Source: Kosmotogales bacterium
GTDB taxonomy: Bacteria > Thermotogota > Thermotogae > Petrotogales > Kosmotogaceae
DNA length: 47,461 nucleotides
Assembly (NCBI GenBank): GCA_030156385.1
Contig: JASGMR010000007.1
Span: 1 to 47,461 of the forward strand
Reading direction: 5' to 3'
Shown here: positions 1-47,461 of the stretch, in pieces
How the letters are laid out: each line of letters starts with the position of its first letter
Numbering within the stretch: position 1 is the stretch's first letter
Program-made: the position numbers and the translations under genes
Notes under the pieces: model-generated
Databases searched by the model: none
Told to the model about the DNA's origin: nothing
Seen by the model: only the letters and a program-made list of their open reading frames with translations

Positions 1-236
1 CATTGGGATGACATCGTTGTGCTTGATGAAAATTTCTATCAAATGCTCCATACGAAGCCATAAATGAGAAAGAATATAATATCAGAGTGAAAAAAGATGA
101 AACCTTTTTAACAAATTTAATCGGTAAATATGAAAAGGAAGAAGCAGAACTCGATATTGGAGGAAGCGGTGATTTCCTATACGATGTGCAGAAAAAAATC
201 TCCTTTTCTAGAATAAATTTAGGTAAATCAACCTAA
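1..236 (+). pseudogene. 3' fragment of an unrecognised gene, frameshifted
   Basis: From the window edge, frame 1 reads a plausible peptide (HWDDIVVLDENFYQ) and then stops at 61-63. Frame 3 opens after a stop at 27-29 and runs to TAA at 234-236, with an acidic, protein-like composition (APYEAINEKEYN...ELDIGGSGDFLYDVQKK). The two frames join sensibly around positions 40-45, which suggests one coding sequence broken by a frameshift. The last codons lie inside the left-end hairpin of the adjoining IS200-like remnant, so the original 3' end was probably lost to insertion. I do not recognise the family. The 5' part lies outside the window. Confidence 0.4.
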
Positions 237-260
237 TATAAAGCAAAGGAGATAAGTCCT

Positions 261-462
261 ATGGACAAAAGTAGTCTAGTACATACAAAATGGAGATGAT
301 AAATACCTTATAGTATTTGCATCAAAATATAGATATGGAAAAAGAAAATTTTGATATAAAAGATATTATGTAGATACAATAGGAAGAAACAAAAAAGTAA
401 TAAAAGAATATATAGATCGTTTAAAAACAAATAAAAAAGCAAACCCTAAAGATGTATTGTGA
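261..462 (+). pseudogene. tnpA: IS200-type transposase TnpA remnant
   Basis: ATG at 261 begins MDKSSLVHTKWR, the typical start of IS200 TnpA. It is followed by an early TGA (297-299) caused by one extra base. Restoring the frame gives KYLIVFASKYRYGKRKF, matching the family's KYHIVFxPKYR motif, then a stop. After that comes the family's C-terminal stretch YYVDTIGRNKKVIKEYI, ending at TGA 460-462. The middle of the protein, including the HUH metal-binding motif, is deleted, and the catalytic tyrosine region is not recognisable. It is clearly non-functional. Confidence 0.75.
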
Positions 463-534
463 AAATAAAAAGCGGTTAGTTGACCTTTTCAGAAAGTCTT
501 AAGACTCAACTGGAATTATGCTACGATTAATGCA

Positions 535-557
535 AACCACCCGTTTTACGGGTGGTT
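535..557 (+). repeat. Right-end hairpin of the IS200-like remnant
   Basis: A perfect 9-bp stem (535-543 with 549-557) carries a TTTTA loop. ATGA and a run of eight T follow at about 558-569, so the hairpin could also stop transcription leaving the element. From here to 790 the DNA is AT-rich and I see no gene. Confidence 0.6.
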
Positions 558-790
558 ATGATTTTTTTTACAGAGAGAGATGAGTAATAAACGATTTACC
601 TAATAAGATTCGTTAAAAATTATAAAAAATGTCTTAAAAAAATATAAATTCTTTTCTTAACTTGAACACCACACACATATGCAACTCAAAAAATCCGTAT
701 TAGTTTTCATTACAGATAAAGAATATTATTTGTAGAAATTTTTTGCAATCGCAATTATTTTAGATATTTTTCAATTATTTGAGAAACTTT

Positions 791-1984
791 TTACAATTTT
801 ATGCCTAAATTCCAAATGCTAAAATCGTCCTGTTTTTCTATTTCCGCTTTACATTTTTCTCCATTTACAATATCTATGAGTACTTTAAAAAGTTCATTGC
901 CGTAATCGATCAAATCTCTCCCATCTAATATTCCCGAAGCGTCAAAATCGATATTTTCTTTCATTTTTAAGTATGTTTCATCATTTCCCGTTACTTTTAT
1001 AACCGGAACAATAGGATTCCCTGTGGGAGAACCTATTCCACTGGTGAATATTATCACGTTTGCCCCGGAAGCTACCATTCCTGTTACAGATTCAATATCG
1101 TAACCGGGTGAATTCATTATTGTAAGTCCTTTTTCTTTGAGAAGTTCAGAATAATCTATAACGTCTTGAATGGTTTGAGTCCCACCCTTTATAGCCGCTC
1201 CTAATGCCTTCTCTTCTATCGTCGATAATCCTCCCCGGACATTACCTGGTGAAATACAATTTGGCATATCCAAACCATCCACACGCGCTCTCCGATTTTT
1301 TCTGCTTTCGTTTTTTAAGAAATTTACTTTTTCATAAAATTTCTCTTTAATCAAATCATTTTTCATTCTTTTTTTAAAAAGTTTCTCAGCACCAATCAAT
1401 TCTGTTATCTCGGAAAGAATTACTGAACCTCCATTTGCTATCACTTTATCCGAGGTTTTGCCGACAACGGGATTGGCGGCAAGTCCGGAACTAAAATCAG
1501 ATCCACCACATTCTACGCCGAGAACTATTGAATCCAAAGGGACTTCTTTTCTTCTTATTTTTGCAGCGTCTTCTACCATTTTTTTTGCAATTTCGATACC
1601 TTTTTCTACAGTTTTTCTCGTTCCGCAATCTTTTATAAGAAGCATTTCAACGTTTTTTCCGTCGTTTTCAATTTCTTCTTTTAATTCAAATGGAGATGTT
1701 TTTTCACAACCCAATCCAACCAATAATACTGACGCAACATTGGGATTGAGTGCTGTATTTTTTAATGTTCGCATAACTTGAATGTAATCCTCACCTTTAT
1801 GTCCACATCCCTCATTATGGTACGCAACAGCACATCCGGCAACAACAGAAGATATCTTTAAGGCCACTTTTCCGGAACAAGAAACTGTAGGGAGAATTAA
1901 CACATGATTTCTGAAACCGATTTTCCCATCTTCCCTGATGTATCCAAAGAGTTTGCTCTCATTCTTCAAACTTGTATTCATCAT
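791..1984 (-). CDS. UxaA-family sugar-acid dehydratase, catalytic subunit
   Basis: At 397 residues this is the C-terminal catalytic part of the altronate/galactarate dehydratase family, iron-dependent lyases that remove water from aldonic or aldaric acids. The family start motif GYIREDGKIGFRNH is at residues 14-27. Further family signatures are GCGHKGEDY near 60-68, LGVECGGSDFSSG near 154-166, and the C-terminal GIGSPTGNPIVPVIKVTGN. The N-terminal SAF domain is encoded separately by the next gene upstream in the operon, and the two overlap by ATGA at 1981-1984, so they are likely coupled. Split versions are known for altronate dehydratases and for (2R)-sulfolactate sulfo-lyase (SuyAB). The sugar-acid neighbours favour a sugar acid as substrate. 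The gene ends the operon; no strong terminator is visible. Confidence 0.85.
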   Translation of the reverse strand: MMNTSLKNESKLFGYIREDGKIGFRNHVLILPTVSCSGKVALKISSVVAGCAVAYHNEGCGHKGEDYIQVMRTLKNTALNPNVASVLLVGLGCEKTSPFELKEEIENDGKNVEMLLIKDCGTRKTVEKGIEIAKKMVEDAAKIRRKEVPLDSIVLGVECGGSDFSSGLAANPVVGKTSDKVIANGGSVILSEITELIGAEKLFKKRMKNDLIKEKFYEKVNFLKNESRKNRRARVDGLDMPNCISPGNVRGGLSTIEEKALGAAIKGGTQTIQDVIDYSELLKEKGLTIMNSPGYDIESVTGMVASGANVIIFTSGIGSPTGNPIVPVIKVTGNDETYLKMKENIDFDASGILDGRDLIDYGNELFKVLIDIVNGEKCKAEIEKQDDFSIWNLGIKL

Positions 1985-2253
1985 TCTGTTTCTCTTCCTT
2001 TTATGTTATGAGTATGAACATGGTATCCTTCACAGATTTTTTTCGTTGTGATTCCTATTATTGCACCATATTTAATCACATTTTCGTTTTTATTAAAATC
2101 TTTTAATGCTATTTTATGACCTTTTGATATTTTCTCATTAGCTACAATCTTGAATCTGCCCTCTCCTGTAATGCTTATCATATCCCCTTTCTCAACTGAT
2201 TCCAAAAGGGTAGCAACATTGTCTTTTCTTGATGTTATTATTGCCTTTTTCAT
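1981..2253 (-). CDS. UxaA-family dehydratase, small SAF-domain subunit
   Basis: A 90-residue SAF domain, the N-terminal module of the UxaA/GarD family. The key motifs are ISKGHKIAL in the middle and KYGAIIGITTKKICEGYHVHTHN near the end; the VHTHN stretch is diagnostic. An upstream TTG (2265) would add four residues, but ATG at 2253 has GGAG placed correctly before it and starts one base after the stop of the FAH gene, so I choose ATG. The product probably forms a heteromer with the 397-residue catalytic subunit encoded just downstream. Confidence 0.85.
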   Translation of the reverse strand: MKKAIITSRKDNVATLLESVEKGDMISITGEGRFKIVANEKISKGHKIALKDFNKNENVIKYGAIIGITTKKICEGYHVHTHNIKGRETE

Positions 2254-2254
2254 T

Positions 2255-3004
2255 TTATTCTCCAACGAATTCGTTTTTTAGAGTTCCTATTCCTTCTATT
2301 GATATACAAACAGTGCTTCCGTTACAAACTTGTTTTCCCGCTGGAGAACCTGAGGTAATTATGTCGCCGGGATTTAGAGTCATTATTTTCGAACAATAAG
2401 ATACTAGTTCCGCAATTCCGAAAACAAGCTGATCTATAGTCGTTTTTTGTACTATTTCTCCATCCAAAGTAGTTTTGAGTGATGCATCACTCTTTATCTC
2501 GGTATTAATGACTGGCCCAATTGGTAAAAAGTCATCGGCTGATTTTGCTTCGACCCACTTTTTGCTTTTGCCCAACATGTCCACTGCTGTTATATCGTTG
2601 CTACACGTGTAACCAAATATATAATTCATTGAATCACCTGGTTGAATATTTTTGCATCTTTTTCCAATGATTATTACTAATTCTCCCTCGATAAAAACCT
2701 TTTTTGAATATGAGGGAATTTTAATCAAATCTCCCGAGGCTGCAAGGGCTCCAAGTCCTTTCAAAAAGAGAAAAGGCTCGGAAGGAAAAGTTTCCCCCGA
2801 TTTAAAATTCGATTTATAATTTTTTCCTATTCCAATAATATTTTTAGGATCAACCGGACAGAGAAGTCTCCCGTCTTCTTTAGAAATTATTTCTCCGGTC
2901 TCTTTCCATTTTTGCCAGGGTTTTTTATCAATAATATATACTTTGTTTTCCTTTACCGATCCCCAATGTGCTTTATCGTTATATTCAATTTTACAAAATT
3001 TCAT
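2255..3004 (-). CDS. Fumarylacetoacetate hydrolase (FAH) family protein
   Basis: A 249-residue single FAH domain. Visible hallmarks are IIGIGKNYKSN near residue 56, the metal-binding EGELVIIIGKRC near 106, CSNDITAVD near 133, AKSADDFLPIGPV near 153, and the C-terminal ITSGSPAG. The family cleaves carbon-carbon bonds of 2,4-diketo acids, or acts as isomerase or decarboxylase, using Mg or Mn. In sugar-acid clusters such proteins act as 2,4-diketo-3-deoxy-aldonate hydrolases, giving pyruvate plus a hydroxyacid. The nearby LarA and 2-hydroxyacid dehydrogenase would fit that, but the assignment is inference. It sits within the operon, 16 bp after larA. Confidence 0.8.
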   Translation of the reverse strand: MKFCKIEYNDKAHWGSVKENKVYIIDKKPWQKWKETGEIISKEDGRLLCPVDPKNIIGIGKNYKSNFKSGETFPSEPFLFLKGLGALAASGDLIKIPSYSKKVFIEGELVIIIGKRCKNIQPGDSMNYIFGYTCSNDITAVDMLGKSKKWVEAKSADDFLPIGPVINTEIKSDASLKTTLDGEIVQKTTIDQLVFGIAELVSYCSKIMTLNPGDIITSGSPAGKQVCNGSTVCISIEGIGTLKNEFVGE

Positions 3005-3020
3005 TTTCTTTTCCTCTCAA

Positions 3021-4280
3021 TCAGTCTAAAATAGGTAATAAATCTGCTGCAAATTTCATCACAGATACTCTTGGATTACTGTATTCTTTCAAAGATTTAT
3101 CCACAGCTTCCTGAAGAGATTCCGCTTTTTCTAATCCCATTTTTTTGCATTCTATTTCTGTCAATCCCGGTGATACAACCAGAACTTTTCTCGCTTTGAA
3201 AAGGATTTCACCGGCATGTACAATATGTGCCGCAAGAATTCCATTGCTGATTTTCCCCGATTCGAATAATTTTTTAATTTCTTCGTAAGTATTCTTATAT
3301 CCATATTTTAATAATTCTTTTCCGAATGTTTTCGATATTCCCTCGGGACATGGAGTAACCAGTATTAATGTTCCTCCGGGTTTTACCGCTGCAACGGCTG
3401 AGTATATTCCCTTTGAAGCTTGCCATAATTCTATATCTGCGGGATGAGATTCAGATATAACTATTTCAGCGGGTTCGACTTTAAACCCAAATATTTCTTT
3501 AGTCTTTTCTGCAGCCGCTCTGTGAGCCTCTACAGAATCCCCACAGAAAAAATCAACTATTTGATGATGATTGTCCTGTACAACATTTATTATGAACTTC
3601 AAGCCCGCTTTTATTCCAATTTCATCTAACTCTTTTCTTATGGGGTTATCTCTTATACCCATAATATCGTTTACTTTATATTTAGCACTCAACCAATGTG
3701 TAGCTTCGGTGGTCTTTCCTGCTGAAATTCCCGGCTGCATTATTTTTGTTCCTCCTGAAAAGCCGGTACATCTGTGGGGAACAACCTGACCAGTTCCGAT
3801 TATGTAATCGTAGTTATCTATAATATCATTTATTAAAACAGGGATTCCGCTATTTGTTGTTCCAAAATCATGATAAGTGGCTTTGATCCAATCATGTTGA
3901 AATATTTTACACCTATCTATAATCTTTTTCCCGAACTTCTTCTCTATTTCTTCATCTTTCATTTTTCGGTGGGTTCCCAGACAAACAATTATTGAAAAAT
4001 TCTTTTCCGGAAATAATTCAATGAGAGTGTCAATAATTATTTTCACATTGGTGGTTCTGGTGTTATCATCACTCAATAATAGTATCTCTTTTTTGTTTTC
4101 CAGCTCACTTTTGAGGCTGTTGGCAAAAATAGGTTTCTCCAATTTGTTTTTCAATTTATTTTTCAATTCTTTTTCTGTCATCGGCGATGCCTGTTTTGGC
4201 TCATATTCCTTTAAAATAACATCATTAGATATAATTGCTTCAGATATTTTTGGGTCATCATAGCTCATTTTTATTTTCAT
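3021..4280 (-). CDS. LarA-family nickel-dependent 2-hydroxyacid racemase/epimerase
   Basis: The 419-residue product shows the DUF2088/LarA signature: LLSDDNTRTTNVK near residue 68, CLGTHRKM near 98, and VPHRCTGFSGGTKIMQPG near 167-184, with the histidines and lysine that hold the nickel-pincer cofactor in lactate racemase. The family includes lactate, malate and other hydroxyacid racemases, and at least one member is described as a D-gluconate 2-epimerase. Here a sugar acid or lactate is likely. Cofactor genes larB, larC and larE are not in the window. ATG at 4280 has TTGGAGGAAATATC before it. A TTG 33 bases upstream would read through that ribosome site and is rejected. The start overlaps the ROK gene by 23 bp. 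Confidence 0.85.
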   Translation of the reverse strand: MKIKMSYDDPKISEAIISNDVILKEYEPKQASPMTEKELKNKLKNKLEKPIFANSLKSELENKKEILLLSDDNTRTTNVKIIIDTLIELFPEKNFSIIVCLGTHRKMKDEEIEKKFGKKIIDRCKIFQHDWIKATYHDFGTTNSGIPVLINDIIDNYDYIIGTGQVVPHRCTGFSGGTKIMQPGISAGKTTEATHWLSAKYKVNDIMGIRDNPIRKELDEIGIKAGLKFIINVVQDNHHQIVDFFCGDSVEAHRAAAEKTKEIFGFKVEPAEIVISESHPADIELWQASKGIYSAVAAVKPGGTLILVTPCPEGISKTFGKELLKYGYKNTYEEIKKLFESGKISNGILAAHIVHAGEILFKARKVLVVSPGLTEIECKKMGLEKAESLQEAVDKSLKEYSNPRVSVMKFAADLLPILD

Positions 4281-5262
4281 GATATTTCCTCCAATATAAT
4301 CTGATTTTTCCAATTACTTCTGCACCCATTATAGAAGAATTGGGAAATGAATATGCTTTTTTAACGATGATCTTACGATTGGCAATTTTATATGAAAACT
4401 CATCTGCCCATTCCTGTATTATAGGAACTACCACATCAGATTGTTTTAATATTCCTCCACCGAGACGAAAGTTACTGATATCCAGTAATCCTGAAATGTA
4501 AGCAATGGCTTCTCCTAAATAACTAAAAGCATCTTTTGTTATTTCTATAACTTTCCGATCTCCTTTCCGGTATAATTCCATAGCTTTTATTATCAATTCT
4601 TTTTCCGGTAACGAACTGTGAGATTTAAACTCCTTTCTATATTCTCTAGCCAATGATCTTCCGGAAGCATATGCCTGTACACAACCTCTTCTACCACATG
4701 AACATTTTTCACCATAAGGTTTTATTATCAAATGTCCCAATTCGGCCGCTGAATAATTTTCACCTTCGAACAATTCATCCTTTAATATCAATCCTGCTCC
4801 AATTCCGGAACTGATCGTTATATACATTAGGTTTGACACCTCCGGTGTCATATATTTTTCTGCTAACGCTCCCGCATTACAATCATTAATAACTTCAACA
4901 GGTTTATTGAATATTTTTTCCGATAGTTTTTTAAGAGGGTAATTTTTCCATCCTAAATTCGGACTGTATATAACTTCTCCGAGAGAATTAACTGCTCCGG
5001 CAGTACTAATCGAAATTATTTTTACATTTTTTAAATAACGTATTTTTTTCTCAATCAAATCTTTCAAATTTGGTACAAATTTTTCTTCATTATTTTTATC
5101 AGTTAAAACATTTGTTGAAAATTCTTCTTCTGAAATTGTTTCAAAAGAATAATCAGAAAGCCTTATGAGAGTTTTCGTTGCTCCAATATCTATTGAAAGA
5201 AGATATCCTGAAAAAGTGTAATTTTTTATTTCATTTATTGATGATTCTTCTAATTTATACAT
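4258..5262 (-). CDS. ROK-family sugar kinase
   Basis: The 334-residue product has no N-terminal helix-turn-helix, so it looks like a kinase and not a ROK repressor. The ATP phosphate loop DIGATKTLIRL lies near residue 25, the catalytic aspartate in VINDCNAGALAE near 128, SSGIGAGLIL near 150, the sugar/zinc ELGH near 173, and the zinc motif CSCGRRGC near 185. The usual Glu after this zinc motif is Gln (GCVQAYASG). The family phosphorylates hexoses and amino sugars; here a sugar or keto-deoxy acid is possible. ATG at 5262 lies two bases after the dehydratase stop. An ATG at 5286, inside the dehydratase gene, is less likely. Confidence 0.85.
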   Translation of the reverse strand: MYKLEESSINEIKNYTFSGYLLSIDIGATKTLIRLSDYSFETISEEEFSTNVLTDKNNEEKFVPNLKDLIEKKIRYLKNVKIISISTAGAVNSLGEVIYSPNLGWKNYPLKKLSEKIFNKPVEVINDCNAGALAEKYMTPEVSNLMYITISSGIGAGLILKDELFEGENYSAAELGHLIIKPYGEKCSCGRRGCVQAYASGRSLAREYRKEFKSHSSLPEKELIIKAMELYRKGDRKVIEITKDAFSYLGEAIAYISGLLDISNFRLGGGILKQSDVVVPIIQEWADEFSYKIANRKIIVKKAYSFPNSSIMGAEVIGKIRLYWRKYHENKNEL

Positions 5263-5264
5263 AT

Positions 5265-6410
5265 TTATTTTTCTCTCTTTTCCCATCCTTTTATAAAAAG
5301 ATTCAATGCTTCCGACCCATCAGAAAGATGTTGATTTATTTTTTCATCCACGAGTTCGATCCCCAATCCGGGTTTTTCAGACGGGTACAAATATCCATCT
5401 TTAACTTCGAATGGTTTTTTAATTAATTTACGTGTCCAGGGTTCATTGAAATCATCGAATATTTCTTGAATGGCAAAATTGGGAGTTGATACCCCAAAAC
5501 TAACACATATTGCTGTGGAAATTGGCCCTTGTGGATTATGAGGAGCCACTCCAACCCCGTAAGCTTCAGCTATAGCGGCAACTTTTTTAGCGTGCGAAAT
5601 ACCTCCGGAATTAATTATGTCGGGTTGAGCTATTTGTACTCCTCCCTCACTTAAAACATCTGCCCATAATTCAATGTTGTAGAATCTTTCCCCTGCAGCG
5701 ATCGGTACTTTTGATCTTTTTGATACTTCTTTTAATCCATCAATATTTTCCGGGGTTACCGGTTCTTCAAAAACCATAGGATCGAATCTTTCGATTTCAT
5801 TTGCTATTCTTATTGCCGAATCCACAGCGAACCTTCCGTGTCCTTCTATTAATATTTCAATATCATTTCCTATTGAAGATCTCACCGCTTCAACAATTTC
5901 CATTGATTCCCTGATTTCCTTCAATGTGACCACTCCGGCAATATCTCCAAAGGGATCAAATTTCAAAGCTTTATATCCCATATCTACAACCTTTTTTGAA
6001 CTTTTTGCAAATTCTTCAGGCGTTCTTTCGTGTCTGTACCAACCGTTTGCATAACAAAGAAGCTTTTCATTAAATTTTCCACCAATTAATTTCCACAGTG
6101 GAACGCCGGCATGTTTTGCGATAATATCCCAACAGGCTACTTCTATCGCGGTTATTGCACTTTTATGTATCATTCCTCCCCTCGAGAATACATGAGCAAA
6201 CATATCATACGCTATTCTTTCTATATCATGAGGATCTCTATTCATAAAATAAGGAGAAAGTTCTTTAACCGACTGTACAACTGAAAGGGCAAATCCATTC
6301 AATGTACTCTCTGATATACCCGTGTAACCATCGTCAGTAGTCAATCTGAAAAACACCCAACTTTTCCATGGATTTCCAACGACAAACGGTTCAATTTTTA
6401 CGATTTTCAT
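5265..6410 (-). CDS. Enolase-superfamily aldonate dehydratase (gluconate/galactonate type)
   Basis: The 381-residue protein has the mandelate racemase/muconate lactonizing fold. The N-terminal capping domain holds DDGYTGISESTLNG. The barrel has FDPFGDIAG near residue 153, metal ligands in ILIEGHGRF, FEEPVTPENI and AAGERFYN, and the catalytic histidine in APHNPQGPIS near 296. These match sugar-acid dehydratases that turn gluconate, galactonate or related acids into 2-keto-3-deoxy acids. Exact substrate specificity cannot be read from sequence. The ribosome site GGGAGAG lies in the end of the preceding gene. It is a likely source of substrate for the adjacent aldolase and PfkB kinase. Confidence 0.85.
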   Translation of the reverse strand: MKIVKIEPFVVGNPWKSWVFFRLTTDDGYTGISESTLNGFALSVVQSVKELSPYFMNRDPHDIERIAYDMFAHVFSRGGMIHKSAITAIEVACWDIIAKHAGVPLWKLIGGKFNEKLLCYANGWYRHERTPEEFAKSSKKVVDMGYKALKFDPFGDIAGVVTLKEIRESMEIVEAVRSSIGNDIEILIEGHGRFAVDSAIRIANEIERFDPMVFEEPVTPENIDGLKEVSKRSKVPIAAGERFYNIELWADVLSEGGVQIAQPDIINSGGISHAKKVAAIAEAYGVGVAPHNPQGPISTAICVSFGVSTPNFAIQEIFDDFNEPWTRKLIKKPFEVKDGYLYPSEKPGLGIELVDEKINQHLSDGSEALNLFIKGWEKREK

Positions 6411-6413
6411 ATG

Positions 6414-7394
6414 TTATACTCTCCCGAGCTCTTTTTTATTTACAAATCCATATGGCTCTTCTCCTTTTAGAACTTTTAATACATTTGTGGCAATCTTTTT
6501 TCTTATTTCAATTTTCGATTCTTCCGAATACCAACCACAGTGTGGAGTTGCGATAACATTATCCATTGATAAAAGCGGGTTATCTTTACTCACAGGTTCG
6601 TTTTCAAATACATCTAAACCTGCAGCAGCTATGCTTTTTTCATGTAAAGCGTTTATCAATGCATTTTCATCGATAATCGCGCCCCTTGAAGTGTTTATTA
6701 TAATTGCAGTATTTTTCATTAAATCGAATTCTTTTTTTCCTAACAGATGTTTAGTTTTAGGAGTTAATGGAACATGAATTGAAAGAATATCGCTTTCTTT
6801 AATCAATTTATCGAAGGTAACCTTTTTTACTCCATGTTCTTCGAATATTTCATCAGAAATAAATGGATCATTAACCATCACTTCTAACCCCAGAGCTTTG
6901 AATTTTTTTGCTGCGAACTTTGAAATATTTCCGAATCCGAGTAATCCTGCTTTTAATTTGTCGAATCTATGTATTGGAACTCCAGGTTTCCAATCCCATA
7001 TTTCTTTTAATAAATTTTTATGGTAAAAATTTAGTTTTTTCGTTAAAGCATAGGACATTGCAATCACAGAATCCGATACCTCTTCTTCACAATAACTGGG
7101 AACATTTAATACTATAATTCCATTTTCAGTACAGCTTTCAACATCAACATTGTCATATCCGATACCGTATCTTGCTATCACCTGACATTTTTTCAACGAT
7201 GAAATAATCTCTCTATTCATCGGAGCATATTGTGTCAATATTGCGTCTGCGTCTTTCAACTTTTGCATTAAAATCTTAGGATCTCTTGTATGTAATTCTA
7301 AAATTTCCGCATCAACTTCCTTAGTTAAAATATCCCTTTCTATATTCACATCGGGATTGTCATAATCTGTAACGTATACTTTAAACTTTGTCAT
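6414..7394 (-). CDS. D-2-hydroxyacid dehydrogenase (SerA-like, NAD-dependent)
   Basis: The 326-residue protein lacks a C-terminal ACT domain, so it is not a classical full SerA. The Rossmann motif LGFGNISKFAAKKF lies near residue 149, HVPLTPKTKHLLG near 205, the catalytic Arg in INTSRGAIID near 233, the Glu in GLDVFENEP near 259, and the catalytic His in TPHCGWYSEES near 282. The family interconverts D-2-hydroxyacids and 2-keto acids. In this operon it may oxidise D-lactate, glycerate or a sugar acid, or reduce a keto acid. ATG at 7394 follows AGGAGGAATTGAG, which also forms the end of the aldolase gene. Confidence 0.85.
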   Translation of the reverse strand: MTKFKVYVTDYDNPDVNIERDILTKEVDAEILELHTRDPKILMQKLKDADAILTQYAPMNREIISSLKKCQVIARYGIGYDNVDVESCTENGIIVLNVPSYCEEEVSDSVIAMSYALTKKLNFYHKNLLKEIWDWKPGVPIHRFDKLKAGLLGFGNISKFAAKKFKALGLEVMVNDPFISDEIFEEHGVKKVTFDKLIKESDILSIHVPLTPKTKHLLGKKEFDLMKNTAIIINTSRGAIIDENALINALHEKSIAAAGLDVFENEPVSKDNPLLSMDNVIATPHCGWYSEESKIEIRKKIATNVLKVLKGEEPYGFVNKKELGRV

Positions 7395-7395
7395 C

Positions 7396-8298
7396 TCAAT
7401 TCCTCCTGACGTAAGCTGCTAAATCTGTATCCTTTGAAAGATATTCATCTATTTCTTCCATCTGTTTGTCTGTAACAGATGTTAATGGCGACCTCATATA
7501 TCTTTTGCAAATACCTTGATACTCCAATAAAGCTTTAAATCCGGACAATGAAGGAAACATTTTGATCAGTTTCCTTAGTGAGCATACAATTTTTTGTAAT
7601 TCAATTGCTTTTTTGATATCTCCACTATCATACGCTTTCATTAAATCCGAAAGTAACTTAGGTGAAGCGCATGCAGTTGCTGCGACGGCCCCACTGGATC
7701 CGGCATTGAGAAAATGGTATATGAGTGCATCGCTTCCGGTTAAATATACTTTTCCCTCTATAATATCTTTGGCTTCTCCATACCAACTTATATCATGAGA
7801 ACTATCCTTAAGTCCGACAAAATTAGGAAGACTCGCAATTTTTTCCAACGATTTCATACTGATAGGCAATTTTGTCATTTGAGGAATATAGTAAAGAAAA
7901 AATGGAAAATTAATATTTTTTCCAACTTTCAAATGATGTTCCGTTATTTGTTCTTGATTGAGAATGTAATAATACGGAGAAACAACAGCCACAGCATCAA
8001 CACCATCTATTTTCTCCAGTAATTTCGCATTCTCAATCGTTTTTTTTGTTGTAATATCACCAATGTTGGCTATAACATTCATATTTTTCGATGTTTTTGA
8101 AACAATTTCTATCACATCGTACCTCTCCTGACTGGTGAGATGGGGAAATTCTCCTGTTGTTCCAAGAGCGTAAATTCCTCTAACCCCACCTTCTTCAAGG
8201 AAGTTCACTAAATTAACCAGCGATTTTTTATCAATACTCTCATCCTCGTTGAAGGGAGTAACCATTGCTGGATAGATACCTCTCCATTTATTTAGCAT
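7396..8298 (-). CDS. DapA-family aldolase, probable 2-keto-3-deoxy acid aldolase
   Basis: A 300-residue class I aldolase of the dihydrodipicolinate synthase/N-acetylneuraminate lyase family. The GTTGEFPHL phosphate/carboxylate loop is near residue 46, the proton-relay tyrosine in FLYYIPQ near 134, and the Schiff-base lysine in VGLKDSS near 162. The window holds a separate dapA in the lysine operon, so this copy almost surely serves the sugar-acid pathway, cleaving a 2-keto-3-deoxy acid to pyruvate plus an aldehyde. It lies between the kinase and the hydroxyacid dehydrogenase genes with almost no gap. Confidence 0.85.
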   Translation of the reverse strand: MLNKWRGIYPAMVTPFNEDESIDKKSLVNLVNFLEEGGVRGIYALGTTGEFPHLTSQERYDVIEIVSKTSKNMNVIANIGDITTKKTIENAKLLEKIDGVDAVAVVSPYYYILNQEQITEHHLKVGKNINFPFFLYYIPQMTKLPISMKSLEKIASLPNFVGLKDSSHDISWYGEAKDIIEGKVYLTGSDALIYHFLNAGSSGAVAATACASPKLLSDLMKAYDSGDIKKAIELQKIVCSLRKLIKMFPSLSGFKALLEYQGICKRYMRSPLTSVTDKQMEEIDEYLSKDTDLAAYVRRN

Positions 8299-8302
8299 GT
8301 TT

Positions 8303-9259
8303 TCACCTCTCTATTCCTTTATTATTAATATTTGTTATATTCAATACTTCTTCATAATTGAATATTGGTTCGTCTCCAATGATAGTTCTTTTTAACGCAG
8401 CCAATGAGTTTCCAATTTTCAGTGATTTTTCAATGTTATTACCCTTCATCAAGGAAGAAACAAACCCGGCATCAAAAGCATCTCCAGAACCAATTGGGTC
8501 AACAGTATCAGATGTTTTAGTGGATTCTTCATATATTTTATCTCCGTCGAAAGCCATTGCACCTTTAGCACCGAGTGTGAGAACTACAAGATTTGATTTA
8601 AATTTGCCCTTAAGCCAGGTTACAATTTCTTTATTTGTACCTTTAACCTTAAATAGAGTCTCTGCATCTTTTAAACTCACAAAAAGATAATCGAATCCCA
8701 GTTTTAAAACCTGGGAAATTTCTTTGCAAGCCCTTTCTGGTGACCATAGTTTTGATCTATAATTTACATCAAAACTCAATTTTATATTTCTTTTTTTGGC
8801 TTCTTCGATAAAATCCATCATTACAGCTTTTGTATTCTCTCCAAGGGCCAACGTTATTCCAGTTAAATGTATTAAATCAGCATTCTCCAGTACTTTCCAA
8901 TCAATTTCACTGGATTCAATATATCTCACAGCCGAACCATTTCTGTCGTATATCACTTGAGTATTTCTCGGAAATGCCCCGTATTCTATATAATATGTTC
9001 CGACTCTGTATTTGTTCGTCCATACGATCGATGTGTTTACTCCATAACGATTCAAATTGTTCACTATTGATTTTCCCAACGCGTTATTTGTTAATTTTGA
9101 AACCCAAACTGTTTCGACCCCCATTCTCGTGCATCCCAAGCAAAAATTAGATTCTGCTCCTGCCGAACGAAACTCAAGATATTGAGATTGCTCAATTCTT
9201 TCCTGCCTGATAGTCGATAATCTTATCATGGTTTCACCAAAAGAAACAACTTTTGCCAT
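8303..9259 (-). CDS. kdgK: PfkB-family sugar kinase, probable 2-keto-3-deoxygluconate kinase
   Basis: A 318-residue ribokinase-fold kinase. The N-terminal VVSFGETMIRLS is typical of 2-dehydro-3-deoxygluconokinases. AGAESNFCLGCTRMG near residue 33 is the first PfkB signature. DTVDPIGSGDAFDAGF near 245 carries the catalytic Asp and anion hole, with Ser in place of the usual Ala in GAGD. It would phosphorylate 2-keto-3-deoxy acids made by the dehydratases. It has a clear AGGAG-type site (GGAGAAAAAATT) before ATG 9259. Confidence 0.8.
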   Translation of the reverse strand: MAKVVSFGETMIRLSTIRQERIEQSQYLEFRSAGAESNFCLGCTRMGVETVWVSKLTNNALGKSIVNNLNRYGVNTSIVWTNKYRVGTYYIEYGAFPRNTQVIYDRNGSAVRYIESSEIDWKVLENADLIHLTGITLALGENTKAVMMDFIEEAKKRNIKLSFDVNYRSKLWSPERACKEISQVLKLGFDYLFVSLKDAETLFKVKGTNKEIVTWLKGKFKSNLVVLTLGAKGAMAFDGDKIYEESTKTSDTVDPIGSGDAFDAGFVSSLMKGNNIEKSLKIGNSLAALKRTIIGDEPIFNYEEVLNITNINNKGIER

Positions 9260-9277
9260 AATTTTTTCTCCTTTTTT

Positions 9278-10147
9278 CTAAGATTTAACTGCACCGGCGG
9301 TCATTCCACCCACAACATATTTTTGCAAAATTGCATATATAATTACTGGAGGTGCTGCAGCGACTAAAGCAGCCGTCATCAATACACCCCACTGGTAAAC
9401 ATCACCCACTTTCATCATAGTTATCGCTAAAGGTAAAGTCATTTTATCTGTAGAATTTATTATTACAAGTGAATATAATAAGTCGGCCCATGATCTGGTA
9501 AAAGCAAAAACGGAAGAAGTGACCATACCTGGAGCGGCCAAAGGAAGAACTATTCTGAATAATGCACCAACTTTTGTCGTACCATCTATTAAGCCGGCTT
9601 CAACTAAAGATTTTGGTATATTTAAAAAATAACTTCTCATCATCCAAGTCGTAAACGGAACCGCAATCAATAAATGTGCGAGAATTACACCTACTCTGGT
9701 ATCAAGTACACCCAACTTATTCAAAAGGATAGATAGAGGACCTACTAATATAAAAGGCGGGAAAACATAAGCAAATAATACAAATGACGAAACCGATGGA
9801 TTGAATTTTGTCGGAAACTTTGTTAAACCGTAAGCAGCGAATATTCCAACTACAACGGCTATTAATGTTACAACACCGGAAATATACAAACTGTTAAGGA
9901 TAGCGGGCCACAGGTTTTTTCCCAAATATCCTTCCCACATAGGATTGTAAACAAAAACTTTTTTATAATTATCCAGTGTGAAATTATCCGACCATAATCT
10001 ACCCAATCCATCACCCATTGTTTCCGTATCAGGTTTAAAGGATGTCAATACTACCCAGTATAAAGGGGTGCATATCATTAAAGTCATTATTATTATCGTG
10101 ATTATTCTCAAAGTTTTTATTATTTTCATTCTCTTTTTTCTCGTCAC
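9278..10147 (-). CDS. ABC transporter permease, MalG/CUT1 type
   Basis: A 289-residue membrane protein with about six hydrophobic segments. The cytoplasmic EAA loop (EAGLIDGTTKVGALFRIVLPLAAPG) near residues 184-208 docks the ATPase. It forms the sugar import channel with the MalF-type partner encoded immediately upstream. The chosen start is GTG at 10147, which overlaps the partner's TAG stop as TAGTG and has GAGGGTG before it; ATG six codons in is possible. No ATPase gene lies in the operon, so a shared MsmX-type ATPase encoded elsewhere is likely. Confidence 0.88.
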   Translation of the reverse strand: MTRKKRMKIIKTLRIITIIIMTLMICTPLYWVVLTSFKPDTETMGDGLGRLWSDNFTLDNYKKVFVYNPMWEGYLGKNLWPAILNSLYISGVVTLIAVVVGIFAAYGLTKFPTKFNPSVSSFVLFAYVFPPFILVGPLSILLNKLGVLDTRVGVILAHLLIAVPFTTWMMRSYFLNIPKSLVEAGLIDGTTKVGALFRIVLPLAAPGMVTSSVFAFTRSWADLLYSLVIINSTDKMTLPLAITMMKVGDVYQWGVLMTAALVAAAPPVIIYAILQKYVVGGMTAGAVKS

Positions 10148-11022
10148 TATAAATCACCCTCTGTTTTAGCCATGAGTTTTACCACCCAAAATATTGCAAC
10201 TAAAAATATGGGGAGAATTAATATACTTTGCGTTATTCCCAAGGGAAGTTTAAATTTGCTGAACGCTGTTTCGTATATCAATATCGGCAGTGTTCTTGTG
10301 GCATCTCCAGGGCCTCCCGCAGTGGTTAGATAAACAGTTTCAAATTCTCCGAAAGTCCATATTGTTGAAAGAAGAGTTGTTGTTAATATAACCGGTTTTA
10401 ATGACGGTAAAGTGATTTTCCAAAAACTCTTCCAAACACCGGCACCATCGATTTCAGCAGCCTCGTACAATTGATCAGGAATAGCTTGTAAGCCTGATAA
10501 AACACTCATAAAGAAGAAGGGCCAGCCTTTCCAAATATTTATCATAATTATTGTTATTAGAGCAGTATCATAACTGAACCAATCGACAGTTTGAATATTT
10601 AACGAATGAAGTATTTCATTTATTGGGCCAGACCAATCTAGAATCCCATACCATATCAGTGCAACTACAAATGGAGGTATTGACCACGGTATCAATGCAA
10701 TTCCCCTAAAAATACCAATTCCTCTGAATTTTTTGTTCAACGCAAGAGCAAATAATATTCCCAATATAATTTTGATGATAATAGCCGAGGCAGTATAAAT
10801 TCCGGTTCTCAAAAATGATTTATAAAAGTCAATATCTGTAAGCACCTTTACATAATTTGTAAATCCTTGAAATGTTTTTGGCACGCCCCTGAAAACAGAT
10901 TTAAAGAAAGATAAATAACCACCGAAAAATAATGGGAAGACCAATAATGAAGCAATTATTATTATAACTGGAATAACAAACCACAAATTTGATAAAGTTT
11001 TGAGTCTAGAAGATTTTAACAT
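10147..11022 (-). CDS. ABC transporter permease, MalF/CUT1 type
   Basis: A 291-residue membrane protein with about six segments. It has the first loop FQGFTNYVKVLTDIDFYKSFLRTG and the EAA loop YEAAEIDGAGVWKSFWKITLPSLKP near residues 196-220. ATG at 11022 follows TTGGAGGCATTAAA. A longer reading from 11067 runs through an intergenic hairpin and is rejected. It pairs with the MalG-type permease and the binding protein of this operon. Confidence 0.88.
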   Translation of the reverse strand: MLKSSRLKTLSNLWFVIPVIIIIASLLVFPLFFGGYLSFFKSVFRGVPKTFQGFTNYVKVLTDIDFYKSFLRTGIYTASAIIIKIILGILFALALNKKFRGIGIFRGIALIPWSIPPFVVALIWYGILDWSGPINEILHSLNIQTVDWFSYDTALITIIMINIWKGWPFFFMSVLSGLQAIPDQLYEAAEIDGAGVWKSFWKITLPSLKPVILTTTLLSTIWTFGEFETVYLTTAGGPGDATRTLPILIYETAFSKFKLPLGITQSILILPIFLVAIFWVVKLMAKTEGDL

Positions 11023-11041
11023 TTTAATGCCTCCAATTAAT

Positions 11042-11071
11042 AAACATGGAGAGTGGGCCCTCTCCATGTTT
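11042..11071 (-). promoter_or_regulatory. Intercistronic hairpin between binding protein and permease genes
   Basis: A perfect 12-bp inverted repeat (11042-11053 and 11060-11071) with a 6-nt loop sits between the binding-protein stop and the permease ribosome site. On the transcribed strand no U-run follows, so it is not a standard terminator. Similar hairpins between malE-like and malF-like genes stabilise the upstream mRNA and give more binding protein than permease; this role is inferred. Confidence 0.6.
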
Positions 11072-11084
11072 GTTACAAAAAAGT

Positions 11085-12341
11085 TTATTCTTTGAGTTCT
11101 TCTAATTTATTAACAACATCTTTAACAATATCTGTTATATTTCTATTATTGAACAGAAGATCAGTCACAGAATCTGCCCAAATAAAAGTCATTTGTGCTG
11201 TGTCTGAGATGCTTGTTGCTTCATTTAATGGGAAGGCTGTAGGATTGGATACATGTTTAATTGAGAGAATTATTTCCATTGGATCTTGTCCAAATCCTTC
11301 CCATTGTCCATTTTTCCATTGCTCGGAAATTATTTCAGCCTGACTGATGAATATTGGAAGTCCGTAACATTCAGATGATTCAATAAAGTTAACTCTGTAA
11401 TCTTCTTTGTCTGCAAAGAAAGTGTAGATAAGATCTTTCGACAATTCAGGGTATTCGGTAGTACTGAAAACAAAACAAGATTCTTCTCCACCATCCGTAG
11501 TTTCCCCAATACTGTATAACTTGGTCACTTCTGCTAATTCTGGTTTGCTTCTTTTAAGAGAGTAATAAATACTCGGAGGATTCGAAGTCATTGCGATATT
11601 CTCGTTAATATACGCGTTGTTATTACCGATATCGATCATTCCTCTTGTTGGTATCGCTTCGTTATCATAAAGATATTTGATCCATGCATACGACTCATAA
11701 GTCGCAACTGAGTTAAATACTATTTCATTGTTTTCAGCTAAATACCCACCATTGTGATTGATTAAAACATCTATGAAATGATTATTTGAATCCATCGATC
11801 TACCCAGAGAAAAACCAAGACCGTAAAATTCTCTCGAAGGATCTGACAATTTAACAGCTGCCTCCGCTAATTCCGCATAATTTGTTGGAATTTCGATGCC
11901 GGCTTCTTCGAAAAGGTCAATCCTAATATGGTACAAATATGGTTCATAGAATGTTGGAATACCGTAGACCTTTCCATCGACCCTGTCTTCATTTAATTTG
12001 AATGGAAAAAAGTCATCCCTTCCCAATTTATCTACCACATCATCCAAAGGTAACAGTAATCCTTCCTCAGCGGGTTGTGCTACAGGCCATCCATGAATGA
12101 CCACATCGGGAAGATTTCCAGTTTGCAATGCGGCGGACATTTTACTATTGAATTGCTCAACTGGAACCAACAAGAAATTAACTTCAACATCATTCGCCTC
12201 TGCCCAGTCATTCACTTTGTTTGTCATCCAAGTGTTTTGTTCTGGAACGAAAGTTGCTCTTCCCCATACTTCTAATTTTGGCTTAGCGTAAAGAATCACA
12301 GCTACCAAAATTACCAATAACACGATAGCAAATTTCTTCAT
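11085..12341 (-). CDS. Extracellular sugar-binding protein of ABC transporter (family 1)
   Basis: A 418-residue exported protein. The N-terminus MKKFAIVLLVILVAVILYA is a signal peptide with a likely signal peptidase I site after YA. There is no lipobox Cys, so it is probably held otherwise or free. The mature part starts KPKLEVWGRA and contains TGNLPDVVIHGWPVAQPAEEG, as in CUT1 family 1 binding proteins. It is the first gene of the sugar-acid operon, with a promoter about 140 bp upstream. ATG 12341 has AAAGGAG nine bases before it. A TTG nine bases upstream abuts that site and cannot be the start. The ligand is unknown; an aldonate, uronate or acidic oligosaccharide is likely. Confidence 0.88.
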   Translation of the reverse strand: MKKFAIVLLVILVAVILYAKPKLEVWGRATFVPEQNTWMTNKVNDWAEANDVEVNFLLVPVEQFNSKMSAALQTGNLPDVVIHGWPVAQPAEEGLLLPLDDVVDKLGRDDFFPFKLNEDRVDGKVYGIPTFYEPYLYHIRIDLFEEAGIEIPTNYAELAEAAVKLSDPSREFYGLGFSLGRSMDSNNHFIDVLINHNGGYLAENNEIVFNSVATYESYAWIKYLYDNEAIPTRGMIDIGNNNAYINENIAMTSNPPSIYYSLKRSKPELAEVTKLYSIGETTDGGEESCFVFSTTEYPELSKDLIYTFFADKEDYRVNFIESSECYGLPIFISQAEIISEQWKNGQWEGFGQDPMEIILSIKHVSNPTAFPLNEATSISDTAQMTFIWADSVTDLLFNNRNITDIVKDVVNKLEELKE

Positions 12342-12468
12342 TTTACCCAACTCCTTTCGGTTTTTTGGTCTATCGACCTTGAAAAATATTTAAAATTGTT
12401 CATAAAATTTATCTTCTTCAATCCTACACAAAGATTCTCAGAAACACCCTATCGAATAAAGCAAACAA

Positions 12469-12491
12469 ATTTTTCCATAATATAGAAAAAT
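12469..12491. promoter_or_regulatory. Inverted repeat over the -10 of the sugar-acid operon promoter
   Basis: ATTTTTC, 9-nt spacer, GAAAAAT. The repeat spans the -10 hexamer of the operon promoter, a position suited to repression, perhaps by the neighbouring IclR protein. A second repeat of similar geometry (TATACA, 9-nt spacer, TGTATA) lies upstream at 12572-12592. Operator function is inferred from position and symmetry only. Confidence 0.4.
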
Positions 12492-12507
12492 CTAGATTTT
12501 GTTTCAA
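12479..12507 (-). promoter_or_regulatory. Sigma-A-type promoter of the sugar-acid operon
   Basis: Reading the minus strand: -35 TTGAAA (12502-12507), a 17-bp spacer, and -10 TATATT (12479-12484). Transcription would start near 12472, giving a leader of about 130 nt before the binding protein. A short GGTC/GACC hairpin lies at 12367-12378 just before the ribosome site. Confidence 0.6.
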
Positions 12508-12571
12508 GCAATCACTTTTTTAAAAAAATGACTACAACAAAATTTATGAAGCTTTTTTAAATCTCACAATG

Positions 12572-12592
12572 TATACACCTATTTATTGTATA
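12572..12592. promoter_or_regulatory. Upstream inverted repeat TATACA-N9-TGTATA
   Basis: Six-base arms with a 9-nt spacer lie about 65 bp upstream of the operon's -35 and just downstream of the iclR stop. It could be an upstream operator. The sequence differs from the repeat at 12469-12491. Confidence 0.3.
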
Positions 12593-12669
12593 AACACAAA
12601 CTTTAAAAATCTTTGTTTTTGTCGTTTCGCTTTTTGATACTAAATTATTTGTCTCATAAAATCAATTTC

Positions 12670-13443
12670 TCATTTGCTTTTTCCCTCTAATTGCCTTATT
12701 TCCTCACTTATTTTTTTTGCTGCTTTGAGCATTTCTTTCAGCATGAAATTCTTATTATCTACAAACTTACTGTGTGGAACAGAAATACTAATTGCACAAA
12801 CAGGAATTTTATCGTTTGAAAAAATTGGAATTCCTATACAACTTACACCTTCATTTGATTCTTGAATATCATATGAATAGCCTCTCTTTTTTACTTCATT
12901 CAAGTTTTCTAAAAATTCTCTTTTTTCGACAATAGTATAAGGTGTACGTTTTTCAAAAGTTGTTTCTGAAATATATTTATATATCTCCTCTTGAGATTGA
13001 AAAGCCAATAATGCCTTTCCCAAGCCTGTTCTATATGCATATGCCACCATACCGACAATATTAGTATATATATATCCTCTCGGAGAATTTACTACTCTAT
13101 CTACATATATAACTTTGCCATCAGAGTAAACCCCCAAATGTGAATTACCTTGTAATCTCTTTGAAATTTCCTCAAGATATTTATGGGAAATTTCTTTTAT
13201 ATTAAGTTCAGTAGAAACATGAAAAGATAACTCTAAAATACCTAAAGATAATTTATAAAAATTATTTTTGTTTTCAATTATTTTTTCATCAACCAGAGTA
13301 TTTAAAATAGGCAGTATCGTACTAGGCGTTTTTTCAAATTTATCAGCAATTTCTTTTAAAGTTAAACCTTTCTTCTGATTATTCCCAATGTACTTTAGGA
13401 TATCAATGGCTCTTTTAACTGATTTCAAATATTTTTGTCCCAT
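12670..13443 (-). CDS. IclR-family transcriptional regulator
   Basis: A 257-residue regulator. The N-terminal winged helix-turn-helix covers about residues 1-75 (LKSVKRAIDILKYI, LTLKEIADKFEKTPSTILPILNTL). The C-terminal effector domain covers about 80-250, with YRTGLGKALLAF and GVSCIGIPIFSNDKIPVCAISIS typical of the family. IclR proteins control aromatic and sugar-acid (KdgR-type) catabolism and often sense a keto-deoxy acid. It lies directly upstream of the sugar-acid operon on the same strand with its own promoter, so it is the obvious local regulator. ATG 13443 follows AAAGGTG. Confidence 0.88.
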   Translation of the reverse strand: MGQKYLKSVKRAIDILKYIGNNQKKGLTLKEIADKFEKTPSTILPILNTLVDEKIIENKNNFYKLSLGILELSFHVSTELNIKEISHKYLEEISKRLQGNSHLGVYSDGKVIYVDRVVNSPRGYIYTNIVGMVAYAYRTGLGKALLAFQSQEEIYKYISETTFEKRTPYTIVEKREFLENLNEVKKRGYSYDIQESNEGVSCIGIPIFSNDKIPVCAISISVPHSKFVDNKNFMLKEMLKAAKKISEEIRQLEGKSK

Positions 13444-13458
13444 TTTTTCACCTTTGTA

Positions 13459-13475
13459 ATTCGTAATATACGAAT
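13459..13475. promoter_or_regulatory. Palindrome in iclR leader, candidate autoregulatory operator
   Basis: ATTCGTA, 3-nt spacer, TACGAAT: perfect 7-bp arms 16 bp before the iclR start and just downstream of the predicted transcription start. An outer GTAAT/ATTAC pair (13456-13460 and 13487-13491) surrounds it unevenly. The position suits autorepression. Confidence 0.4.
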
Positions 13476-13497
13476 GCGATGTGTGTATTACATATTG

Positions 13498-13525
13498 ATA
13501 TTATCATAAATATTTTTTTTGTCAA
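13498..13525 (-). promoter_or_regulatory. Promoter of iclR
   Basis: On the minus strand: TTGACA (13520-13525), a 16-bp spacer, and TAATAT (13498-13503). The perfect -35 and AT-rich spacer suggest a strong promoter. Start would be near 13491. Confidence 0.65.
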
Positions 13526-13536
13526 AATACTCTTTT

Positions 13537-13583
13537 ATATGCGATTGTTTATTAAAAGAAGTTATTTTAATATAATCGCATAT
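13537..13583. repeat. Nested inverted repeat upstream of iclR
   Basis: Outer arms ATATGCGATT (13537-13546) and AATCGCATAT (13574-13583) are perfect. Inner arms TATTAAAA (13550-13557) and TTTTAATA (13565-13572) continue the stem, leaving a 7-nt loop. It lies just upstream of the iclR -35, so it may be a protein-binding site or a cruciform-prone element; no U-run suggests a terminator. Confidence 0.5.
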
Positions 13584-14302
13584 AATCAAATGTAATCACA
13601 CTTATTGTATAAATAAATAATTTTTAGTTTTTATTAATCAAAATGCATACTAGTAAAACCTTAAAACTAATATAAAAATATTAATGGTATGAAATTTTTA
13701 TAAAACAAAACGTTAGCAAAAAATAAAATGATATAGAAAAATAATAATAAAATAAATAATATAAAAGAAATCAAGTATACGCATTAATATATTTCAAAAA
13801 TAAAAAAGAAAAGCTACTAAAATGATAAGTGATTATTCATGAAAAATTTGTGGAGATGAGTACTCTTTAAAAGTTGTATTGAAAGTAGATCATTGATAAT
13901 TTTGCAATCAACATATAGAATAATAGCGCATATTAAACGAAAAGCATATGTAAGCCTAAAAATAAACATAAAAAAATTTGCAGAAAATAAAAAGATCATT
14001 GAGCCTCTTTTAAATTTTCTAAACACCGCTTTTAAAAATTATATAAAGACAGTATTTTAAAAATTTATAGGTTTATATTGTGAAAGATAAAAAAGTGAAA
14101 AAACGATGATAAAATATATAAAATGATTAATATAAGTAGAAGTCAATTATTTATAGATAAAATAGAAAAGCACCTATAATGTGTTTTATTGAATAATAAA
14201 AATAAAAAGGAATTAATCACTCGTTAATTTGAAAAATACTTCATAAAACAAAAATGGGTCATTTGAAGAACCCGTAGTAATCAAAATATTTAAATGTTCA
14301 AA
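13584..14302. other. AT-rich intergenic region, no gene seen
   Basis: About 720 bp of very AT-rich DNA. The only open frame of note (69 codons, minus strand, 13817-14026) has no good ribosome site and a composition expected by chance. No RNA fold, repeat or mobile element was recognised. A degenerate gene or regulatory spacer is possible. Confidence 0.5.
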
Positions 14303-14334
14303 GTAAAAATATAACCCCCCAAAAATCAGGGGTT
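14303..14334 (-). terminator. Rho-independent terminator after spoVS
   Basis: On the minus strand: AACCCC, a loop, GGGGTT, then ATATTTTT, starting six bases after the spoVS stop. It would end the tRNA-spoVS transcript. Confidence 0.75.
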
Positions 14335-14339
14335 GTTTA

Positions 14340-14603
14340 TTACTTTTTAGGAATAACTGTGAATTTTATCGCAGTCCTTTCTTCACCGTTTATTTCAACA
14401 TCTGAAAAAAATGGTGCACAAACTAAATCCATTCCACTCGGTGCAACATATCCTCTCGCTATTGCAATTGCTTTTATTGCCTGATTAACTGCTCCGGCAC
14501 CAATGGCCTGTAATTCCACCGATCCACTTTCTCTCAGCACTCCAGCAAGCGCTCCTGCTACTGCATTTGGTTTTGATTTTGAAGAAATTTTTAATACTTC
14601 CAT
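14340..14603 (-). CDS. spoVS: Stage V sporulation protein S homologue
   Basis: An 87-residue protein matching SpoVS along its whole length: MEVLKISSKSKPNAVAGALA at the start and the Alba-like core LQAIGAGAVNQAIKAIAIAR. SpoVS is a small nucleic-acid-binding protein also found in non-sporulating Thermotogota and Thermus-type bacteria, where its role is unclear. ATG 14603 follows AAAGGAGGAAGCAATA. A longer frame running into the tRNA gene is rejected. It lies 72 bp downstream of tRNA-Arg(TCG) with no promoter or terminator visible between, so it is probably co-transcribed with the tRNAs. Confidence 0.92.
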   Translation of the reverse strand: MEVLKISSKSKPNAVAGALAGVLRESGSVELQAIGAGAVNQAIKAIAIARGYVAPSGMDLVCAPFFSDVEINGEERTAIKFTVIPKK

Positions 14604-14675
14604 TATTGCTTCCTCCTTTGCGTTAAATGTACTTGATCGAAAACTTATATTTAGTAGAATTGAAAATAATTTTCT

Positions 14676-14752
14676 TGGTGCGCCCGGCAGGGTTCGAACC
14701 CGCAACCATCGGAGTCGAAGTCCGATGCTCTATCCAGTTGAGCCACGAGCGC
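14676..14752 (-). tRNA. tRNA-Arg (anticodon TCG)
   Basis: A full cloverleaf on the minus strand. Acceptor GCGCTCG pairs with CGGGCGC, anticodon stem TCGGA/TCCGA has loop CTTCGAC, and the T-arm is GGGTTCGAACCC-like. CCA is encoded (14676-14678). Confidence 0.93.
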
Positions 14753-14764
14753 TTTCCTAATTAA

Positions 14765-14840
14765 TGGGGTGGCTAGTGGGATTTGAACCCACGACACCCT
14801 GAGCCACAATCAGGCGCGCTACCCCTGCGCTATAGCCACC
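14765..14840 (-). tRNA. tRNA-His (anticodon GTG)
   Basis: Acceptor GTGGCTA/TAGCCAC with the extra G at -1 (14840) opposite C73, the identity element of tRNA-His. The anticodon loop is TTGTGGC and CCA is encoded. Confidence 0.94.
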
Positions 14841-14847
14841 ATATAAG

Positions 14848-14924
14848 TGGTGCACCTAGCAGGACTCGAACCTGCAACCCTCTGATTAGAAGTCAAATGC
14901 TCTGTCCAGTTGAGCCATAGGTGC
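14848..14924 (-). tRNA. tRNA-Arg (anticodon TCT)
   Basis: Acceptor GCACCTA/TAGGTGC, anticodon stem TTTGA/TCAGA with one mismatch-like pair, and loop CTTCTAA. CCA is encoded. It reads AGA/AGG, the main arginine codons in this AT-rich DNA. Confidence 0.93.
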
Positions 14925-14935
14925 ATCATAACAAA

Positions 14936-15011
14936 TGGAGCGGCCGACGGGACTCGAACCCGCAACCCCCAGCTTGGAAGGCTAGTGCTCTACCAATTGA
15001 GCTACAGCCGC
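14936..15011 (-). tRNA. tRNA-Gly (anticodon TCC)
   Basis: Acceptor GCGGCTG/CGGCCGC with one G-U pair, and anticodon loop CTTCCAA. CCA is encoded. Confidence 0.93.
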
Positions 15012-15018
15012 TCGTACG

Positions 15019-15094
15019 TGGTCGGGGAGACAGGACTTGAACCTGCAACCCCCGGTTCCCAAAACCGGTGCGCTGCCAATTGCGCCACTCCCCG
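15019..15094 (-). tRNA. tRNA-Pro (anticodon TGG)
   Basis: Acceptor CGGGGAG/CTCCCCG, anticodon stem CCGGT/ACCGG, and loop TTTGGGA. CCA is encoded. It is the first tRNA of the operon. Confidence 0.93.
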
Positions 15095-15104
15095 TACGAA
15101 GTAT

Positions 15105-15133
15105 AATATACCAGAATTTCTTCCCATAGTCAA
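15105..15133 (-). promoter_or_regulatory. Promoter of the tRNA-spoVS operon
   Basis: On the minus strand: TTGACT (15128-15133), a 17-bp spacer, and TATATT (15105-15110). This places the start a few bases before tRNA-Pro. Confidence 0.7.
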
Positions 15134-15181
15134 TAAGGGAATTTATTTTTTTATGAGTTTTTCAGTTTTTTTTGACAAATT

Positions 15182-15691
15182 TTAAGACAGGGTAAAATCA
15201 TGGCCACAGTTTTTACAAAAGCGATTATTTTTATTATTCAATTTCCCGCAAAAATCACATCTGTTTAAATTTCTTAAATCCGTACCGCAATTACTGCAAT
15301 TGGATGCCCCATAGGGATTTTCTCTATCGCATTTCGGACATCTTGCTAGAATCACAGGTTTCTTTTTATCTTCGTATTTAAAGTCATCGTAAATCATTTC
15401 TTCTTTAGCATCGCTTTGAGAAAAATCGATTCCACTGAAATCTTTCATTTTGTTTTTTCCACCATAAGAAATATTGGAAAATTTTTCCCAATTTTTGTCA
15501 TCAACTTTTTTTGATTTTTTGAAAAATAATGAAGCTATATTGAAAACTATTATCGCCGGAATCAAACCAAGAAAAGAACCGCCGGAATATGACCTTTCCC
15601 CGGTAATAAAAGGAATAAATGGAAAAAATAATATTATTAACCCTATAATAACCCCTATTACTCCCATAAGCTTCAAAGAAGCGCTTTTCAT
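15182..15691 (-). CDS. Membrane protein with two zinc ribbons
   Basis: A 169-residue protein of unknown function. Two hydrophobic segments lie near residues 8-28 and 40-58, followed by a charged linker. The C-terminal double zinc ribbon has four CxxC pairs (CPKCDRENPYGASNCSNCG near 118-136 and CDFCGKLNNKNNRFCKNCG near 144-162). Such double ribbons usually bind protein or nucleic acid. ATG 15691 follows GGGAGAAAAAG. It stands alone between the tRNA operon and rpsT. Confidence 0.7.
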   Translation of the reverse strand: MKSASLKLMGVIGVIIGLIILFFPFIPFITGERSYSGGSFLGLIPAIIVFNIASLFFKKSKKVDDKNWEKFSNISYGGKNKMKDFSGIDFSQSDAKEEMIYDDFKYEDKKKPVILARCPKCDRENPYGASNCSNCGTDLRNLNRCDFCGKLNNKNNRFCKNCGHDFTLS

Positions 15692-15734
15692 CTTTTTCTC
15701 CCGACTATTAAAGATAATAATATTATAATCCTTT

Positions 15735-15767
15735 TATATAAAAAAAGCGACTTCAAAAAAGTCGCTT
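15735..15767 (-). terminator. Rho-independent terminator after rpsT
   Basis: AAGCGACTT and AAGTCGCTT (15745-15753 and 15759-15767) form a 9-bp stem with a 5-nt loop. T-runs flank both sides, so it may work in both directions. Confidence 0.85.
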
Positions 15768-15773
15768 CATTTT

Positions 15774-16049
15774 TTATAGTGATTCAGCGTAATTTTTAAC
15801 TTTTGCGTTGAGTCTGGCTTTTCTTCTGGATGCTTGATTTTTATGGATTATTCCTTTTTTAGCGGCTTTATCCAAAGTTGAATAAGCTTCTACCAGTTTG
15901 CTGTTTACTGATTCCAGATCTTGTTTTTCTTCTATAGCGATCAACAAACTTTTCGTAACATTTCTGAATCTTGTTTTATATGTTTTATTTCTAGCCCTTT
16001 TTGTTGCTGTTTGCTTCACTCTTTTTTTGTTAGATTCATTGTTAGGCAC
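15774..16049 (-). CDS. rpsT: 30S ribosomal protein S20
   Basis: A 91-residue, highly basic protein with the S20 pattern: MPNNESNKKRVKQTATKRARN at the start, KTRFRNVTKSLLIAIE, and KGIIHKNQASRRKARLNAKV near the end. It binds 16S rRNA in the small subunit. The start is GTG at 16049 with AAGGAGGAAA upstream. An ATG seven bases before is out of frame. The terminator follows directly. Confidence 0.95.
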   Translation of the reverse strand: MPNNESNKKRVKQTATKRARNKTYKTRFRNVTKSLLIAIEEKQDLESVNSKLVEAYSTLDKAAKKGIIHKNQASRRKARLNAKVKNYAESL

Positions 16050-16103
16050 CTAATCATTTCCTCCTTTTGTTCTCTTTTTTCCTGCTTATTTTATCATATT
16101 AAT

Positions 16104-17285
16104 TTATAAATTAAAAGACTCCTTTAAATTTTCTACCGCATCCAGCTTCTCCCATGGTAAATTAAGATCGTTTCTGCCAAAATGACCATAAGCAGCTGTT
16201 TGTCTGTAAATAGGTCTTTTTAAGTTCAACCTTTCGATTATCGCGGCAGGTCTTAAATCGAATTCTTTTAAAATTGCTTTTTCCAACTCATCCAGAGGAA
16301 CTTTTTCCGTTCCGTAGGCATCGATCATGAATGATACGGGTGAAGCGACACCAATCGCGTAGGCAAGCTGAATCATGGCTTTATCGGCTAATCCTGCTGC
16401 AACAACGTTCTTTGCAACGTATCTTGCCATGTAATGAGCGGATCTGTCGACTTTCGTTGGATCTTTTCCTGAAAATGCTCCACCCCCGTGGGGAATAAAT
16501 CCTCCATATGTATCGACTATTATTTTTCTTCCGGTCAATCCTGCATCGGCAGCAGGCCCACCTTTTACAAATCTTCCGGTGGGATTGACATAAATTTTAT
16601 ATCCATCGAGAAGCAAATCTTTAGAAATCACCGGCTTGATTACCTTTTCTATTACCTCTTTTTCTATTTCATCGTGGGTCAACTCATCCGAATGTTGAGT
16701 GGAAACAACAATGGCTGTTATGCCGAGTGGTTTTCCATCTTCATATTGAACGGTAACCTGGGTTTTTCCATCGGGTCTGAACCCTTTAACGAGGTCATTT
16801 TTTCTCACGAAGGCCAGTCTTCTGGCCAATTTGTGTGCCAATACAATTGGCAGCGGCATGTATTCTTCCGTTTCATTAGTGGCGAAACCAAACATCATAC
16901 CCTGGTCTCCGGCACCCAGATCGAATTCATCAGCTCCGCCTTCTTTCGCTTCAAGAGATTTATTTACTCCTAAGGCGATATCGGGTGATTGCTCATCGAT
17001 AGATGATAACACCGCGCAGGTTTCGGAATCAAATCCATATTTCGCTCTCGTATAACCTATATCTGAAATTGTATTTCTAACAATATTTGCAATGTCCACA
17101 TAAGCTTTGGTACTAACTTCACCGGCCACAATAACCGCACCGGTTGCCAATAGGGTTTCAACTGCTACACGTGAATTTGGATCCTGTTCCAATAGTGCAT
17201 CTAATATTGCATCCGAAATTTGATCTGCCATCTTATCCGGATGGCCTTCTGTGACACTTTCACTGGTAAATAACCACTTTTTCAT
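16104..17285 (-). CDS. metK: S-adenosylmethionine synthetase
   Basis: A full-length 393-residue enzyme making S-adenosylmethionine from methionine and ATP. Hallmarks include [20 protein letters not shown] at the N-terminus, [12 protein letters not shown] near 123, and [17 protein letters not shown] near 267. ATG 17285 follows GGGAGGAAATAA. No SAM riboswitch is visible in the 31 bp upstream. Confidence 0.97.
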
Positions 17286-17316
17286 TTATTTCCTCCCATT
17301 CTTCAATATTAAACTA

Positions 17317-17634
17317 TCATTTTTTGTTCTGTGCATATTCTTCTTTCGATATGAAGCTTGCACCTGAAATCTCAAAATTTATTGGTTTAAAATTTCTTTT
17401 AAAATCAGCATAAATATGAATTTTATTCTGGCAATCCCCGCCTATAAATTCTTTATCCAATCTGTAGGCGGCCCCATCCTGACCGTAATTTACGGTTATA
17501 TCATAATACTTTCTCAAATGGCTCATAAAAACTTCACCACATTTCTTGCATTTAAAATAAATCACTATTGCCGATCCAGATTCATAAAATGGATTTTTAT
17601 TAATATCCTTCGGTTTTTTACTGAACAGACCCAT
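17317..17634 (-). CDS. Small cysteine-containing protein of unknown function
   Basis: A 105-residue soluble protein with a CKKC pair near residue 29-32 and a further Cys in GGDCQNK, which could hold one metal ion. I recognise no family. It starts at ATG 17634, directly abutting the stop of the M23 peptidase gene, with GGGAGGTGGATAG as ribosome site, so it is co-transcribed. Confidence 0.7.
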   Translation of the reverse strand: MGLFSKKPKDINKNPFYESGSAIVIYFKCKKCGEVFMSHLRKYYDITVNYGQDGAAYRLDKEFIGGDCQNKIHIYADFKRNFKPINFEISGASFISKEEYAQNKK

Positions 17635-18636
17635 CTATCCACCTCCCGGAACCATCCTGAAAGATCTAATGTATTGATTTCCCCAATTATCCTCAATCAT
17701 AATTTCTCCTTCGTAGGATGTTGAAAAATCAATATCTTTCCACAAATTTGATACTATTATACTCAATTTTGAATCATTAATTAATGAATACCAATATTCG
17801 GAATTGGTCGAATCGATATAAATTTTCTCAGGACTGAACAGATCATCAGTCAGTATATAAGAAAAATCTATCTGAAAAACCGACGTGTTGTTCAATCTTA
17901 CGGATATTATTTTCGGATTTATATTGTACCTCAATTTAACTTCCGGTCTTATATAAAAATCGGAATCCTCAGAGATAGGAAACACGGTTTTATCCGTATA
18001 ATCTTCCCCGTTGATTTTCACTCCAGTAATACCCATTTCGGTTTCAGAATAATCAAAATCAAAATACGAGGCAGGATTTATATATATATTTTCGTCTACG
18101 TCAAGGATTTCAAGGTGCAAATGAGGGGGAACATTACCAGTATCACCTGACAGGGCCAACGCTTCTCCAGCTTTGAATTCGATCCTGTTGTCTGAAAGAT
18201 TTACTTTCCTGTATTCATTGTCAGAACTTTTCAGAAGTTTATCGAATATCTTCCGAAGTAACTCTCCGTTGGAATTTTTAGTGCTTCCGATGCTCTGAAG
18301 ATGAGCAAAATTTACTTTTATTCCATTTTCACCTGTGATTTTGTTTTTAAATGACGGAACGTATAAAACGAGTCCGTTTCCATAGAGCGGGTCGTTTATA
18401 TAAAAGTATTCAACGTATCCTGCAGCAGGTGCCAGTATTTCGATTCCGTTTAATCCGCCGGTAGAAAAATCAATTCCCACATGAAAATGAGGTCCCACAA
18501 TCTCGTTACCCGTTCTATATTCGCCGAAATAGCCAGTTATTTCGATCTGTCTGTTGAGTGGCATTTTTAAAAATTCTTCCCCAAATGATAAAACGATCAA
18601 AAAAACGAGGGAAAGAATCGTTAAAAGTTTCTTCAT
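17635..18636 (-). CDS. Exported M23-family peptidase (LytM type)
   Basis: A 333-residue protein with a signal peptide (MKKLLTILSLVFLIVLSFG). Zinc-binding motifs of M23 metallopeptidases are HFHVGID near residue 52 and HLHLEIL near 171. The family cuts peptidoglycan cross-bridges, though members with incomplete sites act as activators. The C-terminal 150 residues look like beta-rich domains without a known name. The start abuts the hflX stop. A role in cell-wall or sheath remodelling is inferred. Confidence 0.85.
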   Translation of the reverse strand: MKKLLTILSLVFLIVLSFGEEFLKMPLNRQIEITGYFGEYRTGNEIVGPHFHVGIDFSTGGLNGIEILAPAAGYVEYFYINDPLYGNGLVLYVPSFKNKITGENGIKVNFAHLQSIGSTKNSNGELLRKIFDKLLKSSDNEYRKVNLSDNRIEFKAGEALALSGDTGNVPPHLHLEILDVDENIYINPASYFDFDYSETEMGITGVKINGEDYTDKTVFPISEDSDFYIRPEVKLRYNINPKIISVRLNNTSVFQIDFSYILTDDLFSPEKIYIDSTNSEYWYSLINDSKLSIIVSNLWKDIDFSTSYEGEIMIEDNWGNQYIRSFRMVPGGG

Positions 18637-19878
18637 CTATACCTCCGGAATCGCATTCGCCAATTCATTGTAAACCCTGAGAGAAGAAATAAATTTTATT
18701 TTCACCCTTCCGTCAAGATACTTTTCAGATATTATATTAACATAACTTCTCATTTTCATAAAAAGCGCCATATTTTTAATATCGAAGTTTATTTCGTATA
18801 TTTGTTCATTGTTTGAAATACATTCATTTATTTTATCGAATAGTGAATCTATGTTAAACCCATTTTTCGCACAGATGAATACGGCCCCGTCATTCTTTTT
18901 CTGTAATCTCTGTATTGTTTCGTCGGATACAAGATCAATTTTGTTGTATACAAGAATAAAGGGATTATCGCCCGCACCAATATCGTCGAGGGTAGAAAAC
19001 ACTGTTTTCAGTTTGCTTTCATTTTTTTTATCACTTATATCGACAACGATAATTAACAAATCCGAATATCTGGCCGCCTCCAGTGTGGACCGGAATGATT
19101 TCATGAGTTCGTGCGGCAACCTGTTTATAAAACCAACCGTATCTGAAATTATTATTTTTCTGCCGCCCGGAAGAAGCAACTCTGAGGATTTTGTATCCAG
19201 CGTTGAAAATAATTTGTTTTCAATTAAAACGTCTTTGTTGGTCATTTTTTTCAACAGGGAAGATTTTCCGGCGTTGGTATAACCGACGATGGAAATAAGC
19301 GGAATCTCACTCTTCTCTCTTTTTTTTCTGTTGAGTATTCTCTGTTTGTTTATTTCTTCCAGTTCATTTTTTAAAGCGCTTATATTTTTGGATATTTTTC
19401 TCCTGTCCAATTCTAATTTTTGCTCTCCAAGGCCCCTGGTACCTATTCCACCGGCTACTCTCGACATCCCCTTTTCGGATCCCTTTAATCTGGGAAGTGC
19501 ATATGTCAATTTTGCCAGTTCCACTTCCAGCTTACCCTCACGTGAAGTGGCGTGTTTTTCAAATATATTCAGAATTACTTCGCTTCTGTCCAGCACTTCT
19601 TTTTTGAATTTTTTCTTTAATTCCGTGTGTTGAGAAGGTTTTAAATCCGAAACGGTTATTATAATATCCACTTTCAGGGAATTCGAAATATCTTTTGCAT
19701 AAAAAAACTTTCCCTTGCCCAGATAAGTTCTCGGATCAGGAAATTCTCTTTTTTGAATTACGGTTTGAATTATTTTTATTCCCAATGTGTTCGATAGATC
19801 TTTTATTTCATTAATTGTTTCTTCACTTTCTTTATATTCTTCTCTATTAAAAACAGCTAATAATAGTGCGCTTTTCAG
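18637..19878 (-). CDS. hflX: GTPase HflX (probable CTG start)
   Basis: A ribosome-associated GTPase that splits stalled ribosomes. The G1 motif GYTNAGKSS is near residue 200, G3 DTVGF near 245, G4 NKID near 317, and the glycine-rich GGIGTRGLGEQKLELDRR near 142-159 precedes them. From the first ordinary start (TTG 19785) the protein would lack the family's usual opening and would have no ribosome site. Reading upstream in frame adds 31 codons (KSALLLAVFNREEYKESEET...), which match HflX N-termini, back to CTG at 19878. An in-frame TAA precedes it and GGAGG stands seven bases before it. The length is then 413 residues, normal for HflX. It forms miaA-hfq-hflX as in gammaproteobacteria. Confidence 0.92.
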   Translation of the reverse strand: MKSALLLAVFNREEYKESEETINEIKDLSNTLGIKIIQTVIQKREFPDPRTYLGKGKFFYAKDISNSLKVDIIITVSDLKPSQHTELKKKFKKEVLDRSEVILNIFEKHATSREGKLEVELAKLTYALPRLKGSEKGMSRVAGGIGTRGLGEQKLELDRRKISKNISALKNELEEINKQRILNRKKREKSEIPLISIVGYTNAGKSSLLKKMTNKDVLIENKLFSTLDTKSSELLLPGGRKIIISDTVGFINRLPHELMKSFRSTLEAARYSDLLIIVVDISDKKNESKLKTVFSTLDDIGAGDNPFILVYNKIDLVSDETIQRLQKKNDGAVFICAKNGFNIDSLFDKINECISNNEQIYEINFDIKNMALFMKMRSYVNIISEKYLDGRVKIKFISSLRVYNELANAIPEV

Positions 19879-19898
19879 TTATATTCCTCCAATACTTG

Positions 19899-20120
19899 CT
19901 ACGATGATAATTTTACATATTTTTTTGGTTCCATCATTTTAATAGCGTGCTTATAGACCAAAGCCTGTTCGTTTTCGTTTTCAAGCAAAACAGTGAAATT
20001 ATCAAACGATTTTACGATTCCCTTTGTCTGGAACCCTCCATCAAGGAAAATCTTCACTTCTATTTTCTGAATTCTCAAAGTGTTAAGAAACCTGTCCTGT
20101 AAATTAAATTTTTCGGCCAT
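19899..20120 (-). CDS. hfq: RNA chaperone Hfq
   Basis: A 73-residue Sm-like protein that binds small RNAs and mRNAs as a hexamer. NLQDRFLNTLRIQKIEVKIFL is Sm1 and ALVYKHAIKMMEP holds the Sm2 region, with YKHA in place of the usual YKHAIS. ATG 20120 has GGGGGGATAATT before it; the longer frame from 20141 lies inside miaA. It overlaps the miaA end by 17 bp. Confidence 0.95.
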   Translation of the reverse strand: MAEKFNLQDRFLNTLRIQKIEVKIFLDGGFQTKGIVKSFDNFTVLLENENEQALVYKHAIKMMEPKKYVKLSS

Positions 20121-21039
20121 AATTATCCCCCCAAAAGTCATTAAAAATAATAGAAAATATCATAAGAATATTTTTTGTATCTGTATCACTTAAATTTATC
20201 TGTATTGAATCGGCATATCTTCTGAACCATATTATTTGCCGTCTGGCGTATCTTCTTGTATTCCGCTTTATTAATTCAATACATTCTTCCTTTCCAATTG
20301 TACCGTCTAAATAATCAAAAACCTCCGAATACCCAATGGTGCGAAAGGACCCGTTTGATTTATTATAACCCATTTTATATAATTTTAACACCTCTTCAAA
20401 GAGCCCCTTATTTATCATTGAATCGACCCTTTTTGAAATTCTGTCGTGTAATTCTTTTCTGTCTCTGTTCAAAAAAATAATTTGATATTTTTTATCCATT
20501 TGATCATTATTCTGTAATTTTGAAAGAGGGATACCGTTTAACATAAATGCTTCTAAATATCTTGAAATTCTTTTCGAATCGTTGGAATGAATCCTGGTGA
20601 AGGCAACAGGGTCGACTGTTTTCAGAATTTCATATAAATATCCGCTTTGATTTTGGTCAATATTTTTGAGGGTTTTTCTGACGAAATCATTTCCCGGAAT
20701 TCCTTCCACCAGCCCTTTTGTGATTGCGTCGGCATAAAGTCCCGTACCCCCAGCATAGACCGGTACTATGTCGTTCGATAAAAGTTTTTCTTCTATAATT
20801 TTTGAATCTTTCAAATATTTATTGACATCATAATGTTCTTCAGGATCTACGTAATCGATTAAGTGGTGTCTGATCAGTTTATTTTCTTCTTTCGTAGGTT
20901 TTGCTGTCCCGATATTCATTAATTTATATACTTGCCTTGAGTCCATGGATATGATCTGAAAGTTGTACTTTTTTGAAAGTTCGATTAAAAGTTCTGTTTT
21001 TCCAACGGCTGTCGGGCCTAAAATAATGGGGATTCTCAT
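20104..21039 (-). CDS. miaA: tRNA dimethylallyltransferase
   Basis: A 311-residue enzyme adding dimethylallyl to A37 of tRNAs that read codons starting with U. P-loop GPTAVGKTELL at residues 8-18, DSRQVYKLMNIGTAKPT near 33, and PVYAGGTGLYADAI near 94, all typical. The start overlaps the methyltransferase stop as ATGA. Confidence 0.95.
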   Translation of the reverse strand: MRIPIILGPTAVGKTELLIELSKKYNFQIISMDSRQVYKLMNIGTAKPTKEENKLIRHHLIDYVDPEEHYDVNKYLKDSKIIEEKLLSNDIVPVYAGGTGLYADAITKGLVEGIPGNDFVRKTLKNIDQNQSGYLYEILKTVDPVAFTRIHSNDSKRISRYLEAFMLNGIPLSKLQNNDQMDKKYQIIFLNRDRKELHDRISKRVDSMINKGLFEEVLKLYKMGYNKSNGSFRTIGYSEVFDYLDGTIGKEECIELIKRNTRRYARRQIIWFRRYADSIQINLSDTDTKNILMIFSIIFNDFWGDNYGRKI

Positions 21040-21824
21040 TTTACACTCATTACACCATACATAATTCCGGATCTTTTGCTTCCATTGATGTTTTCAAATC
21101 CGTATTCATTGATCTTCTTAAATAATCTGTCCGTTACTCTGCTTTTAATTATAATTTTATCTCTGCTTATTCTTCGCATGTTTTCAAAATCTTCATCTTC
21201 AACGGTATCATAACTCGCGAATTTTCTTATGGGGTTCAATGAATTTGATTTTAATATAGGAATGTCGAACATCGGATCGCAATAAACAATATCAAAAGAG
21301 TCATCGGCTTCCTCTTTTAAATATTGTTTCATGTTCATATTGATTATTTCGATTTTAGAAGCAGCTTCTTTCAGCCATTCATATTGATAAGGATAATTTT
21401 TAAGTCCGTACGAAACGATTCTGTAAATATGAATTGAAGCTTCTATGCCGGTCACCGTTCCCGTGGTCAGGAATTTTGCCATTAAAAGGGCTTCGCTTCC
21501 CAACCCGAAAGTTAAATCCAATATTTTCTCATCGCCTGCCGGATTTATTGATTCTATTAAATGGTCTCTCTGCCCATCCTTTAAATTTTTTTGCCTAACT
21601 TTGGACATGGACGGATGAAAGAAGAACATTTCTTTGCCATCGTAGATTTTCAATTGATTATTTTTATCCAGAATATAATAAAAATCTATGTCATTCTCTG
21701 CCACATAACTACCGATAGATTTTCTTTTTATAAATTTCACTTTATATTCTTCCGCAATTTTTTTTGCTGCAACTATTTGTTCATATTTTGGCCTGTTTGA
21801 TGTTGTTACGACGTAGTTCATCAT
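21036..21824 (-). CDS. Class I SAM-dependent methyltransferase, RsmJ-like
   Basis: A 262-residue protein. The SAM-binding motif LDLTFGLGSEALLMA lies near residue 102 and the catalytic motif IVYCDPMF near 180, both resembling RsmJ (16S rRNA m2G1516 methyltransferase), although the N-terminal third is different. Substrate uncertain: rRNA or tRNA is likely given the adjacent miaA. ATGATG at 21824 overlaps the preceding gene's TGA. Confidence 0.7.
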   Translation of the reverse strand: MMNYVVTTSNRPKYEQIVAAKKIAEEYKVKFIKRKSIGSYVAENDIDFYYILDKNNQLKIYDGKEMFFFHPSMSKVRQKNLKDGQRDHLIESINPAGDEKILDLTFGLGSEALLMAKFLTTGTVTGIEASIHIYRIVSYGLKNYPYQYEWLKEAASKIEIINMNMKQYLKEEADDSFDIVYCDPMFDIPILKSNSLNPIRKFASYDTVEDEDFENMRRISRDKIIIKSRVTDRLFKKINEYGFENINGSKRSGIMYGVMSVK

Positions 21825-22051
21825 CTGTTATCCCCTGTTCTTCCTTTTTCAACAGAGTCCTGAAGTATATTTAACTGTTGTTGTTTCATTTTTAATTCTT
21901 CCTCTAATTTTTTATAAGAATCTTCTACTATCTCCAGTTTATCTTTAATTGTATTGTATTCTACGATTGTTTTTATATTCACATATGCTAAAAATAACAG
22001 AATTAATATAAAAACGACCAGAATAGGTTTTATTCCCTTTCTTTTGGCTAT
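21821..22051 (-). CDS. Small single-pass coiled-coil membrane protein (FtsL/DivIC-like), probable ATA start
   Basis: An open frame of 76 codons that has no ATG, GTG or TTG at its beginning. It encodes a basic start (IAKRKGIK), one hydrophobic helix at about residues 9-23 (PILVVFILILLFLAY), and a charged coiled coil of some 40 residues. This is the build of FtsL/FtsB/DivIC septum proteins, though I cannot assign one. ATA at 22051 is preceded by AAGGAG nine bases upstream and overlaps the permease TAG as ATAG. The stop overlaps the methyltransferase ATG as ATGA. Overlaps on both sides strongly suggest a real gene. Confidence 0.6.
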   Translation of the reverse strand: MAKRKGIKPILVVFILILLFLAYVNIKTIVEYNTIKDKLEIVEDSYKKLEEELKMKQQQLNILQDSVEKGRTGDNR

Positions 22052-24450
22052 TTTAATCCACTCCTTGATATACCCGCTATGAAGTATTTCTGAGTGACTA
22101 AAAACAATACGACTACCGGAATAATTGAAAATGTAGCGGCAGACATTAACAGATTATATTCCGTACCGGTGGCACTGCTGAAATTCTGTAGTCCGACCGG
22201 TAATGTTCTGTACTCGGGACTTTTTGTTATAATCAAAACCCATAGGAATGAATTCCAGCTTCCAACAAATTTCAACAGCGCACCGGTTATTATTGCCGGT
22301 TTTGACAGGGGAACCATCACACCCCATAAAAATTTCCATTTATTCATTCCATCGATTTTTGCGGCATCGTAAAGCTCATCTGGGATAGTCATAAAGTGTT
22401 GCCTCAGCAGGAAAATTGCAAAAACACTGACAACCCAGGGAACGATCAGTGCATAATAAGTATCTACCCATCCAAGATTTGTAAGCGTTATGAAGTTTGG
22501 AACGAGCAGAACTTCTCCGGGCACCATCATTGTTGCGAGAAAGAGAGAAAAAATAAATTTCTTTCCAAAAAATTCCATTTTTGCAAATGCAAAAGCTGCC
22601 ATAGCAGCAAAAATAATTTCCAGAACCGTTGTGACTATGGCAACGAATACCGTGTTGAAATAGTATCTTCCAAACGGAGCCGCATTCCAGGCATCGGCAT
22701 AATTTTGCCAGAAGTTCAAAAATACTTCCCCGAATGTATAATTAACTTTCCCATAAGACACATCATCTTTAAACCAAACTGCCGAAATATCTTTGAAAAC
22801 AATTTCAAAGGATTTATTCGAGTCACTCAATCTTCCTCTATAGTAGACTTTATCAACTATCTCCGGTTTTTCAGAAAGATCCAGTTCTCCCATGGAATCC
22901 GAAAAGATTTTTGAGAACTCACCGATCCAATCTATTTGTTTCCACCTTTCATAAATGATGCTCATTAAATTATCGCTTCCAAAAGATGAAGAGAAGGAAT
23001 CAAAATCACTGAATAATGCCGCATAGACAAAACTCTGCCCCACTTCGTTTGAGAGTGCTGATAGAAGTTCTTTCAACTTTTCATAATTTCCATTATCTTG
23101 ATCTCTGTTAAGAAAATTTTCAATTTCAGCTTTCAGATTTTCATTCTCGAGTAAATACATGGAGGATTTTATCAAGTTTAAATTTTCATTGACGTCGCTG
23201 AAAATATCCATGTAATCTTCATCGAGTTTTTTTATCTTATCAATCATTTTTCCATCCATGAGATCCAGAAAAATGTTGTTGGAATCTAAAATATTGTTGA
23301 TGGAAATTCTGCCCAATATTTCATTTTTCATATCGTTGGGAACATTCCAGTTATCAATTTTGTTTACGAGGGAATTATATATCTCTTCGTTATTTCTGAT
23401 TTTTCCCGTTATCTTGATTGAGTCAATTTGATTTATCTGCTGTGTTGAATAAAAATTTTTGATGAAAATGTATTGGTTGATTAAATTATTCCACTCGGAA
23501 AGTCTTTTTTCTAAGTTACCGGAGTATATTTTTTCAAATTGACTTTTTGCCATATTCAAAAATCTATCGTCTTCCGGAATAGTTTCATTAAGATATGTGA
23601 AGATGTTACTGAAAGATTCATCGATATATGAGTCTATTTTCTCGATCGTATTTGTGATTTTTAACAGCTCTTCACTGAATAAAACGGCCTGCTCCCCTTT
23701 TCTGAATCCCAATAATTCTTCTTCAGTATTTCCGATTAAATCAATTATTTCTGAGGTTTCTTCTTCTAATTTGCTTTTAATATTGGTTTTTATAATTTTT
23801 GTTTTTTCTGTATCCGTTGGTAACTCTTTAAAGGGATTATAAATACTCGTTTCTAAAGTGGTTTTTATTTTATTTAAAGTGCCGTCAATTTCAGAAACAA
23901 AGATTATTCGTCTCATGAATCCCGTAGTTGAATATTCGCTCGAATCCAGATATTCGTTGATGAATTCATCGATATTTTTTGTTTCAATATCTTTAATAAA
24001 AGAATATTCTTCCGGTAATTCTTCATAACTGCCGAATTCGTTAAAAAAGTTTGCCTTGTCGGCTTCAGAAATATTCAGGGCATAAAAAGCTGATTCACCT
24101 TCATTGTTCAAAAGAAGTAACTCCACTTCTCCCCTTCTGATCGGATCATCATCCAATGTTAAAACTAATATGTTATCACCCGTTCTTTCGGATAACAAAG
24201 CCGAAAAATTTTTGAATTCACTTAAACTCAGAGAAGTTAAATCCACACCGCTTCCACTCGTTTTTTTCTGTATTTTAGTATTGAAAATATAGGACTGAGC
24301 TGCATTTTTAGTTGTCCATTTTGGAGGCCAGGTACTCACTTCACTGGACGCTTTGAATGAAGTGTCCACCATCCAGGCAAATGGCAGGAGCATTAAAATT
24401 GCCCCGCAGATTACAACTATATAAATAAAAATTTTGTAAGAATTTTTCAT
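22048..24450 (-). CDS. ABC transporter permease, MalG type with a giant extracytoplasmic domain
   Basis: An 800-residue protein. Residues 1-30 form the first membrane helix with a MalG-like opening (LPFAWMVDTSFKASSEV). From about 593 to the end the sequence is an ordinary MalG core, with EAA loop YDAAKIDGMNKWKFLWGVMVPLSKP near 694 and C-terminus QKYFIAGISRSGLK. Between them lies an outside domain of about 560 residues, rich in Asp, Glu, Asn and predicted helix; MalG normally has under 100 residues there. Similarly long MalG proteins occur in Thermotoga. The partner permease is encoded ten bp upstream. No binding protein or ATPase is nearby, so the substrate is unknown. Confidence 0.85.
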   Translation of the reverse strand: MKNSYKIFIYIVVICGAILMLLPFAWMVDTSFKASSEVSTWPPKWTTKNAAQSYIFNTKIQKKTSGSGVDLTSLSLSEFKNFSALLSERTGDNILVLTLDDDPIRRGEVELLLLNNEGESAFYALNISEADKANFFNEFGSYEELPEEYSFIKDIETKNIDEFINEYLDSSEYSTTGFMRRIIFVSEIDGTLNKIKTTLETSIYNPFKELPTDTEKTKIIKTNIKSKLEEETSEIIDLIGNTEEELLGFRKGEQAVLFSEELLKITNTIEKIDSYIDESFSNIFTYLNETIPEDDRFLNMAKSQFEKIYSGNLEKRLSEWNNLINQYIFIKNFYSTQQINQIDSIKITGKIRNNEEIYNSLVNKIDNWNVPNDMKNEILGRISINNILDSNNIFLDLMDGKMIDKIKKLDEDYMDIFSDVNENLNLIKSSMYLLENENLKAEIENFLNRDQDNGNYEKLKELLSALSNEVGQSFVYAALFSDFDSFSSSFGSDNLMSIIYERWKQIDWIGEFSKIFSDSMGELDLSEKPEIVDKVYYRGRLSDSNKSFEIVFKDISAVWFKDDVSYGKVNYTFGEVFLNFWQNYADAWNAAPFGRYYFNTVFVAIVTTVLEIIFAAMAAFAFAKMEFFGKKFIFSLFLATMMVPGEVLLVPNFITLTNLGWVDTYYALIVPWVVSVFAIFLLRQHFMTIPDELYDAAKIDGMNKWKFLWGVMVPLSKPAIITGALLKFVGSWNSFLWVLIITKSPEYRTLPVGLQNFSSATGTEYNLLMSAATFSIIPVVVLFLVTQKYFIAGISRSGLK

Positions 24451-24459
24451 TCAACCCAC

Positions 24460-25776
24460 CTAACTTTCGTAATGAACACTTTTTTTGCCGACTCTGAAAT
24501 TTATAAAAGTTAATAGAAGAATGATTAAAAACAACACATAGGCCGCTGCACTTGCAACTCCCATTCTCTGTTCGTTATAAAATTTTTCAAAAACATAATA
24601 AACGAGTGTCAATCCGCTTTTATTAACCGGACCTGGCAATCCGCTGTATAAAATGAATATTTGAGAAAAAACCTTGAACGAACTTATCATTGTTATTATT
24701 ATTATAAAAAATGTGGTGGGAGAGAGGAGTGGCCACGTTATATTTTTAAATTGCTGCCATCTGTTTGCTCCATCAACGGTTGCCGCTTCATAGTAAGATC
24801 TGTCAATACTCTGTAATCCCGCAAGGAATATTACCGAAGTATAACCTAAATGCTGCCAAACCGATACTATGGCGATCGTTGGAATAGTCCAGACTTCTTT
24901 TTTCAACCACGCTATTTTATCTACATTGATAAATGACAGGATATAATTAATCAAGCCAAAGGAGTCATTGAACATCCATTGCCAGACGAGGGATACGGCA
25001 ACTACGGAAGTGACAAATGGAATGAAATATGCTGTTCTGAAAAGTGATCTCAGTTTTATACTTGAATTTAATAAAAGTGCGATTATCAATGCCAATGATA
25101 TTTGAATCGGAACGGATAGTATAACATAATAAATGGTATTAAAAATCGCTTTCAAAAAATCCGAACTTTCTTTGGCTTTGAAAAAGAAATCAAAGAGATC
25201 ATAACTTTGAGGTACAAAAACTCTTGATAATAAAAGAAATAAAAAGACAAAAAAGAAAAAATTTATCCACGGTTTTTTTCTGAAAAAGGTGAAAATAATC
25301 TCTTTTTTGTTTTTTAATATGAAGAAGATGAAAAAGCCAATTATTATAACGGATATATAAAAATGCATGAGAGAATAGACCGGCATAATATTTCTCGTGA
25401 TAAAATAAAAAGCCAGTAGAACTAAAGAGATTGATAATCCCCAGTAAATTTTTCTCTCGTAATTTTCTTTTTTAGAGTTTATAAGGGAGTATATAATTGT
25501 AATGATAAAATAGGCTGCTAAAAAATAAACGAGAGTATTGATGAGGGCATAAAAAAAGTTTATATCTATTGGTGAAGATAATCTGAAAAGTTCCTTATAA
25601 TTATCAAATCCAATGAAGTATTTCTCTGTTGTGGTGTAATCCCATTTAAAAAAACTTAAAACAAATGAAAATGCTATAGGCCAGAAGACAAACATTCCCA
25701 GAATTATAAATGAAGGCAATAAAAATAAATATGCTTGAAAAGTTTCTTTCCAGTATTTTGAACCTCTCTTCTTCAT
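24460..25776 (-). CDS. ABC transporter permease, MalF type with extra membrane segments
   Basis: A 438-residue protein, about 130 longer than usual. The first helix and YFIGFDNYKELF loop are normal. Residues about 85-210 then hold some four additional hydrophobic stretches before the standard core (IFNTIYYVILSVPIQISLAL, EAA loop YEAATVDGANRWQQFKNITWPLL near 324). It pairs with the giant MalG-type permease downstream. ATG 25776 has GAGAGTG before it; an ATG 21 bases upstream lies within folP and lacks a site. The gene starts just after the folP stop, an unusual neighbour for a transporter. Confidence 0.82.
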   Translation of the reverse strand: MKKRGSKYWKETFQAYLFLLPSFIILGMFVFWPIAFSFVLSFFKWDYTTTEKYFIGFDNYKELFRLSSPIDINFFYALINTLVYFLAAYFIITIIYSLINSKKENYERKIYWGLSISLVLLAFYFITRNIMPVYSLMHFYISVIIIGFFIFFILKNKKEIIFTFFRKKPWINFFFFVFLFLLLSRVFVPQSYDLFDFFFKAKESSDFLKAIFNTIYYVILSVPIQISLALIIALLLNSSIKLRSLFRTAYFIPFVTSVVAVSLVWQWMFNDSFGLINYILSFINVDKIAWLKKEVWTIPTIAIVSVWQHLGYTSVIFLAGLQSIDRSYYEAATVDGANRWQQFKNITWPLLSPTTFFIIIITMISSFKVFSQIFILYSGLPGPVNKSGLTLVYYVFEKFYNEQRMGVASAAAYVLFLIILLLTFINFRVGKKSVHYES

Positions 25777-25780
25777 AATA

Positions 25781-26596
25781 TTATTCACTCTCTTCATATA
25801 GTTTTTTTAACACTTTAAAAAACCTATCATGTTCCTTAACATCGTGTACCCTTACAATATCGACTTTTTTTCTGAAACATAAATCTGAGACCGCCAGAGT
25901 ACCCTCTAATCTGTTTTCGGGTGGCTCATTAATTATAACATCCAAAAAACTTTTTCTTGAGGCCCCTATTAAAACTTTATATTTTTTTGAAGTCAGATAA
26001 CCGATATTTTTAAGTAGATTCATGTTATCGATGTACCTTTTTCCGAATCCAATTCCTGGATCTATTATTATCTTTTCTTCCGGTAATCCCAGTTTTTCCA
26101 GTCTAGTTGCTCCATCGATTAAAAAACCGTAAACTTCGGCACAGACATCTCTGTAAAAAGGTTCTTTCTGCATCGTCTTGGGTGTACCTTTCATATGCAT
26201 TAGGACTATATAAGGTTTGAATTTCAGTACCAGTTCCACCATTTCCGGATTTGTAAACCCGGAGATATCGTTTATCATTTCAACGCCGTTTTCCAGGCAA
26301 ATTCTCGCAGTTTCAGGATGATAAGTATCCACAGATATAAAAAAATTGTTTTTTTTCAATTCACGTATAACGAGTAAAATTCTATCGAGTTCTTCTTTCC
26401 AATGAACCGATCTGGAACCCGGTCTTGATGATTCTCCGCCTATATCTATAATCGAAGCCCCGTCGTTAATCATCTCTTTTGCTTTCATGATAGCATTCAA
26501 ATGATTTTTTAATCTGCTTTTTTCATAGAAAGAATCCGGGGTAATATTTAGAATACCCATAATACTGGGATAATTTAACACATCGAAAGTGAACAA
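25781..26596 (-). CDS. folP: Dihydropteroate synthase
   Basis: A 271-residue enzyme that joins p-aminobenzoate to the pterin diphosphate in folate synthesis. All family motifs are present: MGILNITPDSF at 13, DIGGESSRPGS near 52, ISVDTY near 91, MHMKGTP near 143, DPGIGFGK near 183, GASRKSFL near 212, and VRVHDVKEH near 248. The start is TTG 26596, one base after the pyrG stop, with weak GGGAA upstream. No other folate gene is nearby. Confidence 0.95.
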   Translation of the reverse strand: MFTFDVLNYPSIMGILNITPDSFYEKSRLKNHLNAIMKAKEMINDGASIIDIGGESSRPGSRSVHWKEELDRILLVIRELKKNNFFISVDTYHPETARICLENGVEMINDISGFTNPEMVELVLKFKPYIVLMHMKGTPKTMQKEPFYRDVCAEVYGFLIDGATRLEKLGLPEEKIIIDPGIGFGKRYIDNMNLLKNIGYLTSKKYKVLIGASRKSFLDVIINEPPENRLEGTLAVSDLCFRKKVDIVRVHDVKEHDRFFKVLKKLYEESE

Positions 26597-26597
26597 T

Positions 26598-28172
26598 TTA
26601 TTTATTCCCGGTTATTGTCTCAACTAGATTTTTAAACAATGGGTGTGGGTTACCAACTTGCGATTTAAATTCGGGATGGTATTGAATTCCCACATAAAAT
26701 AATTTCTCAGGTAATTCAACAGCTTCGACAAAATCTTCTTTTGCAGAAATAACCAGAGTATCTTCCTTTATATTATCCGGGAAGGAAAACATCTCTTTAA
26801 ATTTTTCGTAATTGACTTCGTATCTATGTCTGTGTCTTTCATATATTTCCCTTTTTCCATCATATATGTCCATCAATCTGGAACCCTTCATTATGATAGC
26901 TCTCTGAGAACCGAGTCTCATAGTCCCCCCCATCTTCAGAACTTTTTTCTGTTTTTCCATTATATCTATTACTGGAAATGATGTATTTTTATCGAATTCA
27001 ACGGAGTTGGCATCCTTCATTCCCAGAACATTTCTCGCGTATTCAATCACCATGACCTGCATTCCAAGACATATACCAAGAATAGGTATATCGTTTTTCC
27101 TCGCATAAGAACAGGCTTTTATTTTTCCTTCGATTCCCCTTTTACCAAAGCCGCCGGGAATAATGAGTCCATCATATTTCGATAGTAGATTTGAAACCTG
27201 TTCTTCAGTCATTTCTTCTAAATCTTCAGAATCAAGAACTTCCGGCCTTTTAACACCACACAGGGTCAGACTTTCAAGAATACTTTTGTAGGCATCATCC
27301 GTGCCCAAATATTTTCCAATCAGAGCAATTTTCACGTTTTTAAAAGAAGTTGGGTATTTCCAGTTGAATATTCCGGATAATTTCAAATTCAATTTTTTGG
27401 AAATTAAATTGTGTATTCCATTATTATGGAGCATTTCCGGAACGCTGTAAACATTATTCGAGTCCGGAAGGTTTATAACCATCTCATGTGGAACACCGCC
27501 AAACAGCGAAATTTTATCCATTACTTCCGAGTCAACTTCCTTTTCCGACCTGACGATGATCATATTGGGATGAATACCTATTCTTCTGAGTAACTGAACC
27601 GATTGCTGAGTTGGTTTTGTCTTGAATTCGTTTGTTACTCTTAGATATGGAACGTATGTGACATGGATAAAGAAAAAGTTGTCCAATCCCTCTTCCACCG
27701 TTAATTGCCTGACGGCCTCGAGAAATATTTCTCCTTCAATATCGCCGACAGTTCCTCCTATTTCGACCATTACAACATCCGCTTCGATTTTTCTTATTCT
27801 TTCTTTGATCTTATCCGTTACATGGGGAACTATCTGAACTGTGGCTCCTAAAAATTCCCCTTTTCTCTCACCATCGATAATAGTCCTGTAAATCTGGCCC
27901 GCAGTTACATTGTTTTCTCTTCCCATAGTCTTTCCAAGAAATCTTTCGTAATGACCAAGATCTAAATCAGCTTCATAACCGTCATCAGTGACATAGACTT
28001 CTCCATGCTGATTTGGATTCATAGTACCCGGATCGACATTCAGATAAGGATCTATTTTTAAAGAATTTATATTTATACCGTATTCTTTCAGAACTCTTCC
28101 CGTGGATGCAGAAACTATTCCCTTTCCTATACCACTCAAAACACCACCAGTAACAACAATATACTTTTTCAC
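26598..28172 (-). CDS. pyrG: CTP synthase
   Basis: A 524-residue two-domain enzyme that aminates UTP to CTP. The synthetase domain opens MKKYIVVTGGVLSGIGKGI and has the HYERF and GGTVGDIEG motifs. The glutamine amidotransferase domain carries GGFGKRGIEGK, the nucleophile in LGICLGMQ near 380, and QYHPEFKS near the end. Start GTG 28172, with GGTGAAATT upstream. Confidence 0.97.
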   Translation of the reverse strand: MKKYIVVTGGVLSGIGKGIVSASTGRVLKEYGININSLKIDPYLNVDPGTMNPNQHGEVYVTDDGYEADLDLGHYERFLGKTMGRENNVTAGQIYRTIIDGERKGEFLGATVQIVPHVTDKIKERIRKIEADVVMVEIGGTVGDIEGEIFLEAVRQLTVEEGLDNFFFIHVTYVPYLRVTNEFKTKPTQQSVQLLRRIGIHPNMIIVRSEKEVDSEVMDKISLFGGVPHEMVINLPDSNNVYSVPEMLHNNGIHNLISKKLNLKLSGIFNWKYPTSFKNVKIALIGKYLGTDDAYKSILESLTLCGVKRPEVLDSEDLEEMTEEQVSNLLSKYDGLIIPGGFGKRGIEGKIKACSYARKNDIPILGICLGMQVMVIEYARNVLGMKDANSVEFDKNTSFPVIDIMEKQKKVLKMGGTMRLGSQRAIIMKGSRLMDIYDGKREIYERHRHRYEVNYEKFKEMFSFPDNIKEDTLVISAKEDFVEAVELPEKLFYVGIQYHPEFKSQVGNPHPLFKNLVETITGNK

Positions 28173-28176
28173 AATT

Positions 28177-29037
28177 TCACCAACCCATTAAACTTTTTAT
28201 TTTAATTATCTCTTCTTTATGTTTTTCATCATCGCCGGGAGTTTCTAAAAGCCAGGGAACAGACCGGATTATTTTATTTCTCAAAAAAGGTTTGAATCCC
28301 TCATTCCTTTTGGCAATATTTCCATCTCCAAAACATTCATGTCTGTCTTTGCCCGCTCCCAGTGGAAATTTACTATCGTTGAGATGAATCATTTTTAATC
28401 TTTTTATTCCCAATTCTTTATCTATGATGTCCAGTAAATTCTCAACCGATTCATCGGTTGTAATATCATAATTTGAATCGAAACCGTGACAGGTATCATA
28501 AGTAATTCCCATTTTATTTTTAAAAGCAGTTCTATCAATTATATCCTTTAGCTCTTTGAAATTTACTCCGATATTAGTACCCTTCTTCGCAACATTCTCC
28601 AACAGAATTTCGATATTTTTATCATCTGTCTGATTGAAAACAAAATCTATAGCTTTGGCAATCTTATCGATCCCTTCCTCCAAAGTTGAATAAAGATAAC
28701 TTCCCGGATGGATATTGATATATTTTAAACCGAGTCTGGAGACGATATTAATTTGAGAGATCAGAGATTTTATTGATTTTTCCCTCACATCTTCTCTGGG
28801 ACTTGCAAGATTTACGAGATAGGAAGAATGAACAAGAACTTTGTCAAAACTTATATCTTCTTTTCTCATATTTTCTTTAAAGAGTTTGGATTCTTCCAGA
28901 TCCGGGAGCTTATTTTTCCAGATTCTCGGACTTTGAGGAAAAATCTGAAAAGTATTTGCATTAATCTTTCTTGTGTTGGAAGGGACTTCATGAAATCCCT
29001 TCGATATGGACATGTGAGCACCAATATAAACATTCAT
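28177..29037 (-). CDS. nfo: Endonuclease IV
   Basis: A 286-residue AP endonuclease with three zinc ions. It repairs abasic sites in DNA. Visible metal-site motifs are GAHMSISKG, VHSSYLVNLASP, NIHPGSY, LLENVAKKGTNIG, TCHGFDS, IHLNDSK and a late ETPGDDE. The start overlaps the lepA stop by one base (TAATG). Confidence 0.96.
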   Translation of the reverse strand: MNVYIGAHMSISKGFHEVPSNTRKINANTFQIFPQSPRIWKNKLPDLEESKLFKENMRKEDISFDKVLVHSSYLVNLASPREDVREKSIKSLISQINIVSRLGLKYINIHPGSYLYSTLEEGIDKIAKAIDFVFNQTDDKNIEILLENVAKKGTNIGVNFKELKDIIDRTAFKNKMGITYDTCHGFDSNYDITTDESVENLLDIIDKELGIKRLKMIHLNDSKFPLGAGKDRHECFGDGNIAKRNEGFKPFLRNKIIRSVPWLLETPGDDEKHKEEIIKIKSLMGW

Positions 29038-30848
29038 TACTTATCGGTATCCCCAATTTTTAAAAGAGCTAAAAAGGCATTCTGAGGAATCTCCACCTGG
29101 CCGATAGTTCTCATTCTTTTTTTCCCTTCCTTTTGTTTCTTAAGCAGCTTCATCTTCCTCGTGACATCTCCGCCGTAACATTTTGCTAAAACATCTTTTC
29201 TGAAAGCTTTTATAGTGCTTCTGGCAATAAATCTTCCATGGGCCTGGGCCTGTATGGGAATTTCAAATTGATGTTTGGGAATCAAATCTTTCAATTTATC
29301 GACCAATTGTTTCGAAACAGCATATTCTTTTTCTCTATGAACGATGAATGATAATGAATCGACTTTTTCATGGTTTATATAAATTGTGACTTTAACCATA
29401 TCCGATTTTTCATAACCAATAATTTCATAATCCATAGATGCATATCCTCTTGATATGGCTTTCATTTTATCAAAAAAGTCAAACATAATTTCCGCCAGCG
29501 GAGCCTTAAATTTCAAAACGACTCTGTTTTTTCCGGCATTTTCGACTTCTTTAAATTCTCCTCTTTTTTCAGAAGTGATAAAATTAATTAAGTTGCCCAT
29601 GTATTCTGAAGGAGTGATTATAGACAAATCTACAAAAGGTTCCATGATGTATTTAATATCAGCTTCTTCCGGAAAGTCCGCGGGATTATTTATTTCTACT
29701 TCATTGCCACCGACATTTATTTTGAATACTACATTCGGGGCAGTCAGAATACAGGCAATATCGTATTCTCTTTCCAGTCTCTCCTGAATTATTTCCATAT
29801 GCAAAACACCTAAAAACCCCATTCTGAAACCGAACCCAAGGGCAGGTGAATTTTCGGGAGTATACGTTATTGAAGCGTCATTCAATACAAGTTTTTCAAT
29901 CGCTTTTCTGAGCTCATCATAATATTCGGGCATTCCCGGAAAAATACCGGCATAGACCATAGGTTTAGCCTTTTTATATCCGGGTAAAGGAGTGTCAACA
30001 GGATCCGATGAGTTTGTTATTGTATCTCCAATATTTGCACTTGAAACATCCTTTATTCCGGCAACAATATAACCGACTTCCCCGGCATTCAATTCCTCAA
30101 CTTCAAATAATCCCGGATTGAAGATTCCAACCTCTAAAACTTCATAATCTTCTTTCGTACTCAGTAATCTGATTTTATCCCCGGCTTTTATTGAGCCGTC
30201 GAAGACTCTTGTATGTATGACAACCCCTTTGTATTTATTGTAAACCGCATCAAAGATCAGCGCTTTTAATTTTTTTTCTTTTTTCCCGCCGGGTGATGGA
30301 ACCTTTTTTATCACTTCTTCAAGAATTTCCACTACACCCTCTCCGGTTTTAGCGCTGGCATTAATACAATCATTTTCACCTAATCCCACTAAATCTTCTA
30401 TCTCACTTATTGTTTCTTCAATATTGGCGTTAGGCATATCGATCTTATTGATAACCGGAATTATTTCTAAATCATTCTCAATGGCAAGGTAAGTGTTGCT
30501 CACCGTTTGTGCTTCAACTCCCTGAGAAGCATCTACAAGCAAAATAGCTCCTTCGCATGCGGCAAGACTCCTCGAAACCTCATAACTAAAATCCACGTGT
30601 CCGGGAGTATCGATTATATTTATTTCATATTCCTTTTTATTTTTTGCGTGGTATAAGATCTTCAGAGGCTTTGCTTTAATCGTGATTCCTCTTTCTCTTT
30701 CTAAATCCATCTGATCCAAAAATTGCTCTTTCATTTTTCTTGATTCAACAGTATGAGTTATATCCAGTATTCTATCAACAAGAGTAGTTTTACCATGATC
30801 AATATGAGCAATGATTGATATATTTCTAATTAAATCATTGTCGTACAT
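29037..30848 (-). CDS. lepA: Elongation factor 4 (LepA)
   Basis: A 603-residue translation GTPase that helps ribosome biogenesis and back-translocation. G1 AHIDHGKTTL at 14, G2 RGITIKAK, G3 DTPGHVDF near 79, G4 NKID near 133, and the LepA-specific C-terminal domain with CYGGDVTRKMKLLKKQKEGK near 555. ATG 30848 follows GGGAGGTTTTT. Confidence 0.97.
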   Translation of the reverse strand: MYDNDLIRNISIIAHIDHGKTTLVDRILDITHTVESRKMKEQFLDQMDLERERGITIKAKPLKILYHAKNKKEYEINIIDTPGHVDFSYEVSRSLAACEGAILLVDASQGVEAQTVSNTYLAIENDLEIIPVINKIDMPNANIEETISEIEDLVGLGENDCINASAKTGEGVVEILEEVIKKVPSPGGKKEKKLKALIFDAVYNKYKGVVIHTRVFDGSIKAGDKIRLLSTKEDYEVLEVGIFNPGLFEVEELNAGEVGYIVAGIKDVSSANIGDTITNSSDPVDTPLPGYKKAKPMVYAGIFPGMPEYYDELRKAIEKLVLNDASITYTPENSPALGFGFRMGFLGVLHMEIIQERLEREYDIACILTAPNVVFKINVGGNEVEINNPADFPEEADIKYIMEPFVDLSIITPSEYMGNLINFITSEKRGEFKEVENAGKNRVVLKFKAPLAEIMFDFFDKMKAISRGYASMDYEIIGYEKSDMVKVTIYINHEKVDSLSFIVHREKEYAVSKQLVDKLKDLIPKHQFEIPIQAQAHGRFIARSTIKAFRKDVLAKCYGGDVTRKMKLLKKQKEGKKRMRTIGQVEIPQNAFLALLKIGDTDK

Positions 30849-30921
30849 AAAAACCTCCCAAATTCCATATTATTTTATCATGATGGCCTGGGAATGTCTT
30901 TTTTTATTTTTATTAATTTTT

Positions 30922-31794
30922 TTAAAGTTTTTTTATCAAATCTTTTAAGAAATTTGGTAAACAAAAAGCGGCCGAATGAATACGATCGTTATAATATTTG
31001 AAATCACTGTTGAATTTTTTGATCTTTTCTTTATCACTATCTTCAACGGGATCATATTCCTTTGATGCAATCGCATATGTTAAGAAACCAACCGGGTTGG
31101 GAGTGATGTGTCCGGTGTAGATCTGAGTTTTTGGGAACAGCATGGAAAGCCTTTTATATGTTATTGCCAGCCAACCCTTCCCATAAAACGGATCTTCAAT
31201 CTCAACCGAAAGAATTCCTCCATCATTTAATTTTTCTTTGCATGATTTATAAAAATTCTGAGTGAATAGATATCCGGATTGACTTATTATCGGAGAGGGA
31301 GCATCGATTATTATTACATCGAATCCCCTTGAGATCATTGACATGAAAGTGGTTCCCTTCTTATTTACTACAGTTGTTCTTGGATCTAAGAAATCTTTTT
31401 CAAATGGTTTAAAATATTTTTTCGTGGCATAAATTAAGTATGGATCCTCCTCACAGACGCTCACTTCTCTGACCTCAGGATGTTTTAAAATTTCATGTAA
31501 AACTGCCCCTGTGCCTCCACCGATTACACCGACTCTTTGTGGATTGGGATGAGTGAATAATGGAACATGGGTGAGCATTTCACTGTACATGTATCCCGAT
31601 TCTTCGGCATAAACTATTTTCCCGTCAAGAGCGATAACTCTTCCCAGGTCTGTTGTGTCAAAAACATCGATTCTTTGGAGATTGGTCTGTTTAGAATATA
31701 CGAGTTTGTCCATTTTAACTATAAAACCCGTTCTTCCTCCCGCCAAATATTCTATATATATCATATTATTTAAAATACTGAGTTCTTTATCCAC
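30922..31794 (-). CDS. Aminopropyltransferase (SpeE family), altered active site
   Basis: A 290-residue homologue of spermidine synthase, similar end to end to the Thermotoga enzyme (FDTTDLGRVIALDGKIVYAEE, EDPFYGKGWLAITYKRLS, C-terminal HSAAFCLPNF). Two family motifs differ. The usual GGGDGG is GGGTGA (near residue 92-97), and the usual DSTDP is DAPSP (near 165-169), so two conserved acidic positions that handle the amine acceptor are lost while the first Asp stays. It may use another amine, or have lost activity. No speD is near. It has its own promoter at 31820. Confidence 0.82.
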   Translation of the reverse strand: MDKELSILNNMIYIEYLAGGRTGFIVKMDKLVYSKQTNLQRIDVFDTTDLGRVIALDGKIVYAEESGYMYSEMLTHVPLFTHPNPQRVGVIGGGTGAVLHEILKHPEVREVSVCEEDPYLIYATKKYFKPFEKDFLDPRTTVVNKKGTTFMSMISRGFDVIIIDAPSPIISQSGYLFTQNFYKSCKEKLNDGGILSVEIEDPFYGKGWLAITYKRLSMLFPKTQIYTGHITPNPVGFLTYAIASKEYDPVEDSDKEKIKKFNSDFKYYNDRIHSAAFCLPNFLKDLIKKL

Positions 31795-31819
31795 TAAATC
31801 ACCTCCAAAAACAATGATA

Positions 31820-31828
31820 ATTATATCA
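31820..31828 (-). promoter_or_regulatory. Extended -10 promoter of the aminopropyltransferase gene
   Basis: TGATATAAT on the minus strand is an extended -10 (TGn then TATAAT). The start would be near 31813, only about 10 bp before the GGAGGTG ribosome site. No good -35 is seen. Confidence 0.5.
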
Positions 31829-31878
31829 AATTAAGCTTAAAAAACCCACAGAAAATAATGATATAAATATTTTTGTTA

Positions 31879-31935
31879 AACTCAATTCATTTGAGTTATT
31901 TATAACAATAATTATCGTTTGATTTGTAATCAAAC
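31879..31935. repeat. Two palindromes upstream of the aminopropyltransferase gene
   Basis: AACTCAA, 5-nt loop, TTGAGTT (31879-31897) and GTTTGATT, 3-nt loop, AATCAAAC (31917-31935). Both lie 50-115 bp upstream of the -10. They could be operators or small hairpins. The rest of 31936-32062 shows nothing recognisable. Confidence 0.4.
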
Positions 31936-32062
31936 AAATAAATCAAAACTATTATTACTTTATGCTCCAACTATATAATCAAAGCGGTAAACCATTTATT
32001 CTGGAAAGATGATTCTTTCAAAAACTTTTTATACTCTGGCAGGAAATTCATAAATACCCGAA

Positions 32063-32096
32063 TTAAAAAAGGAGACAGAAAAAATATTCTGTCTCC
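32063..32096 (-). terminator. Rho-independent terminator after the 30-residue gene
   Basis: On the minus strand: GGAGACAGAA, a 6-nt loop, TTCTGTCTCC, then TTTTTTAATT. A 10-bp perfect stem followed by six T gives a strong terminator. Confidence 0.9.
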
Positions 32097-32132
32097 TGTT
32101 AAGATGATGAGTCAGTAAACTCTTTTTCCGAC

Positions 32133-32225
32133 TTATTTATCATCTTTCTTATCCCTGAAACAAGTCTCCACTAGATAGAGATCTTTATCAGTCTGGGTAA
32201 TGAATCTTTTGCTTTCTTCTTTCAT
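32133..32225 (-). CDS. 30-residue small protein, own promoter and terminator
   Basis: ATG 32225 is preceded by a near-ideal AAAGGAGGGATAGAAT. It encodes MKEESKRFITQTDKDLYLVE followed by TCFRDKKDDK and stop TAA at 32133. The peptide is hydrophilic and highly charged with a single Cys; there is no membrane helix. An extended -10 lies 26 bp before the ribosome site and a strong terminator 37 bp after the stop, so it forms a one-gene unit of about 190 nt. I know no family. Possible roles include a small regulatory protein or a peptide precursor; neither is shown. A structured RNA is an alternative. Confidence 0.55.
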   Translation of the reverse strand: MKEESKRFITQTDKDLYLVETCFRDKKDDK

Positions 32226-32257
32226 ATTCTATCCCTCCTTTATTGGTGGATGGTATA

Positions 32258-32266
32258 TTTATAACA
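32258..32266 (-). promoter_or_regulatory. Extended -10 of the small-protein gene
   Basis: TGTTATAAA on the minus strand fits TGn followed by TATAAA. Start near 32251. Confidence 0.45.
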
Positions 32267-32427
32267 TAAAAACAGAGATGTTTTTTTGCAAATATGTAAA
32301 ATTTGGCATTCTCAAGTGATTAATGGTGTTTATATTTAATTTTTTTTCTTTTTCTTATTTATGCGCGTTTTTTTTCATGTGCTTTGCGGTATGCTTTTAT
32401 TCTTACTCGACTATTTGCATCGTTTTT

Positions 32428-32457
32428 ATATAAAAACGGACGCATTACTGCGCCCGT
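32428..32457 (-). terminator. Rho-independent terminator after nifJ
   Basis: On the minus strand: ACGGGCGCA, loop, TGCGTCCGT, then TTTTATATA. A 9-bp stem with one G-U pair, 23 bp after the nifJ stop. Confidence 0.8.
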
Positions 32458-32479
32458 AAATTTGTTTTATCAACACTAC

Positions 32480-36327
<3,848 letters not shown>

Positions 36328-36381
36328 TTAATGTAAACAATTAGTAAAATTGTTCGGTTAATTTATAAATGTTTACATTAA
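36328..36381. repeat. Long inverted repeat between nifJ and the small RNA candidate
   Basis: Perfect 12-bp arms, TTAATGTAAACA (36328-36339) and TGTTTACATTAA (36370-36381), with a 30-bp spacer. The right arm contains the TTTACA that may be the -35 of the small RNA. The arms could be paired operator half-sites controlling divergent transcription. Confidence 0.5.
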
Positions 36382-36408
36382 AATTAAATTATGATGTATA
36401 ATTAATAA

Positions 36409-36475
36409 TGTCGTTAAGATAACAGAGAACTTTTCACTAAAACTCCTTCTGCTCCCGCGCCAGCGGGAGTTTTTT
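36409..36475 (+). ncRNA. Candidate small RNA with anti-Shine-Dalgarno motif
   Basis: On the plus strand, TTTACA (36372-36377) and TATAAT (36397-36402, 19-bp spacer) could start an RNA near 36409. It would end at a strong terminator (CTCCCGC, 4-nt loop, GCGGGAG at 36452-36469, then six T). The T-run is only on the plus side, so this is not the end of a flanking minus-strand gene. The single-stranded part holds CTCCTT (36443-36448), the complement of ribosome-binding sites. Hfq is encoded in the window. RNA existence is predicted, not shown. Confidence 0.45.
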
Positions 36476-37832
36476 AATTATTCAGGAAATAACTGTCTAT
36501 ACCTTCAAAAAGAACATTTGCATAGAGTGATATTGTTTTTTGGCTCTTGAAATCTTCTTCTATCTCAGGGTTCGATAAAAAATTACATTCGACAAGTATC
36601 GATGGCATTTCCGTATTTGCTATAACCTCAAATCGCTGTTGATCTACCTTTCTGAATAAAATCCCACTTTCTTCGGCAAAGGGAACCACCTCACCTGCGA
36701 GTTTTTTGCTTTCTTCCACCATCAATATTTTATTATCGATCTTTTCTTTTATGAAACTTTCGGTCAATGTATCTTTGGAATAAATTCTGGATAATCTTAT
36801 TTTATAATTCCATTCCAGCCATTGATAATAGTAAATCTCCATTCCCTTTGCATACTGCCCGTTCGAAGAAGCGGAATTCATATGAATGCTTATGAACAGA
36901 TCCGCATCAAGAGAATTGGCATAAATAGCCCTTTCTTTCAATTCGATATATGTATCATTCTCTCTCGTCATGTAGACTATATAATCGTTTTGTTCTAAAA
37001 TTTTTTTCAACTCATTTGCAATATTTAAAACAACATCTTTTTCATAGGTTTTATTTTTTCCCACACAACCTATATCTATTCCTCCGTGCCCCGGATCAAT
37101 CACAACAACTTTCTTGCTGTCCCTTACAATATTTGAGGAGGTTGGTTTCAGCCATACTGTGTTTTGATTTTCTAAAACAGGTATGAGAGAAATATTTGAA
37201 TCTAAAAAAACTTTTATACTTATATAATCTGCCAGGGATTCCTTTGAAGTTGCTTCTATTTTTACTTTTTTGATTCCTGAAACTTCCGGAACAATTTCAT
37301 AATCATTTTCGTCCATTCTTGCCCCGTATAATTCCAGTTCTATCATTTCCTCCGTTTGTTTCTTAATGACATAACTTATTCGTTTGTCGAATTTTAAACC
37401 TATTCCTCCGTTTATCGTATAGTCATAACAGAAGTTGGTTTCCGAAGTGAAAATTTGCACCATTTCTTCATAAACAACCACCCTCAATCCGAATAATTTA
37501 CAGCAATCCAGTAAAGGGAGAAAGAATCTGTTGTCGATCAGCAAAGGCGGTTCAGTCATCTCTATCCATTCATCATCAAGCAAAACGGATTCGTCATCTT
37601 TAGTGAATTTTATGTAATGATCGTTCCACCAAACCGATAAAGATTTTTCGGAATTGTTCCATTTATATTCTGCATCGATCGTTTCGGCAAGTGTGACGGC
37701 GTGAAAAAACATTTTATCTTTGATGAAAACATAGGAAGTTTCGGGAACTTTTTGGAATTCGATCACCAATTCCGTAGAAAATGAGAACGTAAAACACAGT
37801 AAAACCACTAAAATAATAATAAATTTTTTCAT
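36474..37832 (-). CDS. N-acetylmuramoyl-L-alanine amidase, exported
   Basis: A 452-residue cell-wall hydrolase. A signal peptide (MKKFIIILVVLLCFTFSFS) leads into a copper-amine-oxidase-like N-terminal domain (about 30-125) of the type that binds the cell envelope. The C-terminal zinc-dependent Amidase_3 domain starts near 245: VVVIDPGHGGIDIG, the catalytic-site Glu in TYEKDVVLN, SIHMNSA and ILVECNFLSN. It cleaves the bond between muramic acid and the stem peptide. ATG 37832 follows GCGAGGTTATTAC. Confidence 0.9.
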   Translation of the reverse strand: MKKFIIILVVLLCFTFSFSTELVIEFQKVPETSYVFIKDKMFFHAVTLAETIDAEYKWNNSEKSLSVWWNDHYIKFTKDDESVLLDDEWIEMTEPPLLIDNRFFLPLLDCCKLFGLRVVVYEEMVQIFTSETNFCYDYTINGGIGLKFDKRISYVIKKQTEEMIELELYGARMDENDYEIVPEVSGIKKVKIEATSKESLADYISIKVFLDSNISLIPVLENQNTVWLKPTSSNIVRDSKKVVVIDPGHGGIDIGCVGKNKTYEKDVVLNIANELKKILEQNDYIVYMTRENDTYIELKERAIYANSLDADLFISIHMNSASSNGQYAKGMEIYYYQWLEWNYKIRLSRIYSKDTLTESFIKEKIDNKILMVEESKKLAGEVVPFAEESGILFRKVDQQRFEVIANTEMPSILVECNFLSNPEIEEDFKSQKTISLYANVLFEGIDSYFLNN

Positions 37833-37885
37833 GTAATAACCTCGCAGTGTTTTTTGTTATATTATCTTTGATAATCTCTAAAATG

Positions 37886-38668
37886 TTATTGAATATCAGG
37901 ATTTTCTAAAAATTTTTCCCTTGTCTGAATATCCCAGGCCAAATAACTGTTTATTTCGTCACTTAACTTGATTATCAAATATAGCCAGTATATTCCAAAT
38001 GTAATAATTACGAAGAGAATGAATAACCCCACATTTCTGTTTTTAATTATACTTTTAGTGAAATAAATATTTTTGCCTAAATATTCATAAACTCTATTCT
38101 TTGAATCCTGCAAGTATTTTGCAACACCGAAAACGCTGTTTATATATATTGCAAGAAAGATTATCCCTATCAAAGAAATCCAGGATAAAGAACCAATTGA
38201 AAAATATGAAATGATAATCATCGCAAAATAAACCCAATAAGCCCACACCTGAACTTTATTGTTGGATAATCCCATATCCATTACATTCAGGGCTTCAGTT
38301 TTAGATTTATCTTCAATTTTAGTTTTCAACTGATGAAAAGTGTATCTGGTGTTGTCAATATTCGTGTTGAGGGCCCTTGACCATTGATATACGACAATTA
38401 TTTGAAATATTTGAGATAAAAGTAAGAGTATTCCCCCAATTATAAAAAGAGCAAAGGAACCTATTAACTGGTTAGCATCTATATATTCGAGGATTTTCCA
38501 TCCATGATGCATACTGTTTTGATTAAAATCCCGCATAAAGACACTGTAATCCATAGAAAAAAATAGAGAACCTGTGGCAATGAAAATTATACCTATACTC
38601 ACAATTATAAGAATTACAGATGTTACAGCAAGACCTTTGTTTATGTATTTCTCATTTTGTAAAAACAT
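37886..38668 (-). CDS. Polytopic membrane protein, DUF4234-like C-terminus
   Basis: 260 residues with about six hydrophobic segments (near 14-35, 70-92, 145-162, 164-180 and 215-235 most clearly). The last segment and its continuation (GLFILFVIITFGIYWLYLII followed by KLSDEIN) resemble DUF4234 membrane proteins. Function unknown. ATG 38668 follows CAGGAGGGAATAAA. It lies divergent to the lysine operon and 53 bp upstream of the amidase gene, probably one unit with it. Confidence 0.7.
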   Translation of the reverse strand: MFLQNEKYINKGLAVTSVILIIVSIGIIFIATGSLFFSMDYSVFMRDFNQNSMHHGWKILEYIDANQLIGSFALFIIGGILLLLSQIFQIIVVYQWSRALNTNIDNTRYTFHQLKTKIEDKSKTEALNVMDMGLSNNKVQVWAYWVYFAMIIISYFSIGSLSWISLIGIIFLAIYINSVFGVAKYLQDSKNRVYEYLGKNIYFTKSIIKNRNVGLFILFVIITFGIYWLYLIIKLSDEINSYLAWDIQTREKFLENPDIQ

Positions 38669-38717
38669 TTTATTCCCTCCTGAAAGGTAATATTTAATTT
38701 ATTATATCTAATTTACC

Positions 38718-38746
38718 TTGAATTTTTCAATTGATAATGTTATAAT
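38718..38746 (+). promoter_or_regulatory. Promoter of the lysine operon
   Basis: TTGAAT (38718-38723), a 17-bp spacer, and a perfect TATAAT (38741-38746). Transcription would start near 38753, a few bases before the riboswitch. Confidence 0.8.
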
Positions 38747-38758
38747 TACTTAAATATT

Positions 38759-38889
38759 CCCAGCGGAGGAGCGCTTGAGATCAGTAAGCATCAGCTGAAA
38801 GGCGAGAGCGCCGAAGGATACAGAAGAGTATCCTGGGCATACGGAGAATATCCGTATGACTGTCACGAGAATCGTGGGGCGCCGACTGG
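38759..38889 (+). promoter_or_regulatory. Lysine riboswitch (L box)
   Basis: The five-way junction aptamer aligns base by base with the Thermotoga asd riboswitch in conserved parts: GAGATCAGTA and GAAAGGCGAGAGCGCCGAAGG around the P2 arm, P4 as CATACGGA/TCCGTATG with a GAATA loop, CTGTCACGA/TCGTG as P5, and P1 as CCCAGCGG (38759-38766) with CCGACTGG (38882-38889). P3 is GGATAC/GTATCC with loop AGAAGA. The P2 arm is cut to a 3-bp AGC/GCT helix with an ATCA loop, so the usual kissing contact between loops 2 and 3 cannot form. It should turn the lysine operon off when lysine is plentiful. Confidence 0.95.
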
Positions 38890-38919
38890 ATGAAATAATT
38901 ATAATTTCATTCTTTATGG

Positions 38920-38950
38920 TGTCTTCTATCGGGAAGACATTTTTTGTTTT
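38920..38950 (+). terminator. Riboswitch-controlled terminator
   Basis: TGTCTTC, 6-nt loop, GAAGACA, then six T and a further T-run, 11 bp before the asd start. A separate weak hairpin ATGAAAT/ATTTCAT (38890-38910) lies between aptamer and terminator and may belong to the switch; I could not resolve the antiterminator pairing. Confidence 0.85.
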
Positions 38951-38961
38951 GGAGGTAATTT

Positions 38962-39930
38962 ATGAACATAGCGGTAATTGGAGCTTCTGGAGAAGTAGGG
39001 AGAATGATGTTGAAGGTTCTTCAAGAAAATGAAATTGCACCCGATTCTATTGATTTTTATTCTTCTGCAAAATCGGCGGGAAAGCAGATAAAGTTTTACG
39101 AAAAGGAATATAAATTGAAAGAGTTGACAGAAGAATCTTTAATGAAAAAATATGATTATATACTCATGTCTGCCGGCGGGAATGTATCAAAGAAATTTTC
39201 GCCTATTGCTGAAAAATACGGATCGAATATAATTGATAATTCTTCTGCCTTTCGGGGGGATAAAACCAAACCATTGGTAGTGCCCGAAATAAATGGCGGA
39301 ATATTAAAAAATTATACCGGTATAATAGCCAATCCAAATTGCTCCACGATTCAAATGGTTTTAAGTTTATATAAAATTCATGAGTGCTTTGGGATATCAA
39401 AAATTGTAGTCAGTACTTACCAGGCTGCTTCAGGAGCCGGCAAGAAAGGAATTGAAGAACTGGAATTACAGGAAAAGGGCATTGTGAACCCGAAAGTTTT
39501 TTCAAAGCAGCTTTTTGAAAATGTAGTTCCAAAGATAGGTGATTATTTAGAAACGGGGTTCAGTACTGAAGAAATGAAGATGGTGAATGAAACACATAAA
39601 ATATTGAATGACTATTCAATAGATATTTGGCCGACGACGGTCAGGGTCCCAGTTTTGTATGGACACTCTGAATCTATATATATAGAAACGAATTCGAAGT
39701 TTACTTTAGATAAAATTTTCGAATGTTTAGAGAAAAGTGAAAATGTGAGATTGGCCGATGGAGATGTAACACCCATTGATATTGCAGGAAGTGATCTGAC
39801 ATTTGTATCCAGGATAAGGACTTTTAACAACAAATCGCTGCTTTTCTGGAACGTTGCAGATAATATAAGGGTCGGTGCGGCAACGAACGCTGTGAGAATA
39901 ATGATGAAACATATGGAATTGAACGGATGA
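38962..39930 (+). CDS. asd: Aspartate-semialdehyde dehydrogenase
   Basis: 322 residues, NADPH-dependent second step from aspartate. The Rossmann motif GASGEVGRMML starts at residue 7, the catalytic Cys is in NPNCSTIQM near 118, and YQAASGAGKKGIEEL near 147 and ETHKIL near 210 follow the family. First gene of the lysine operon; ATG 38962 follows GGAGGTAATTT. Confidence 0.96.
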   Translation: MNIAVIGASGEVGRMMLKVLQENEIAPDSIDFYSSAKSAGKQIKFYEKEYKLKELTEESLMKKYDYILMSAGGNVSKKFSPIAEKYGSNIIDNSSAFRGDKTKPLVVPEINGGILKNYTGIIANPNCSTIQMVLSLYKIHECFGISKIVVSTYQAASGAGKKGIEELELQEKGIVNPKVFSKQLFENVVPKIGDYLETGFSTEEMKMVNETHKILNDYSIDIWPTTVRVPVLYGHSESIYIETNSKFTLDKIFECLEKSENVRLADGDVTPIDIAGSDLTFVSRIRTFNNKSLLFWNVADNIRVGAATNAVRIMMKHMELNG

Positions 39931-40640
39931 TCGGCTATTATTATAATGCCGTGGGAAACACTTTTTTAGTCGTCGATAATTTTAAAAAAGTGCTATCGGA
40001 CGATGAAAAGAGAAGAACGGTTTTAAAATATGTTTCAGATAAAGACGGGGTAATTTTTGTTCAGGACCATTTCATGGATTATTTCAATAGGGACGGTAAA
40101 AGAGCAAATTTCTGCGGTAACGGAGCAAGAACATATTTTGCTTATATGAATTATAAATATAAAGAAGAGAATTATACTTTCGAATCGTATTCAGGCAAAA
40201 TAGACGGGTTCATAAAAGATACGTATTATGTCAGTATGCCCCCTGTTAAAAACAAAAAAGTGACTGTATCATGTGGTATAAAAGGAACATTTTTAGAAGT
40301 TGGAGTTCCGCATTTTGTAACAGAAGGCGATACTGAAAATATAGACTGGAAAAAATACATTCCTGTAAGGGAAGAATTGGATTCAAACATAAATGTTTAC
40401 AGTGAAATATCTCCAGACTTTTTAAGGATCAGAACCTATGAAAGAGGTGTCGAAGGAGAAACAGGTGCATGTGGTTCCGGTTCCACGGCGACAGCTTATT
40501 GTTACAGCTTGAAAAATGGTTCTGAAACAGTGAAATTGAGAACGAACGGAGGCATTTTGAAAGTTTTATTTCGCGAAAATAATATTTTTTTAGGAGGCGA
40601 TGTGAAGAAATGTTCAGAGGAGTTGGAACTGCAGTTATAA
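39927..40640 (+). CDS. dapF: Diaminopimelate epimerase
   Basis: A 237-residue cofactor-free epimerase making meso-diaminopimelate from the LL form. It keeps both catalytic Cys motifs, NFCGNGAR near 59 and TGACGSGSTA near 184, but is shorter than the usual 270. It overlaps asd as ATGA. Confidence 0.93.
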   Translation: MIGYYYNAVGNTFLVVDNFKKVLSDDEKRRTVLKYVSDKDGVIFVQDHFMDYFNRDGKRANFCGNGARTYFAYMNYKYKEENYTFESYSGKIDGFIKDTYYVSMPPVKNKKVTVSCGIKGTFLEVGVPHFVTEGDTENIDWKKYIPVREELDSNINVYSEISPDFLRIRTYERGVEGETGACGSGSTATAYCYSLKNGSETVKLRTNGGILKVLFRENNIFLGGDVKKCSEELELQL

Positions 40641-41491
40641 CACCCTTTAAAGATAATAGAATCGATTACGAATCATTTGAAAAGATCATAGGGGATCAAT
40701 TGGATAATGGTATAAAAGCGTTAATTGTTCTTGGGACAACAGGTGAAGCACCCACGATAACGAATGCTGAAAAAAAGGAATTAATACAATTCTCAAAAAA
40801 TATTGTTAAAAACAGAGTGCCACTGATAATTGGAACCGGAACTAATTCTACCGAAAAAACTCTTAAAAGCAGTTGTTTTGCATTTGAGAACGGTGCCGAC
40901 GGGGTCCTGGTTGTTACTCCGTATTACAATAAACCAACTCAAAAAGGGTTGTTTGAGCACTTTGCTTATCTTTCAAATAATTTAAACGGCCCAATAATTA
41001 TCTATAATGTACCATCGAGGACCGGTGTGAATATTTTACCCGAAACAGTTAAAAGATGCTCGAATTTAAAAAATATAGCCGGAATTAAAGAAGCGTCCGG
41101 AAATCTTTTTCAAATCGATTCTTTGATAAAATTGTTTAAAGATAACGATAAATTCAAAATATGGTCAGGAAATGATGACAGTGCATTCCATTTGGTTTGC
41201 AGTGGGGGCGACGGCGTGATATCAGTCGTTTCCAACGTCGTTCCGAAGCAAATGAGCGAAATGATAAGTTATGCTTTGAATGGTGATTTGGAAAATTCGA
41301 GCAAATTGCATTTGGAACTGTTACCCCTCATGAAGAACTTGTTTTGTGAAACCAATCCGATACCTGTCAAATATGCTATGTCTTATTTAGGTTATTGTGA
41401 TAACAAATTGAGATTACCTCTTTGTACCTGTTCAAAGGAAACAGAAAAAATAGTGATTGATACTCTGAATGATCTGGGAATTGTAAAATGA
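40610..41491 (+). CDS. dapA: 4-hydroxy-tetrahydrodipicolinate synthase
   Basis: 293 residues. GTTGEAPT near residue 42, the tyrosine in YNVPSRTG near 134, and the Schiff-base Lys in GIKEASG near 162. It condenses pyruvate with aspartate semialdehyde. ATG 40610 overlaps the end of dapF by 31 bp with GGAGG 12 bases before, so it lies inside dapF. Confidence 0.95.
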   Translation: MFRGVGTAVITPFKDNRIDYESFEKIIGDQLDNGIKALIVLGTTGEAPTITNAEKKELIQFSKNIVKNRVPLIIGTGTNSTEKTLKSSCFAFENGADGVLVVTPYYNKPTQKGLFEHFAYLSNNLNGPIIIYNVPSRTGVNILPETVKRCSNLKNIAGIKEASGNLFQIDSLIKLFKDNDKFKIWSGNDDSAFHLVCSGGDGVISVVSNVVPKQMSEMISYALNGDLENSSKLHLELLPLMKNLFCETNPIPVKYAMSYLGYCDNKLRLPLCTCSKETEKIVIDTLNDLGIVK

Positions 41492-42135
41492 AATACGGAT
41501 TAATTGGTTTCAAAGGCAGAATGGGAAAAGAAATTATGCATGTTTTCGATAATAATGAGCTGGTTTTGAAGATGGATGATGATTTTTACGAAGAAACCGC
41601 AATACCTGAAGTGATAGTTGATTTTTCTTTACCGGATGTAACGGATAGAGTCATCGAACTTGCAAGGGAAAAGAACGCGGGGCTGGTGATCGGTACCACC
41701 GGTTTGGATGATCATAAAATAAGTGAATTGAAAAAGCTGTCCGAAGAAGTTCCCGTCGTACAAAGTTTCAATTTTTCTCAAGGAATAAATATTTTGAAGA
41801 TGATTTTGAGAGATTATTCAAAATTTTTAAAGGACTGGGATTGTGAAATAATCGAGATACACCACAATCAAAAAAAAGATTCCCCATCGGGTACGGCCTT
41901 GCTTTTGAGAAATGAAATAAAAAAAGAAGAGATTGTTTCTCATTCCCTTAGAATGGGAGGGATACCCGGCGATCATACCGTTCTTTTTGCAAATGAGGGC
42001 GAGATGTTGGAATTTAAACACAGAGCGATATCAAGAAAAGTGTTTGCCCTTGGTGCACTCAAGGCGGCAGAATTTCTTTTGGAAAAGAAAAAAGGCTTTT
42101 TTTCATTTGAGGAGGTAATAAAATGGACGCACTAG
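41488..42135 (+). CDS. dapB: 4-hydroxy-tetrahydrodipicolinate reductase
   Basis: A 215-residue protein of the short, Thermotoga-like DapB type (most bacteria have about 250-270). [10 protein letters not shown] at residue 5 is the nucleotide site, VIGTTGLDD near 71, and [15 protein letters not shown] near 131 the substrate site. It reduces the DapA product with NAD(P)H. Overlaps dapA as ATGA. Confidence 0.95.
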
Positions 42136-42821
42136 AGATAATAAAACTCATCAAGGAATCTAAAAAAATTACAAACAGCAAAACCTTTTTATACGGTAAA
42201 CTGGATAAAATAGATTTTTGTGATGTTGAATTCATAGGGAACGAGTCTTTCGGTGTGATCATTGGAGATCTGGAAAAAACAAAAAGGGTTCTCCAAGAAT
42301 ATTCCGATTATATTGATAAATTTCATATAGAGGTCCTAAGCAGAAATTCTGCCATACCTTTGGCGGATCTGACAAAATACAATGCGAGAATTGAGCCGGG
42401 TGTAACTATAAGAGATATGGTGGAAATCGGAAATAATTCTGTCATCATGATGGGGGCAATAATAAATATCGGAGCGGTTGTAGGAGAAGGAACTATGATC
42501 GATATGAACGTCGTTGTGGGCGGAAGAGCCATGATTGGAAAAAACTGTCACATTGGTGCCGGTACAGTTCTTGCGGGAGTGATAGAACCTCCCAGTGCCG
42601 ATCCGGTCATAGTTGGAGACAATGTATTAATAGGTGCTAACGCGGTTGTTCTTGAGGGTGTAAAAATAGGTAAAAATTCTGTTGTTGCCGCGGGTGCTGT
42701 GGTGACGAAAGCTGTTCCCGAGAATTCCGTAGCCGCAGGGATCCCCGCAAAAGTGATAAAAGTAATAGATGATAAAACCAGAAGTAAAACGCAAATTGTT
42801 AACGATTTAAGAGAATTATGA
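42123..42821 (+). CDS. dapH: Tetrahydrodipicolinate N-acetyltransferase
   Basis: A 232-residue left-handed beta-helix acyltransferase. The N-terminal domain (1-80) is DapH-specific and is followed by hexapeptide repeats ([54 protein letters not shown]). It commits the pathway to acetylated rather than succinylated intermediates. ATG 42123 lies 13 bp inside dapB after GAGGTAATAAA. Confidence 0.92.
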
Positions 42822-44026
42822 CTGAAATAGTAGTACAAAAATATGGCGGTTCTTCGGTGGCCACCATAGATAAAATTAAAAAAGTTGCTTTAAAAATAAA
42901 AAAAAGAGTTGAAAATAAGGAAAAGATAGTCGTTGTTGTTTCTGCGATGGGTAAAACTACCAACGAACTGATAAAACTCGCGGAAAAAATAAGTGTAACA
43001 CCGGAGCCAAGGGAATTAGATATGATTTTATCGACCGGTGAGCAGGTTTCCGCCGCTCTTTTATCGATGGCTTTAAATTCAATTGATATTAAAGCTATCT
43101 CGTATAATGCATTTCAACTTCAGATATATACCACGAATATTCATGCTTCAGCAAAAATTCTTGATATAAATGCAGAAAAAATTTTCAAATCATTCGATAA
43201 TTACGATGTGATTGTGGTAACGGGATTTCAAGGTATAGATGAAATGGGAAATATAACAACTCTTGGCAGAGGTGGATCCGATACTTCCGCTGTGGCTTTC
43301 GCGGCAAAGACAGGAGCAAAATGTGAAATTTACAGTGATTTTCCGGGAATTTTTACCTGCGATCCCAGGTTTAATGAATTTGCAAAAAAACTGGACTATA
43401 TAACTTTTGATGAAATGCTTGAATTATCGGCCTTGGGTGCAAATGTACTACACTCAAGAGCGGTTGAAATAGCCAAAAAGTATTCTCTGGAAATGTATTG
43501 TGCATCAACTTTTTCAGAAGAAAGGGGGACATTTATTGTGGATAATTTACCCGAATGGCTGGAACAACCCGTAGTTACAGGTGTAACTATGGATAACAAC
43601 CAGACAAAAATTACGATATACAACATTCCGAATAAAACGGGAATCTTTTCAAGAATATTCGATTCTCTTGCAAAACAGAGAATCAATGTTGATATGATTT
43701 CCATCGTTTACGACGAGAAAGTTGCTCATCTGACTTTTTCGGTGATATCTGCAAACAGGGAGAAAATAAGAAATATAATTACCGATGAACTAAAATCCGA
43801 AAATAGTTTAGAATTTAATTTCGATGAAAATGTTTCAAAAATTTCCGCGGTGGGCGTGGGAATGAAATCAAGTTCCGGTGTGGCTGCAAGATTTTTTTCA
43901 GCTCTTGATAAGAAGGGGATAAAAATTCTCGCCACCACCACTTCGGAAATAAAAATATCTGCCCTCGTTTCGAAAGAAAATTCCGGGGCAGCTCTAAAAG
44001 AATTAATAGATGAATTTAATTTGTAG
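42818..44026 (+). CDS. lysC: Aspartate kinase
   Basis: 402 residues. KYGGSSVA at 8 and [11 protein letters not shown] near 148 are kinase motifs; two ACT domains follow from about 260 ([20 protein letters not shown] and [20 protein letters not shown]), which bind the feedback amino acid. First step from aspartate; its position late in the operon is unusual only in order. Overlaps dapH as ATGA. Confidence 0.96.
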
Positions 44027-44035
44027 GTGATAATT

Positions 44036-45136
44036 ATGATATCGAATGTTTACTCTCCATTTAATTTAAAAGTAAGATCGGCAAAGGGTATTGAATTGCA
44101 GACAGATAAAGGTGTTTTTATTGATACATTTTCTGGAATAGGAGTTTTATCATTTGGCCATTCAAATGAAGAAATAATAAATGCTATAACAGAGCAGGTC
44201 AATAAATACGCTCATTTAAGCAATTATTTCTTAGATGATAATGCGGTTAAGATTTCAGAAAATATTTCAAAAATGATAGGTAAAAAGTCGGAAACCTTTT
44301 TTACAAATTCGGGAACAGAATCCACTGAAGCGGCTATAAAGGCTGTTAAGAAAAATAAAAAGGGTAAAATTGTCTCTTTCAACAACAATTTTCATGGAAG
44401 AACCTGTGCTTCCTTATCTATAACTTATAATCCTAAAATTAGAGAACCTTTTGAACCTTTGGCGGATAATAGGGTTTTTTTACCCCTCGAAAAGGATGCT
44501 TTTATAGAATATACCAAAAACAACGAAATAGCAGGAGTTTTTCTGGAATGCGTCCAGGGTAATTCCGGAGTTTTTGGAATCGATGAGGATCTTATAAATA
44601 CTATAAATAAATTGAAAACGGAAAAAAATTATTTTATCGTTTGTGATGAAGTACAGGCCGGATTGGGAAGAACGGGAAAATTCTTTTCATATCAAAATTA
44701 TAATATTGAACCGGATATTGTTACTTTAGCGAAAGCCCTGGGAGGGGGATTACCTTTAGGAGCAGCGGTTTTTATAAACTTTTCTCCCTTTGGTAAAGGA
44801 GATCATGGTTCCACTTTTGCTCCGAATCCTGTTTCGCTTGCGTCGGGGAAAGTTGTGATTGAAAAAGTTATGAAACCCGGTTTTTTGGATTCCGTTAAGG
44901 AAAAGGGAAAATATTTTTCTGAAAAATTGAGAGAATTGAATTGGGTTAACGATGTGAGAGAGTATGGTTTAATGATCGGTGTCAGCACACCGGATTCTAA
45001 AAAAGTAAAAGAAAAGGCATTTGAGAATAGGGTGTTATTAAATATCGCTAACGATCAGATAAGATTTTTGCCTGCTCTGAACATAACTCATGAAGAAATA
45101 GATATGATAATTGAGAAACTTGATTTTGAGGTGTGA
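44036..45136 (+). CDS. Class III aminotransferase, probable N-acetyl-LL-diaminopimelate aminotransferase
   Basis: A 366-residue PLP enzyme of the acetylornithine aminotransferase family. TNSGTESTEAAIKA near 92 is the cofactor phosphate site, FHGRTCAS near 121, CDEVQAGLGRTGKFF near 204, and the PLP lysine in LAKALGGGLPLGA near 232. Placement between lysC and lysA argues for the acetyl-DAP transamination step; an arginine role is the alternative. ATG 44036 follows AGGTGATAATT; GTG 44027 would leave no ribosome site. Confidence 0.85.
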   Translation: MISNVYSPFNLKVRSAKGIELQTDKGVFIDTFSGIGVLSFGHSNEEIINAITEQVNKYAHLSNYFLDDNAVKISENISKMIGKKSETFFTNSGTESTEAAIKAVKKNKKGKIVSFNNNFHGRTCASLSITYNPKIREPFEPLADNRVFLPLEKDAFIEYTKNNEIAGVFLECVQGNSGVFGIDEDLINTINKLKTEKNYFIVCDEVQAGLGRTGKFFSYQNYNIEPDIVTLAKALGGGLPLGAAVFINFSPFGKGDHGSTFAPNPVSLASGKVVIEKVMKPGFLDSVKEKGKYFSEKLRELNWVNDVREYGLMIGVSTPDSKKVKEKAFENRVLLNIANDQIRFLPALNITHEEIDMIIEKLDFEV

Positions 45137-45137
45137 A

Positions 45138-46268
45138 ATGATAGATTTTAATTTATTAGGCAATGAATATGGAACACCACTATACATATACGATGGTGAG
45201 GAAATAGAAAAAAGAATAAATATTATAAAAAATATTTTTAAAAATTTTGATTACAAGATATTCTATGCGATGAAAGCCAATTCGAATCCTGAATTGTTGA
45301 AGATTTTAAGTAAAAATGATTTAGGGGCCGATATAGTGGGACCCGGTGAATTTATTGCTGCAAAAAAAGGGAATATTGAAGAGATTCTTTGGAATGGAAA
45401 TGGAAAGATTACTGACGATAAGAAATTTTTTATAGATAACGGATTAAAATATGTTGTAATTGATTCGTTTGAAGAAATTGAAATGTGGGATAACACCGAT
45501 ATTGTTAAATTGCTCAGAGTTAATCCCAATGTAGATGCGAAGACTCATCCGCATATATCAACAGGTTTGAAAACCCATAAATTTGGTGTTCCGTTAGATG
45601 AAATGGATAAAGTTAAAGATAAAATTGACGGACTTCATCTTCATATTGGATCACAGATAACGGATGTTAGTCCATATATGGAAGCTTTTTCAAAGGTAAT
45701 AAATATAACTAACAAATATAAATATGAATATCTTGATATCGGTGGGGGATGGGGAATTAATTATAACGGAACTGAGTTGAACGTTGAAGAATATAAAATA
45801 AAGGTTCTCCCCGTTCTTGAACAATTCAGAGGAAAACTTTTCATTGAACCTGGACGTTTCATAATAGGGCCATCCGGATTCCTTTTATTGAAAGTAATCC
45901 AAGTAAAAAAAGCATCCGGTAAATATTTTGTTGTTTTAGACGGTGGAATGAATGTATTGATAAGGCCTGTTTTATATTCTGCCCATCATGATATTAAAAT
46001 TTTAGACAGTCGGTCCGATGAAAAATGCACCTGTGATTTCGTAGGGCCACTTTGTGAAACGGGAGACATTATCGGGAAAAATAGATTAACCGAAATACCA
46101 AAAATAGGAAGTTATGTTGTTGTAGAAAATGCCGGAGCATACGGTTATTCGATGTCAAGCAATTACAATGGAATGCCTAAACCGGCAGAGGTTTTAGTTT
46201 ATAAAGGTGAAAAAAAACTCATAAGAAAAAGAGAAAAAATTGAAGATCTTTTTAAAGATTGTATTTAA
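45138..46268 (+). CDS. lysA: Diaminopimelate decarboxylase
   Basis: A 376-residue fold type III PLP enzyme, last step to lysine. YAMKANSN near 45 carries the PLP lysine, HLHIGSQI near 167 and DIGGGWGINY near 200 are family motifs, EPGRFIIGPSG near 239, and CETGDIIGKNR near 309 holds the catalytic Cys. ATG 45138 has GAGGTGTGAA before it; the TTG at 45111 lies in the previous gene. Confidence 0.95.
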   Translation: MIDFNLLGNEYGTPLYIYDGEEIEKRINIIKNIFKNFDYKIFYAMKANSNPELLKILSKNDLGADIVGPGEFIAAKKGNIEEILWNGNGKITDDKKFFIDNGLKYVVIDSFEEIEMWDNTDIVKLLRVNPNVDAKTHPHISTGLKTHKFGVPLDEMDKVKDKIDGLHLHIGSQITDVSPYMEAFSKVINITNKYKYEYLDIGGGWGINYNGTELNVEEYKIKVLPVLEQFRGKLFIEPGRFIIGPSGFLLLKVIQVKKASGKYFVVLDGGMNVLIRPVLYSAHHDIKILDSRSDEKCTCDFVGPLCETGDIIGKNRLTEIPKIGSYVVVENAGAYGYSMSSNYNGMPKPAEVLVYKGEKKLIRKREKIEDLFKDCI

Positions 46269-47461
46269 TTTTTATCGGCTATTTTTCCATCCTTTATTAC
46301 CATAAAGGGATCTTTAAGATGTTCTAAATTTTCGAGGGGATTCTCGTTTAAAATAATTAAATCGGCTTTTTTCCCTTTTTCAATACTTCCGATATCGTTA
46401 TCAAGAGAAAAAAGCCGTGCATTATTGAGAGTTGCAAGATGAAGAACTTTTTTGTTGTTCAGGAGACCGTGTGATTTTTCTACCCTGTATTTCAGCTCTT
46501 TCCAGAAATTTCTGTGATAAACAAAGGGAACACCTGCGTCGTTTCCCACCGAAATTTTTATACCATTTTCCAATGCCTTTATAAGCCCTTTATTTATTCT
46601 TTCATAAACAATAACTGTATTTTTATATTGAATTTGAGACATTGAAGATTCAGATGATTTAAAATTATTCATTATTTCCATTGAAGCAGAAAGGGTCGGA
46701 TTCAAAGCAGAATAACCTCTCAACGACTCGTTGTTATTTTTGAATTTTAAAACCAGATCATCATCGATTTCCGCTCCATGCTCAATGATATCAACTCCCC
46801 CCTTTAAAGCTTCATATATTCCGGGTGTACTTTGAACATGTGCACATACTAAAACCCCCTGTCTGTGAGCTTCTTTTACAGAAGCGCGTATTTCTGGAGG
46901 CTTCATTTTTAACGTTCCGGCTTCACCGATTTCCTTTGAATCCATAACTCCTCCCGTTACCATTATTTTAATGATTTCGGCTTCATTTAAAATATTATTT
47001 CTTATCTCCTCGATGAAATTCATAGGATCGGTACATGTTGTGCCTAAAATGTTCCCATGACCCGAAACCGGGAGGAGAGCATTTCCCGAAGAAATTATTT
47101 CTGGAAATACTCTGTCGGTATTTTTTATTATATTTTTAAGATCTTTATCGATATTATCTTTATCCCCTAAAGATACAAGGGTTGTAATCCCTGAATTGAT
47201 GGCTTCCCGTGAATTTTCCATCATGTTCTCTAAAACTATATTTCTTACGGAATCATTTTTTATATTTCTGATTAATTCATAAACGGAAAAACCTTTGATA
47301 GTCATGTCAGGACTTCCGTTAAGCATAAGATGGCAATGAGAATTTATCAATCCGGGGATGGCAAATTTCCCTTTCAAATTTATGATTTTAGCAAAAAAAC
47401 CGGAAGGAATACCCTCATAAATTTCTTTTATCCTCCCGTTTTCAATTTCAATACTTGAATT
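46265..47461 (-). CDS. Amidohydrolase, imidazolonepropionase-like (5' end outside window)
   Basis: 398 residues are visible and the frame is open to the window edge, so the start is missing. An apparent start at 47377 (TTG) is internal: the 28 residues before it (IEIENGRIKEIYEG...) form the usual small beta domain. Metal ligands are the HCH of LINSHCHLML, CAHVQSTPGIYEAL, IIEHGAEI and the Asp in VGNDAGVPF. The end IGSIEKGKKADLIILNENPLE is typical of amidohydrolases. Substrate unknown; related enzymes open cyclic amides or act on acylated dipeptides. Its stop overlaps the lysA stop tail to tail. Confidence 0.85.
   Translation of the reverse strand, partial: NSSIEIENGRIKEIYEGIPSGFFAKIINLKGKFAIPGLINSHCHLMLNGSPDMTIKGFSVYELIRNIKNDSVRNIVLENMMENSREAINSGITTLVSLGDKDNIDKDLKNIIKNTDRVFPEIISSGNALLPVSGHGNILGTTCTDPMNFIEEIRNNILNEAEIIKIMVTGGVMDSKEIGEAGTLKMKPPEIRASVKEAHRQGVLVCAHVQSTPGIYEALKGGVDIIEHGAEIDDDLVLKFKNNNESLRGYSALNPTLSASMEIMNNFKSSESSMSQIQYKNTVIVYERINKGLIKALENGIKISVGNDAGVPFVYHRNFWKELKYRVEKSHGLLNNKKVLHLATLNNARLFSLDNDIGSIEKGKKADLIILNENPLENLEHLKDPFMVIKDGKIADKN

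Follow-up and report, generated by a model that had tools for sequence, protein, structure and literature searches.

A gene cluster of Kosmotogales bacterium raises the question of what a LarA homologue contributes to an operon that also encodes two different sugar-acid dehydratases, a D-2-hydroxyacid dehydrogenase and a member of the FAH superfamily. The operon lies in a window of 47,461 nucleotides, i.e. the whole stretch of DNA that was analysed, which is an entire contig (G000:C40). It comprises twelve co-directional open reading frames on the minus strand (791-12350), with neighbours overlapping or separated by 18 bp at most. The twelve packed genes described in the initial annotation are thus borne out, and the family assignments of the nine enzyme genes hold up in Pfam (GD_AH_second/GD_AH_C, SAF, FAA_hydrolase with Rv2993c-like_N, Lar_N/LarA_C, ROK, MR_MLE, 2-Hacid_dh, DHDPS and PfkB). 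The set consists of a CUT1 importer, a KDG-type kinase, a DHDPS-type aldolase, a D-2-hydroxyacid dehydrogenase, a GalD-like dehydratase, a ROK protein, LarA, an FAH-family protein and a two-subunit UxaA. An IclR gene upstream of the operon had been absent from that annotation. The features are:

791..1984, minus strand: UxaA large subunit (Pfam GD_AH_C, 284.5 bits)
1981..2265, minus strand: UxaA small (SAF) subunit (Pfam SAF, 21.5 bits, cut-off 21)
2255..3004, minus strand: FAH-superfamily protein lacking the lid dyad of hydrolases (Pfam FAA_hydrolase, 172 bits)
3021..4313, minus strand: LarA homologue, proposed sugar-acid C2-epimerase (cofactor and catalytic residues conserved)
4258..5286, minus strand: ROK-family sugar kinase without DNA-binding domain (Pfam ROK, 187 bits)
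5265..6410, minus strand: enolase-superfamily sugar-acid dehydratase of the GalD / gluconate-galactonate dehydratase type (NCBIfam and motifs)
6414..7394, minus strand: D-2-hydroxyacid dehydrogenase (Pfam, 191.6 bits)
7396..8298, minus strand: DHDPS/NAL-family aldolase (Pfam DHDPS, 190 bits)
8303..9259, minus strand: PfkB kinase of the 2-keto-3-deoxygluconate/galactonate kinase type (NCBIfam KDG_KDGal_kin_Halo, 327.5 bits, cut-off 440)
9278..10147, minus strand: sugar ABC permease 2 (43% identical to the G041 homologue)
10147..11067, minus strand: sugar ABC permease 1 (41% identical to the G041 homologue)
11085..12350, minus strand: CUT1-type solute-binding protein (weak matches to solved sugar-binding proteins)
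12469..12507, minus strand: candidate promoter TTGAAA-17-TATATT, overlapping an inverted repeat with 11-nt arms
12670..13443, minus strand: IclR-family regulator (Pfam IclR_C, 135.6 bits)

Gene content, order and families, the presence or absence of motifs and the recurrence of neighbourhoods are direct observations. For two genes a shorter reading frame is indicated: alignment suggests that LarA starts at an internal ATG near 4280, and an ATG at 12341 is the more likely start of the solute-binding protein. The operon ends 790 bases from the contig edge, so additional downstream genes could be missing; what appears on inspection to be an IS-like remnant is situated at that edge. Among 61 related genomes no cluster of FAH, enolase-type dehydratase and LarA was met besides that of this genome, and the exact set is therefore genome-specific in that sample. 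Subsets of the gene families were found again at other loci.

The IclR-family protein likely controls the operon. Related enolase-type dehydratases have an IclR gene beside them as well, both in haloarchaea and in G041. The G041 locus combines IclR and the dehydratase with the same transporter (40-43% identity), the solute-binding proteins of the two loci being 40% identical. The inverted repeat at the candidate promoter is a possible operator; the promoter itself is a weak candidate, as promoter-like sites are no commoner in this region than in shuffled sequences. Similarity to PDB entries was uninformative as to the substrate of the solute-binding protein, and the same holds for the ROK kinase, among whose closest solved relatives are glucokinases and ManNAc kinases.

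Both dehydratases retain the hallmarks of their families. The enolase-type enzyme stays below the curated NCBIfam cut-offs (DgoD 293/311, glucon_galact_dh 366/750) and is 41-42% identical to haloarchaeal relatives. Its GHGRF, EEP, GER and PHNPQGP motifs align with E. coli DgoD, with EGH in place of DFH and PHNPQGP in place of PHCPLGP, and the acidic metal ligands and both catalytic histidines are present. The UxaA pair shares a SAF small subunit and a four-cysteine large subunit with the two-subunit form of the UxaA/GarD family (COG2721), while identity to E. coli UxaA and GarD is only 31-32%. Cysteines C36, C60, C93 and C159 of the large subunit align with those of the E. coli enzymes. These four cysteines are typical of UxaA/GarD sugar-acid dehydratases and have been reported as missing in SuyAB; an identification of the pair as this sulfolactate sulfo-lyase is ruled out, since all four are kept. 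Families of a KDG-type kinase and an aldolase are both present, as fits aldonate breakdown: the best PDB match of the PfkB kinase is the KDG kinase 2afb, and the DHDPS/NAL-family aldolase, only 27% identical to a DapA-like protein encoded in the same window (40610-41491), probably acts on a 2-keto-3-deoxy acid or its phosphate.

We consider that there is about an even chance that the operon serves the catabolism of one or more aldonic (sugar) acids, with LarA as a C2-epimerase feeding the dehydratases. The acid would be taken up by the CUT1 importer and inverted at carbon 2 by LarA, and the same carbon could also be oxidised or reduced by the D-2-hydroxyacid dehydrogenase. The enolase-type enzyme would accept (2R,3S) acids and the UxaA pair (2S,3R) acids, a division that we infer from general knowledge of GalD and from published substrates of UxaA relatives; with a C2 epimerase at hand, acids of the opposite C2 configuration would become accessible to each dehydratase. 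The PfkB kinase would phosphorylate the 2-keto-3-deoxy acid so formed, and the aldolase would split it into pyruvate and a triose (phosphate). All substrates and reaction directions of this scheme are likewise what we infer. No obvious step in it falls to the ROK kinase or to the FAH protein.

How far does LarA itself bear out such a role? The superfamily was tested by the residues that bind NPN (R75, K184, H200) or act in catalysis (H108, H174, Q295, K298) in LarA numbering; all counterparts are present in the window protein (R86, K190, H206 and H115, H180, Q298, K301), as is D83. Its predicted structure (pLDDT 83) has the LarA fold, and a global fold comparison confirmed the family without telling malate, lactate and gluconate types apart. 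The pocket contains R181, C182 and W297, followed by Ala and His at LarA positions 358/359. Published lactate racemases carry F, F, W and E/Q at 175, 176, 358 and 359; this signature is lacking in the window protein, which has R, C, A and H and scores 228 against an NCBIfam cut-off of 460. The best full-length similarity is to the malate racemases Mar1/Mar2 (LarAH5/6; NCBIfam 254 bits, PDB 6d6z). However, it remains below the cut-off of 500, and the published pair of His/Gln and Lys at 358/359, which reads the second carboxylate, is replaced by Ala and His. Gluconate epimerases (GntE; LarAH groups 18-20, with T. maritima GntE2 and C. glutamicum GntE1) have a published pocket of E, V, (W), A and H. 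They share with our protein the NPN-type LarA, the sugar-acid gene context, the helix 11 Trp and the Ala-His at 358/359, but differ in a Glu-Val loop where the window protein has Arg-Cys, in the NCBIfam group-18 score (122; cut-off 500) and in residing in a separate part of the tree. No curated LarA equivalog cut-off is reached, so that the substrate class is judged from a small number of pocket residues and from the neighbours.

A tree of LarA proteins places that of the window with G044a, L033, L034, L035 and two divergent hexonate-epimerase-like rows (99/97 support); the window protein sits on a long branch, and its closest join (L035) may reflect long-branch attraction. A search of plasmid records for LarA returned distant matches only. 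A D-hydroxyacid dehydrogenase is encoded within 6 kb in all five LarA loci of this subgroup, as opposed to 2/36 other LarA loci, and is directly adjacent in three of the five; the operon enzyme is 33-36% identical to dehydrogenases beside related LarA genes. Split UxaA adjoins LarA in L050, L056, L059 and L072; in L060 and L062-L064 the two lie some 6 kb apart at most, and in L034 LarA is located near a full-length UxaA and a KDPG-type aldolase. The pocket residues, the subgroup and the recurring LarA-UxaA and LarA-dehydrogenase neighbourhoods are the reasons why we favour the epimerase. The suggestion in the initial annotation that LarA epimerises an acid for one of the dehydratases gains ground from the same three points.

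The recurring dehydrogenase is also compatible with LarA and the dehydrogenase forming a stereo-independent redox pair while the dehydratases serve parallel substrates. LarA would convert a 2S to a 2R acid for oxidation to the 2-keto acid, or the pair would work in reverse, reducing a 2-ketoaldonate. The best PDB match of the dehydrogenase is 1wwk (PGDH) and the second, in keeping with such a pair, is the 2-ketogluconate reductase 9m0t. Yet in the window and in L033, L034 and L035, i.e. also in 3/4 relatives of the window LarA, dehydratases are encoded close to the pair, and LarA neighbours UxaA without the dehydrogenase in L056, L059 and L072, so we regard this arrangement as unlikely; it overlaps with aldonate epimerization rather than excluding it. 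In one reading of the initial annotation FAH splits a diketo-deoxy acid into pyruvate and lactate, LarA flips the lactate and the dehydrogenase oxidises it; as weighed here, the acid is a 2,4-diketo-3-deoxy acid and the lactate oxidised is D-lactate. The required gene families are present and such pathways are in use in other bacteria: route III of Herbaspirillum huttiense (PMC6336799) likewise combines a UxaA-family dehydratase with FAH in one catabolic scheme, but non-phosphorylative pathways of this type use an SDR 4-dehydrogenase, of which there is none among the twelve operon genes, and an FAH hydrolase with a His/Glu lid dyad, reported as specifically important for the cleavage in question. 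The window FAH possesses the metal ligands E106, E108 and D137 and the active-site lysine K154, but the dyad of FAH-type C-C hydrolases and decarboxylases, kept in seven aligned relatives, is replaced by Asn/Ser (NYKSNFKS for NYxxHxxE). Cleavage of a C-C bond is probably not its reaction; it may instead turn over a 2-oxo acid in its enol or keto form. Together with the lack of a 4-dehydrogenase and of the lactate-racemase signature, the missing dyad renders the lactate route highly improbable. The dehydrogenase near LarA does suit the part of a partner in oxidation or reduction at C2, a fit that does not single out lactate.

An FAH without the dyad could, on the other hand, dehydrate a 2-keto-3-deoxypentonate, formed by the enolase-type enzyme or UxaA, to alpha-ketoglutarate semialdehyde, a route modelled on Herbaspirillum and archaeal pathways. 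On plasmids, the nearest relatives of the enolase-type enzyme are accompanied by IclR, FAH and CUT1 importers, in one case also by a Gfo6 xylose dehydrogenase; in Metabacillus, split UxaA occurs together with FAH and GucD; and the long-type FAH proteins of these plasmid and Metabacillus loci also lack the dyad His. The window FAH is nevertheless closer to the type of ~243-256 aa (33-37% identity) than to the dyad-less type of 287-300 aa of these loci (24-31%), a KDG kinase would be superfluous, and the genome yielded a single full-length aldehyde dehydrogenase, which by inspection resembles a pyrroline-5-carboxylate dehydrogenase. The semialdehyde route is disfavoured by this lack of a matching enzyme, and we consider it improbable. 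Haloarchaeal acid-sugar clusters, such as that of Halomarina sp. BND7 (L078), feature nearly the family mix of the window (IclR, enolase-type dehydratase, FAH, CUT1, split UxaA, DHDPS aldolase), but their annotated stretches contain no LarA, and their FAH proteins either have the dyad or belong to the longer type.

What stands out most, and was unexpected, is an intact LarA beside missing LarB, LarC and LarE, the proteins that make its nickel cofactor (NPN) and, to our knowledge, the only pathway to it; their absence weighs against the proposed epimerase, as it leaves the cofactor without an evident source. None of the three genes exceeded the cut-off in the window genome, the assembly of which is about 91% complete, and the proteins are absent in 28/34 LarA-bearing genomes (this one included), seven of the 28 being nearly closed; G002, G003, G009, G022 and G044 are near-closed genomes of this kind, and the same searches do find them in relatives and controls. 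LarA may therefore be made but inactive, the genome being unable to supply the cofactor and the operon running on its two dehydratases alone. We hold this to be decidedly improbable in view of the cofactor and catalytic residues, which are intact in this LarA, in a second one encoded by the genome and also in LarA proteins from relatives without LarBCE. The cofactor-binding lysine is kept by LarA in the genomes concerned, and the preserved residues argue for maintained LarA function. Only tentatively, and as a somewhat unlikely conjunction, do we propose that the LarA proteins of this lineage are active without LarBCE via an undescribed cofactor biosynthesis or uptake from neighbours, and that the window protein represents a new type of sugar-acid epimerase (Arg loop, Trp, Ala-His).

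The aldonate epimerase proposed here provides a specific, testable assignment for a LarA subgroup that stays below the curated family cut-offs. For the lineage, in which many LarA-bearing genomes lack the only known cofactor pathway, it may be that cells share or import the cofactor, that another route of synthesis exists, or that these LarA proteins no longer need it.

The window represents one entire contig (G000:C40) of a 2.3 Mb genome that is about 91% complete. Twelve genes are arranged on its minus strand from 12350 to 791, neighbours either overlapping or being separated by no more than 18 bp, and a gene for an IclR regulator (12670..13443) resides upstream. In order from 12350, they encode the solute-binding protein, both permeases, the PfkB kinase, the aldolase, the dehydrogenase, the enolase-type dehydratase, the ROK kinase, LarA, the FAH protein and then the small and the large UxaA subunit.

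Gene content of the operon (12350 to 791)
Transport genes, minus strand: CUT1 solute-binding protein and two permeases
Kinases, minus strand: PfkB kinase of the KDG/KDGal type and ROK kinase
Aldolase and dehydrogenase, minus strand: DHDPS-family aldolase and D-2-hydroxyacid dehydrogenase
Dehydratases, minus strand: enolase-superfamily dehydratase and UxaA-type dehydratase with small and large subunits
Further enzymes, minus strand: LarA (3021..4313) and FAH-family protein

All gene families of the twelve-gene sugar-acid operon proposed in the initial annotation were found as stated and tightly packed, and the operon is a real, coherent sugar-acid catabolic unit, its substrate class being a prediction. 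The set had been described as unfamiliar and its exact combination was indeed not found elsewhere in our comparison, but every part and most pairings are of known kinds. The contig ends 790 bases past the last operon gene, by inspection within IS-like sequence, and additional downstream genes may thus have existed. Inspection of positions 1-600, adjoining operon and contig edge, revealed a remnant resembling a transposase or transposon end.

In alignments, the enolase-type protein matches E. coli DgoD at the metal ligands and both catalytic histidines; its score against the DgoD family (293) lies just below the cut-off of 311. Its nearest plasmid-borne relatives (39-42%, mostly haloarchaeal) are encoded together with IclR, FAH and CUT1 genes. 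GalD-type enzymes have (2R,3S) acids as substrates. The UxaA large subunit from the window retains all four conserved cysteines that UxaA/GarD enzymes reportedly have and sulfolactate sulfo-lyase does not, and D-arabinonate, D-altronate and L-galactonate, all substrates of the UxaA family, have the same configuration at C2-C4 (PMC6336799). Given the substrate preferences of both enzyme types, the two dehydratases and LarA together would cover both C2 forms of each acid series. UxaA-like large subunits lacking three of the four cysteines occur in L072 (9073-10227), L077 (9007-10194) and L078 (8989-10185), and the haloarchaeal ones adjoin a second large subunit that keeps those three and lacks the fourth.

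It had also been proposed that the FAH protein releases pyruvate and lactate. This route is unlikely because the His/Glu lid dyad, which is used by FAHD1 and by the route III hydrolase, is replaced by Asn/Ser in an alignment that otherwise shows metal ligands and lysine conserved, and because no SDR 4-dehydrogenase is present among the operon genes. An alternative role as 2-keto-3-deoxypentonate dehydratase is weakened, since the protein is closer to the FAH type of 243-256 aa than to that of 287-300 aa from the loci behind this reading and since the search of the genome turned up a single full-length aldehyde dehydrogenase, which resembles pyrroline-5-carboxylate dehydrogenase.

Window LarA keeps all cofactor-binding and catalytic residues in the alignment. 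Its pocket features Arg-Cys in the loop, a helix 11 Trp, as listed for LarA groups 18-20 (PMC7583248), and Ala-His where LarA has residues 358/359. According to PMC11770544, gluconate 2-epimerases are marked by Glu-Val-Ala-His, lactate racemases by Phe-Phe-Trp-Glu/Gln and malate racemases by His/Gln-Lys at the final two of these sites. At its distal end, the pocket of window LarA thus agrees with the epimerase type, sharing Ala-His with gluconate 2-epimerases, but it differs in the loop, where these have Glu-Val. A single scan, which covered 84,980 species genomes, yielded 22 LarA relatives. In a maximum-likelihood tree, the protein groups with one LarA of genome G044 (G044a), those from loci L033 (Acetomicrobium), L034 and L035 and two divergent hexonate-epimerase-like sequences (support 99/97), its exact position being unsure because of a long branch. 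Window LarA, G044a and the L033 and L034 proteins reached none of the curated NCBIfam LarA families.

A sister group, whose pocket reads H,I,W,A,L, comprises 19 LarA loci (L036-L054) from Sporomusaceae, Chloroflexota, Acidobacteriota and others. In 14 of these loci and in none of 22 others, LarA has genes of the PdxA-like and/or DUF1537 (four-carbon acid-sugar kinase) families within 6 kb, making this LarA a candidate tetronate (threonate/erythronate) C2-epimerase. A second LarA and split UxaA locus of the window's genome (L060, G000:C96; large subunit 56% identical) also contains genes for a Liv-type transporter, an isopropylmalate-synthase-like protein, an IolO-like epimerase, a GntR regulator and, by inspection, butyrate-kinase-like and phosphotransbutyrylase-like proteins; this type recurs in L062-L064 and is conserved in genus g5. 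In L056 and L059, a malate-type His-Lys LarA, split UxaA, malic enzyme and a Tct transporter form a single run suggestive of tartrate or malate metabolism.

LarA is present in 34 of the 61 related genomes compared, 28 of which lack the LarBCE pathway for its nickel cofactor NPN, seven of these 28 being one- or two-contig assemblies. With profiles NF033503 (LarB), PF01969 (LarC) and TIGR00268 (LarE), hits over the cut-off for all three proteins were obtained in G040, G041, G052, G055, G057 and G059, for LarB and LarE in G042 and for none of them in the remaining 54 genomes, including that of the window. The search was sensitive enough to surface weaker, sub-cut-off homologues in the window's genome, probably PurE and other PP-loop enzymes. 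LarC occurs in 16 of the 19 genomes behind other LarA relatives, those of L033 and L034 included. Genomes with LarBCE but without LarA have been reported (PMC11796402); no report of the converse was found in the literature searched. It is possible that the cofactor is taken up from neighbours, that an unknown pathway makes it or that these enzymes no longer need NPN. In the alignment, which covers all but a few weak-hit genomes, LarA proteins of pathway-less genomes keep the cofactor-binding lysine and histidines; one of them, from G058, carries Phe in place of residue 298.

A D-hydroxyacid dehydrogenase is encoded within 6 kb of LarA in 5/5 loci of the window's LarA group versus 2/36 others (Fisher p = 3e-5, the loci not being fully independent). 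An IlvD/Edd-type dehydratase is also found near LarA in L033 and L035, as are UxaA and, by inspection, a KDPG-type aldolase in L034. Split UxaA resides beside or near LarA in L050, L056, L059, L060, L062-L064 and L072. The simplest common theme of these neighbourhoods is a predicted C2 epimerase tied to C2-C3 dehydratases.
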